64,000 bases of DNA from Antedon bifida (taxonomy: Eukaryota; Echinodermata; Crinoidea; Comatulida; Antedonidae): the NCBI GenBank assembly GCA_963402885.1, contig OY727095.1, forward strand, positions 35,345,001 to 35,409,000, read 5' to 3'. Positions 1 through 64,000 of the stretch are shown here, piece by piece (the first letter of the stretch is position 1; each line of letters begins with the position of its first letter). The translations under genes and the position numbers were made by a program. The notes under the pieces are model-generated. The model did not search any database, was not told the origin of the DNA, and saw only the letters and a list, made by a program, of their open reading frames with translations.

Positions 1-111
1 GAATAAAAAACCCGAAAAGTAAACAAAAACAAATATAATAATAATTTTCAATTTCTAATTACGGTATAGCAGCAGTTGATTGGATATTGTGCATGTATTT
101 AGTACGGCTTC

Positions 112-635
112 CTAAACAACTGTTTCAACTTCGTCTTCATCATCGTCATCAATCTCTCTATCTACGTTGTTCCATTCTTCTAGTTGACACACTCCCCAAA
201 CTGAAGTACATGCCAATCCATAGCATCTACAACTGCAACATACAGTTTTACATCCAGTAGTAATACAATGGATGATTTTCAAAAGTTCTTTTGAAGCAGC
301 AGTTTCAATCGTCATTATTGGCACAAATGTTTTATTAAAAACTTCCCCGACTTGGTAGCATCCATGGTATTATCTTTCTTTATCCATTGCATGATTTGAT
401 AGTATACTCTAAGACTGTGACATTTTGTAGCAGATGAGGTTGGTGGTAGTAGTTGTTGTTGAGGTTTGATAAATTATTTACCCTCAGCAACTTTCTTATT
501 AAACAGCTTGCATCTGTAGCTATTTAGGAAATCCAGTGACTTGGCTCCAAAACGAATAGACATGGCCTTTAATCCAAACTCCTCGATAGTTTGAAGTTTC
601 TGATGCGGTTGAGTGAAACTATCGGCACACATCAG
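112..635 (-). pseudogene. Inverted C-terminal half of the same element protein
   Basis: Read on the - strand from about 635, the sequence gives MTLMCADSFTQPHQ, then FGAKSLDFLNSYRCKLFNKK, an in-frame stop, LPPTSSATKCHSLRVYY, a frameshift near 320, and finally a Cys-rich and Asp/Glu-rich tail ending at 112. These blocks follow the order normally found at the C-terminus of the repeat-protein family seen at 691-1429, so the two pieces were once one protein. Decayed. Confidence 0.5.
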
Positions 636-690
636 TGTCATATTCTAGGTTACTTTCTATCAATTTATTGGTTTATTTGCCTTCTTAAAG

Positions 691-1429
691 ATGTCTTTGG
701 CTTTGAAGAGTGAGGGTGGAAACGGACTTCATATTTCATTACATCGTCTAGAGAGATTTGTCCTAACTGAATTTGATGGAAAGAAAGAAGAATTCCTGTC
801 AAGGCATGAGAACAAACACAAATTTATCAACATGCTTTCATATGAGCTACAGAAAAAAGAATGTCCTGTACGACATGCAGCCAATGAGTGGAGTTGTGGC
901 TTGATGGTTATGATGCTTGGCTACCACTCCAAGGGTCCTGAGTTCAAGTCCCGTCACATGTCAGGATTTTTTCTAAGGACCAAATTACTCCACTCCCAAA
1001 GACTTGTAATAAGACTTTGTTTATGTAGAGCATCTTGTGTATATGTTTGTCTTGTGAACCTCTGAGGGTCCCTAATGATCAGCAATAGCTGGATGGATCA
1101 CCCTCATTAAATATGGTTTAAAAAAAACCAAAAAAAACGATGTTGACATTGCTCTGGCAACAGTTGAAGTCTCTGAACATAATACAGTAACTTTGATTGG
1201 AGAAGACACGGACTTACTGGTACTTTTACTGTATCATGTAAATACAACAAACCGAGAAGTGTACTTCAGATTAGACAAAGGAAAAGATGGGCCTACTAGA
1301 GTGATTAATGTAACCAGATTGAAATCTGTTTTAGGATATAAAATCATCCATTGTAACTACTGGATGTATGTTGCAGTTGTAGAAGCTATGGATTGGCATG
1401 TACTTCAGTTTGTGGAGTGTGTCAACTAG
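691..1429 (+). pseudogene. Broken PIN-like domain ORF of the flanking element
   Basis: The reading frame starts at 691 and runs through EFLSRHENKHKFINML to VRHAAN. It is then interrupted by the SINE at about 886-1138 and resumes as DVDIALATVEV and IGEDTDLLVLLLYH, ending at the stop at 1427-1429. Removing the SINE by eye rejoins the frame without a shift. After about 1330 the frame is shifted relative to the Cys-rich C-terminus that the inverted left arm still encodes. Non-functional remnant; function of the parent family is unknown. Confidence 0.6.
886..1138 (+). mobile_element. tRNA-derived SINE, full copy
   Basis: The head is tRNA-like: an A-box-like TGGCTTGATGG and a B box GAGTTCAAGTCCC at spacing suited to RNA polymerase III, followed by an unrelated body. 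The 3' tail reads TGAGGGTCCCTAATGATCAG, a short variable stretch, then a GGATCACCCTCATTAAAT block and A-rich sequence. A second copy lies at 41904-42108. The tail matches the 3' end of the LINE at 34862-35520. It is inserted inside the 691-1429 ORF; no long target-site duplication is evident. Confidence 0.8.
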
Positions 1430-1767
1430 AAGAATGGGACAACGTAGATAGAAAGATTGATGACGATGATGAAGACGAAGTTGGAACAGTTGTATAAGAT
1501 GCCGTACTAAATACATGCACAATATCTAATCAATTGCTGCTATACCATAATTAGAAATTTAAAAGTTATTATTATATTTGTTTTTGTTTACTTTTCGGTT
1601 TTTTATTTACTATTATTATTATGATTGTATACAGTATGTTCTGAACAATTTGAACTTGAACTCATATTCTGAAGGTCTTTATAAATATTACAGTTATTTG
1701 ATTCCCAGGAAAGCTCTCTATTTCATAAGTAGATTAGACCATTATACGAAATAAAAATAATTATATT

Positions 1768-2260
1768 CTGAACAAATTGAGCCATAAATGGTGTATCTCA
1801 GTCAGTCATTATCGAAATATAGCATATCAAGGTCAATGGTCAAAAATGTCGTTTCTGGTCATTTTTTGTCAAACTGTTTCATTAGAGTAAATATAAATAA
1901 GTATATTCTCAGTATTTAGAGCCCAATTTTAAATCTCTACCACACATAGTTGCCGAGATATGGAAATTATACACAGATAAAGTTAAAGGTCAATAACCTT
2001 TACTTCCAACCATTTTTTGACAAAATGTCTCATTACAATAAATGTAAATATGTACATTCTGAACAATTTGAGCCATCATTTGTTTCCCTACGGTCAGTTG
2101 TTACCAAGATACAACATATCAAGGTCAAAGGTCAAATTGTCAGAAATGGTATTTCCGGTCATTTTTGGCCAAAATGTTCTATTATAGCGAATATAAATAT
2201 GTATGTTCTGAGTATGTTGGTACCAAAATCATATCAATAGACCAAGTAGTTTAGGAGGTA
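1768..2260. repeat. Degenerate ~140-150 bp tandem repeat
   Basis: Blocks such as TTCTGAACAAATTGAGCC, a GAGATATGG/CCAAGATAC block, CAAGGTCAAAGGTC and ATAAATATGTA recur at about 1768, 1905, 2057 and 2206. Units are well diverged, so this is old. No protein is supported. Confidence 0.55.
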
Positions 2261-2436
2261 TGGACCTTTTAACTTTTTATCTATTTTGGCGGCCATCTTG
2301 AAAAAAAACACTTTCCGGTGGTCGAAATTCTTGAGACTTTTTTTCTGTTATTTAGTACACTCAATACTACCAAAATCCGTTGAAAAACCTTTTGTTGCAA
2401 TTTTTTTGAGGTGAAACCTTATTTCTACTCTACTAA

Positions 2437-3840
2437 TAGTTGAATATCAATATTATTATCATTATTGTTAATGGTCATACAAAGCATTCTACTGAGCGGC
2501 TGATAGTTGAATATCAATATTATTATCATTATTGTTAATGGTCATACAAAGCATTCTACTGAGCGGCTGATAGTTGAATATCAATATTATTATCATTATT
2601 GTTAATGGTCATACAAAGCATTCTACTGAGCGGCTGATAGTTGAATATCAATATTATTATCATTATTGTTAATGGTCATACAAAGCATTCTACTGAGCGG
2701 CTGTTAGTTGAATATCAATATTATTATCATTATTGTTAATGGTCATACAGAGCATTCTACTGAGCGACTGTTAGTTGAATATCAATATTATTATCATTAT
2801 TGTTAATGGTCATACAGAGCATTCTACTGAGCGACTGTTAGTTGAATATCAATATTATTATCATTATTGTTAATGGTCATAAAAGCATTCTACTGAGCGA
2901 CTGTTAGTTGAATATCAATATTATTATCATTATTGTTAATGGCCATACAAAGCATTCTACTGAGCGACTGTTAGTTGAATATCAATATTATTATCATTAT
3001 TGTTAATGGTCATACAAAGCATTCTACTGAGCGGCTGATAGTTGAATATCAATATTATTATCATTATTGTTAATGGTCATACAAAGCATTCTACTGAGCG
3101 GCTGATAGTTGAATATCAATATTATTATCATTATTGTTAATGGTCATACAAAGCATTCTACTGAGCGGCTGATAGTTGAATATCAATATTATTATCATTA
3201 TTGTTAATGGTCATACAAAGCATTCTACTGAGCGGCTGTTAGTTGAATATCAATATTATTATCATTATTGTTAATGGTCATACAGAGCATTCTACTGAGC
3301 GACTGTTAGTTGAATATCAATATTATTATCATTATTGTTAATGGTCATAAAAGCATTCTACTGAGCGACTGTTAGTTGAATATCAATATTATTATCATTA
3401 TTGTTAATGGTCATAAAAGCATTCTACTGAGCGACTGTTAGTTGAATATCAATATTATTATCATTATTGTTAATGGCCATACAAAGCATTCTACTGAGCG
3501 ACTGTTAGTTGAATATCAATATTATTATCATTATTGTTAATGGTCATACAAAGCATTCTACTGAGCGGCTGATAGTTGAATATCAATATTATTATCATTA
3601 TTGTTAATGGTCATACAAAGCATTCTACTGAGCGACTGTTAGTTGAATATCAATATTATTATCATTATTGTTAATGGTTATACAAAGCATTCTACTGAGC
3701 GGCTGTTAGTTGAATATCAATATTATTATCATTATTGTTAATGGTCATACAAAGCATTCTACTGAGCGGCTGTTAGTTGAATATCAATATTATTATCATT
3801 ATTGTTAATGGTCATACAAAGCATTCGACTGAGCGGCTGT
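2437..3840. repeat. 67-bp satellite, 21 units with an 8-unit higher-order pattern
   Basis: Twenty-one head-to-tail units of 67 bp fill 1404 bp; three units are 1 bp short. Each unit starts TAGTTGAATATCAATATT and ends with a variable GAGCG(G/A)CTG(A/T). Four diagnostic variants (CGGCTGA, CGGCTGT, CAGAGC and the 1-bp deletion, GGCCAT) occur in nearly the same order in units 1-8 and 9-16, giving a higher-order period of about 535 bp. Confidence 0.95.
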
Positions 3841-5797
3841 TAGTTATGGAATTAATATAAATAATTTCGTTTCGGTGGAGATGTCGTGATTCAACAACCT
3901 GGAAATCCACATTGGGCCAATCTAACACGTTTTATTTATTTACGTAATATTCCATTAAGGTTAGGCTTATTATTGAAGGATAGAAACGTTTCAGTATTCA
4001 TGCTGTCATGTTCAATGTTTGTGTTATGTAATTTTTGAATTAATAATTATATCCTAATAAAAAAAACTCAGAGGGAGTGTTCTACTTTAGTCGAAATGTA
4101 AAATGTTATTCTCAGTGTAGACGTTTGAATTTAAACATCATCATTTATATTAATACCCTGAAATTATAAAATCATCATGTATCAGAAACATGTAATAATT
4201 CATCATAGTTATAATTAATGATTATGGAAATCATTTATATATCCTATTTGCCTTCTCAGAACTGGGATTCGTGCCAAATGGAACAAATAATTGTGTTTTA
4301 TTTACGTTTAGTATGCTGCTATTGTTACACAAACTGGAATCGATGACTTATAATATATAGCCTAGCTGGTTCTTTTTAAATTGTGGTGAATATTAAATCG
4401 TAAGGATAACAATATGATATGGATGGATGGATTTATTGAAACGGTGGTGCGTGGACCTATATAAAAGATCGTCGATGTTCTAATCTATGGTAAGTTATAA
4501 CGGCACCGTGTTCTGAGTTACTACGGTGTGTTGACATACATGAGGCCTATCGTTTATGAAGATTGATATCTATACCTAGTCGGTGTTTGTGAAGATTGAT
4601 ACCTATACCTAGTCGGTGTTTGTACAAATCTCAGGTGAGTATTTTAGCTGCTACGTAACTAATTGGGCCTATATGTGTTAATACACTACTTATTTAGAGT
4701 AGCCTACTAATTACACGTCCTATAGTCGGCACTGGGGCGGGGGGGGGGGGGGGGTACGACATCGTAAAACTGAGTTATATAGGCTTATCTGTCTGTTGTT
4801 ATGTTGCTTTTGAGCATTACGAAAATAGCAACAACAAGGTTCCATTGTAAATTAATTAAAATTGTGGATGTTGAAAAAAGCTTAATCCTGTGTAATCAAT
4901 ATTCAGAGAACGGCTTCCTGAACTATTTAAAAAAAAATAAAGACTCAATTTGATTAAATCAGATCTTATATATTGTGACAGGTTTACCATGAAGTATTGA
5001 CTCAGTTTCTTGCTGGAACATAAATACAGAAGCAGAGTGAGTTATTTAATTTCATCTATGGGTTAAGGGCGTGTCGATTTGATGACGTACTAATGGTTTA
5101 TGCTATACAGAAGTATTACTTCATATCCGACCGATATGGCAGTCAGAGAATTGTTGAAGAAATTAATGATATCTTTACGCTAATTGAAAGCTGGTTTGTG
5201 CAATTTTCGGGAACATTTCGAATTTTGTTTAATATTATCAATATTTTAAATGAAGTTGGCAAACTTGTAAACCCATGATTATTTTTTCATCTGTGGTAAA
5301 ATAATAATATTAGCATAATAACAACTCATTGAATTCAACTTCATAATCACGGTGCAAAGTGAATTCTATGGCCATTATTAACGACCTTTAACCATTCTTT
5401 TCACTGTTTATATCTGAGTTGTATTACTTTTTGTTTGCTGTTAAAGCCTTAGATACAATCTTTTGAAAAGCAGCAACTTTTATAATGATGTAGCATTCCA
5501 ATACCATATGCATTCTTGAGTAAAGCACACGCGAACACAAAGAATAGCGTAATAATTTAGTAACATCAATGGTGGGGACGTGGGGAGATAAGAACATTTA
5601 TTATCAGTACAATGTAAATTTGTAAACATGGACACAAACCAATGATTATGTTCAAATGAATATTAAATGTAAATAATATTGCGGCATAGCAAGCGGGTTA
5701 TATTGATTATATTTTATATACTTATTATTTATATTCTCGACGTTTCTTTCTCTTTATTGCATCATGTTTTAAAAACTATATTGTGATTGTTCCAAAG
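3841..5797. other. Non-coding stretch upstream of the receptor gene
   Basis: No supported ORF. It holds a 33-bp tandem duplication (about 4558-4623, unit GAAGATTGATATCTATACCT onward) and a 16-G run at 4739-4754. A good donor context (CAG/GTGAGT) at about 4634 could end a 5'UTR exon of the receptor; this is a guess. Confidence 0.5.
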
Positions 5798-8700
5798 ATG
5801 ATGACAGAAATCTCAAGCTATAAATCCTTGACCATTCCATTGTGGACGTTCCAAATTATTTCCACCATTATCTGCTTTTCCAGTGGTACACCAAGTAAGT
5901 AAAAATGCGTAGGCCGGAATACTATTATGGATTATCATGATCTAAAGCTTATTTGGAGGTGATCCATTATAGTTTGATTTAATCTTAATTATCTTTTTGT
6001 TTTACTGTAGTACTCGATTTGACGCCTATCGATCCATATCGGCTTGCCGGTTCCACTCTAAACTTCACATGTACGTTAGATAAAAAAGAAGCATCGTACA
6101 AGTACAATACCTCAGATATTAGATGGAAGATCGACGGCAAAGATGTACCTATTACAGCCAACAATACTGCCGTGATCTCGAGTACAGAAGCTATTCTCAT
6201 GTTAACCAACCTAACAATGACAGGTTATGAACAATCGATCAAATGTTTTTTAGGAAAATCCGAATATAGAAGAAAGACGAACTCGGAATCGTTTTTAACA
6301 GTTGGTAGTAAGTTGATTAACACGAGAACACACATTTTCTAAGCATTTTTCTGTTTTTCTTCAAATTTAAATTTAATGAAATAAGTGATATTTTCTTAAA
6401 TCATGTATGTTGCCTTTACTTAAAGGTTATCCTGGTGCTTTTTAGAAATTTGTGTTTCAATCTTTAGGCCTATTCGTAAATATTACAAACCGTGCCTAGG
6501 CCTATAGTTAGTGAGTGTAACAATATTTATCAGGTCTATATATTGATATCTTGTAGTCATGCCATCGTCTCCAACTCTACACTGCAGATCCACAAATATT
6601 GTTGATTATTGGTGTGAATGGTCGACGGAATTTACCGGAGTTAAAGTTGTTCATAATTTCCAATTTCAGTAAGAAATTTCTTTTTTTAGTAACCCAAAAT
6701 GTTACGTTTACTATGCATAGGCCTAATAATATAGAAGCCCTAATGCAAAATAAGGTAACAATTATATTTTTGTACTAACATCATTAGTATACACAAGTTA
6801 TTCATGATGGTACAAATAACTTTAAAAAAAAGGCACATTTTATCACTAGCGAATGCACTAAACTTAAGCCGATATAAAGCAACATTTCGTGTTTTTATAG
6901 AGACAGTTCCAAAACTTGGATCGACTGTTCTAATATAAAAGAAAACACGTGCAGAGTTTTTGAAAGTGATGGGAATCCGATGAAACAACATTTAGTGCGA
7001 GTAACAGTTACAAATATGTTTGGTACTGCTACTACAACAACCACATTTGATTCTCGCAATGAAGGTCTGTATATTTTTATATTTAGCACAACAGTAATAA
7101 ACAGGATGAAAATGATAATCTTAAATTTAATTCCTAAAAAATAACATTCCTGTACGTATTTAAAAATGGTTGAGTTGATTTTGATAGTACTAATAATTTG
7201 ATCACTTATAACCAATTTTGTAACACATATACACAAGCATTTAACCTTTATAAAAATAAATAATAATACAATACTACAAAATTTGTCCGACCTTTAGTAC
7301 ATTTCTTTGTAGCGGTTTCAACATTTCCTTTGCAAACACAGTTGGCCTTGAATCCTTTTGTATGAGATATTAATTTTGCCAAACATGGCCTACTTTAGTT
7401 AGTAGGCTTACTTTTTAAAAGGAAACATAATCGAATCTATAATACTTACTGACCTAATAATAAATTTAAAATATTACCTGAATTGACTCGAGTGACTTTT
7501 ATTTTCAGCCATTCCTTTGCCACCAGTTATTAGTAAATTGTCAGTAGGTGAATCAAACGTCACTGTATTCTGGGAATATAAAGAATATTGCTATTATTGT
7601 AATTCATTGTGGTTTCAACTTCGTTACAGACGTTTAAATGAAACATGGAAAGAGGTAACAAATTGAAATCATTTCCAAGAATTTTTATTTATGAATACCA
7701 CGTTATTAAACAATGTAGAAGGCTTTTAAAAGCTTGAAACAACATATATTTTTGGCCATTTCCCTTCGAATGTTTGCCTGAGCCATGATCATTAATATAA
7801 GAATAACGTTTTTTATTAGACTAAACAACAACAACGTAAAACGCAGATGACTATTGAGGAAGTTACGACAGCAGATAAGTATGAATTTCAAGTTCGATCA
7901 AGGTTTTCGTTAGCTCACCCGTTTAGCGAATGGAGTTCAATTGCCAGTACCTTCTCAACCGGTGAGTACGATATATATATAATAGTATATATATAATAAT
8001 TTGATTTGTTTTCTCTAATTCTAGAGTCAATGTGTTATTCCCATTGTCAATACATACATTCGGAGTGACTGTTAAATCCGCCTTTCGCACGACTTAGATT
8101 AATGTGTATAATTTCACATTTATCGTACAATTCTGAAATGTTACATTAATTGTTCTCTTTATAGTTTCCTTGATCATACACGCCAGTACCCCTACAGCAT
8201 CAGAACATGTCTTGTCCCTACAATGGGAAAAAGTTGAACTAGGAACCCATGAGTATTTATACCGCATTACGGGAAACTATATTGGAAAATCATTACGTGA
8301 AAGTGTGAACGAAGAATTAACAGTGAATAGTATTAACTTAAATGTTCCGTGCAACGTCACAGAGAACATAATTGTCTATTTGGAACTACGGCGCATTATT
8401 CAAGTAGACGCTCTTGAAATCGAGGGTCCTCCAACCAGTATACATTATGATTTTCAATGTATAAAAGAAGGTATTTATATTTTATTCATGTTGTAACGAA
8501 CTTTCAAATAATTTCGAAAGCTAGATGACACTCTGTACGCTTGTTTCCAGTAAAAATAGCAATGGTAAAAACAGTGATGATGGCTACTTTGCTCAGCATA
8601 ACTGACTAGGGCTATTTATATCGACAAAATATACCGTTTTAGCATGATACATGTAACGTATATATACACCATTCACCATTTTCCGTCTTCTGTTTTCAGA

Positions 8701-10604
8701 TTTGGTGACCATAAAACAACCCATTATCATGACTGAGAGACACATTTCAACTACAGTCGCAGTGCAATATACCGGTAGTAGAAGTATGTAAACATTGGAG
8801 TATTAGAATAGTTTACCGGTGCAATTCTGACCGTAACAAAAATTAACGAATTTGCTTCTATCTGCCAAAAAAAGGTCTATCGGCGAGATAATTGTGGATC
8901 TGAAATACTGCATGACACCCTTTCAATCCGAACGTTGATACAACAACTTAAAACTGCCTGTGTACCACTATTATAACTGAGTTTTATTTATACATTTCAG
9001 GTGACCTTATCATTTCGTTTCTTGTTGTGGGAATTATTGTTGCCTTTGCATTGCTATTTGGCGGAGCTTTTAAAGTGTATTTTCACAAGCGAATTTTCAT
9101 TCAATGGCCTGAACCAAAATTCTTCAAAGTGGTAAATATCTTCTTTTTTATTTTATTAAGTGTATATGAAAATCTAAATAATAATCACAATGTATGCCAG
9201 GCATTTAAATTATAAACTGTGTAGACTAAACTATACCACACATTTAAATAAAGATAAATAAAACCATACCTAAGCCACTTTCTTCTCACGCTCGGTGTAG
9301 ACGTTTCCTCACAGGACAGCGGAAGGCATACGCTGGACACCTGTTAATTATTCAAATCTCTGCATTTTCCCTGTTTATTTTTTTAATGGTTCAACCACGA
9401 ATATGAACCCAATGATTAATATTAAATATATCGGAAGAATATTGCGTAATGAACACTCGTTCGTCTGTCCACAACGATTGCAGGGACTGGATGGACCAGT
9501 ACACACTGGTAACCCCCTACTTTTCTGAAATATGAACTGGGTTAGGGTGGGTTTTCTCAGGTGTATGCACATTAGCACACAAGCCAGATGTGTACACCAG
9601 AATGGAATTTATTTTCGAAATATAAATGCATTTTAATATGAAAAAATGAGATGCAAAATCAATTAACTTTATGATTTTTCGTCACATAGATAAATTATAT
9701 GAAATATTACTTCTTTTGTTCACACGAATAATCAAAATACCATGCGAAAGACATTTTTTTACTGTTTATGGAAAAATTAAATGAATTAACTTCGTGCATC
9801 TCAATAACCAAACCTCTCGTGATACAGCACCGCATGTAATACACATGCTGTATTACCAAATTTTCCATGATACTGGGGACATAGTCGTATTTGGAGATTG
9901 ATAATTTGCACACTTATTTCACGGCGGTGTACCTTTAATAAAGATATATATTTGTATTACAGGAAATTAGCTCTTTTAGTCCTCGATCAGTTGAAAAGGA
10001 ATTTTTTGATGACTTAAAGCCAAGAAAATCGAACTTTTTAAAATCGTATAGTTCGACGAGTTCCGATCAAGGCTTCCATGAATTTAGTCCTGATTCTCAT
10101 GTAAATGAAGAGCCAAATACTTACGTGGTTGTACCTTCTATTGGCACAGACTATCAAATCTCAGTCGTAAATGAAAACGGTTCAAATTATCTTAAAAATG
10201 CAGTTACAACTGACAACATAACACTTAAAGAGGGAAGCACGCCATACTTTCGCCTGCGAAAAACAGATGATTACGATACACTCCAATTGTCCCCTCTGGT
10301 CGCGGAGGAAAGCAGAACTGACGAGGACTCAAATCCGTACACGAAAATGACGTCAGTTTTTTCAGATAAGTCTGGAAAAAATGCACCGGAAACTAATTAC
10401 GTCTCAGATCCTTATTGCAAATTAGACGAGGTTCTTCATGCCAACGTAGAAGACATTAACCCGCAAGCTGTTTCGACGGAGTATACTCCATTCACAGGCG
10501 ATTATTATGACAGAAAGGAGGAATTCATTGGAGAGGAAGAAATTGAAAACTTGTTGAATGGTATGCCAGAAACAGTTAACACTTATGACATGTTTACGTA
10601 TTGA
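5798..10604 (+). CDS. Class I cytokine receptor, gp130/Domeless-like, 706 aa
   Basis: Ten exons join without phase conflict: 5798-5894, 6011-6307, 6557-6668, 6901-7064, 7509-7654, 7820-7961, 8165-8470, 8700-8783, 9001-9131, 9963-10604. An N-terminal signal peptide is followed by an Ig-like domain (Cys, WKIDG, Cys), then a cytokine-binding module with paired cysteines (YWCEWS, WIDC, TCRVF) and a WSxWS-like FSEWSSIAS. More fibronectin-like sequence leads to one transmembrane helix (LIISFLVVGIIVAFALLF) and a Box1-like IQWPEPKF. The roughly 220-residue tail has candidate phosphotyrosines (YVVV, YQIS, YDTL, YTKM, YCKL, YTPF). In this family Box1 recruits JAK kinases at the plasma membrane and tail tyrosines recruit STATs. 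No classical YxxQ STAT3 motif was seen. Vertebrate orthology is not decided. The first ATG-ATG pair was taken as start because it opens the signal peptide. Confidence 0.85.
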
Positions 10605-12396
10605 AGAAGCGGGCCATTTTATTTTATAAAATTGATTTTATATTGTTTTGATACACTACACTATACATTATCGTCGATCCTCGATAAGAACTTGATGTCT
10701 CCTTTTATTTTAATGCATTATTAATTAATTAGATATTTAATTAGAGCAATTTCTTCGTCTCTGTAATTACAAGGCAGGTGAATGCTATTTAGTTATCATT
10801 GTAGATCTGATCTATACAATTGAGACAAAATGTAAATGTGATGCTGTAGGTTAGATGCATTGGACTATATTTAATAACATAACACTAACCAATAGCAGTG
10901 TTTGGCGGAGTTCGAGCTGGGTAACGCGATTTATTAGAGAAAGAAAATAAACGGTTTAGGCCAAATATTTTAATAATAAAAATATAAGCCTAATATTTAT
11001 TGTCATCGATGAATAATGAAGTGAGAATATTCTGGTCCGTCTATTCAACACTCTGAAAATATTTGACAAATTCTTTTCATTAAATTAAGCTTTACACTCG
11101 TATAACACACGTATTAAAGACAACTTTCATGTTGTGAGGGTCAATTATGAGTTTGCAAAGAAGTGTATTAGGTATAGCCTACCTTTATTAATTAACAATA
11201 CTGTCAATTTGATCACTGAAAAGGTAAATACACATTCTTTGAAAGGTTTTTCTACATATTTAAAAAATAATTTTATTTCAGAATATGATGATGATTTATG
11301 TTATCCAAAATTGTTATATATGTAATAGAGATGGGTTTATGATTTGTTAATTTTTAAATTATATTATATACAGAATTATATATTATTTAAAATGTTCGGG
11401 TGGCTTCCATGCATGCGGCTTTTGGCCTTAATGGAAGTCTCCCTGTTCCTTTTGTATATTTTTTGCTTTGTATTTTTGTTTTATTTATGGATCAAAATAA
11501 ACTGATTTGTGACTTGTGTTGTGACTTGTGTGACATGTGGAAATGCTGTATATATCCTTATTGTTGCCAGCAATTGTAGTGCAAATACGAAATAAAAATA
11601 ATGTACTCAAAGAACAGTATTTCAATTTTTTTATTACAAATAATTGTTTATATTATAATTATTATTATAATACCGAGAGAGGGCAGTATGTTGTTACGTT
11701 TATGTAAACAAAAAGAAGACAGATACGAGGAGTTGTCGTTTGTCGGTAGGTACGACGAGTTCGTATCACGTTTGTAAGTACAAGTAGGATCGGAGAGTGC
11801 GTAAAATCGTCAGAAACTTTCACAGACGACAGGCAGGAGCCAACCTAGCTCTATTACCAGGTGGGACCTTACTTTATTTACGGTACCGCCCATTTCAAAC
11901 TCTCTCCCTCGATAAAACTAGGCCTAGTTTCTGTAACAGGGAAGTGGCAAGCCAAGGCCTACTAACAATACAGTACTATGATAAGTACAGTAGTAGTAGT
12001 ACTTAATAATACTAATAGCAGTACAGTAGAGTAGGCCTACAGTACGGGTTAGTAGTAGATATATACAATAACTTACTAGGCTAGCTATATAGTATAACGT
12101 ACTAGATCACCAGGCCTACTACAGTAACAGTTAACGTAACATTTTTTCAGGTAATAAATTTCTATGTACAGTATAGAATTTCTATTTATAAATCAATAAT
12201 TTATGACAGTGTGATATGTGCCAAGGTCATATTACAGTACTACAGTATTTTCACACTTGTATGTTAAAAATGAAATTTATCCATAACATAAACACTATAA
12301 TCTGTAACAAAAAGGATATTAGGCCTAAAATATATTATTTTATGATACTTTTAGATACATTTTATTAAAAGGTGTTTGTGGAGGAACTGTGTCAAA
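10605..12396. other. Receptor 3'UTR and intergenic DNA
   Basis: A candidate polyadenylation signal AATAAA lies at 10946-10951. The stretch around 11395-11510, with a T-rich run and an AATAAACTGATTTGTGAC ending, resembles a retroelement 3' end but cannot be assigned. About 11690-11860 looks like 5' leader of the next gene, with a possible donor (CAG/GTGGGA) near 11860. No supported ORF. Confidence 0.4.
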
Positions 12397-14264
12397 ATGC
12401 CAAAATGTAAATCAGTAGCAACTCTTCAGCAGATATGTTTACAGTTTGTAGGAAATAACATGGACTTTTGGTGCAGAAACTTTGTAGATAATTATAAAGT
12501 TATGAAAACTTACAAGTACTTTATTGGACCATTTGATGATTTAAGTAAGTAAATGTACATCAGTGTCAATGCTGTAGTTATTGTTCTTGATCCAAATAAC
12601 AATTCTTATTGCTTATGAGTTACACCGTTCCATTTCATTAGTATCTTTATTTATATAAATAATGCTATTGCACTAAATGTTTTGAAAATACAACTGGAGA
12701 TTGGTTCGTCAATATATTGATATTATGGTTCATTAAGTGTAAACCAGTATAATAAATGTTTCAAGACAGTTTCGTCTAGCTGTCAGCTTCTTCAGTTGGT
12801 ATGCATCAATAGTCATCACTTATTTTTGGTTAAAGGTTCTAACATGTCTGAGAAGATTATGGTGCATCTAATGGTTGAGAGAAATTTAAAGAAACCATAC
12901 CTGCATCTGTTGATTAATCATAGTCTTGTAAACCTGGATTTGAGTGGATGCTCTATGATAGTCAAAGATGACATCATCAACCTAGCAAAGTTTAGATGCA
13001 AGGTAAATATTCAATTTGTATATTCTTATATTTTATGTTGGATAAAATCTTTTTTTATAGCCTTTTTTAAACTTTTATATTTTTTTAGAGCCTGACATCA
13101 ATCAATTTAAGCAACTGCATACATGTAAAAAGAGGAACTTTAGTATCACTTGCAGAGGCTTATCCCAATCTAATGTCACTGAATCTCAATGGTACAAACT
13201 GCAAAGAGGAGGCAGCCAAAGCAGTTTTTAAACACTGCACAAAAGTTACAGATCTTATTCTATCAAACTGCCAACTGAACGACGATGATCTTGCCGTGTT
13301 GATCGACAGCGTTAAGGAGAAAAGAACTCACTCAAACTTGCGAAAATTGTCTTTGAGTAATACTGATGTAACGCATCAAGCGTTAATCACAGTTTTAGGC
13401 AACCTTCCATGGGTTGTGGTGCTTGAGCATGTTGACTTAACCAAGAGTCTTTATGCAATGAGCAAAGATGCATCAGAGCAGCATGATACTTTAAATCTTA
13501 GATCATTAGTTGTAGATGGAAAACCAAATGTTTACAACAATGTATTAATATGCTGTTTTATATTATGTCCACAACTTGTCAAGATTGAATTAATAGAATT
13601 GTTTAGTTGTGATAATGACTACTTTGAGGAGTTAGGTAACTTACAAATGCTAAGGGACTTAAAAGTAGTCGGACATCGACATATCATGCTAGATTTTTTT
13701 GGTGTGTTACAGGCATTACCAAAAATAGGCCCAAATTTACAAATCTTAGTTCTCGAAGAAATTGATGGAATTGATGTACTTAAAACAGCTAAACTATGCC
13801 CAAATTTATTTGAGTTGTCTCTGTGTATTCATGATGAAAATCTGTCATTTTATAGTGAGCTTGAAGAAATGACCAATACCGACATTTCAATGACCAAACT
13901 AAAAAGGGTAACAATTGGCGGTAATGGTGCTGATGCCAATGCCAATGCTGATGCTGTGCTTACTAAGTTTTTAAGTGCATGTCCTGCTCTTGAGCATTTA
14001 AAACTGGTTCAGCTAAATGAATTCACAAATGACGTTATACGGGATACCTTAAGAGTAAATGAAATGCCTCAGCTTACCTCGTTGGAGTTATTTTCTTGTA
14101 CAAATATGACAGGCAAGGTTTTGGGAGAATTGATTATATCATCTAACAACAAACTGCTTTTAGTAAAGTTGATAAACTGCTGGAATATAACACGTAAAGA
14201 TTACTTGCATTGGCTGGTAGCCGCAAAGGAGAGTAACTATGATTTAGATATTCAATGGGAGTGA
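12397..14264 (+). CDS. Leucine-rich-repeat protein, F-box/AMN1-like, 496 aa
   Basis: Three exons: 12397-12544, 12836-13002, 13089-14264, with consistent phases. The first ~65 residues (LQQICLQFVGNNMDFWC, then a YFIGPFDDL stretch) resemble the F-box-like N-terminal helical region of LRR substrate receptors. The remainder holds many LRRs of the Cys-containing type: LVNLDLSGCSMIV, LTSINLSNCIHV, LMSLNLNGTNC, VTDLILSNCQL, LTSLELFSCTNMT, LVKLINCWNIT, ending DLDIQWE. Such proteins often present substrates to Cullin-RING ubiquitin ligases; that role is inferred from architecture only. A GADANANADA stretch near residue 390 comes from a short GATGCCAAT-type expansion. A Zyg-11-family assignment is possible but not shown. 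Confidence 0.8.
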
Positions 14265-15708
14265 ATGGATTATCATTTTTAATAGCCCTTTTTTGTATGG
14301 AAAATACAATATACTATGTACTGTATTTAAAATGGTGATTTCTCAAATGGGGAAAGAAAAATGCATAAATCGTTACCTGTATATAAATGATTTTATTTGA
14401 TAACATAATACTTTGATACATTTTATATTTAAGTAATGCTAATGTGAATCACATTTTGTTATTTGTAATGTGTGATTTTAAGGCAAAATTTTGTTTTATA
14501 ACTGTATGCAATATTTTTTTTTTTTTACATTTCTGAAGATACCAAATTGTACATATTTAAGTGACTAGATGTTGCATGCTTAATTACATTGTCACTTCTA
14601 ATTAATGGGAATCCCATCTATCAATGAAATGGGCTGTACTCCTACATTGATTATGCCACTTAAGTATACCTTTGCAAATTTTAAAAACCCTTACAAAATT
14701 AAACAATACATTTTTTAAACATAACAGACAAAACAATTTCTCACAACCTGAATTGCACAATGCTAGTATAAATACCAAGAGACAGTAAAACCACTGATTA
14801 ATTACTGTAGACCCACTGTATAGGCGTACTGTATAATGCATAACATGCATAGCACTGCCACTTTATACTGTAGTCTTTATACCTACATTAAATAATAAAA
14901 ATCTTAGTTGAAGGAATTTTAATACACTTTTTCTATCATTTTTAAAGCGGATGAATCAGGGTGAAACTATAATTTTAAGGATTTTTTATTCAACACCTAA
15001 ACAAATTATCTGTATTGGATTATTCATAATGAAAGTACAGTTTACCTTGAAAAGTTTCTCTATTTGACAGTGGCGCTCAGATAAAAAATTAGTCACAACC
15101 TTGAAAGTTTTAACATAATTTTGTATCACAGAATAGAGTATTGCATTAATTGGACTGTCTGCCTGGTGATACCAAACAGGGTATAAGCACACCTCAAAAT
15201 TTGAAAATATGAATAGTTAAGTCTTTGCTTGCTGTAACACTCTGCCTTCCTATTTTTTATTTAATTTATACATACATTTTAAATACCATTTTATAAACTG
15301 ACTTCTTCGGTATCTATTATATTTCCTATAAAAAAAAAACATCTTTTGCCATACTTTTCAAGAATAGTTTTTCATATATAATATATTCTGTACAATTTAC
15401 TGTATATAATTTGGATATAATTTTATGTACATATCTGTTTAAATAAAATTACAAGATTTGTTATACTGTATATTAAAAAAAATCAATAACTTTTACAGAA
15501 GAGAGACAATAATTGGTCAACTACTCTATTTGTTATCACATAAACATTTAAACAGTATTAATAAGAAAAATAAATGTCAGAATATGAAGTGTAAACAGAG
15601 AGTAGGATTTTGTGGAAAATGTTGTAGCACTTAATAATAGTTGCAGCAACCGCATTGGCTTTTCCAGTACCGAATATTTCATAATCTTACAGTATTAAAG
15701 TTCTTACT
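14265..15708. other. Facing 3'UTRs of the LRR and Neuralized genes
   Basis: AT-rich, no supported ORF. The two genes are tail-to-tail, so their 3'UTRs probably occupy this interval. Confidence 0.5.
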
Positions 15709-18700
15709 CTAGGACTTGAATATTTTAATAACATCTTTGATAAAAGCACGGCAGATTGGGCAGTGTGAACCGGACAGTTTCAGTTTTTTCCCACATTCAT
15801 AACATGTGCACATATGTCCACATTTGTAGAAGACTGCATTCACAGACTTTTCAAAGCACACAGTACATTCGTTGTCTTCTGTGGAAGGTTTCGGTGGTCT
15901 TGGAGGTGGTTTTACCTTTTGTGGAGGAGTTGCTGCTGAAGACTCAGTTGTTGGTGGTAAAGCAGGAACCTCGGGTACAGTGAGAATTCCTGGAGATGGA
16001 TTGGAACCATCAAGATGAACATATAGGTTCTCAACAAGCTCACGCATTCCAAGCAAATCCGATTCGTTTCCGACCGGAGCTTGTGGAATTTCATCTTCCG
16101 ACGGGACTAAAGAATGGTTCTTGATACCTGTAAACAGTTTGAATGTGAAGAAAAATTTGAAACTGTTTGAAATGTACAATTTTTTCATATCAAACACAAA
16201 AGTAACATAGAAACAAGTTTTTGATTGAAAACTTGTTAAACTTACCTAAAAGTCGTATAACTTCTGTGTTTCCATTGACATCAAAAGCTGCCCAGAGTGG
16301 TTGGGATATATCAACATGCATTAGAATGCCATGAACTTGCCCATGTAAACGACACAAAACCTTTCCTTCATTATCGATCATAAATGAAATAGTGTCTCTC
16401 TGTTCTGGCATCGGGAAATCAGAGCTAAACGCCCAGAATTCTGGACGATCGTAAAATGCTTCCACCTCATCAGGAATGTCATTTACATTTAAAAGATTTG
16501 GATCGCAAGTGGTCACACCAAAACGGAAGTGACCAATAAATGTATTTGACACCTCAATAATTCTTATAACAATCTCTTCTCCAATTTGTAGGGGTCGTTC
16601 AGAGAAGACAATACCCCCCTGATATGATTCAGTCTTTCGCCTGACCACCTTTTTATGTGCACGAAGTCGAACGCTGGGTCCGTGAACATCATGGAAGTGG
16701 AGACGTTGCAAGGTTTCATAATTTTGGGAAGGCAAGTTATTTTCAGTGTTTTGTGTGGAGGCATTAAGTATCGATTCATCAATAGGTGGATTTTGTGTTG
16801 GCATGGAAACAGGATTAGCTACTGCACGAGGGCTACATTCTGCAAAAATAAATGGTAATTTGAATTATTAAAAACCTAACCTTAATTAACCAAAATAAAT
16901 TAAAATATATACTGCAGTCACCAAATACAGTACAGTACATCAAACTTCATTTGTGAATACAGTAGTTCCCCAAACCTACCAAATCTATTAATTAAATGTA
17001 AAATATTATTCTTTATTTGCATATTCTCACCTTTAAGTCTAACACCGGTGGTATTTCCATAAACATCAACTAAAGCCCAAATTGGATTGGAAATATCAAC
17101 ATCACTGAAAAACAGTTGATAATTAGAATCATCCATTTTAAAGTACACTTCACCAAGCTCATTACAATAGAATGTCAACAAATTGCCATTTCCTGCATAA
17201 GTCTCACGTAGAGCTTTAGCCCAGTAACCAGGTTTCACAGTTAAATCCGGACATGCATATTTTGGCAGAGCACCAAGAGCTATCCTAGATGGGTTTTGTT
17301 GTGTGAAACCAAAACGTAAAACACCACTCCAAGAATTTGTACTATGTATAAGCTCCATATTAACTTCCTCGTTGACAGCTATTGGACGACTTGTAAAAAC
17401 TATAGCGTTACAGAAGCTACCAACTCGCGATGCTAGTTTACCATTCTCTGATAACTGGATATGTTTTCCATGGACATGATGAAAGTTTAATAACATATCA
17501 ACACTGCCGTCTGTTCTAGCACCTACTATCGGAATATGTGGACTGTTGTATTTACCAGAGGTCCAAGAGTGCCTGTGGTGCTGTTGTTGACTACCTGAAG
17601 ATAATTAGAATATTTACAATTTACATCAATAAAATTTAGTAATTAACATGTCAATTTTAAAATAAATTGTAAAATATTGTAGGGATGAGTATCAGGGGAA
17701 ATCCACAGTATTTTTTAGTCGCAGACATCACACCTTAGAAAGTTTGAATTGCTATATCTAAAGTAGTAAACAAATATTTGAAAAAGAACTATTGCTTATA
17801 CTGTATATTGAAGTTTAAAGTATGGTAGGTATACAAAAATATTTAAATGTGACTGTAGTGTAATATGGGCAAAATTCCCAAAATTAAGATTGCCAGCCTT
17901 GGAACTTGGAATTGAATTCTTGGAACCGTAGGTCTAAGTTCCATTTCCACTTTAAATACTTGATTTTTAACAGAAAAACTGAGAATTGTTGGCATAACCA
18001 ATTTCACAGACTATTAAGCTGTTTTTGTGAAATGTTAGTGATAGGTACAAGGTATTTGTATGTTAGTGATAGGTACAAGGTATTTGTATGTTAGTGATGA
18101 TAGGTACAAGGTATTTGTATGTTAGTGATAGGTACAAGGTATTTGTAAGTGATGATAGGTACAAGGTATTTGTATGTTAGTGATAGGTACAAGGTATTTG
18201 TATGTTAGTGATAGGTACAAGGTATTTGTATGTTAGTGATAGGTACAAGGTATTTGTATGTTAGTGATAGGTACAAGGTATTTGTATGTTAGTGATAGGT
18301 ACAAGGTATTTGTATGTTAGTGATAGGTACAAAGTATTTGTATGTTAGTGATAGGTACAAGGTATTTGTATGTTAGTGATAGGTACAAGGTATTTGTATG
18401 TTAGTGATGATAGGTACAAGGTATTTGTACTCCCAACAACAAGTAATACTGTATAATACAATTACGATTTAAAACAGGAATTATGAAATTAATATTTAAA
18501 GGAAATTTTCTAAAACCCATCACAAATCATAAAAAGTACATCTAATAATCATTTTTTTAAATTTGTCAACTGATGTCGGAATTACTGTGGAATGCCCCTT
18601 CGTAACCGGAACTAATTTTCTTGCGCAATTGGACATCACACAAGGAAACGTGTACAATACTTTAGTTAGCTCATCATAACACATCTATCTACGGCAATGA

Positions 18701-19290
18701 GAGGACTTCAGCCTTTCTTTTTTTTATTTTTTCTCTCTTATTTTATAATATATTTTGACAAAATTTTTTTATTCTTTATAAATTATTATTTTATAACATT
18801 TTATTCTGTTAAGTTATTAATAAATAATGTGACTATTTATGAATGTAGGATAGGCCTAGGCCTATATTATACCTAAAGTTATCATGCTTTGATTGTAATA
18901 TTATAATCAAATCGTAATACTGAAAACAGTGAAAATACTTTACTAACTACTTTACTTACTTACTAATTTGAAATTTCCTGCATATTTTGCTTAAAATTGC
19001 GTAAATCTTTCAAATTGCACATAACAAACTACTACTAGGCCTAGGCTAGTAGGCTGGCCCTAACCTACTTTTTAAACGCGTCTAAATAAATTATCTCATC
19101 TTTTTATAAGCCAGAATACCTATTATAGGCCTAGGCCTACGTTTTTAGGCTACGCCTAGTCCTAGATTAAAACGGTACCTCGGCCGCCTGCCATACCACC
19201 TCCGCCACCGGCGCTGGATCCACAACTACCACCACTATCTAAACCACCGACACTATTATTGCTGTTGTAAGACGACGTATTTTGTCCCAT
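15709..19290 (-). CDS. NEURL1: Neuralized E3 ubiquitin ligase, 562 aa
   Basis: Four coding exons on the - strand: 19179-19290, 17031-17594, 16246-16839, 15709-16127; phases fit and total length is close to vertebrate NEURL1 (about 574 aa). The start MGQNTSS is a good N-myristoylation signal, as in NEURL1, and would place the protein at the membrane. Two Neuralized repeats follow: the first starts FHHVHGKHIQLSENG and ends VDVYGNTTGVRLKG, the second starts FHDVHGPSVRLRAH and ends FDVNGNTEVIRLLG. A Pro-rich linker leads to a C-terminal C3HC4 RING (CTVCFEKSVNAVFYKCGHMC ... CPICRAFI). Family members ubiquitinate Notch ligands such as Delta to trigger endocytosis. Intron 1 carries a 28-bp minisatellite. 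Exact ortholog (1 or 1B) cannot be told in an invertebrate. Confidence 0.93.
18034..18430. repeat. 28-bp minisatellite in Neuralized intron 1
   Basis: About 14 copies of a 28-bp unit beginning TTAGTGATAGGTACAAGG. Some copies carry an extra GAT (31 bp) and one has an internal deletion. Confidence 0.9.
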
Positions 19291-19845
19291 TATTTTAACC
19301 GTATACTTTTATTCTGTTACCATCAAACTTTATAGATAGTTGTTAATAAGATGTGACAAAGTCTATTGCAGTTTCCGATCTTATTTTAAGGCAATCCGTT
19401 GAATAAAAATGGTTAATTTTTGTTTTCTAACGACGATTTGTGTGACAACCCCCACCACACACCATATGACCACACACAAAGCAAAGCTTTTCCCGAAAAA
19501 GGGAGAAACACTTGATTAAATGATTAAATGTGCCTTGTCGAACCGCAACTATATTACCTTTTACTACTACAAAGAAAATATCTCGTCAACGCATGCGTAT
19601 AAGTCAATTGAATATTCAAATTATTTCATTTTTCACGGAGAACCTTGGAAGCGGGAAAAATAATCAGTTTTAAAAAGTTAGATTATTAGATAACATTAAC
19701 TTGAGTATATAATCACGACTAGGCCTAGACTAGGCAGTTTCTGTTATTTATAGGATTTAGGCAATCCAGCATGATGCCTTTTTGAATGTTAATAATTATA
19801 ATATAATTAATAGGCCCCAGGCCTAGCTAGAGAGTTGACAATTTG

Positions 19846-20697
19846 GGCGCTAGTTCCGTTTCGCACCTGTCATTTATTTCGACTCAAAATTTGTTAAGAA
19901 CCTTTATCGTGAGTACCACACCTTAGAATTAGGCCTCAAAAATACTTTTACGAAGGAGATCACATAAAAAGTGACAAATAAATGCTTTAAATTGATGAAT
20001 TTACAGACGTGTTTCTCGCACATCGGTTCGTCAATTTCGCATACGCCATGTTCAATGTTGTTGTTTCTATGGAGCGCCAAAAGAGCAATCATAATAGAGG
20101 GCTAAAAACTCAATATAATGCGTATATTGAATGCATTTGTTGGTGAAAATTACGTTCAATTTTAATATATTTTGTCAATGCAACAAAACCCTAGGCCTAA
20201 ATCAGCATCACTACCTAGCCTAGGCCTAAGACTAAGAGGAATATTATTTAGATCATTGAGGTATAAAAACTACAGTGCATGTAATATGATGATGAACTTG
20301 TCGATTTTCATTCTTAAAAGTTAACGAAAACTGCGAAAACCATGTACAGTATCAACAGTAACATTTTTGTTGCATTGACAAAATATATTAAAATTGAACG
20401 TAATTTTCACCAATAAATGCATTAAATATACGCATTATATTGAGTTTTTAGCCCTCTATTATGATTGCTCTTTTGGCGCTCCATAGAAACAACAACATTG
20501 AACATGGCGTATGGAACCGATGTGCGAGAAACACGTCTGTATATTCATCAATTTAAAGCATTTATTTGTTACTTTTTGTGTGATCTCCTTCATAAAAGTA
20601 TTTTTGAGGCCTAATTCTAAGGTGTGGTACTCACGATAAAGGTTCTTAACAAATTTTGAGTCGAAATAAATGACAGGTGCGAAACGGAACTAGCGCC
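19846..20697. repeat. Long inverted repeat between two divergent genes
   Basis: Left arm 19846-20188 and right arm 20364-20697 are reverse complements with only scattered mismatches and one ~10-bp indel (left arm has an extra GTCAATTTCG). A ~175-bp spacer separates them. The outer ends read GGCGCTAGTTCCGTTTCGC and its complement. It sits between Neuralized (-) and CAP-G (+). Probably a MITE-type insertion; no transposase is present. Confidence 0.9.
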
Positions 20698-21031
20698 ACA
20701 ATTTGTACTAGGTAGGGGCCTAGGCCTAGAGTCTAGGCCTGGCCTACCTAGTAGGTAGGCTAGGCTAATAATTGTAGTAGCTAAATTAACTAGTTTACAG
20801 ACAGACAGGTAGGCCTACTATACTACACATACAGTATTCAGTACAGCTAGGACGTTGGGTAGGGAATGAGGCAAATGATAACACTCTTAATTTGACTCTT
20901 CAATTGACAAGTAGCCTAGGCCTAGGCTAGGCCTAACCATCATAACTCCAGACTTCTATATAATATGTATGATTATTAAAGTAAATCACAGTATTTTTAT
21001 TTTCAGAATTATATTGTCAATTGAATTGATA

Positions 21032-24000
21032 ATGCCTGGGCGCCCCAGCATTAAATCCTTGAAGGACATTTTTGAAGAGTGTCAAAAAGGTAGTCAGTCA
21101 CACAATAAGCTTATAAAGGCTCTGAAATTAAATTATCAGAATGTAAGTGACAGTATATATTTTTTTATTTGATAAAAGTAAAATAATCTCTGTATTATTT
21201 GATCATACATTCTAATATCAATCTACTAGTTTCGCTATGTGTTTCAGATTTTTTTTGGTAGAATTAAATTAAGGTAGGCCCTATGCCCTAATTCAAATTA
21301 CACAGTAACATTCTTTTTTACACAAATATTGTATGTAGGCAGATAAAAGCTATGAAAAGTAAGCGGGTGGCAGAAAAATGTTATCTGATAATATAGATAT
21401 TATAACTGTATTACATTTTTGGTGACCGTGTTTTTATTCAAAATCAGATTTTATTTTTCAAAATTTATCAATTGACTATACCCCAAAAATATTTCTGTTT
21501 TTTGTATTTTCATTTTCTGGAGAGTCACCAGAGTGTTAAACTACCAACTACCGAACAAAGTTTTTATAGCAAAATTTTACCAAATTGTTAACCGTTTTAG
21601 AATTGATATTTTTTGTTGTGAATTCTGTTTTCTTCTGACATTTTTAATTTAAAAACTGACTGTTCATAAGAATACTGCTGAATTCTAATTCTAAAATGTT
21701 ACCTACTGTATAGACAACTGAAAAAGAAGCTTTCACTGAGGAATTCATAAACTACCTGAAGTATTCTTTGATCGTCTTCAAGAAAGAACCTGTTGTTGAG
21801 AGAACTCTAGATTTTGTAGCAAAGTTTGCTGTTTCATATTGTGAAGAACAAACACCAGTTGAGGAGAGTAGTGAAGAATCTCAAGAGGAAAGCGAAGGCG
21901 ACAACCTTTGTATTTATCTCTTCAAATTTCTGTTAAAGGTATTAATGACACATTGCTCTCTTTTGGTTTATTTTCTCATTGGTCACCCAGAGTGTTCTAT
22001 TAAGTATCTTTCCCATTTTGTGTAGCACCACAATGTCAGAGATCGAGCTGTACGTTTCCGTGTATGTCAACTTATCAACAAACTACTTGTTGCAATGAAA
22101 GAAGATGCACAGATTGATGAAGATCTGTTTGACAATATATACCACTGCATGCTTCAACGGTTAAAAGACAAGTTTCCAGCTGTAAGGATTCAGGCAGTTA
22201 CTGCCCTTGCACGTCTTCAAGATCCGTCAGATGCTGATTGCCCAGTTATCAATGGTAAAAAGTATATTATTTTTATATATTTTAAAATAGTGCTCTTACA
22301 AATTCAATGCCATCAAAAATACAGGAATATTTTTTTTCAATAACCATAAAAATTCAGGTAGTATTCTGATTGGTAATGTGGACAAGAATTTATATTTTGA
22401 TTAAAACAAAAGATTTGTTTCCGATATTTCTATTGTTGGATGGTTGGAAATGTTTTTAAATTAACAATATTTATTATTTAAATACAGCATTCTTAAATGA
22501 CATTTTCAACATGTTATGCATGACTCTCTTTAGGATACTTATTTTGTTTGGAACATGATGCAGTGCATGAAGTAAGAAGGGCTGTGTTATCGTGCATAGC
22601 TCCATCAACTCGAACATTACCAACAATTCTTCAGCGAATTCTTGATACAAAGGACATTGTTCGCAAGGTGGCTTATCAGGTAATTATCTCAATATATTAT
22701 TGATAGTAAAAATACTATGCAAAACTTTGTACCATTTCTGAAACATCATATCGCCAAGGTTTACATTGGATTTATTTTTCATTGTATCATTCTAAGGTCC
22801 TTGCTGAAAAGGTTCACATAAAAGCACTAACCATCGCTCAAAGGGTAAAGATACTAAAAACTGGATTGTCTGATCGTTCAGGTATTTTTTTTTTTTATCC
22901 TTTTATTTTGGAATACCATGATGAAATAATATATCCATAGCAAAAAAAAAAAGAAGCTTAATCTAAGAAATCATATTTTTTTTATTTGAATAAGTATAGA
23001 AAAGAAAAAATAGAATGATAATAGTTCTAGATTCTATACAAACTGCTAAATTTGATGTTATATTACAGTATGCTTGCAAAAACCCTTAAATCCATAATCT
23101 CCTTTTTTAAACAATAATTAGGCGTTTGTTTACTTAAAATTTGATTGTTTTATAGAAATTGTTCGTGAGACATGTGCCTCTAAAGTTCTCACAGCTTGGT
23201 TGCGAACATTTGAAGGTAATGTGTTGGAGCTCATGAAGTGTCTGGATGTTGAGAATTCTTGTGAGACAGCGGAAATAGCAATGAAAAAATACTTGACAAA
23301 AATACCATCTGAGGAACTAGTGGAAAACTTTGATCTACTGAACGAAAGGTATTAGTGAAAATGTGATAATTTGATTTCACCTTCCAGCTCAGAGAATTTA
23401 AACTATTTGCTTTTTAGATTGATTATTCTTCAAATTGGTTTTCATAGATACATCAGAAGTAATTAATTTTATTATTATTATTAAGTATTTTGTTAAACAT
23501 TACAATAATCCCTTATTCTGCATGATATTGTTTCAATTTTAGTCTAACTATTGATGAAGAAACATTAACATGTGAAAACAGCCTTTACTGGCGATGTCTA
23601 TGTGAACATTTAAATTCACTCAGTAGCCAAGAAGCCAGTTTGTTGGACAAGTTGCTACCAACTGTGTCAGTCTTTGCTAAGTACATCTACAAGTAAGTCT
23701 GTTGATTTGTCAAGCACCGATGACATATCCAATGGTTGCTTAAATGGTGCTTATGTGATATGAATGTGCATGGTTGATCAGCACATACACTACAAATCAT
23801 CTTGTGTACATGTAGATCCTATCTAAATAACAGTCAATCAGGTGTTAATATTGTGACATTTTTTCTACAGTTATTTAAAGAAGCTGAAGGTTCCTTCATT
23901 AGATGTAACTAAAGTGGAAGAGACCCTAAAATCAGAGTTCATAGGTCAACAGTTGTTGATGTTGGCTGATATCTTGGATTTATCAGATGAAGTTGGCCGG

Positions 24001-27000
24001 TGAGTGATTATATTGAGATTTATTGTGCACATATAATAGTGCTCATCATGTTTACAATTGTGAAAGTTATGTCCATGTCATAATAAGGAGCCATTCTTTT
24101 GATACATTTAAAAACAGTTTTTAAAATTGTTGCTCCTATAAGATGTATATGCCTTTTGTATTGGTGATGTATTCTTTACAATCCTTAATTTGTTTTTTTA
24201 TAGGAAAGCCTTAAAGTGTACTGTTCATGACTTGTTGATTGCCTCAAATGTACCAGGATCCCTTAGTCCTTTACTGATGAAGCTAATGGTAAAGTTGGTA
24301 GGAAAACAAGAAGAACTCATTCAGAAAATTGCAGAAATCATCTCTGAAATCAGAGAACCAATAACCATGATTATTCACAAAACACCAGATAAAGATCAAC
24401 AGCGTCAGAAAGAACTAAAAGTAAGCAATAATAATTCAGAGTGACACTGTACCTTGTGTCTTTGTACTAGAATTTTACAGTCTACATGGATTAGGTTCTC
24501 ATCGTTTTTAAATTTTAAATTGTATTTAACAGTTAGCCAGTGTTCGTATGCTGTTGAATGAAGCACGTGATGAACTGGAGACGTGTGTTGGAGCTCAGAA
24601 TTTTAGCAGAGCAGCTGAACTCAAAGAGAAGGTAACTGAACTTGAGAACACTAAGGATACACTAACCACGGAAGGTCAGCAATCAGAAGAGATTCAAACA
24701 GAAAAGGTATTTATTTTGTGACACCTATTTTACATTTAATTTAACAGCTCATTAACACTCTGTCTGTTTTTCTATGTTTTTATATACATTTATATGATTA
24801 AAGCAAAAAGGGGCAATATTTCCAAAATACTTTTATTTATTTTGATTTACAGAATGATCCTCACACCCTTGTAAAATGCTTAACTGTTTCCAGTGAGATG
24901 CTTCAACATTTACAAATGAGAACTTTCAACCCAACTCTGAGAACTCTGATTGATACATTGGTAAGAGTCTCTTGCTTTATGATACTTTATCCTTTTGCAA
25001 TTGTATTCACAAATTAATATTAAATCTTACTCTTTCTGAATCTAGATTCTGCCAGGAATTCCACATGAACATGAGAGTGTAAGAGATGTTGCTGTTCGAT
25101 GTCTAGGCTTAGCATGTCAGATGAATCGAGACTTTGCAAGACAACATTTACTACTCTTTTTACAGGTACACCTTGATTTAAAAATATTTCTAGTATCATT
25201 TCATTTTGTATGAAAAGATAACGTTTTGATGATAGTTTAAAGCTCTGTCTACACTATCAAACTAGTTTGACAAAAAAAGTGCCCAAATATGGTAGTGATA
25301 TGACATCATATAGGAACATCACATTTTGTTGTCACCTAGAGTTTGATAGTGTAGACAAAGCTTAAGTCTCATTTGTATTTTCTACTTCGTACATTTTGTA
25401 CATGTCGTTTAGGTTTATCAAGTTGACCAAGATGAGGTTAAGGTCACTGCTCTCAAAGTGATCTTTGATCTGCTTTTGACCTACGGTTTTGAAACATTCA
25501 AAATATCAACAGAAAGTCAATTGGAAAGCTCACCTGAATCTGATGAAGAAGAACAGGAGAGAGAAGTTGAAAATAAGGATAACAGCAAAACAGCCAGTAG
25601 TCTAATGAGTATACTAATCAGGATATTAGAAAATGAGGTATGTTAATATAGATCCAGTAGTCTAATAATTACTTTAAAGCTCTGTCTACACTATCAAACT
25701 AGTTTGACATCACATTTGTTGTCACATAAAGTTTGATAGTGTAGACAGAGCTTTAAGTAAAGTACATTGCTGTAATTAATTATGTTTGTTTCATTTAAAT
25801 TACATAAAGTTCTCATTCCCGTCTTCTGCCAGCTAAATCTTGATGCAAAACAAAACTTATTTAATGACACCAACCGTTACCATCCATACATGTTAATTTT
25901 CAGCATTCTGAACTGCGTACTGTTGCCGCTGAGGGTTTCTGTAAACTGATGTTGTCAGGACGGGTGATCAGTTCTAAGCTGATTTCCAGGCTTCTCTTGC
26001 TCTGGTACAACCCAACGACTGAAGAAGACCATCATCTACGCCATTGTCTTGGTACTTTCCTGCCAATGTTTGCATTTGTCACGAGGTACTGTTAATGTTT
26101 TTGTTTAAATTATTCAAAGTTATGACAAGACATGTATTGTAAAAACTACAAATCATTGTATTTCAAGTAATTGTTGATAATTTTATTACTTTCAGACGCA
26201 ACCAAGAGTGTTTAGAAGATGCATTTCTACCTACTCTTGAAACATTGTTCAATGCTCCAATCACATCTCCATTGGCCAAAATAAACGATTCAAATGTTGC
26301 TGATCTGCTCATTCAATTAACTGATCATCGTAATTTGCCAAACTTGGATCATGAAAACCTACAGGTAAGGCTGGACAAACACTTTTGGTAATAAAAGGAA
26401 AGCCCTGTGCTGGCTGTAACATTTATAGATTATGTATACCTACAATAATGTGGGTACCATGCCTAGACATTTTGGGTATTTTGATATCTAAATAATAAAA
26501 TGAGGTAGATGATGAATGCCTTAAATTAGCTTTACACTGAGTTCAGGATTATTGGATGATCCTACTGTCACCTGATACATCCATATTATTTGTTAATATT
26601 GTATCATGATTCATTGTAATATTGCTTAAACAGGAAAGCAGCATCCATGATAGCTTAGGCCTAAAGATTTGTAACCATATCTTGAGCAACCCAGACTCCC
26701 CTGGCTGCCGTGTACTAATTCGATCTCTGAACAAGTTGCATATCACCAATACTAACCAGGCGACACTTAAGGATATGTACACTCTACTTCAACAGATATT
26801 AGAGGTTTGTCTCTTTACTTTAACATTCTTCAACAACTAGGCAACTTTGAACCTGCCTAAAATGTTAATTACAATTTCAGTTCATGGTTTTGAAAGTGAC
26901 TTAATGTTTAGACCTATTAGTGCATGTAGTTTTTATTTCTTGTCCACTTTTTTCTGGTAATTTTATTAACTGTATTTTCTAGTTTTGTAGATCCTGCCTT

Positions 27001-28471
27001 TTCTCTATCAATCCACTAATTATTGTTTCCAATAATAATTTCAATATCTGTAGGTAATTGAGGATAGAGTGAGCAAGAAAACCTTGGAGAAGCTAAAGGC
27101 CAGTATCAATGAAATGATTAATGATGAAAACATGGCAACAGTTGAAAAAGATGAGGAACAAATTGATGTAGATCACACAAATGTTGAGAAGAGCTCAGAA
27201 GAATTTGATCAGCAGATGAGCAGCCAAGATGTTATGGATGTTCCCTTGGTTGATGACAATTTAACATCTTTGAATGAAACAATTTGTCCTGAAGATAGCA
27301 TTTCTTCTAAGACCATGGAAGTGTGAGTATAATGATTAAGTAATTGAATAACACGTTGTTGAAACATGCTAAAGCAATGTGTCTTTGGAGATGAAAAGTG
27401 GTGAGTGCATGTGCAACACCCTCTACTGCTGTACAATGTAATTTAAGTGTTTGTTACTCATTTTTATTGGGTAGAACAAAATACTTGCACATTGGCACGT
27501 TCTATATTTTATCATATTCATCATCCAATAAATTATTATTGTGATGAAATTATACTAATTTTGATATGCAATTTCTATTGATAGTGATGATGAAAATAAA
27601 GACCCAGTCCTAGTAGTAAAGAGGTCATCACGTAGGAAGAAATCCACTAAACAGTCTGTAAAGAAGAAAGCTATTCCAGTCTGTCATTTGTATTCAGATT
27701 CAGAGAGTGATGGAGAAGATTTAAGTCGGTGAGTAATCCACCCTGCAGCTTGGCACATATGATGGATTCTTTTTCTATTATACATCCTCCTCCAATTAAT
27801 GACCCTTTTCTCCAAATAATGACCCATACACAAATTAAAGATCCAACCATGTTCCTTTAAATTACATACTCTCCCCTGTTCTTGCTGAAGTTGTTAATGC
27901 TCTTGCTGCAGTTGTTAATGCTCTTGCTGCAGTTGTTAATGCTCTTGCGGCAGTTGTTATTGCTCTTGCTGCAGTTGTTACTGTTCTTGCTGCAGTTGTT
28001 AATGCTCTTGCTGCAGTTGTTATTGCTCTTGCTGCAGTTGTTATTGCTCTTGCTGCAGTTGTTAATGCTCTTGCTGCAGTTGTTATTGCTCTTGCTGCAG
28101 TTGTTATTGCTCTTGCTGCAGTTGTTAATGCTCTTGCTGCAGTTGTTAATGCTCTTGCTGCAGTTGTTAATGCTCTTGCTGCAGTTGTTATTGCTCTTGC
28201 TGCAGTTGTTATTGCTCTTGCTGCAGTTGTTAATGCTCTTGCTGCAGTTGTTAATGCTCTTGCTGCAGTTGTTAATGCTCTTGCTGCAGTTGTTAATGCT
28301 CTTGCTGCAGTTGTTAATGCTCTTGCTGCAGTTGTTAATGCTCTTGCTGCAGTTGTTACAGTTCTTGCTGCAGTTTTTATTAATAAAAACATTGTATTTT
28401 TTTTTTGCAGATTGAAATTATCACGCAAAGTGACTGCCTTGAGTGAATTAAATCTTAGTGACAGTGAATAA
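21032..28471 (+). CDS. NCAPG: Condensin complex subunit CAP-G, 1035 aa
   Basis: Nineteen exons with fully consistent phases: 21032-21142, 21714-21938, 22026-22254, 22534-22679, 22797-22881, 23156-23348, 23543-23692, 23871-23999, 24204-24420, 24533-24706, 24853-24960, 25046-25165, 25413-25637, 25904-26085, 26196-26364, 26634-26804, 27054-27322, 27585-27728, 28411-28471. Length is close to vertebrate NCAPG (about 1015 aa). HEAT-type helices are clear, such as HHNVRDRAVRFRVCQLINK, PAVRIQAVTALARLQDP and HDAVHEVRRAVLSCIAPS, as is the C-terminal condensin domain (RDVAVRCLGLACQMNRDFA). Acidic insertions occur after residue ~90 and in the exon at 25413; the last exons are acidic/basic and disordered (KRSSRRKKS). 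Within condensin I this subunit pairs with the kleisin CAP-H and binds DNA during mitotic chromosome compaction. An acceptor at 21006 indicates a non-coding upstream exon. Confidence 0.95.
25237..25365. mobile_element. MITE with TTAA flanks, CAP-G intron 12
   Basis: The ends are TTAA-AGCTCTGTCTACACTATC and, inverted, GATAGTGTAGACAAAGC-TTAA. Terminal inverted repeats of about 25 bp and TTAA flanks point to piggyBac-type mobilisation. A shorter sister copy is in the next intron. Confidence 0.85.
25674..25756. mobile_element. Short MITE with TTAA flanks, CAP-G intron 13
   Basis: Same termini as the copy at 25237-25365 but only 83 bp long; the middle is deleted, leaving nearly a pure hairpin. 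TTAA at both ends. Confidence 0.85.
27880..28375. repeat. 21-bp minisatellite in the last CAP-G intron
   Basis: About 23-24 copies of GCTCTTGCTGCAGTTGTTAA(T). The unit is a multiple of three without stops, so both strands stay open, but nothing supports translation. The array ends about 35 bp before the acceptor of the terminal exon. Confidence 0.95.
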
Positions 28472-28569
28472 GAATCTGGATTTTCAATGATTTATTTTGT
28501 ATGATTTCCTCTTGATGGATTGTATAGTCATGTATTGTGCTTTGTAATATTACTAATTCTATTGTATTT

Positions 28570-28575
28570 AATAAA
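28570..28575 (+). promoter_or_regulatory. CAP-G polyadenylation signal
   Basis: AATAAA about 100 bp after the CAP-G stop codon, before the facing sulfotransferase gene. Confidence 0.7.
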
Positions 28576-28731
28576 ATTTTCCATTTTGTCATCGAAAACT
28601 CTTTCTAGTGTATTTTTAGTTTTGTTCTAAATTTATTTCATCATTTTATACTAAATCAAATATTGATATAAATAATGTTTATACAGACAAAGTAACTAAT
28701 GTCTAGAACAAATCAATTATATCAAATACTC

Positions 28732-29556
28732 TTATAAAAGGTAAGCTTCTGTTGAGTACCCAAATAGGTTGTAATCATGTGCGTAGTAATTTATCAGTTT
28801 TCTCAATTTATTTCTGCCAATTTTTGAGTATTCATTGTGTAACTGGCTACCAGTAGTGGAAACGTGATATTTTGGAAGTTGAACAGCACCATCAATACCT
28901 AACCATTGTAACAAGTATGGTCCTTCAGTTTCAAGCTCTTCAAAATAGCCTATAAAATCTGGTTTAAATCGGCATGGATCACACGATTTATGCATTGGTA
29001 ACCAGTGATCAGTGATTTCATCAATAGCATAATTTGGTGTGACATCAACTATATAACTTGAAAATTCATAAAATGTGATATTTAAGTTCAATTTATATTG
29101 AAGCTTGTGTTCCATGGAGTTTTTTCTGTACCTTGCTATGATAGATGTACCAATATATTCCTCCCATGTTGAACGGGTCTTTAGACTGCTTGTAACAAAT
29201 TTACTAAGATATAAAGACAGAAACCGGGTAATTGGGTTGCGCACAAACATAGCTTTTTGATAGGTTTCCATTTTCAATTGTATTTCTTCCCTTGATAACA
29301 TCGACATGCGGCTTTTTCCAACACTACCAGTTTTTATATATAATGAATGAAAAAGTTGCTTCCACAAACTACTTGAAACCTTTGGGATATAGCAGTAAAT
29401 AAACTTGTACTGATCGTTCACTATCATATGACCAACATCGCTATATGAACGGTAATATGATGTGTTTGGATACCTTCCATCCTTGCAAATCTTAGCAGCC
29501 TGGTTTACTCGTTTTTTAATCCTTTTTTGAAGACTATCATTGTATGTCAAATTCAC
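28732..29556 (-). CDS. Carbohydrate sulfotransferase, Golgi, main exon
   Basis: One 3' coding exon of about 274 residues, preceded on the - strand by a good acceptor (TTTCAG at 29557). It has the 5'-phosphosulfate-binding loop CYIPKVSSSLWKQ and the 3'-phosphate-binding motif AMFVRNPITRFLSLYLSKF, plus the DHWLPMHKSCDPCRF and PDFIGYFEELE blocks of the HNK-1/CHST8-14 family. These enzymes move sulfate from PAPS to sugars on glycoproteins or glycosaminoglycans in the Golgi. The N-terminal signal-anchor exon expected upstream was not found, so the model is 5'-incomplete. The neighbour at 31556 is a paralog. Substrate cannot be predicted. Confidence 0.85.
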   Translation of the reverse strand: MNLTYNDSLQKRIKKRVNQAAKICKDGRYPNTSYYRSYSDVGHMIVNDQYKFIYCYIPKVSSSLWKQLFHSLYIKTGSVGKSRMSMLSREEIQLKMETYQKAMFVRNPITRFLSLYLSKFVTSSLKTRSTWEEYIGTSIIARYRKNSMEHKLQYKLNLNITFYEFSSYIVDVTPNYAIDEITDHWLPMHKSCDPCRFKPDFIGYFEELETEGPYLLQWLGIDGAVQLPKYHVSTTGSQLHNEYSKIGRNKLRKLINYYAHDYNLFGYSTEAYLL

Positions 29557-31555
29557 CTGAAATTAATTGAAAAGAGACATTACTTATACCAGTGTCGTCA
29601 GGTGGCGTCCTTTATATTATTCATGTTCAGGATTCCCAGCAATCTGATTGGTCAGAAGTCATACTTTACTTTTTAAAAATCCACGTGATCTACATTGGTA
29701 AGTCCACCCGCTGCCAAGTTTTGCTATGCGTAGCAGCGTACGACTATGTACGCGCTGTCGTCACCAGCAGACGATGCTTAGTCTAGTAACAAATTATTTG
29801 GCTAAATCGATGAGCTGCATGCTACAGTTCGGGATTAGGATGGATTATAGGTCTTATCTCAGGCTACACAGTGTTTGTGGCAAATAGATATACGGAGGAA
29901 AATGCAAATTTGTAAGTAGGCCTACTTTTTACCCATTTTGTTGTACAGTATTTACTACCAGTGTTAAACTGAGCAGGCGAACACAGCGGCTTAGAGGCCG
30001 AACACCCGGGCGGGTCACTACTCGGGCCAACTTCTAGCTACCTCTAGGCCCTTGCTAAAAAGGCTTAGCAAAGCCTTTATAATAATAGCTAGCTTTAATT
30101 ATACGTATCATTTGGCTTAGTTAGCAATTATTAATACATTATATAGAAATAATTATGAAAAACTGTGGTATATAAAATGTGAAATAAAAGTATAAGCAGC
30201 TGTATAAAGAACGACGTGTAATGGAGGAAATATTTTTAGTCAAAACTATTATGGCCTGGGAGTTCTTTGGGGTTCTCAGCTACTATAAAGTGAGTGTCCC
30301 GTATCTCTCAATCCTCCATTGTAGCCTATAACCACGCGTCCGCTGTTGATATCTGGAACACGGGCCGTTGCGGTATAGATGTGGTTCCTGGTGCTTTCTT
30401 CCCACCCTTCTCTGCTCTTTTTTTTTCTGGCAAGCTCCGCCCTCCCCTGTCTGCCCCTGCACTTTTTAGTCATACTATGCCTACCATCTATCTGGACTGT
30501 TAAAACATTGTATAGAATAACATTGTCAGTAAATGTGAATAACCCATTTGTTTTATTGCCATATGTAATAATGCATTAATACAATCATCATTTTAATCAT
30601 CGTTTACTTCTCTCTCACTATGTCTTCCTACGTAACAAACGACAAGATGTAGTTGTATACATTTACACAATAATACATAATACACATTTTTATTTTTGAC
30701 AGTTACCGTAACACATTGGCATTTACAAAACGCTCTCAACAACAGTTCGGGATGGAATTACAATAAAGACAATAATGTGACATATATAAAATATATTTAT
30801 TGTAATAACTTTTTATAATAAGATAGGCCTTCATCAGCCAGAACATTTCTAAAATTACAATAAGAAAAATAGTAAGATTTTTTGTTAGAATGAGGATACT
30901 GAGGTTATCAATACATAGATCGTATCTGGTGGGAAGAATACCTTTGTTGTTATTTATAAAATCAAAGCAATTGAAAAAATAGTAAATACATAAAGCAAAA
31001 ATATTCGTAGATTTAGATCGTAGAGTACTTTATAGGTGGGTAGAAAAGAGATAAGTCTGAATCTTAAAAAAAGAGACGATTACAAGAATATCGGTGAAGC
31101 TTGTGACGAACTGAAATAAGAAAAGAAATAGAAAAGAATAAGAAAATATCTCCATGAGCTCTCCGTAGATCTCAAAGAATAGAAAACGGAGATTTGAATG
31201 AAGTGAGCATTTGTAATATTGAACGACGTAGAAAAATACATGACCAAGTCAGTACAGAATGAATAAAACAGAAATCGGTAGTAAATAGAGATAAAGCAGC
31301 ACCAATACTGAAAAGTTCTGAAAATAGACTTTAAATAATAAAATTGAATTATTAGTATATAGTATGTACGAGCAATAACTTAATTAGCGCTTCCCATAAA
31401 TTGAAGGTCTAAAAAAAGGATGAGGAAATCAAACCCTCAATATATGAAATAGCCACACAGTAGGCCTATAATAATAATAATGTCGATATTTTTGATAATA
31501 TTATAAAATAAAAATACAGTAAATCTAATCTACACAACAACATAACACTATAAAT
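29557..31555. other. Intergenic DNA between the two sulfotransferases
   Basis: No supported gene. The short GC-rich ORFs near 30276-30579 lack recognisable domains and overlap on both strands. A GGCTGATGAAGGCC motif (on the - strand near 30820) followed by AT-rich sequence looks like part of a dispersed repeat. Confidence 0.4.
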
Positions 31556-32398
31556 TCATTCTCCGAATAAAACTTTTCTCATTGTGTCATTAGCGGAATA
31601 ATCGAACAATTCGTAATCCCGGTGATAGTAAGTCCGGAGAGCTCTCATCAACCCCATCTCTGCAAGCGCGTATGAGTTTACAAGCTTTGTTGCTGCGTCC
31701 GAAACATGATACTCTGGATATTGCACTAAATCATTAACACCCAACCATTTTAGAAGATATGGACCCTCGACTTCCAGATTCTCAAAATGACCGATGAAAT
31801 CTGGCTGAAATTTACACGGATCACACGACCTATACATCGGTAACCAATGATCTCGTAACGGATCTATTCTATAATCTTCACCTAATTTAACAATGTATTT
31901 GATAAACTCAGATACGGTAATATTTAAGCTTGTTTGACCACTCTTTAAATTCATCCATGGTCGAAACTGCTCAACTATTTGATGACCATATGTTCGCTCC
32001 CATATATCAATAACATGTGGTTTGGATGTGTAGAATTTATGAAGAAATGCAGATAAAAACCTAGTAATAGGATCACGTACAAACATTACTCTTCGATAGT
32101 TTTTTAGGCGATATTTGATTTCTTCAGGAGAATATTGATTTAAATGTCTTTGACCATTTCTATGCGTGTTATATAACGAACCTAATACTCTTTTCCACGA
32201 ACTACATGATACCTTTGGTATGTAGCAAAATATAAATTTGTGTTCCTCATCCACAACCATGTGTCCTGTATCTTTAAATTTAAATTCTGAATAGAAGTTT
32301 GGAAATTGTTTTTCTTCACACAATTTACGTGTAGATTCTACTCTATGTTTCACTACTATTTCTGGATCACTTTCACTGATGAATTTGTCGCTATGTTT
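31556..32398 (-). CDS. Carbohydrate sulfotransferase, Golgi, main exon (paralog)
   Basis: A 3' coding exon of about 280 residues starting after a TTCCAG acceptor at 32399. PAPS-binding motifs are CYIPKVSCSSWKRVLGS and VMFVRDPITRFLSAFLHKF. DHWLPMYRSCDPCKF and PDFIGHFENLE match its neighbour at 28732, so the two arose by tandem duplication. It keeps the more typical Cys and Arg-Asp versions of both motifs. Likely a type II Golgi membrane enzyme of the CHST8-14 family; acceptor sugar unknown. The likely signal-anchor exon is at 33256-33367, but the phases do not match directly. Confidence 0.88.
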   Translation of the reverse strand, partial: KHSDKFISESDPEIVVKHRVESTRKLCEEKQFPNFYSEFKFKDTGHMVVDEEHKFIFCYIPKVSCSSWKRVLGSLYNTHRNGQRHLNQYSPEEIKYRLKNYRRVMFVRDPITRFLSAFLHKFYTSKPHVIDIWERTYGHQIVEQFRPWMNLKSGQTSLNITVSEFIKYIVKLGEDYRIDPLRDHWLPMYRSCDPCKFQPDFIGHFENLEVEGPYLLKWLGVNDLVQYPEYHVSDAATKLVNSYALAEMGLMRALRTYYHRDYELFDYSANDTMRKVLFGE

Positions 32399-33255
32399 CT
32401 GGAAAACAAAAAACATTGTTCAAACACATAATAACAAGATTCATAACTTATGATAAATATGAAATGGTTAAAAGATATAAAATTAATATCAGACTATAAA
32501 CTGTATATGGCCATTGACTCGTGTAGGCCTAGGTGCAGACGTCCATGTTTAGGCCTGGCTGTATTTTGCTGTAATAATCTAAACCTTAGATGACAATAAT
32601 ATTATTTAAATAAAATATTAAATATGAAATATTTATTTCTCTCCATTATAAAAGAAACAGACAAAATCAAACAACATAAAAAAAATCATATGGAAAACAG
32701 AGGAGGCTCGAAACAAAACATGATAATGTACACAGAGACATATACATTTATACAGTATTACAAAATTTAAAATTTGATTTTTTTTTAATAAGAGATTTTT
32801 ACAAGAATGTAGGCTATACTTTACACAATTGCCTTTCTTAAAGAGGCAAAATAACTTTTCGTCCCTTTGGTTGAAACTATTGTTTTGGTTAGCAAAGCAT
32901 AATAATTATAATGATTAATTGGTCTTAAAACATTGTCTAATAATAATGCTTATTTTACTATTTGGATCTTACTTCTTCAATTCCTGCATTATCAAACGAA
33001 TAGTTCGTTTTATTTTTCCCTTTTGGTAACTGATTTGCGTTTCCAAGACTGCGTACAACATCGAGTAACCTGTTTCTTTCTTGTAATACTAAATAAAAAT
33101 ACGAACATTTTCAAAATCGTCCATTTTAAGAAATTTAAGAGCAAAATTTCGTGTATAGGCCTACATGTTACTGTCCAACACACACGTCACAATCTCGACA
33201 TAGACTTTTTGCATGGAATAGTATAGGTTCATACTAAACAGTTTATTTAACGTAC

Positions 33256-33367
33256 CTTCAAAATGTGATGTGTCGTGATTGAATAAATAATGATCGATAT
33301 TCACGTAAAACAAAACACCAAAGACAATTAGCACGGCAAAAACAATGTATCTGTGGTTCGTGGCCAT
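33256..33367 (-). CDS. Candidate signal-anchor exon of the sulfotransferase
   Basis: ATG at 33367 opens MATNHRYIVFAVLIVFGVLF, a short cytosolic end plus one hydrophobic helix as expected for a Golgi type II enzyme. It ends at a strong donor (GAAG/GTACGT) in phase 1. The main exon needs phase 0, so at least one small stem exon of length 2 mod 3 should lie at 32399-33255; I could not place it. It could also serve the first paralog. Confidence 0.5.
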
Positions 33368-34861
33368 CCTAGTATCTGCCTATAAAACACTGAAAAATAA
33401 TGAAGTTAATTTTTTTTTCTGAATTTTCTGTCTTAAATCTATATTTTTTAAATAATAGGCCTAATGATATATTGTTTTTTTTGTAGTTCCTTCTGATTTG
33501 GCTAATTATGAATATGTATATTTGTTTATGTAATATTGTTGATGTGAATAAAAGAACCAGAATAGGTCAGGATAAAAATCGCGTCCTGGCATAACAAGTT
33601 TGGTCGCGTTCCGGGACTGCTGATAATTTTCACCTAAAACATTTATGTATTGTAGGCCTATGTCCTGCCCAGTGAGTATCTAGGCAACATCCGGGCCTAA
33701 AAATATCATATATTCATTCAAAGTTATTATTATCTACGAGGTCATACATTAAATGGATATCCGTGAATGTGTTTGAAGCTTATACAGTATTAGGAAACAA
33801 AGCCTGATTACCTAACCCTAAACAAAAATTTGAAATCTTACCATTAAATAAAGACCACTGAAATACTATTATACAGTAAATTATCCTTCAAAACGTGTTA
33901 TAACACTTCACTTGGGTATTTTGTCCAGCAGAATGCCACCCGTCCGTGTCGTGAAGTGTATTTATTATTGATTACTGATTTCAATCAATATGATAATGTT
34001 TACAGTTGAGTGATTAAATCAAATTAGTATGGGCTCATACACCTCCACCTCCACACAGCTTGTACCAATGACAGCTGGTATATTAAAAATACAGTAATGA
34101 TACAATTATGCTATTGTGAAGAGAGGGATAATTGTTCATAAAATACAATAAACGGTTTATAATGCAATCGATGATTATTTAAATGTACATAACACACTTC
34201 AATAGCATAATTAATTAACTTAACTGCTGTGATTGTGTTATTCTAATTACGATGTTTTTGCTTGTAAAACTACATTTGTATCTATATGCGAATCAACAGT
34301 GATATCGCTCTACGAACTTCCATTGGCAAAATAAAAGTAATACATTTATATCATCATACTTAAAACAGGCAATAGGAGGGTTAAAATAGTTTAAAAACAA
34401 TGTTTACATTAAAAGTATGCGTTTATTCGAGGGAGGCGTTTATTTTGTTTGGTGTTTAATATGTTATAGTCAAATAAATGGGGGAGGGGTGGGGTCGTTT
34501 ATTTGAGGAGGGCGTTTATAGTATTCAAAGCGGAGCATTTTTATTCGAATAAATACAGTATATTAATTTATAGTTTCTTCTCTCTCCGGTGATTGACTGT
34601 GACGTAGATGGCTAGCCAATCACTAGGCACCACAATATACTAATATAATCACATCAAAACTCAAGGAGATTCATGTAAAATCCACTGCTTAGCCATACAT
34701 TAAAACACGTTTACACCGGTAACGGCATAGGCCTACATGGTTAAATGCATACTGTAATTTAATATTCTATAGATTAACGCAATTTTTAATTTCCGGAAGT
34801 TTCAGAAACAATATAATAATTCAAATAAAAAAAATTTCATATTTTATTAATATTACCAACT
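33368..34861. other. Intergenic DNA with GCGTTTATT-type dispersed repeat
   Basis: No supported gene. At about 34419-34560 phrases such as GCGTTTATTCGAGGGAGGCG and GGAGGGCGTTTATAG recur in direct and inverted orientation, as in a small dispersed repeat. Confidence 0.4.
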
Positions 34862-35336
34862 ACAGTCGTAAGAAAGTGAGGTTCTAAACCTTCTTCTACC
34901 ACTAAACTTAAAAAAATCCAGAATAAAGCTATCCGTCTACTACTCGATCTATCTCCCACTACACATCTCTCTCCTCATCACTTTTCCAGTGCTAAGACTC
35001 TCCCCTTCCATGAACGATACCTCTTTCAGCTTGCATGTCTATCTCTCAAAGCTCTACATCACTCTGCTCCACTTACTATATGTCAGCTTTTAACTAAAGT
35101 AACTTCCAACGGCCGTATGAACACTAGGCAAATTACTAAAGGAGATCTTCTTATCCCTCGTCCTTACCTTGAAATCTTTAAACTTTCTTTTAGTTTCAAT
35201 GCTCCTTCTTTCTTTAATTCTCTACCTTTAAGCATTCGTAAGTCAATTTCTCCTCCTTTAAATCTCTTTTGAAAAAACACCTGTTTCTCTCTCTGATTTT
35301 ATTTCTTTTTATCCTTCTTTCATTGCTGGCATACTT

Positions 35337-35376
<40 letters not shown>

Positions 35377-35520
35377 TTTTTATATCTTTGTTAATTTTGT
35401 GTTTTTATAGTTTATTTTGTATTTACTGTTTGTATTGTTTGAGGGTCCCTAATGATCAGCTGATGCTGTATGGACCACCCTCATAAAATATTGTTGAAAT
35501 AAAATAAAATAAAATAAAAG
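34862..35520 (+). mobile_element. 3' end of a LINE (non-LTR retrotransposon)
   Basis: The + strand encodes the end of a reverse-transcriptase ORF, for example QNKAIRLLLDLSP, HERYLFQLACLSLKALHHSA and GRMNTRQITKGDLLIPRPY, with a frameshift near 35262. After an AT microsatellite it ends GAGGGTCCCTAATGATCAGC, a GGACCACCCTCATAAAAT block and an AAATAA-type repeat tail (35441-35520). It is 5'-truncated, as is usual. A CR1/L2-like clade is suggested by the protein's style but not established. Confidence 0.75.
35340..35372. repeat. (AT)n microsatellite in the LINE 3'UTR
   Basis: An uninterrupted TA/AT dinucleotide run of about 30 bp. Confidence 0.95.
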
Positions 35521-36669
35521 TTGTTGATCCTAATTAAAAGTTGATTCGCAGCGTTCTATAGAGGACCGCGGTTAGAGACATAGAGTTCAAAGGCAGCAGT
35601 GCTTTAGTATAGGCGAGTGCGTTGGAAAATATTTTGTCACCATCGATACGTATCCATCGTATTCAATAATCCCTTCTGAGGTATGGAATCTTATACGACA
35701 TGCCATGTGTGCCAACATGCTTTTTACCAATTTGGTCTACTACATGTTGCAATCCTCTCCTCCGTAATGCATCACTTCACAGGTGGCTCTCTATAAATTG
35801 ATTCTGTGAATTCGACAATAAATTTGTTTTAGTTAACATTCGGATATGGTTCTGAAAGCTTATTCCATGAGATTCGTTATAAAGCTGATAAACGATGCGA
35901 ACTACCATCAATAAAATATTAAATTACGTCTATAAATGATGCATTGTTGAAAAACGTACGGTACTACGTGATTGACGATCAACCAGCAACAATCAATAGC
36001 TGATTAACCAGCTTCGAAAAAACAACGCAACACAGTATAAGTCGCGTTGAACGATAGGTGTGCATATTATCAACAAATATTTTTAAAGCAAGGTAATTCG
36101 TAGGCCTATAACGTATAGTAGTCAACTTTAGGCACACAGTATGCAAAATGGTCTTTAGACTAGTTCCGTGGACATAGGGTAACAAAGTTAAGTATGGCGG
36201 TGATTTAAAAGGAATGATACCCGCTCCATTGGGCGGTTTTCTAAATGTAGTTTTAATACTAGTTTAATTCCGGTAATTTTGATATGTATGGATGCGTGCA
36301 ATAGCAAAACTGTGTATTCAACAATGATGTCTTATTCTTTCTCCCACTTAAATTGTGGCATTAGCCACAGCTCTGAAGACATACGATAGAAATTAGCTTT
36401 ATTATTGTTAATTCAGACAAATAATTGGAATCTTGGATTGATATTATGATCAAACCAGGTAATTATAATTATGTTGATATAAAGTTTGCGGTACACCACG
36501 TGTGTTAGTTCTGAAAAGAACTGTTGAGTTTCTCGACGTTTCGATCAATATACTTTGATCGTCCTCAGGAGCCATGCAAACCTTCAAACAATAAATTATA
36601 ATTATGTTTCAAATTTACACTTCTTGTGTTTCTTTCAGAAGAGCTTATCTTGTACTTTACCGATATATC
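35521..36669. other. Intergenic DNA upstream of the GPCR
   Basis: No supported gene. A hammerhead-like motif lies at 36531-36570 on the - strand. A possible acceptor (TTTCTTTCAG at about 36640) just before the GPCR start hints at an upstream non-coding exon. Confidence 0.4.
36531..36570 (-). ncRNA. Hammerhead-ribozyme-like motif
   Basis: On the - strand the order is CTGAGGA, then C, a stem GATCAA-AGTATA-TTGATC, then GAAAC and GTC. CTGANGA, a hairpin and GAAAC are the conserved core of type I hammerheads, which occur in Penelope-like and other retroelements. The extra C next to the stem departs from the consensus. No retroelement ORF is attached. Weak call. Confidence 0.35.
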
Positions 36670-37614
36670 ATGAATGATTCAAGTCAATATCAGTCTTATA
36701 ACTCCAGTTATGTGTCGTACTCATACTGGAGTTGGGAGGAGGACACGAATTATTTTGTTGATGGTTTATATTTGCTGATAATCATACTTGGAATTATTGC
36801 TTTCTTAGGGAGTGCATTTACTCTAATTGTTGCCTTAACTACGAAGAAGATCCGAAAGAAACGTAGCAATTACCTGATAATGAACCTAGGAGTTCAAGAT
36901 AGTGTTATGGGTTTCACAGTCGCAACCCTCTACTTGATTATTTATACATCAAACTACAGCGATATTAACGTGTTTTTGTTAACATTTTGTTCACTAACTT
37001 ACACGGGTCTTTTAGTATCAACATTACTGGCAATTTTAATGATTGCCATTGAACGATGTTTCGCCATAATTGCACCATTTCACCATCGCATATACGTTAC
37101 AAAAACCACCTTATCAATCGCAATCTTTTTAGACTGGGCCGTATTTGGGGGAATGTACATATTCCTCAATTACTATAAAGGCTCTCGGTTAACGGTGACA
37201 ATATTGAATTTATGCATTATATTTATAGATGTAGTTCTATACTTGGTAATATTTGTGTATGTTAAATGTCATTCAGCAAAAATTCAACGTTTTTCTAGCA
37301 TATCTCTTAAAAAGAAGACAAAACAGGATATCAAAATGATCACTACATTCGCTCTATTAGTTGGAATCCTAGTAGTGTGTTGTATCCCATTTTGGGTAGT
37401 TGATGTTTTTGTGACGATTAACCCGTCAAAAACAGTAAACGACGCATTTCTAATAGCAACAGTGTTTATTCCACTGAATTCGGCGGTGAATATATTTGTG
37501 TATTGGTGGCGTATACCGGAGTTCAGAGGGGCCTACAAGCGGATATTATGCGTCAGAAAAGAAATCGCACGGACAAACACGAATGTGTACGTTGTGAGCT
37601 CCACTGTATTATAG
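36670..37614 (+). CDS. Rhodopsin-type G-protein-coupled receptor, 314 aa
   Basis: Single-exon ORF with seven hydrophobic helices at about residues 31-57, 71-95, 103-131, 146-165, 176-199, 226-252 and 261-285. Hallmarks are changed but present: IERCFAI replaces DRY at the end of helix 3, CCIPFW replaces CWxP in helix 6, and NSAVNIFVYW replaces NPxxY in helix 7. A cysteine is at the top of helix 3 but extracellular loop 2 has none, so the usual disulphide is missing. The N-terminus holds NDSS and NSS glycosylation sites, which is why the ATG at 36670 is preferred to 36604. Ligand unknown; it resembles invertebrate-expanded orphan receptors. The last ~37 codons are duplicated just downstream. 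Confidence 0.85.
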   Translation: MNDSSQYQSYNSSYVSYSYWSWEEDTNYFVDGLYLLIIILGIIAFLGSAFTLIVALTTKKIRKKRSNYLIMNLGVQDSVMGFTVATLYLIIYTSNYSDINVFLLTFCSLTYTGLLVSTLLAILMIAIERCFAIIAPFHHRIYVTKTTLSIAIFLDWAVFGGMYIFLNYYKGSRLTVTILNLCIIFIDVVLYLVIFVYVKCHSAKIQRFSSISLKKKTKQDIKMITTFALLVGILVVCCIPFWVVDVFVTINPSKTVNDAFLIATVFIPLNSAVNIFVYWWRIPEFRGAYKRILCVRKEIARTNTNVYVVSSTVL

Positions 37615-37830
37615 TCGTATTATTTATTTATTTTCCGTCATATTCAACAGCGGTAAACATATTGCGTAGGTGGTGTATACCGGAGTTCAGAGGGGCCTAC
37701 AAGCGGATATTATGCGTCAGAAAAGAAATCGCACGGACGAACACGAATGTGTACGTTGTGAGCTCCACTGTATTGTAGTCGTATTATTTATTTATTTTCC
37801 GTCACATCCAACAGCGGGAAACGCGCCACT
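37503..37830. repeat. 164-bp tandem duplication of the GPCR C-terminal tail
   Basis: The segment encoding IPEFRGAYKRILCVRKEIAR through the stop, plus about 50 bp of 3'UTR, recurs at an offset of 164 bp (second copy about 37667-37830) with few differences. Upstream bases of each unit (helix 7 end) are more diverged. A third unit is truncated near 37800. Confidence 0.9.
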
Positions 37831-39142
37831 AGAATGGATTAACAATATTTAAAACAATATAAAAATTGTAAACACCATCACATTATATAACCATACCGTT
37901 TTTCTTCAAAAAGGTAACAGTACACAAGAAATGTTATCATGTTATAGATTTATTATTTATATACTGAATAAAGATTAAACTTGTTTTTCTCAATTAATCT
38001 TTTATCCATCCAAGCATCCATGAAATATTTATGAAGTACCGTATTGATTTATAGGTAGGATCATGTTTGGATGCTTGTACCAGTAATTGTGCAAAGTGTA
38101 TGCATTTGCATTAAATCAATATTTATTCTTTAATAATCTTGTTTTGATCCTAAAAAACTATATTGCAATATTCACATAGCTGTTCAAAAAGTATATTAGG
38201 ATTGATCGATAGCTTACTTTTCTTTTGTAAATTATTATACTGTTATTATAGGCCTAATTACTGTTTATTATTTTGGTAGTCATGACATTTACAATAATTA
38301 TATAGTAGGTATATATTAATATATACTGGTATATATTAAATATAGTTTAATTTGGTCATTATAACTCTTGATGCTATTAAAAAGCAACAAAAAACCCACA
38401 TTTTTATTTTGCCGTCGGTGGCAAGCTTCCCAGTGATGATATAGAACGTTATTTCTGATTGGTCAGTAGTTCATTTGGACATATTTTGTCTTGTCACGAC
38501 GAAACCTACATATTTATGTTAAAGCATTAATGACGACAGTAAAGCGTAGTTTCAACCATTTCAATAAGTCATTTAATCATTTTTCATTGATATTTCTGGT
38601 TATTGTGTCAATGATCCTGATGTCGCAAAAAAAATTGTAGAAAAGAAAAATAATTATTTTTATATTTAAATTGATTATCAGTATATTATATATTCATTGA
38701 TATAAAATGTTTGTAATACCATGGCCCTTTATAGGTTGTCAAATAAACTGAGAACAATATGAAGACATTACATATTATATAAATATGAACTGAACAATAT
38801 GAAAATATTTGGAAATTTCGTCATGCATTTATTTCATTTAGAGATCACAAGGAAGTTTCTTTGTAAAATCTGCAGGGAACAATTGTATAGACATTTCTTA
38901 CTGAAGTTAAAGCAAATTTTTCAGGTTGGTAGTCACAGGGACTTGAGTCAAGTGGTGTTTAATTTCTTGTGATCTCTTACAGTGGGGTATTTGGTAGTAG
39001 TAGGTAGGACATGTGGTAATTATATTGAATTGAATTAATAAAAAGGATTAATCTGATATTAATGTATATATTATATTAAAATCACAGGCACAAAATATAC
39101 TGTATATACAGGGCTATTAATAATTACTATTATTAATTACAA
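37615..39142. other. Intergenic DNA
   Basis: Apart from the duplicated tail, AT-rich sequence without a supported ORF. Confidence 0.5.
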
Positions 39143-42100
39143 TTATTTTAAACCACATGTATCTAAGTGTTCTACTAGTAAATGATGATTATTAAAAGAA
39201 AAACTTTTAAAACATGCTGGGCATTGAAGATCATCTTTGTTAAAACTGTCCATTTCATCATCAGTTTTAGCGCCGTCGATTTCCACATCGTCAGACAGCC
39301 CTGACCCATTGTATTGCAAGCGTCCTTGATGATCAATACCTCTTGATCTCATTCCAGCTTCAAAAGACTATTAGGACAAAACAAATTTATTTCATTAAAT
39401 GAATTAAATTAATATTTGGAGCCGTTTACAATAATTAGTTTCCATTTTTGGAATAAAAATGTACTTACTCTTGCTGCTGTAGTTTCCCAGTTTCTATATG
39501 GATATGATGTTTCATCTTGTTTGTTTAATAACTGTAATAACAAAAAACAACATGGTTACAGGATAATAAGGTCTAATATAAGAAAGAGATGGTAACAAAA
39601 GCTATATCATCTAGAATTTGTGTCAAAGATTAGAACTCTGAGCTGACAGAGGAGAGTCTTGAATTAAAGAGGAGACTTTTCAAGTTAGCAACTACTCTAA
39701 AGTGCAATAAGACAAAATCTGGCTGGAAGAATGTTTGAGAGGGCCATAGAATTATGAATGTGAGTGACTTACTGTAAGTTTGTCAATAGTTCTTTTAGCT
39801 TCCAATAACTCTAATCTGGTTGATTCATACTTTTCTTGAACAGCTTCACGATCCTTCCGTTCTTTTCTAAAATCTTCAACATATACATTCACTTGTTGTC
39901 GAAGGAATTCGATCATTGTCATACTTTCTTCTGACTGATTATTAGTCTTTAGTTCTGCCTTAAGTTTCTGAATTTCAGCTTCTTTAAGTTCCAACTGTGC
40001 TTTTAATTCAATATTCTCAGTTTTTAAAACATTCTCCTGGCTTGATTTCATATCCATAATTTTCCGTTCAGACATCTGTATGTGATCTTTATGCATCGTT
40101 AGCTGCCGTATCATTATTGCACGTTCTCGATCCCTTTCCTGATCTTTTACCTCACGTTGGTCATTGTATCGTTGCCAGTTTGTGTTCATCCTCATAACTT
40201 GATATAACTGTTCAGTGAGTTTCTTTATTTCTTCATCTTTAGATTCAAGCTTCATTCTTAATGAATGATTATCAGTTTCTACAGTCATCTGTGAAAACAA
40301 TACTAAACAGTAAACAATCTTGTTACATTTCCCAACTTACTGCAGTTGTTCACACAAATGTAATTTGCTGTATTCATTTATCTTTAAGAGCTTTCAGGAC
40401 AGCAATGCAGTATATTTTATCATTATTCCAATTGTCAAGCCTTCTGTTTTATCCCTTTTCAGAATTACACAATATGTATTATGAAAATCATGATTACAAA
40501 CAAAATTACAAACTTATAGTTATACCTACATCAAAAAATGAATGTGTGTGTCTTTCACAATTGTGCAAGCAGTTTTTACACATCAAAAATAAATGATTAA
40601 TAAAAGCAAGCAACAACCAGAGCAGCAACATAGACGATATTTATTCAATATCTGTATTTACCAAGTCTAAAAAATGTATACTGTATATTTGGAAAAGGAA
40701 GTTGTTCTGGATCACAGCACTCTTACAATGCTTTACATTATTTTGAATACAAAGAAAATATTTAAACCAAAATAACAATTTATAAACAAATGTTGGAAAG
40801 TTGGAAAACCTAAAAATATTACCAACAGTAACAGTTTATTAATCTACACATCTACCACTATATCAGTAGTCTATTACTATGTTGAATGATCTATGATTAT
40901 TTAATGTGCCTTGACAATACTGTACTGAACATAGAACAATAATAATACATGGTACAAAGATCAGCCAGGCAGCCAAGGTTCCGTAACAGCAAATACAAAA
41001 AAAAAACCATTTATTGATGGAAAGCATACAGATGATAGCATGATCTATCAAAGAAACAGGGTGTCCTGACTGCAAATAATAAAAAAAAAAAGATTTATTG
41101 TATGCAGGAAAACATAACTGAATTTACTAATCTTTTTTAATGATGTATGCAAACAAGGAAGTGAGATAATAATAATATACAGTACACTGAGAAGAGGGGA
41201 ATATTTTAAATAATACCCAATTCTACTTTGTCATGAACCAACGTGCTGATTGGTCATTTTAAAGAAACAAGAATTCAAACAGTGTGTAATGAAAGTATTT
41301 TCACTTTATTGGAAATGTTGTTCTATAAATTAAATCTGATTATGGCATTGTTAGTACATACTGTTATTAAATATAATTAGTAATAGTTAAATTTTAATGG
41401 GAGATTTATAATCAATGATTTCATAATCAATAACGTTTTATTAATTATTTTATATTATGTCTTGTGGATATATCTTCATTTTGGGTGTGTCTCAAGTTGA
41501 GAAGATGCCATGGATCAGTGATTTTTCCACTAATTTGACTCGAGCTTGCGCCATATAGTATTTTTCATATTATGAATTTGCACACAGAATTATTATTAAG
41601 CTTCTGTATGCGGCAAAACTTACTATTAAGGAAATGAAAGTAATGAGGTGTACAAAAAAAACATTAAATTAATTAATTTACAATTACTCTTGCGATACAG
41701 AATGACAGATACAAAATGATCACTTATAAAATATTTAAGCACATGTAGGTAGTCACAAGTTGGATGTAGCATTAGCAGTGCACTATTTGGCAACTGAGAA
41801 ATCACAAAATATGTAAGTCACATTTGAACATTTAGAGTTTTGATACTTTTATAATATATTAATTATTATTATAAGAAGGTATTATTATATTGATATTATT
41901 GTCGAGTGGAGTTGTGGCTTGGTGGTTATGATGCTTGGCTACCACTCCAAGGGTCCTGGGTTCAAGTCCCGTCACATGTCAGGATTTTTTCTAAGGACCA
42001 AATTACTCCACTCCCAAAGATTTGTAATAAGACTTTGTTTATGTAGAGCATCTTGTGTATATGTTTGTCTTGTGAACCTCTGAGGGTCCCTAATGATCAG

Positions 42101-42607
42101 CAATAGCTAGGGTACTACCAAGCTACAATACATTTGTGAATATCACCACCAGGATGTTACACAAATTCTATATCCAGATTTCCTAGACTTTAAACAGAAA
42201 GGTTTTGTAACAGTGTATGTACTGTACACTCAGTGGTCATAAACTAAAGCAGGATATATTATATTGATGCAATAAAATATCAAGTTCCAATAATTGAAAT
42301 TGCATATTACTGATGTAACTTTCTAAATTAGGAAACAAAACTGATGATGAAAACCAACAACAATAATATAAACAAATTATTTTTCTGCTTAACTTGTTGG
42401 GGGATTTTCTGAACACAATGGATTTAATTAATAAATGAGGAAACAAAATATGACTTTTTTTGTACTTACCTGGTGCATATCTTCTACAACACTTGGTATG
42501 ACTGTTTTATCTGCTGTTCTGTACTTGAGTGTTCCACGTGAAATTAGGGGTGATCTTTTGGAGGTTGATCCTTCTACACTACTTCCAATGTAGAGGTCCT
42601 CCATCAT
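39143..42607 (-). CDS. UBAN coiled-coil / zinc-finger adaptor (ABIN/optineurin/NEMO-like), 313 aa
   Basis: Four coding exons: 42470-42607, 39773-40288, 39469-39531, 39143-39367, all in phase 0. Residues ~47-220 are a long coiled coil. Within it VNVYVEDFRKERKDRE matches the UBAN core (xVY-x2-DF-x2-ER-x2-RE) that binds linear ubiquitin chains in NEMO, optineurin and ABINs. The ERKDRE end is closest to ABIN/TNIP by memory. The C-terminus is a C2HC finger, CPACFKSFSF...HLLVEHLDTC, as in NEMO, optineurin and ABIN-2. The family tunes NF-kB and cell-death signalling, or autophagy for optineurin; which applies here is unknown. No LC3-interacting motif was evident. An acceptor at 42685 shows a non-coding 5' exon. 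Intron 1 holds a SINE. Confidence 0.8.
41904..42108 (+). mobile_element. tRNA-derived SINE, 3'-truncated copy
   Basis: Nearly identical to 886-1138: A box TGGCTTGGTGG, B box GGGTTCAAGTCCC, same body. It stops after AATGATCAGCAATAGCT, lacking the final GGATCACCCTCATTAAAT block. It lies in the first intron of the UBAN gene, opposite to its transcription. Confidence 0.85.
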
Positions 42608-44511
42608 GACAACTGCTTTTTACCGGTGATGACTTTTTAGACATGCAGCAGTAAGTCTATGTCCTATGTCTTGTCAACAATTACCTGAAAATAAAAGTGT
42701 AATCCGATTACAATATTTCAATACATGCACTTGAATGAATGTACGATTCACTGCATATATTTGATACATTTAACTGTATTATTTTAATTTATACAGTACT
42801 CTTAAATCATTGTCCTAATGATTCACTACAATGTCATTTCCTACCATGTACATACTTTTGATGACCAAACCACTTTTGTATCCTGAATGTGGTCAGGTTC
42901 AAGTTTGTACCTGCCCTGCATTACATAATACATGTCTTACAGTGTAAATTATTATTATTAATTGTTTTATAAAACACACACTGTTCTAAAGTAAACTTTA
43001 ATTTAATTGGCTGATCCATCTTGAACAAGGCGCAGAGTAGAGAGGAGGGTACGCACTACAGAGTAATTTTCGAACATAGATAGGGGGTCAGTAAACAACC
43101 TCTCGTGGCAACAATTCTAAATATGTTTATAAAAAAACGCTGAAAATGCATTAGAACCATTCAAATGACAAATGATACATAATTAACCAATCAAATATAA
43201 ATATATACAATTTTTATATATTAATTTAAATGTTATACTAGCCTAGCTAGCTAGCCTAGGCTATGCAGTATTAATTTGTATTTTATAAACACACCTACTG
43301 TAGTGTCAATTATTTCAATGAACGCCCAAACAATCCTAGGTCTAGAAAAGGCATTAGGGTCCTAGGCCTAGAGGCCTACTAAAACTAGAGAGGGCCTCTG
43401 CTCTACTAAATAATATTAATAAGGCCTAGCCTAGCTAGGCCTAGTCTAGGCCCTACTAATCTATAGGCTATATTTCCTAGTAGTACTGTATATGCTAGTA
43501 GTAGTTTACCGTACCATAAAAAGATCAATTAATATCAAAGAAACAAATAAATGTAAAGTAAGTGGCACATACTGACCAAAATTACAGGTTTAGGCCTAAC
43601 TGTAAAACAACACAACACAAAACCTTGCTAGGATACGCGGAAGCCATCTTGTTGACGTGACGTACGTATTTTACCACCAGTGTGGCGGCGCGGCGGCGGC
43701 CAGAGCGATAACAAATCAGTCAATCAAAAAAGTATGCTAGTAGTATTAGGTGGCAGCACACATTATCATCTCCCACAAAAGCGAAAAATTATGCTAGATT
43801 TGGTTACAATTATGCTAGATTTCTTTGAAAAAATGCTAGATCATGTTAAATATTCTTCAAAAATGTATTTTTCAGAATTATGCCAGATTATCATATATGC
43901 TACAATTTCTATAATGAATGCATGAATGATAAAACGTTGTGACCAGCCAAGCGTAAAAAACAAAAGTAAGTGTCTTCAGAGCAGGATACCATGTTAATTT
44001 TAACAAATCTAACTTCTAAACGGAGGGTTGTATGAGAAAATAATTTACTGTAAAATGTTTTTAAAAGATTAGCTTACAATGATAAAAACAAAATTGAAAA
44101 ACTGTTTTGATCTTCTAAAATCCACGAATCATTTTTTAGCAAACAAACGACAGACAAATGACGTAATGCTAATCCTAGATTGTTGCAAATCGAAAGTTCC
44201 CTATTGTCATCACAACAAAAACAAGTGTATTTAATTACAACTGTATTAACACATTTGTTGTCAAATTTCTTTCTCAATACAGTATATAAAACTCTGCTAA
44301 AACAATATATTAATTGCCTACAAAAAAAGTACTTTTTTTAAAGATTGTAAACAAATGTTGTGCTATATTCAAATATAATTTGCTTTAAGAACGGAAATAA
44401 GGGTTAGATAAATCAGATTTTCAGTCTAGGTATGAAAGTGAGTTCACAGTTTTGTTATACTGTATTTAATTAGCACATATACATTGTTATTTTGATCATT
44501 TTTCTAATTCA
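42608..44511. other. Promoter side of the UBAN gene and intergenic DNA
   Basis: 42608-42684 is probably 5'UTR. About 43240-43500 is rich in AGGCCTAG-type motifs. GACGTGACGTAC near 43655 is CRE-like and precedes a GC-rich GGCGGCGCGGCGGCGG block; together they could be a promoter. No supported ORF. Confidence 0.4.
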
Positions 44512-47500
44512 TTAATGTGCATTAGGTGAGAAATTAGCGTCAAATGAATCGTTACAATCCAAAATACACCCATCTTCCATCAGTATGACAGCAATCCGAG
44601 CAATATTTCTTGCATCCGATATTCCTCTATGAGGGCGTCCTTCAAAAGTAAGTTCATGTGCAGTCAGCATATTTTTTAGACTCATTCGAGGTAAATGATA
44701 AAAATTGCTCATAGCTTTACAAATGTTCACCCATTTTCTGCAAAATTTAGGAAATGGAACTTGACTGAGATGGCATTGCACGTTCAGAAACAGATTCATA
44801 TCCCATGGCCTGAAAAAATAAAAGGTTATATATATTCAGGAATTTGTTACAGTATAGATGCATTAAAACGGTAAATTATTTTTGTGCTTTTTACATTTTC
44901 TGTTCAGTGCTTAGATGTGCCCTGCATTTTTATGCTTTAGAAATTGACCATTATTATTATTTCCATTTTAATGTAGCATTACATACCCATCACATGCTAC
45001 TGCAAATGTATAGTAGGTTCCTAGTCCCTTAGAGTCCATCCATTTACAAACTTTTTTCCATACATCTGGAAACAACTCTGCACTATCAACCATACTCTAA
45101 AATTCATACAAATTAATTGATGATTGTTAGATGATGACAATTAGATGTTTTTGCCCTACTCTGACGTAATTTGTACTTTATACTAAGTACATTTGAGAAT
45201 ACTTGCGAAAAAATTCGCAAGTAGTTCTCGGGTGGGACTCGAACCCACGACCTCCAGATCACTAGCCTGGCGTTCATACCTTCAGACCACCGAGAAAATT
45301 TACTTAATATAAAGTACAAATTACGTCAGAGTAGGGCAAAAACATCTAATTACTCAACTCCCTGACGCAAAAACTACAATTACAATCCTAGATGATGATA
45401 AATACAATAATGTGAATGATAGGTGGTTAGTGTGGAGAGCTGAGGCCACCACATACCTACCTGTGTAATACTTGTGAGATCTGTACAAAATTGATAGGTG
45501 GTTGTGGAGAGCTGAGGCCACCACATACCTACCTGTGTAATACTTGTGAGATCTGTACAAAACTGATAGGTGGTTGTGCAGAGCTGAGGCCACCACATAC
45601 CTACCTGTGTAATACTTGTGAGATCTGTACAAAATTGATAGGTGGTTGTGGAGAGCTGAGGCCACCACATACCTACCTGTGTAATACTTGTGAGATCTGT
45701 ACAAAACTGATAGGTGGTTGTGCAGAGCTGAGGCCACCACATACCTACCTGTGTAATACTTGTGAGATCTGTACAAAATTGATAGGTGGTTCTGGAGAGC
45801 TGAGGCCACCACATACCTACCTGTGTAATACTTGTGAGATCTGTACAAAATTGATAGGTGGTTCTGGAGAGCTGAGGCCACCACATACCTACCTGTGTAA
45901 TACTTGTGAGATCTGTACAAAATTGATAGGTGGTTGTGCAGAGCTGAGGCCACCACATACCTACCTGTGTAATACTTGTGAGATCTGTACAAAATTGATA
46001 GGTGGTTGTGGAGAGCTGAGGCCACCACATACCTACCTGTGTAATACTTGTGAGATCTGTACAAAATTGATAGGTGGTTCTGAAGAGCTGAGGCCACCAC
46101 ATACCTACCTGTGTAATACTTGTGAGATCTGTACAAAATTTGGTTAATTTTGGATTAAATGTAGGACGGCAAAATGCTTGGAATTCATCTTCCTGAAAAA
46201 TCAAATATCATTGAAAAATAATTATGAGTGTACATACCAAAAATGAAATTGTTTTTGTCTATCGTATATAGTTATTTAGAAATAAAAATTATTAGACTTT
46301 TTTTTATGTTGATAGTAGTAATAGTATTCGCTTACGAGCGACACCAGCTAACGTTTTTTTTTTTGTTCAGCTTAATGTAAGATACAGTATAATAATAATA
46401 ATACTGTATGTTTGAAATGTTTTTATCTCTTTACCAATATTAAGTGGTATTGCTGTTTAGCACCTAGACTATTGAGAGACCTGAACTACATCAAGCAATT
46501 ACATACAAATGGATAGTGTTTACAATGAGTTAATGCAACATTGTTCAATAGTTTTGTTTTTGCAAGACCCTTTTACACAAAACATAAACATTATATATAC
46601 ACAATTTAGTGTTGCTCATTGAGTGATAAATAGTATTTTTAATTCGTTTTTACTTTTTAATTTTGAGAATTGGTTCAAATCTACTAGATTGGACTTAGTT
46701 CCAATGTACATCATTCACTACTAATTTACACATGAACTTACAACTTCAAGAGTGCTTGTGTTAATCAACACAATGGGAAACTCAATTATTTCAGGAACAA
46801 AATCTGGTGGTTCTGGTTCTTCGCATGTTGCTTCATAATCTATCACTAGTAAATAGTCAAATTGTTGATGCATCGATTGGAAGCCTGTCTCTGCTGCAAG
46901 CAGTCGTTGTTTATAGTAAGATTTCAGTCTAGACTTTAATATATCAATTCTCCCTCTAAAGAAAGATAAAAATACCATTTGTTTGCAAAAAATCTTGCTG
47001 AAAAAAATCTAGAATGATATATGACAATGCACACAAATATTAAAGGGGAGTTTAAGGGAAAAGGTTAAGGTTAATTTGAAGGGGGACAAATTGAAGGTTA
47101 CAGTAGAAAGGGGTAAAAATTTATTTTGGGGTGGAAAAGTTTGTCGGAGTACCCACTGACCTACACAACTTACCGAGTGTTCAGCTTTAAAGTACCAAGC
47201 TTTGCTTTAACTTCACTAGAATTCAGTTTGTTTATTTCACCATTTTTACGAGAAATTTGTTTGAATACCGGATGACTTTTATCTATCTATAAATAAAACA
47301 GACAATTGTATACTACTAGGTGTAGGTAGGAAGCAGGTGAAATATGAATATTAGTATTACAGTACAGTACTATTATTATTAATAAATGAGATATTAAATA
47401 TGTCACATGTGCATGATTTTTTGTTGACTTGAATGTTTTTGTCTCTTCTTCTCGTTATGATACTGTATATACTGTCATCATCAGTACCTTATTAATATTA

Positions 47501-47748
47501 TTAAATCTACTGGTCACGCCGCTGGATTGATCTTTGGAAGTAAACTTAGGTCTAGACTGTTTTCTATCTCCATGAACCCCACAACAATCATCCAAGCAGA
47601 GGTGTTTTAGTTCTTTATCAAGTGTGGCTAGGGCTAGACCTTGGCTGGAGGAGTCCCTCACAGTTGGACATTTTTGCGGACAAGCTGTAGGCCTAGGCCT
47701 AGTAGACGTATGCCTAGTACCGGCATCCACCACTGACGACGACGTCAT
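44512..47748 (-). CDS. ERI1: 3'-5' exoribonuclease ERI1, 359 aa
   Basis: Six exons: 47488-47748, 47174-47286, 46742-46955, 46109-46192, 44987-45096, 44512-44809; phases close exactly and length fits human ERI1 (349 aa). A SAP-type motif (NKLNSSEVKAKLGTLKLNTR, then LKSRLKSYYKQRLL) precedes the DEDDh nuclease: LLVIDYEATCEE (catalytic D and E), LTSITQ, and near the C-terminus GRPHRGISDARNIARIAVIL (H and D). ERI1 trims histone mRNA stem-loops, 5.8S rRNA and small RNAs. The start at 47748 (MTSSSVV) was chosen by length; an in-frame ATG at 47817 would add a hydrophobic MQIILLYVVLTVVFLFGLF, a possible membrane anchor. The donor of exon 4 has been amplified into a 72-bp array; the 5' side overlaps a recent tandem duplication. 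Confidence 0.93.
45139..45351. mobile_element. MITE with ~51-bp inverted repeats enclosing a tRNA-like insert
   Basis: 45139-45189 (AATTAGATGTTTTTGCCCTA onward) is nearly the perfect reverse complement of 45301-45351. The ~110-bp middle holds the tRNA-Thr-like sequence and a short CTTGCGAA/TTCGCAAG hairpin. It lies in ERI1 intron 5' of the exon at 44987, and next to the 72-bp array. Confidence 0.85.
45225..45296 (-). tRNA. tRNA-Thr(AGT)-like sequence, probably pseudogene or SINE head
   Basis: 72 nt fold well by eye on the - strand. The acceptor stem TTCTCGG/CCGAGAA has 7 pairs. The anticodon stem CCAGG/TCTGG has a 7-nt loop CTAGTGA, giving anticodon AGT. The T arm is GTGGG-TTCGAGT-CCCAC. The D stem is imperfect (GTCT/GAAC). 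No clear T-run terminator follows in the transcription direction. Its position inside a hairpin MITE argues against an ordinary gene. Confidence 0.55.
45418..46140. repeat. 72-bp array derived from the ERI1 exon 4 / intron boundary, 10 units
   Basis: One 75-bp and nine 72-bp units. Read on the - strand, each unit holds the last ~32 nt of ERI1 exon 4 (coding FCTDLTSITQ), its donor ACACAG/GTAGGTATG, and ~40 bp of intron sequence. The unit nearest the exon (46069-46140) is the real exon end. Units differ at a few bases (GTGGAGAGC, GTGCAGAGC, TCTGGAGAGC). Because 72 is a multiple of three and stop-free, the ERI1 frame stays open through the whole array, to a stop at 45380. Confidence 0.92.
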
Positions 47749-47876
47749 TCTTGAAACAATAAACAACCCAAACAGAAACACAACTGTTAATACAACATAA
47801 AGCAGAATGATTTGCATAGTATAAATGAACACGTCATTATTGTAAATATAGGCAATGAATCGCTGCTCTCTGCCTT

Positions 47877-50162
47877 GGCACTTGCTGCTGCTGCTGCTTC
47901 TCTCTCCTCCTCCTTTTGTGTTAATCTCTCCTGGCTCTCTTCCGCCCTCTAGAAAACAAAGAATCGATCGAATATCTAGAATGAGCAAACCTGCTTTATA
48001 CCGTACCTCCATGGTAAATCACGTTAAATTCTATTTTGATGTTAGTTTACTGCCGAATAGACAGTCAACTACCGGGAGTCTACGGGTTGTGTTTTTACGA
48101 ATAATGATAGTGTATACTAATTAACATTTCAATGTTCTAAGTAGAAAAGATAAATATTAATTAAATTTGACATTGTAGTCTTTCAAGTTATATCATAAAT
48201 CATTACTTGAATTACTGGGCGTTGATTAGTACACGACAAAATGGAAAAGAATATTCCTGCTGGGTAACGCATGGTTGATTTTGTTAAACAAATTTAGCAT
48301 GTTTGTAAAATATTTTATTAAATATTTTCTATGAAATGTTAGTTGCCTTATATTATTTCGATGGGATACTCTCTCCACCCCCACTCCCCGGCCGTGAATT
48401 TTGCCACATTTTGTGGATGCGCTCCCATGGAGGTATAATACCTCAATGCGCTACCGATTTAATTATTTATTTCTCACAATACAATACACATAACATTTTT
48501 ATACCTCCATGCAATACAAAACTAGTTTTTTATTTAATGGAAAAAGCAAAGTTATTTTTGTTATTTATATTTTAATTTAAAAAAAAGAACAACAAATTGA
48601 GATCAGATGGCTAGCTACTAAAGGCATAAATGGTGCTCCATAGAAGTAGAGAATGCTCGATCGTCGAAATGACGCTCTGAATATACCTCAAGTTTCGGGG
48701 TAGGTGGTGTTTTTTTATCAACAGTCCCCTCTATCTATTATCGAGAGTTTAGGAGTGCAGTGTGTGAGTCACAAGAGTGGTGGCTATGTAAGGGGAATCC
48801 CCTTTCCCTTGAGAAAAAAAATAAGAAAATTATGACCGCAGCCCAGATGGTCATACAATGGCATACATACAATATACAATGTATAAGCCTTTTTGTTTAT
48901 TTTAATGCAGATGACCACACATATACAGTACATAAAAATTCAGTTATCTTTGTATTCTGGGAGAAAATGTAGAAACCGGGAGACCAGTCGAATAGAATTA
49001 CTGGAGTGTTTGTATGTTTTGGCACTTGCTGCTGCTGCTGCTTCTCTCCTCCTCCTTTTGTGTTAATCTCTCCTGGCTCTCTTCCGCCCTCTAGAAAACA
49101 AAGAATCGATCGAATATCTAGAATGAGCAAACCTGCTTTATACCGTACCTCCATGGTAAATCACGTTAAATTCTATTTTGATGTTAGTTTACTGCCGAAT
49201 AGACAGTCAACTACCGGGAGTCTACGGGTTGTGTTTTTACGAATAATGATAGTGTATACTAATTAACATTTCAATGTTCTAAGTAGAAAAGATAAATATT
49301 AATTAAATTTGACATTGTAGTCTTTCAAGTTATATCATAAATCATTACTTGAATTACTGGGCGTTGATTAGTACACGACAAAATGGAAAAGAATATTCCT
49401 GCTGGGTAACGCATGGTTGATTTTGTTAAACAAATTTAGCATGTTTGTAAAATATTTTATTAAATATTTTCTATGAAATGTTAGTTGCCTTATATTATTT
49501 CGATGGGATACTCTCTCCACCCCCACTCCCCGGCCGTGAATTTTGCCACATTTTGTGGATGCGCTCCCATGGAGGTATAATACCTCAATGCGCTACCGAT
49601 TTAATTATTTATTTCTCACAATACAATACACATAACATTTTTATACCTCCATGCAATACAAAACTACTTTTTTATTTAATGGAAAAAGCAAAGTTATTTT
49701 TGTTATTTATATTTTAATTTAAAAAAAAGAACAACAAATTGAGATCAGATGGCTAGCTACTAAAGGCATAAATGGTGCTCCATAGAAGTAGAGAATGCTC
49801 GATCGTCAAAATGACGCTCTGAATATACCTCAAGTTTCGGGGTAGGTGGTGTTTTTTTATCAACAGTCCCCTCTATCTATTATCGAGAGTTTAGGAGTGC
49901 AGTGTGTGAGTCACAAGAGTGGTGGCTATGTAAGGGGAATCCCCTTTCCCTTGAGAAAAAAAATAAGAAAATTATGACCGCAGCCCAGATGGTCATACAA
50001 TGGCATACATACAATATATAATGTATAAGCCTTTTTGTTTATTTTAATGCAGATGACCACACATATACAGTACATAAAAATTCAGTTATCTTTGTATTCT
50101 GGGAGAAAATGTAGAAACCGGGAGACCAGTCGAATAGAATTACTGGAGTGTTTGTATGTTTT
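47877..50162. repeat. Recent 1.14-kb tandem duplication at the ERI1 5' end
   Basis: 47877-49020 (1144 bp) and 49021-50162 (1142 bp) are direct copies. I noted only about three or four substitutions and a 2-bp CT indel after the GCTGCTGCTGCT tract. The proximal copy holds the upstream extension of the ERI1 first exon frame; the 2-bp indel shifts this frame in the distal copy. Confidence 0.93.
48636..48715. repeat. Solo terminal segment of the 57-59 kb element
   Basis: AAGGCATAAATGGTGCTCCA and the following AGTAGAGAATGCTCGATCGTC...GACGCTCTGAATATACCTC match 59368-59440. Copied again at about 49778-49857 inside the tandem duplication. Confidence 0.75.
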
Positions 50163-51169
50163 TATAAACTGTATAATGTTAACACACATTCAGCAAAGTT
50201 ATTTTATTGACTGACCTTCCCACTATCACCTAAAGCATTTTATAACACCACTAGTCTAAAAACTACTACACATTTGTTTAATAAATCATTTTTTTACATC
50301 CAACTTGACATAGAATGGATCAAACTACAAATATACATATAAAAATAAATATTTCTTTTGGATAAACAAATCTGCATACAAATTTAGGTTTAGTTTTGCT
50401 TTTGTATTTTACTTACTGTGGATGCACCTTCATTCAAGAAGTGTGCCACTGTGTAGCTTTCAAATAAATGATTATTATATCTTTCCTGGTTGTTTTCTTC
50501 CACTCATATCAAATTTTGTTTGGGCCAACCTAGTAATATTTGACTTTGACAAAGAAACGATTGAACAATAAACGACTACATGAGTGGGAGAAACACAAGA
50601 AAGCAAAACCAAACTTAAAATTTCTATAAATAATGAAAATGGAATGTATTATACAGAATAACATTTATAGTTTAACTATGTACCTCTACCAACTTCAGCT
50701 GATAATGCAGCAAATATATATCCCTCTCACTAATCTGGACCACAGGGATGGGGTGTCCCAATGGTTTAAATTAAATTAGGCCTGGTAATCAGTCAATAAA
50801 TATGTACTAAATATGTATTTTTCGAACAATGTGATTAAACAAACCTACTGTAACCCTAAACCAATTCTCTGGACCTCAAAGTGCATATGAAAGTTAATCT
50901 AGCTACTACAGTAAAGTATTATTATCATTGATTAAGAAACCTATATTTGATGCGTGACCCCACTCTATTAATTATGAATTATAATTAATATTCAACCCTG
51001 TTTTAACAGTGACACAAAATAGAAAAAAATCTTCTACCAGCATTTTAGTATACTGTTTGCTTATAGCAGTTTCTTTCTGGGTAAATAAAAACATAGACCT
51101 GAATAAGTCAACTTAAAACCTTTCAAAACATAGACCTGAATAAGTCAACTTAAAACCCAATAGGTTCAG
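50163..51169. other. 3' flank of the membrane glycoprotein gene
   Basis: No supported ORF. A ~35-bp tandem duplication (AACATAGACCTGAATAAGTC twice) lies at about 51088-51160, probably in the 3'UTR of the - strand gene. Confidence 0.5.
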
Positions 51170-54100
51170 TTAAAATTGTTCATCATCTGCCACATAATCT
51201 GCACTCAGACGGCTGTACTTGTAGTTGGGAATTACTAATCCGCTATTTTTCTTTTTTCCATAAATGAACCTTACAAGGATGGTTAAGAATACTCCACAGG
51301 CAATACCAGTTGCGATGTAGCCAATAATTTTCCAATTAAATGACTTGCTCTAAGGAAAATGGCATTACAATATTTACTTATTACAAACAAAAATGTTTAT
51401 ATAGTTAGTTAGATACCTACATACAAGAATGTGAGTATATGTTAATTATAATGTATTATTTAAATCTTTTATTAGTTAGATCAATTTTAATAATAAAAAA
51501 ACAAATCATTAGATTTACTAACCTTTGATTTGTTTGATGATTTTGGTTTTCTTGGATGTTGAGATGCTGCAGGTGGGTTCACAGTAGTAGTAACCATTGA
51601 AGTACATATTGCAAGAGGGCAGCAACAGCCATCCTTAAAACAAACATCAGAGAATTAACATTAGAATTACAATACAAATTATTACTAATACTTTTTCTAA
51701 TAAGTAATATATTTTTTTCTTTTATATACAATATTTGCAAACCTGAGAGCAATGGTTTTCGGCCAGATTTAATCTTGAACATTTATCTTCACTGAAGTTG
51801 TTGCATGCTGCTATGACTTTGTCTGTTCCAATGCTTTCAAACATGAAACCATCAGCTTTTCTGGAGGTGTCAACTGTAAAATGTTACAACAAATTTAGGA
51901 TAGGAGTACAATACATTTGGAAATCATTGGTTACGTATGCCAGAAACTAAAAGCTGGTTTTAGTTGAAGGGAAAACTAAAATTAACAACATATTGACTTT
52001 GTCAAAATTACACTGGGTAATTTGTAGTATTATTGCTGTACACTTGTTCTACCACCAGAAACATGGACAAGGAGAGTTTTGAACTTGTGCAGAATTCATG
52101 GCTATAGGTTGCAGTGCACTTAGATAGGTGACTCAATGAATACAATATAATAACATTGAAAGTTGTCAAAAGTAAATGTGCAGTATATATTAGGGCAATT
52201 CACATTTAAAAAACTTACTGTGATATTGCTTCGTACAATTATTGGGTAAAGCAACAGTCTTGATATATGTCTGTAAAAACTTGAGGTCATTACAGCCGTT
52301 TTGATTGCAGACCTGGAATATAAGTTTGTAGGGTTATTAGGATAATAATAATTTTGATTAGTGTATGTGAATTCTGTAATCTGATTACTCATATGTACGA
52401 GAGATAATTCCAAATTAATTGGTAAAACAGATTCAATTTCAATAGATCGATTATTGTTGTCCTCCACTACTACCCTAAACTCACTTGAAGTGAATAAAAT
52501 AGCAATTATTGGCTAGGAGAGGGAAATATACATTTGTACCTTATCAGAAGAACCATCATCAGAAGAACCATTATAGCAGGAAAAACTGGCATTCCACCCA
52601 GAGTTATTGAAATGTAATTTGTCTTCTGTTTGTGCTATTGAAATCTGACAACATGCTGGTGGTGGAGGATTATCGTCTCGTTTCTTCCGGCTTTTCTTTC
52701 CAGAATCTGATGCAGCAGAGGTTGATTGTGTTTTGGTAGTACTAAGTTCTTGTTTAGATGTCTGGACAGGTTGGTATTCATTAGTAGTTGCATCTGGTGT
52801 TAGGGTAGCAGCAGGTTCATCTTGTTCCTCAGTAGTATGATGTGTAGAAAGTTTAACAGTTGTAGTTGGAGGCAAAACTGTTGAAGCTGTTTTCTGTGTA
52901 TAAGCAGCAGAAGGTGTCACGTTTTCTGCAGAGCATGAACTCAGTTTGATTCTCACATTTCCGGCAGATGTAGCCCAGCCAACATAACAGAAACAGTTTT
53001 TAGATGCCAGAGCACTAGAAGTTATTGATAATTTAATTATTAATAACAAGTATTGATGATGAAGACTTGAGGGTACACTTGTACTTGGCTTATATTGATG
53101 CATTACAATTGACCTTTTTTTTGCTTTGAAATTGAAAACAACATCTTTATTATATAAGAGAACTAGGCAGTGGCATTTTTAACATTGGTTGCATGTTCAG
53201 TTTTTTTTGTAAATTTACATATTGAGAATATGCAACATAGCGGTGGTGACTGAAGTGAATACTGTAAAGCCGGCTATGAAAATTAAAATGATTACAAGAC
53301 AATATAGTAAATAAGAACGATACATTTTTTGGCGACCAATTTTTAAGTGTCACCATTTGTTGCATTTGTTTGCAAGTCATATTTATAATCAATGAATCAC
53401 CATCTGTGGAAAAATTAGAGGTATACTGTAGGTAGCCAGGCAGTATAGGCCAAATTATAATGAACAAACTGGCTGCATCTAAGCTTGGTTGTAGGTACAA
53501 TCTCCAAACTATATCTACGCCTATATAGCGCCACTATAGATTTGCATGTACCTTGTTGCGCCAATTTTGTGCAAAATAGTGAAAATCGATGTTGCGTACC
53601 GAGCATTGGTAAATACAAAATATTTCATGATAATGTTTAATAATACTAATTAAATTAACAAAATTGTTTTTTGTTTTGTTCAAGAGCTCATTGTGCTAAA
53701 AAAACAATACACCGATTCCTAAAAGACGATCCGTTTCGGTGTTGGCAAGCCTTTTCAAAGTAACAATGCAGCTCATGTTAATAAAAAAAATGTGCCATGC
53801 ACTTGCCGTTGCATGTACATTTTAACCGCCATGACAACTAAATATTATAAGATACAATATAATTAACAATAAAAAGAAAAATGAAATTTTAATATCTTTT
53901 ATCTAAATAAATGTATGTATATAAATTTGTAATAAATGTATTTTAATAAAATAGCACGTGTGACGGATCCGCACATGACATTTAAATTGTTTTATGAATA
54001 AAAACTGTCTCTTACTCCTATCTCTTAATTACCCTTTTGCCTGCGATAACTATACTCTACAGAACCAAACAATGGCTACATTGGCGCGCCATAGAAATCG

Positions 54101-54305
54101 GTTGTGCTGGGCCGAAACGGTAATATGCCGGCCTAGGCTAGGCTATCTAGGCTTGGCTGTACTCTGTACTACTGTAGTGTAGGGCCTATATTATAATATT
54201 AATAAATATAGTCTAGGCCCTAGCTAGGTAGTTGTAGATTAAATACTTAAGCAGGTCTTACCTTACTTGAAAGAGAGAAATTACGACAAAAATCTTCATA
54301 TCCAT
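51170..54305 (-). CDS. Unrecognised single-pass membrane glycoprotein, 344 aa
   Basis: Six exons: 54262-54305, 52540-53014, 52219-52312, 51743-51873, 51523-51633, 51170-51349; phases close. The first short exon joins to give a clean signal peptide, MDMKIFVVISLFQVSALAS. Next come a small Cys segment (CFCYVGW...SC), a Ser/Thr-rich mucin-like stretch of ~75 residues, and a basic KKSRKKRDD site that furin could cut. A Cys-rich N-glycosylated domain follows (ACC, SCYNGS, VCNQNGC, NNC, ACNNFS, KC, HC, DGCCCPLAIC), then a transmembrane helix (IIGYIATGIACGVFLTILVRF). The cytosolic tail is ~30 residues with KYSRLS, a YxxPhi sorting signal (YSRL). Likely a cell-surface or TGN/endosomal protein. I do not recognise the family. 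Confidence 0.75.
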
Positions 54306-55347
54306 TATAGGCATAGGCCTACATACAAGCAAGCAAGGCTAATATAATATTAATTAATATTGAAACAAAACAAAACACATCTCTCGATGATTTTCGTAAG
54401 TGAGTCTTCCTCTTCCGCCCTCTATATACTGTATTCACGTTGTTTTCATCTTCTTTTCACACGCCGTCGTCACACATGTCGTACCCACGCGCAACACACA
54501 GTTTAATAAATTATTGAAATTATTTAATTGAAAGTTTAATAAACATTCATTTTATTTAATAAACATATTATATTTTAATAAATTTTACAATGTTGAAATA
54601 CAAAACAGTATATATATACAGTACTAAAATTATTTTAATTGTATCGAACTTGCATTTATGATTGTTATGCTGTGACAAAACAAATAAATACACATTTTAA
54701 AACAAGGTCTATATACTCTTATTAGTATTGTTTACACCAACATACTACGGGAAAAAGCAACAACAAACCCAACACAAGATCCTCAAAAACTCTGCGACAG
54801 AGGGCTATAAATTGCTCCTTTTCCGCTGATTGTTCATATTAATTAAGGAAATGGTGGCAATCCATATTATTGTTTGTTTAATGTGTGTACGTGGTGACTC
54901 AACCTAATCCAGACCCCCAACAGAAATATAATTTATATAAGGGGTCTCTGTTTTTGAGAAACCTCTGAAACACAGACCCGAACATAAACTTCTCAATATT
55001 GTATACGTTTGGGTCTCTGTTTCTATAGTAGAATAGAATAAATAATAACACAAAGCAACCAAGTTTGATTTTCATATTTTGATTATATTAGTTTATTTGA
55101 CAGATTCATTCCTACTTGAAAACTACATAGTTATTCCATTGTGTAAAACATTATTTATATATGTTTAAAGTCAATCAAAAGCTCATTGGAGAGCCTAACC
55201 ATCTACATTAATTGAATTACAGTATAATCAGTTATTTCATACATAATATTGTAAAAACAATACAAATAGATGGATCATTCAGAGGAAAAAACTCTTAAAC
55301 TATTTTAAAGTACTATGAATATGTAATGTCCAACAACTACATAGCTG
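54306..55347. other. Intergenic DNA
   Basis: No supported ORF. AGGCCTA-type motifs occur near 54130-54230 and 54310. An inverted CAGACCCC / GGGGTCTCTG pair lies near 54910-54950, with a related GGGTCTCTG at 55010. Confidence 0.4.
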
Positions 55348-57068
55348 TTAGTCTTTATGTATGAGTTTTAGCTTAAAAGACAATTGTGTAATTGCATCAG
55401 TAGCTTGAGAATCAATATTCACAAGTCTAATTTCTTTCACATGTTCAAATTTATCGTCATCTACAAAACTGTTGATGGAATCAATTAATGCTTTAGCACA
55501 TTCCATCTTTTGTCCACCAAATATACCAGAACTGATCAAAGGAATTGCAATAGACTTTGCTTTGAGCTTTTCATCTGCATAAGAAAGACAATTGAAGAAT
55601 GTTTTCTTTAACTGCGACTGAAACTGATCATTTCTGCCCTGTATTGGTCCGACAGCATGTATCACAAACTTTGCATCCAGTTTATAACCTTTAGTATGTA
55701 ATACTTCTGATACTCCTAATGTACGTCCTCGTTCTTGTAGTCTTTCTTCTCCTTCAATATCAATTTCTGGACCAGCTTTTACAGCAATGGCTCTTGCAAC
55801 ACCTCCCCCATGCATAAGTCTGCCATTAGCTGCATTCACGATAACATCAACAGTTTCAAGGGTAATGTTAGCTTTTTTTATAATCACATTGATACCACGT
55901 TTCATTTCCAAATTTTTGTCTTGCTCCTCACTTTTGGAACCTGTAGGTCCTTGGATAGGTGCTTGGATTTCCTTGTCACCGCTGGCCAGTTCACTGTTCT
56001 CTTCAGGTTGATTGTTGGGTGGGATTGCACATGTATTTGGCAATGAAGTTTCAGCTATAGGTGCTTGGATTTCATTGTCACCGCTGGCCGGTTCACTGTT
56101 CTCTTCAGGTTGATTGTTGGGTGGGATTGCGCATGTATTTGGCAATGAAGTTTCAGCTATAGGTGCTTGGATTTCATTGTCACCGCTGGCCGGTTCACTG
56201 TTCTCTTCAGGTTGATTGTGATCAGGTGAGACCGGACTTATACTTGAAGCATCTATAGTTTTTGAATCACTATTCTTTCCACCATCTGACATTTTATTTT
56301 GTATGTGTTTCCATACAGTTATTGTTAGTACCAACCCTAATGCGCCTGTAACAACAATATTTTTATATTCTGCAAGATAAAAACACATAACAGTATATTC
56401 AAAATGACATTTGTTTTGGTTGCAGGACTAAATTTTGCATGCAGGGGGTAGTTTCTGAATTAAATTAATTTAATAATTACAAGTTATTTTTCTCCTGATC
56501 TTTCTATTAATTAATAATTAGGCCTAGGCCTAATGACATTTATAAATTGTGTGTAAAACGATCAAAATTTGACTAGCTTGGCCCAAAAGATTTACTAGCA
56601 TAATATAAGGCCAGGCCTGGGGACTAGATAGGCTAGAGGCTAAGGGGCCTAGCTAGTATAATTTTATTAGTAGGCGTAATAGTTAATTAGCAGGCTGGTA
56701 TTATTAATTTTAGTAAGGTAGCACGTTTTAGGCCTAGGCCTAGCTAGTTATGTCTATCTAGGCCTAGCCTAACTAGCTAGCCTAGTACTAGGCCTAGTAG
56801 GCTAGGCATAATAGGTTTACTCTAGGCCTAGCCTAGCCTAGGCCCGGGCCTAGCTAGGCCTAGGCCTATCTCCTTATCTTCTCTAGCCTATCTATAGATA
56901 AGAATTTACAATAGTCCTACTACTATTAGGCCTACGCCCCTATATAACACAATTGGCGCCATACAATTATCAATTATGATTGAGTTAGAGGGTAAAACTA
57001 AACTATTAGTATTTAATTTTACCTTTAAACCATTCTGACCACCACGTAATATTTAAACTATTCAGCAT
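55348..57068 (-). CDS. Membrane-anchored macrodomain protein, 355 aa
   Basis: Two exons: 57023-57068 (15 codons plus 1 nt) and 55348-56369. The N-terminus has a likely transmembrane helix (NIVVTGALGLVLTITVW) at residues ~18-34. Residues ~60-160 contain three tandem 34-residue repeats beginning NQPEENSEPASGDNEIQAPI; the third diverges. The C-terminal ~190 residues are a macrodomain: KANITLETVDVIVNAANG, then RLMHGGGVARAI, FVIHAVGP and IPLISSGIFGG. The NAANG, GGGVA and SSGIFGG loops line the ADP-ribose pocket. It could bind or remove ADP-ribose; style is nearer to PARP9/14-type macrodomains than MACROD hydrolases by eye. The tandem repeats are near-identical at DNA level (102 bp), so they are recent. 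Confidence 0.8.
55970..56217. repeat. 102-bp in-frame coding tandem repeat
   Basis: The segment coding the 34-residue acidic/Pro repeat is present about 2.5 times; the first two units are nearly identical (GCGCATG versus GCACATG). Confidence 0.85.
56519..56900. promoter_or_regulatory. Dense AGGCCTAG-motif cluster in the macrodomain gene intron
   Basis: TAGGCCTAGGCCTAGC and half-sites (CTAGCCTAGG, AGGCCTAG) recur more than a dozen times between the first and second exons. It is a simple-sequence-like palindromic field; regulatory meaning is unproven. Confidence 0.5.
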
Positions 57069-58436
57069 ACTCTCTCTCAGTACAGTAATTCGTTTCGGAA
57101 AAAATTAAAAAGAACAACTGTACTGTACGACGACGATGAATTGAGAGGTATATTCTGAGCGTCATTCTGACGACTGGAGCATTCTCTACTTCTATACGGA
57201 GCGCCATTCATGCCTTTATTAACTTTATTAACAATAATAGAAATAGTACTACGGTAACTGCTCAAGTGGACCCAATTTGGCACCAGGGTAGCACAGTGAT
57301 ATAAAATAGAAATAAGTCACTACTTTTAATATCGTTTCGTATCTAATTAACTGTGCTCAAGTGGACCCAATTTGGCGCCAGTGGAGCACAGTGATATAAA
57401 ATAGAAATAAAGTCACTTAAGTTTCAATATTTTCGTATGTATACACTGTGCTCAAGTGGACCTAATTTGGCGCCAGTGGAGCACAGTGATATAAAATAGA
57501 AAAAAGGTCACTTAATTTTAATATCTTTTGGTATGTTAATACACTGTGCTCCAGTGGATCCAATTTGGCGCCTGTGGTGGAGCACAGCGAAATAGCCACA
57601 TACAAAAACATCGAGAAAAAATACCTCTGGAATTCAAAAATATTTCAAACTTGGAATGTATGTTCAATATCGGTTACTCCATCCGCAATGCAAATGAAAA
57701 ATTAGTTTCAAGCCATATCAGTGATTTTAATAACTTGCGTTTGTCTGAGATAAATAATTATTTAGTGTCCCTGGAAAGTGCACTTATTCATTGAAATATG
57801 AAATTAAATATTAAGTCTCCAGTACTATCCCACCATGGTTGGGGCAGAGCTAATAATGAAAATAGAGCCCAGAATTGCACTTATACTTATACTTATTACT
57901 ATACATAATCACCTGTGATAATTATGATAATGTTAACATTTCAACTATCCAGATGCGACGTCAACATTTTAGGTGGGGTTTTCTACTTTAAAACTCGACT
58001 TCGTATATACCTAAGGCCTAGCCCCGGCGGCCGGTGGAATTAGTCTAAGCCTCGAAATTGGTCTAGAAATCGCCATCTTTGCAAATGTTCAATATTTTAT
58101 CTTATTTCACTCTCCATTAACCCCACACAAAAACCATCGGAGACAAACTATCTGTTTAAAACATGTTTATTCTGGGACGGTGCGGCCATACACACCAACT
58201 ACCATAAACGTGTATTCATACATATACAATACAATATTGCATGAATCGGACATTTCGCTACCAATATGTAGCAACATATTGATTAACAAAATCGACAATG
58301 TGACGTGTTAACCGCGAATGACTAACACTACGTCTTTCCCAATTCAATTTCTTTTAAAATTGAGGGCGGCAAACATAAAATTTACGAGATCGAATACAGG
58401 TTGAAAAAAAAATTAAATAAAAAAAAAGATGTTAAA

Positions 58437-58677
58437 TGTGTTCTCCCTGCCTCAGCACTAAGGCCCTGCCACAGCCTTTTGGGGTCGTTTCCAGCACATC
58501 ACCAGATGAATTGATGTTGTCGCCTCATGATGTGTGGTGGAAAGGGGGACGTATAATCTGTGAACCCCAAACACAGTGGTCGCATACCTTTAACTCAATT
58601 CCACCGACCAGCGTGGGAATTGAACCCACGACATACGTGTTGTCAATACGACGCTCAGGCGACTGAGCTAACTGGTC
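58437..58677 (-). mobile_element. tRNA-derived SINE, second family
   Basis: The head, 58605-58677 on the - strand, is tRNA-like: acceptor GACCAGT/GCTGGTC, D arm GCTC-AGTCGCCT-GAGC, T arm GTGGG-TTCAATT-CCCAC. The anticodon stem is poor; the loop TTGACAA would read GAC. The body continues on the - strand as GTGTTTGGGGTTCACAG and ends near AGGGAGAACAC. Unlike the family at 886 and 41904. Possibly also a tRNA gene with an unrelated flank. Confidence 0.6.
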
Positions 58678-58778
58678 ATTTTGGTTTTAACAAGGTTAAT
58701 AAGATGTTTATGACGTAATGATGAATTACGTAATACATGTATAAATAGACTATTATCAGCTGTTCAGACATGTACTAC

Positions 58779-58854
58779 TTTGTAGCTTAACGGGCAATGC
58801 TCAGGTTTACGTTTGAGTGCTTTCAGCTCTGGATTGGGTTCGAATCTCTACGGG
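58779..58854 (+). other. tRNA-like sequence followed by a T run
   Basis: TGTAGCTTAACGGGC and GGGTTCGAATC resemble A and B boxes; the ends TTTGTAG/CTACGGG can pair with G-U wobbles, and a run of eight Ts follows (RNA polymerase III terminator-like). The T stem is mismatched, so a pseudogene is likely. Confidence 0.35.
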
Positions 58855-59455
58855 TTTTTTTTATGGAAAATAATGAATATTGTTTTTCTTTTATTTTTGA
58901 AAGAGAGATATTTTGAGCGTTGTAAATGTCAAGCAAAATTAACATCATTACGGATGAAGTAACCGATATTGAACATAATTATATACCAGGTTTGAAATAT
59001 TTTGTTATGTTTTTGTATGTGATTGTTTTACTGTGCGCAAAGATGGGTTCACTATTATAATGAGATATAACTTTTTAGTAATTTGTTTTCTATTTTATAT
59101 CCATGTGTTCCGCTCGTGCCAAATTGGGTCCATTGAGCTCAGTGTATTAGATACGAATGAGATACTGCATTAAAATTTAGTGACTTTATTTCTATTTTAT
59201 ATCACTGTGCTCCCCTTTTGCCAAATTGGGTCCACTTGAGCACAGTGTATTAACATACGAAATATATTTAAATTAGTGACTTATTTCGATTCTATATCAC
59301 TGTGCTTCACCGGTGCCAAATTTCACTGGACCAGTTACCGTAGTACTATTTCTATTTCTGAAGTAAATAAAGGCATAAATGGCGCCCCGTAGAGAAGTAG
59401 AGAATGCTTCATCGTCAGAATGACGCTCTGAATATACCTCGAAGAATTGAGACTG

Positions 59456-60579
59456 GAGCTTTTGTACTTCACAACGTCTGTATTTCAAGTCTACTCGACT
59501 TATCAGCAGCTCTCACAATCTCCTCGCCGCCACGCTAATCATTTTTTAAATCAAATTGATCAATACAGGTGACACGTATACATTGCAAAAATAGTTTCTC
59601 ATATAAGTCAAAACTGTTCAATTACTACATCCATTAATGCAAAAGAAAATTCAGTTCCAAGACAATAATAATAATAATTATAACAACTATTGAACTCGTC
59701 ACTTTTGAGCTCTATCGCTACCAGTACAGAGCAACCCTTTCTAAGCTGAGCACGAAATCAGTGCGCAAAAGCGCGCGCATTGCACAAAAAATGTGAAATG
59801 CTATCAAATGTCCTGAAAACGTGTAGAAATTGATTTTGAGCATTTTTAACTTTCAAAGCGCGCGTACACGAAAAAACCCTAATCTTCAAAATTTTGCTGA
59901 TGATACAGAAAGAAGACCCCTGACATGAAGCATAGCCTACGTGTGTGTCCACTGGTATATTATTTTCAAAACATAAAACAAATGTCATTACGGATAAAGA
60001 ATACATTTAAAAATGGTTCCTCTTAATTGCACCAATCCTCTTCACAATCGCTCAACCCTAATACGTAAACACGAATTGGGTTTGTTTAAATTTGACTCAA
60101 GTAATTCTCAGGGTGCTAATTTTAGTTGACTATACATAAACCGTGTCTATTTATTCGTTCCTGCAAACGACATGTATTTAATAGTCCTGCGATACGTACA
60201 TTTGAAATCGCCATTTTGTTTTACGCTGAAATACTGTGTATTCGAAAACTATCTGTGGGCACGTACCATCTAGTGTTTATGTTTGTTGTTGGTTGTAATT
60301 TCACTCTTCTCTGGTTGTCATTATTAATATTTTTCACTTTGACCATCACTTGGATTAAAAAAACAAACTATAGGCCTATATTTACCTGAAGTCAAATTGT
60401 CTTCCAGCAATGTTTTTTGTTTAAATAAACGTTTTGTTGTTGTTATAGTATGGTGATGCGACGTGCCATCGAACATTCTCTACCGTTTTGTCTAATCACT
60501 ATGGACCACTAAGCATTTAAACTATGATAAATGATAATATTTTACAAGGAATACCATGTTGAATTTCATTAGAAATGGA
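59456..60579. other. Intergenic DNA
   Basis: Short ORFs near 59758 and 60126 have no recognisable domains. Nothing else supported. Confidence 0.45.
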
Positions 60580-62284
60580 CTACTTTGTCTCATCTGCTAT
60601 ACTAGGAACCTTAAGTACAATAGTCTTACGTTCCTGTGTTTCAAAGGAAGAGTTTAGACCATCGTCGTCTAACCATTGGTTTATAATTGTCGGCTTACGG
60701 ATGTCTCCTTCTGGTAATGTGATGTCACAATATCGTCTTATAGTAGCAGGCCTACGCGATACTGTCTGCTGTTGGCAATACTGTCGTGAAAGAGTGCTCA
60801 AACCAAAAAGTACTTTCTTATCGTGCCTTACAATAGACTTAACAATTGGTTCAAATACTGGTATATTGTCAGCTGTTTGACGCTTTCTGAAGTTCCCTTT
60901 GTTGCTATACTTTTCGTTACATATGTTGATATCACAATTAATTGGCACACCAGTAGAATTGGACACCCCTTCCATCTGAACATGAGCTGAGTAACGTCTA
61001 GTGAGTGGTATCCCATTGCCAAGTAGCTCGGCCGTGGACTGTCGTCTTCCCAGAGAAGTGGCACAAAGCGACGTTTGGTTTAAATGGTTAACAGATCTTG
61101 TGGTACCAATTTGCTTTATTCTGGACAATGCATTGCTTCTACTTGGGTAGCATGAAGTTGGTCTTGGTAGTACAGATAATCCAATTGCAGAGAGTGTTTC
61201 TGCGCTAAATGTTCGTTGCTGTTGTTTTTTGCAGATTTCTGATAAAGCAGAAACTGGATCATATGGTTCCTGTAATTTCATAACATGGTATTTTGATGAT
61301 ACACCTGCAACTTTCTTATCAGTTTCTCGAGTCACAAAGCGCATAAAATGTATCACTTTCTTATCGTTAGTACATTTATCAGTTTCTCGAGTCACAAAGC
61401 GCATAAAATGTATCACTTTGGATGAACCTTGGATAGAGAACGCATTGTCTTTGATAGATGGCCGTGGTCGTACAAAAGCAGAATCGTAACTTGAAGGAGG
61501 CCGTTGAGCAAGTTGAGGAGGAGCAAGAGGTTTATTTGGTCGAAGTAAGCTTATCTTTTGCAATGAAGGAATCGAGTTTTTTGAAAGCCGACGAGGACGA
61601 GATACGCTTTCACCTATAATGCAGATTTCTGAGAAATCAAGATAGATGAAAATGATTAATGAAATGAATTAAATAGATATTTTTTCATATATTTAAATTC
61701 TTTCATTAAATTAATTATATACACTTTTTGTACCATTAGTATAGGCCTAGGCCAATACATTTAAAGCATATTTTGCTAATATTATAATTATGTTCAAATT
61801 CTGCAGCAGCGCACATCACAATTCGCAACCTTTCTTTATCATTCGTGCGCAATTTACAATTACACTAGGCCTTTAGTATTGGATGTATTTGTTTTGTTCA
61901 CTGAGATGCGTCCATTCAGAGTAATCGAAAAAGATAACTGCCCGTAGGCCTATATTAGGCGCTTGGCATAACATCGCTTTGCTATAGATCCTATAACGGT
62001 GGAAGTTTGTTACACAAGTTGTGTTTGTGTGCAGGTGGTTATTATTCCTGAAATCATCAGCAGCAGTGTGAGGGACCGTAGCATATTAGGCCTATTATTG
62101 TCAAGAAGACGTCCGGTGGATTTAAGACGGTCTTTCTTCTTTCTGTATATTTTATTCCAAGCTCTAATTATTCCCCGACAAATTGAAGTTACACCTTTGC
62201 GACTATGCCATATAAAATTCAGATAAAAGTAAAAATGAACTTTAAGAGAAATAGTACTAACTTACCATGGCTTACTTCTTTCAT
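60580..62284 (-). CDS. Unrecognised basic, disordered protein, 350 aa
   Basis: Two exons: 62266-62284 (MKEVSH plus 1 nt) and 60580-61613; the phase fits and TTATAG/GT is the acceptor. The protein is Arg/Ser/Pro-rich and low in hydrophobic runs, with no known domain. A 20-residue block with KVIHFMRFVTRETDK is tandemly duplicated (60-bp period, about 61319-61420). KKVLF (near residue 270) and KVIHF fit the short RVxF pattern used to dock protein phosphatase 1, but such matches arise often by chance. The C-terminus ends KTIVLKVPSIADETK. The gene is divergent from PI4KII, about 1 kb away. Confidence 0.65.
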
Positions 62285-63320
62285 TTCAATTAATACTTAA
62301 ATTTATATTACTGAATCGACATAATTGGCAATTGTCGAAAAGTATTACTCGATCGAGTGCATACACGTATGCCGCCGCTAAATGCCAGTCATAGAAACGA
62401 ACGTATCGATAACTAAACTACGAAAACTCTCGGAAGAGATCGATAAAGCGGAAAACACAATCCTCAAACAGACAAAAGATCGTGTACCCGGATCCTACTC
62501 AACAAAACACACGAAGGATTAATTGATCAAAGACGAAGGTTAAATGGTTGATAATTGATTTACTAATTTTGGGCCTAACATTATCTTGTTCATATGATAT
62601 GAATATTCTTTCAATTTAATTTCTGGACAATATTTATCGATCTTACCTCTGAACTTAAATGCCTTGAGTGTATTAAAATTTTTTATAAAATCACATTGCA
62701 TTTCTTCGTCATCGGTAGCTATAGCATCTGAAGACGTATACTAAGTTTACATGTAGTCAGTTCGGTACATATATAGAAATCGACATTTTGAAAATGTTAC
62801 GCAATTACGTAATTTGATACCAAACTTGACATAGTTATGTAATTTATAGTATATTTAATTTTCACAACTACATAAGATATTTAAAAGGGGCGTGGTCAAA
62901 ATGACGTCATTAAATTATTCGAATTGTTAGTTAGGTCGTCCTAAAGAAGATTTCTGCCAAGTTTGGTGCTTTTTTCACAAAAGTGCACAACATGGCCAAA
63001 AATAGGACCTAAGCGACCACCTGACTATTTAATAGGAGATAGCCTAGGCCTTGTGTCGTCGTCACGTCGACGACTGTATTTTTGACAGAGGGCAGTATTT
63101 CATTATGACTGATCCATCTCGAGTTCGACTGCGTAACATCATACACAAGAAGTGGACTTTGTTGAGTATTTTATTTGTACTGTGACGACCAAATTAGCTG
63201 TTGAGTATTGTAGTAAAGAGGAAAAATCAACCTTTATATTTACATAATAAATAAAACTAGGTGTAAGCTTATTTAGTGACTTGTGGCGTCCATTATCCGA
63301 CCTCACCGGTCCTAGGCCCA
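62285..63320. other. Shared upstream region of two divergent genes
   Basis: Contains upstream sequence of the 350-aa gene (-) and PI4KII (+). No supported ORF. A TTGACAGAGGGCAGTAT phrase near 63080 resembles the GAGAGGGCAGTAT upstream of the LRR gene (about 11677), perhaps a leader or repeat. Confidence 0.4.
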
Positions 63321-63737
63321 ATGAGTACCGCAACCGCAGTAAAGGCCGATCAGGAGGAAGACACCACCGATGTAACCACAGCCGTGTCAGTTATGGAAAA
63401 TGGATCTAGGCCTAATAGTCAACGTGTTGTAAATTTAGCCCCTTGTGATCCTCCGCCTGACGTTATATTCGCACCTCAAACCCAACGATTAGAACAGTCA
63501 AGATTAAGTTCACCCACTATGTCCTCTACGACAGAAAGACAACCTCTTTTACGTAATAGTGTTAGTGATCATGAAACAGAACATAACTATTTTAATACAT
63601 TTGAGGATGATCCAGAATTTACAAGGATTGTACAGTCAGCTGAAAGAGCAATTTCCTTGGAGGTTTATCCAGAACGAATATATCAGGGTTCAAGTGGAAG
63701 CTATTTTGTAAGAAATGCTGAGGCCCAACAACCAGGG
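63321..63737 (+). CDS. PI4K2: Phosphatidylinositol 4-kinase type II, first coding exon
   Basis: 139 codons from ATG (MSTATAVKADQ) to a donor CAGGG/GTAATA; the rest lies beyond the window. The N-terminal ~80 residues are disordered, with ERQPLLRN like the dileucine-type AP-3 sorting motif of PI4K2A. Then FEDDPEFTRIVQSAERAI and VYPERIYQGSSGSYFVRN match the start of the PI4KII kinase domain, where QGSSGSYF is the ATP-binding glycine-rich loop. The enzyme makes PI4P on TGN and endosomal membranes. An in-frame ATG at 63276 is possible but the downstream one fits better. Whether A or B type cannot be told. Confidence 0.88.
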
Positions 63738-64000
63738 GTAATATACAGTAACTAGGCCTATACTGTGTTTAATTTGACATACTTTAATAAATAGTGGTTA
63801 TTGTTCCCACACGGCAGAACGCAAAACTGTCCGACACACTGTTATTGGTATTGGTATTGATCAATTAAATAGCTCACGCATGCACACTACTCAGTAATGT
63901 ACTTGTCAATTGTATGACCCACTTTAAGTCTATAAAACCCCAGGGAAAGGTTCGTCATGGGTGCGTCATTTACAAATAATTATTGACTCAGGGATAAAAA
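63738..64000. other. Start of the first PI4KII intron
   Basis: AT-rich, no feature seen. Confidence 0.5.

Follow-up and report, generated by a model that had tools for sequence, protein, structure and literature searches.

Here we describe a ten-unit minisatellite in the ERI1 gene of the crinoid Antedon bifida, in which every 72-bp unit repeats the end of exon 4, its 5' splice site and the start of intron 4. Tandem repeats that span exon-intron boundaries are called 'mirages' in amphioxus, according to the accessible part of PMC3087553, and the array is a mirage in structure: its 10 units hold an exon end together with an intron start, and the copies carry splice signals in 10/10 cases. The name is used in cephalochordates and the host here is an echinoderm, which is a difference of taxon and not of structure. 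Our preferred reading, at a probability of about 0.72, is that the array is a mirage of the amphioxus type, near-neutral and mostly spliced at its first donor. Coordinates below refer to the window, the whole stretch of 64,000 nucleotides that was analysed, and slashes within sequences mark splice junctions.

The host gene is a clear ERI1 orthologue, as a first-pass annotation of the same DNA had already proposed. Its exonuclease part lies on the minus strand at 44.5-47.3 kb, and a 191-residue part of the product, assembled by eye, aligns with human ERI1 (1w0h) at an E value of 3.2e-69, well ahead of ERI3 (7.8e-36) and ERI2 (2.9e-29); Pfam RNase_T is found in the product at 1.3e-25. Exons 3-6, spliced by eye and again by script across introns 3-5 of 549, 1012 and 177 nt, encode 234 residues containing the segments IDYEAT, DGPWDM and GRPHRGISD, to which we presumptively assign the catalytic D, E, D, H and D. 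When donor 1 is spliced to position 45096, the product aligns without gaps to human ERI1 over the ITQ/SMVD junction. Upstream of exon 3 lies a further exon with the 3' end ...CTGAACACTCG/GTAAGT, which we take, by similarity to human ERI1, to be the first half of the SAP region; with this exon 2 in place, the number 4 given to the repeated exon by the first-pass annotation holds, provided that the N terminus is encoded by one further exon. The features of the locus are as follows.

46742..46955, minus strand: ERI1 exon 3, end of the SAP region and first exonuclease motif IDYEATCE (human ERI1 alignment)
46109..46192, minus strand: ERI1 exon 4, conserved length of 84 nt, EDEFQAFCRP...FCTDLTSITQ, phase 0-0 (human ERI1 alignment)
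46103..46111, minus strand: donor 1, CAG/GTAGGT, GT at 46108, predicted to yield the conserved-length protein
45417..46140, minus strand: minisatellite, ten units of 72 bp (TRF and unit alignment)
45455..46039, minus strand: donors 2-10, the same 9-mer every 72 nt, each predicted to add 24 residues in frame (GT 46036 to 45460)
45097..46108, minus strand: ERI1 intron 4, 1012 nt with donor 1 (script splice)
45139..45351, minus strand: tRNA-Thr(AGT)-like gene (45224-45296) between inverted repeats, in the same intron 4 (Rfam, 46.7 bits)
44987..45096, minus strand: ERI1 exon 5, SMVDSAELF...ACD, the Gly codon that follows being divided by the junction (human ERI1 alignment)
44512..44809, minus strand: ERI1 exon 6, PWDM (Exo II Asp) and GRPHRGISD (His/Asp), stop at 44512 (human ERI1 alignment)

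The array has a period of 72, 10.0 copies, 97% matches and a score of 1358 in TRF, and all ten units are built alike, from 30-32 nt of exon 4 end encoding FCTDLTSITQ, the donor CAG/GTAGGT and about 40 nt of intron. The donor CAGGTAGGT is present on the minus strand in 10/10 units, with its GT at 46108, 46036, 45964, 45892, 45820, 45748, 45676, 45604, 45532 and 45460, that is, in steps of 72 nt. These results bear out several proposals of the first-pass annotation, namely that the array derives from the boundary of exon 4 and intron 4, that it consists of ten 72-bp units with identical donors, and that each unit also holds a possible acceptor, TTTTGTACAG/A (10/10). Its extent of 45418..46192 holds for the array up to about 46140; the remainder, 46141-46192, belongs to exon 4 and occurs once. 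Among units 1-9, variation is limited to 3 of 72 columns, and unit 10 carries a 3-nt insertion. Variants common to units 6-7 and to units 8-9 give an order that, in this one haplotype, suggests recent block duplication. The ends of the duplication, judged by eye, have roughly one base in common between the flanks.

The pattern of three AGGTANGT spaced 48-78 nt apart had 16 matches in the window, all of them within the array, and 0 in 100 shuffles; furthermore, the window held 36 equally spaced donor triples, at spacings of 72, 144 and 216, and none occurred in ten 10-kb samples or in the three other loci searched (L025, L013 and L014). As a background for donors within tandem repeats, we took the TRF arrays of period at least 15 and at least 5 copies in the same ten 10-kb samples, those among 20 chosen stretches whose contigs had sufficient length; these arrays amounted to 7 rows, some overlapping, in 3 of the 10 samples. 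The donor expression was present in the consensus of 0/7 of these rows as against 1/4 of the window arrays, in what is a small sample. Searched against the 315.6-Mb assembly, with the best candidates alone scored and very common words skipped, the unit returned ten matches, all at the ERI1 locus, and within this search of best candidates no second locus was found.

If the units were used as alternative exon ends, the effect on the protein can be predicted. Donors 1-10, each joined by script to exon 5, all leave a frame open to the normal stop (10/10), with products of 234 to 450 residues counted from the start of exon 3 that invariably keep the three segments with the assigned catalytic residues. 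Inclusion of units would therefore lengthen ERI1 in steps of 24 residues rather than truncate it, with the insert following the residue that corresponds in the alignment to human Gln194 (1zbu numbering). The first-pass annotation had expected added 24-residue blocks and an end of the protein before the catalytic His/Asp; the first part stands for each donor, and the second fails for donor use, where all ten products run to the normal stop. Its frame open through all units is real but is one of several, as 3 of the 6 frames stay open over almost all of the array. Nor is the open frame a sign of selection, because it is expected about half the time: 92 of the 172 GTANGT sites in the window read open for 14 codons, a count on which we reject the open frame as evidence.

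Identical donors would compete for U1, and nothing local singles out donor 1, since the context from -30 to +25 is identical in units 1-9. In local folds, the unpaired probability of the donor 9-mer is 0.0013 for donor 1 and 0.0007-0.0056 for donors 2-10; the global fold gives donor 1 a mean unpairedness of 0.237, barely the highest, against 0.176-0.231. The hairpin of unit 1 is predicted to be the weakest, at -11.8 kcal/mol as against -14.3 to -18.7 kcal/mol elsewhere, and in single-unit folds GGUAGGU would pair with ACCACCUAU of its own unit. The unit-2-type hairpin reaches -18 kcal/mol, a value equalled by 9 of 200 shuffles. The fold of exon 4 with the array has a z score of -2.76 (20 shuffles), four single-unit folds have 0.58, -2.02, -0.02 and -0.17, and two folded 52-nt pieces have -0.06 and -2.01; from the unit z scores, therefore, one unit type alone stands out. 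As modelled, local folding does not favour donor 1.

Both regular splicing and the use of repeat donors are reported for such arrays. In the available text of PMC3087553, the units of amphioxus mirages are 10-72 bp in Adh3 and 150-160 bp in the globins, many copies are described as carrying AG/GT, regular splicing is suggested by Adh3 data and by globin RT-PCR, and the number of units in the BflGb6 mirage is reported to differ between two haplotypes. The accessible portion of PMC3902484 likewise reports that aberrant mRNAs are not generated from the Adh and TnC mirages, and it describes as similar the imperfect repeats over splice sites in amphioxus PGBD5. The ERI1 unit is within the size range of the amphioxus mirages (Adh3, BflGb6, BflGb9 and TnC); unlike them, the ERI1 array has ten identical in-frame donors, and its host is an echinoderm and not a lancelet. 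In human IFI6 (6-16, G1P3), the repeat unit is short. The IFI6 minisatellite (Turri et al., 1995) resembles that of ERI1 in lying at an exon end and offering multiple donors, as far as the citing literature describes it; downstream repeat units reportedly serve as donors and give three mRNA species, according to a passage in the citing paper PMC4526556, whereas the downstream units of ERI1 carry candidate donors. Turri et al. (1995) is also cited for splicing effects in the visible parts of PMC2915984 and PMC3618361. Internal tandem repeats in human segmental duplications indicate, in the excerpt available of PMC2812944, that expansion at a boundary can change exon-intron structure, as in ERI1, although those cases are recent human paralogues with novel introns, whereas ERI1 is a conserved gene with what is most likely an old intron. 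The portions available of PMC12783039 and PMC2206037 hold nothing on boundary repeats. Among titles and abstract openings, a range outside which most subscription journals lie, no report of an array like this was found for echinoderms or for the ERI1 gene.

Several observations weigh against the mirage reading, among them the uniform local context of the donors and the lack of an intron at ITQ/ in the paralogue L014, described below. IFI6 is counted against it because its repeat donors are reportedly used (PMC4526556, from the citing text), and so is the figure that 66% of intron modifications have a repeat-retaining transcript (PMC2812944, in the part at hand). A unit length divisible by 3, moreover, has a neutral chance of one in three, which we also count against the mirage reading. 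Several of the ten donors might instead be used, in the manner of IFI6, so that ERI1 would grow by 24 residues (VGMWWPQL..TTYQFCTDLTSITQ) per unit. We consider such growth, with an insert inside the exonuclease domain that would separate the first motif from the Exo II Asp, possible but unlikely. It would accord with the ten open products that keep the catalytic segments, with competition for U1 as known from splicing in general, and with the reported service of IFI6 repeat units as donors. However, amphioxus mirages with AG/GT are reported as regularly spliced in the accessible parts of PMC3087553 and PMC3902484, the insert would fall where the domain length matches human, and about half of such frames would be open by chance. 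In a stronger proposal, the length of ERI1 would be set by a minisatellite that varies in the germline, with up to ten in-frame proteins differing in 24-residue steps within the exonuclease domain and a mix governed by unit number and U1 choice; this we regard as distinctly unlikely. The first-pass annotation had suggested a splice-based length switch; in the model considered here, micro-exons of ~20 nt or retained sequence would truncate ERI1 and so act as an off switch. Every unit does have TTTTGTACAG/A followed by a 20-nt stretch to the donor, and full retention of intron 4 is predicted to stop after 341 codons, with the Exo II Asp and everything beyond it lost. Yet the 'acceptor' of unit 1 is plain exon 4 coding sequence (FCTD), the T tract has four bases, there is no clear branch site by eye, and the implied introns would span 52 nt (by eye), as against 549, 1012 and 177 nt in introns 3, 4 and 5. 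A single 20-nt micro-exon, as tried for units 2, 3 and 10, would shift the frame and bring a stop after 130 codons, which speaks against the micro-exon as a clean alternative exon; three, six or nine would keep the frame. Full intron retention and the single frame-shifting micro-exon are thus the cases, among those tested, that end the protein before His/Asp, and we judge the off switch highly improbable.

The array could also be imagined to have created intron 4, by tandem AGGT duplication of the kind proposed in Rogers-type models of intron gain; the unit does hold CAG/GT and a possible acceptor, as such a model needs. The paralogues bear directly on this. A search of the genome with the ERI1 peptide gave at least six matches, four in the ERI1 gene and two in paralogues. 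One of these, L013 (labelled ERI2-like here), has by eye an exon end ...ACCCAG/GTAAAC and a resumption ...AATAG/GATATGGTAGAA, and its junction ITQ/DMVE has the same codon and phase (0) as the ITQ/SMVD of ERI1. The other, L014, reads LTGITQSMVDGQPTFQE unbroken, without an intron at ITQ/, so that one of the two paralogues shares the intron position. Given this shared position in L013, intron 4 most likely predates the array, which would have copied an old boundary. The position is not novel, as intron gain would have it, and although L014 lacks the intron we judge an origin of intron 4 from the array extremely improbable. An error of assembly, by which the unit number would be wrong or the array mis-assembled, seems to us barely more probable: near-identical 72-bp units are hard to assemble in the right number, but those of the array are marked by distinct variants that follow an ordered pattern, and the array sits within gene sequence on a chromosome-scale contig.

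We therefore return to the mirage reading and to how such an array may have arisen. A tandem duplication whose ends shared next to no homology may have taken ~30 nt of exon 4, the donor and ~40 nt of intron 4, and unequal exchange or replication slippage could then have multiplied this boundary to ten near-identical units, perhaps aided by the hairpin that the intron half would form in some units. In most transcripts, the first donor (46108) would be joined to exon 5 at 45096, giving an ERI1 of conserved length, and the remaining nine units would be removed within intron 4. Splicing at donor 1 with removal of the array is most likely in view of the amphioxus precedent and the conserved length of the protein; near-neutrality and this mechanism of expansion are likewise, as we infer, most likely. 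The mirage reading is supported by the fact that other coding frames in the window are also touched by tandem duplications. At 37505-37822, a 164-bp, 1.9-copy duplication takes in the last codons of a GPCR-like frame (family by eye) at its 3' end, and at 55955-56219 a 102-bp repeat of 2.6 copies runs in frame (34 residues) within a macrodomain-like protein (domain by eye).

The contig of the window ends in a TTAGGG tract, with 340 exact copies counted and 348 by TRF (L025 5900-7996); the array therefore lies about 51 kb from the chromosome end, and the window as a whole spans 33-97 kb from the same contig end. Within intron 4, the inverted repeats around the tRNA-Thr(AGT)-like gene are 56 nt long and 96% complementary, and the combination resembles a foldback element that carries a tRNA. 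Another tRNA gene, for tRNA-Val(GAC), is found at 58604-58678 on the minus strand. Upstream of ERI1 exon 2, at approximately 47875-50160, there is a near-identical tandem duplication with a spacing of ~1142 bp, its extent taken from paired frames. Two further minisatellites occur in the window, one of 67 bp at 2437-3845 (21.1 copies, 98% matches) and one of 21 bp at 27880-28379 (23.8 copies), the latter open in four listed frames. Mitochondrial COX1 adjoins COX2 on one strand and an NAD1-like frame on the other (L026, by eye), and COX1 (contig C27) follows NCBI table 9, the code of echinoderms and flatworms, with AAA as Asn, AGG as Ser, ATA as Ile and TGA as Trp; for this reading we rely on residues that we take to be conserved in COX1, and COX2 presumably resembles echinoderm COX2. 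The code speaks against a lancelet as host and, taken with COX2, most likely indicates an echinoderm.

The array extends a class of repeat described in lancelets to an echinoderm, and to a gene whose nuclease product is conserved. Splice-site choice could moreover be tested cleanly in this natural setting, as ten donors of the same sequence and near context differ in position and each would be read out in frame by a 72-nt step. Use of donor 1 alone, if true, would make a strong case for choice by position; use of the other donors, if true, would amount to a protein length series controlled by the repeat.
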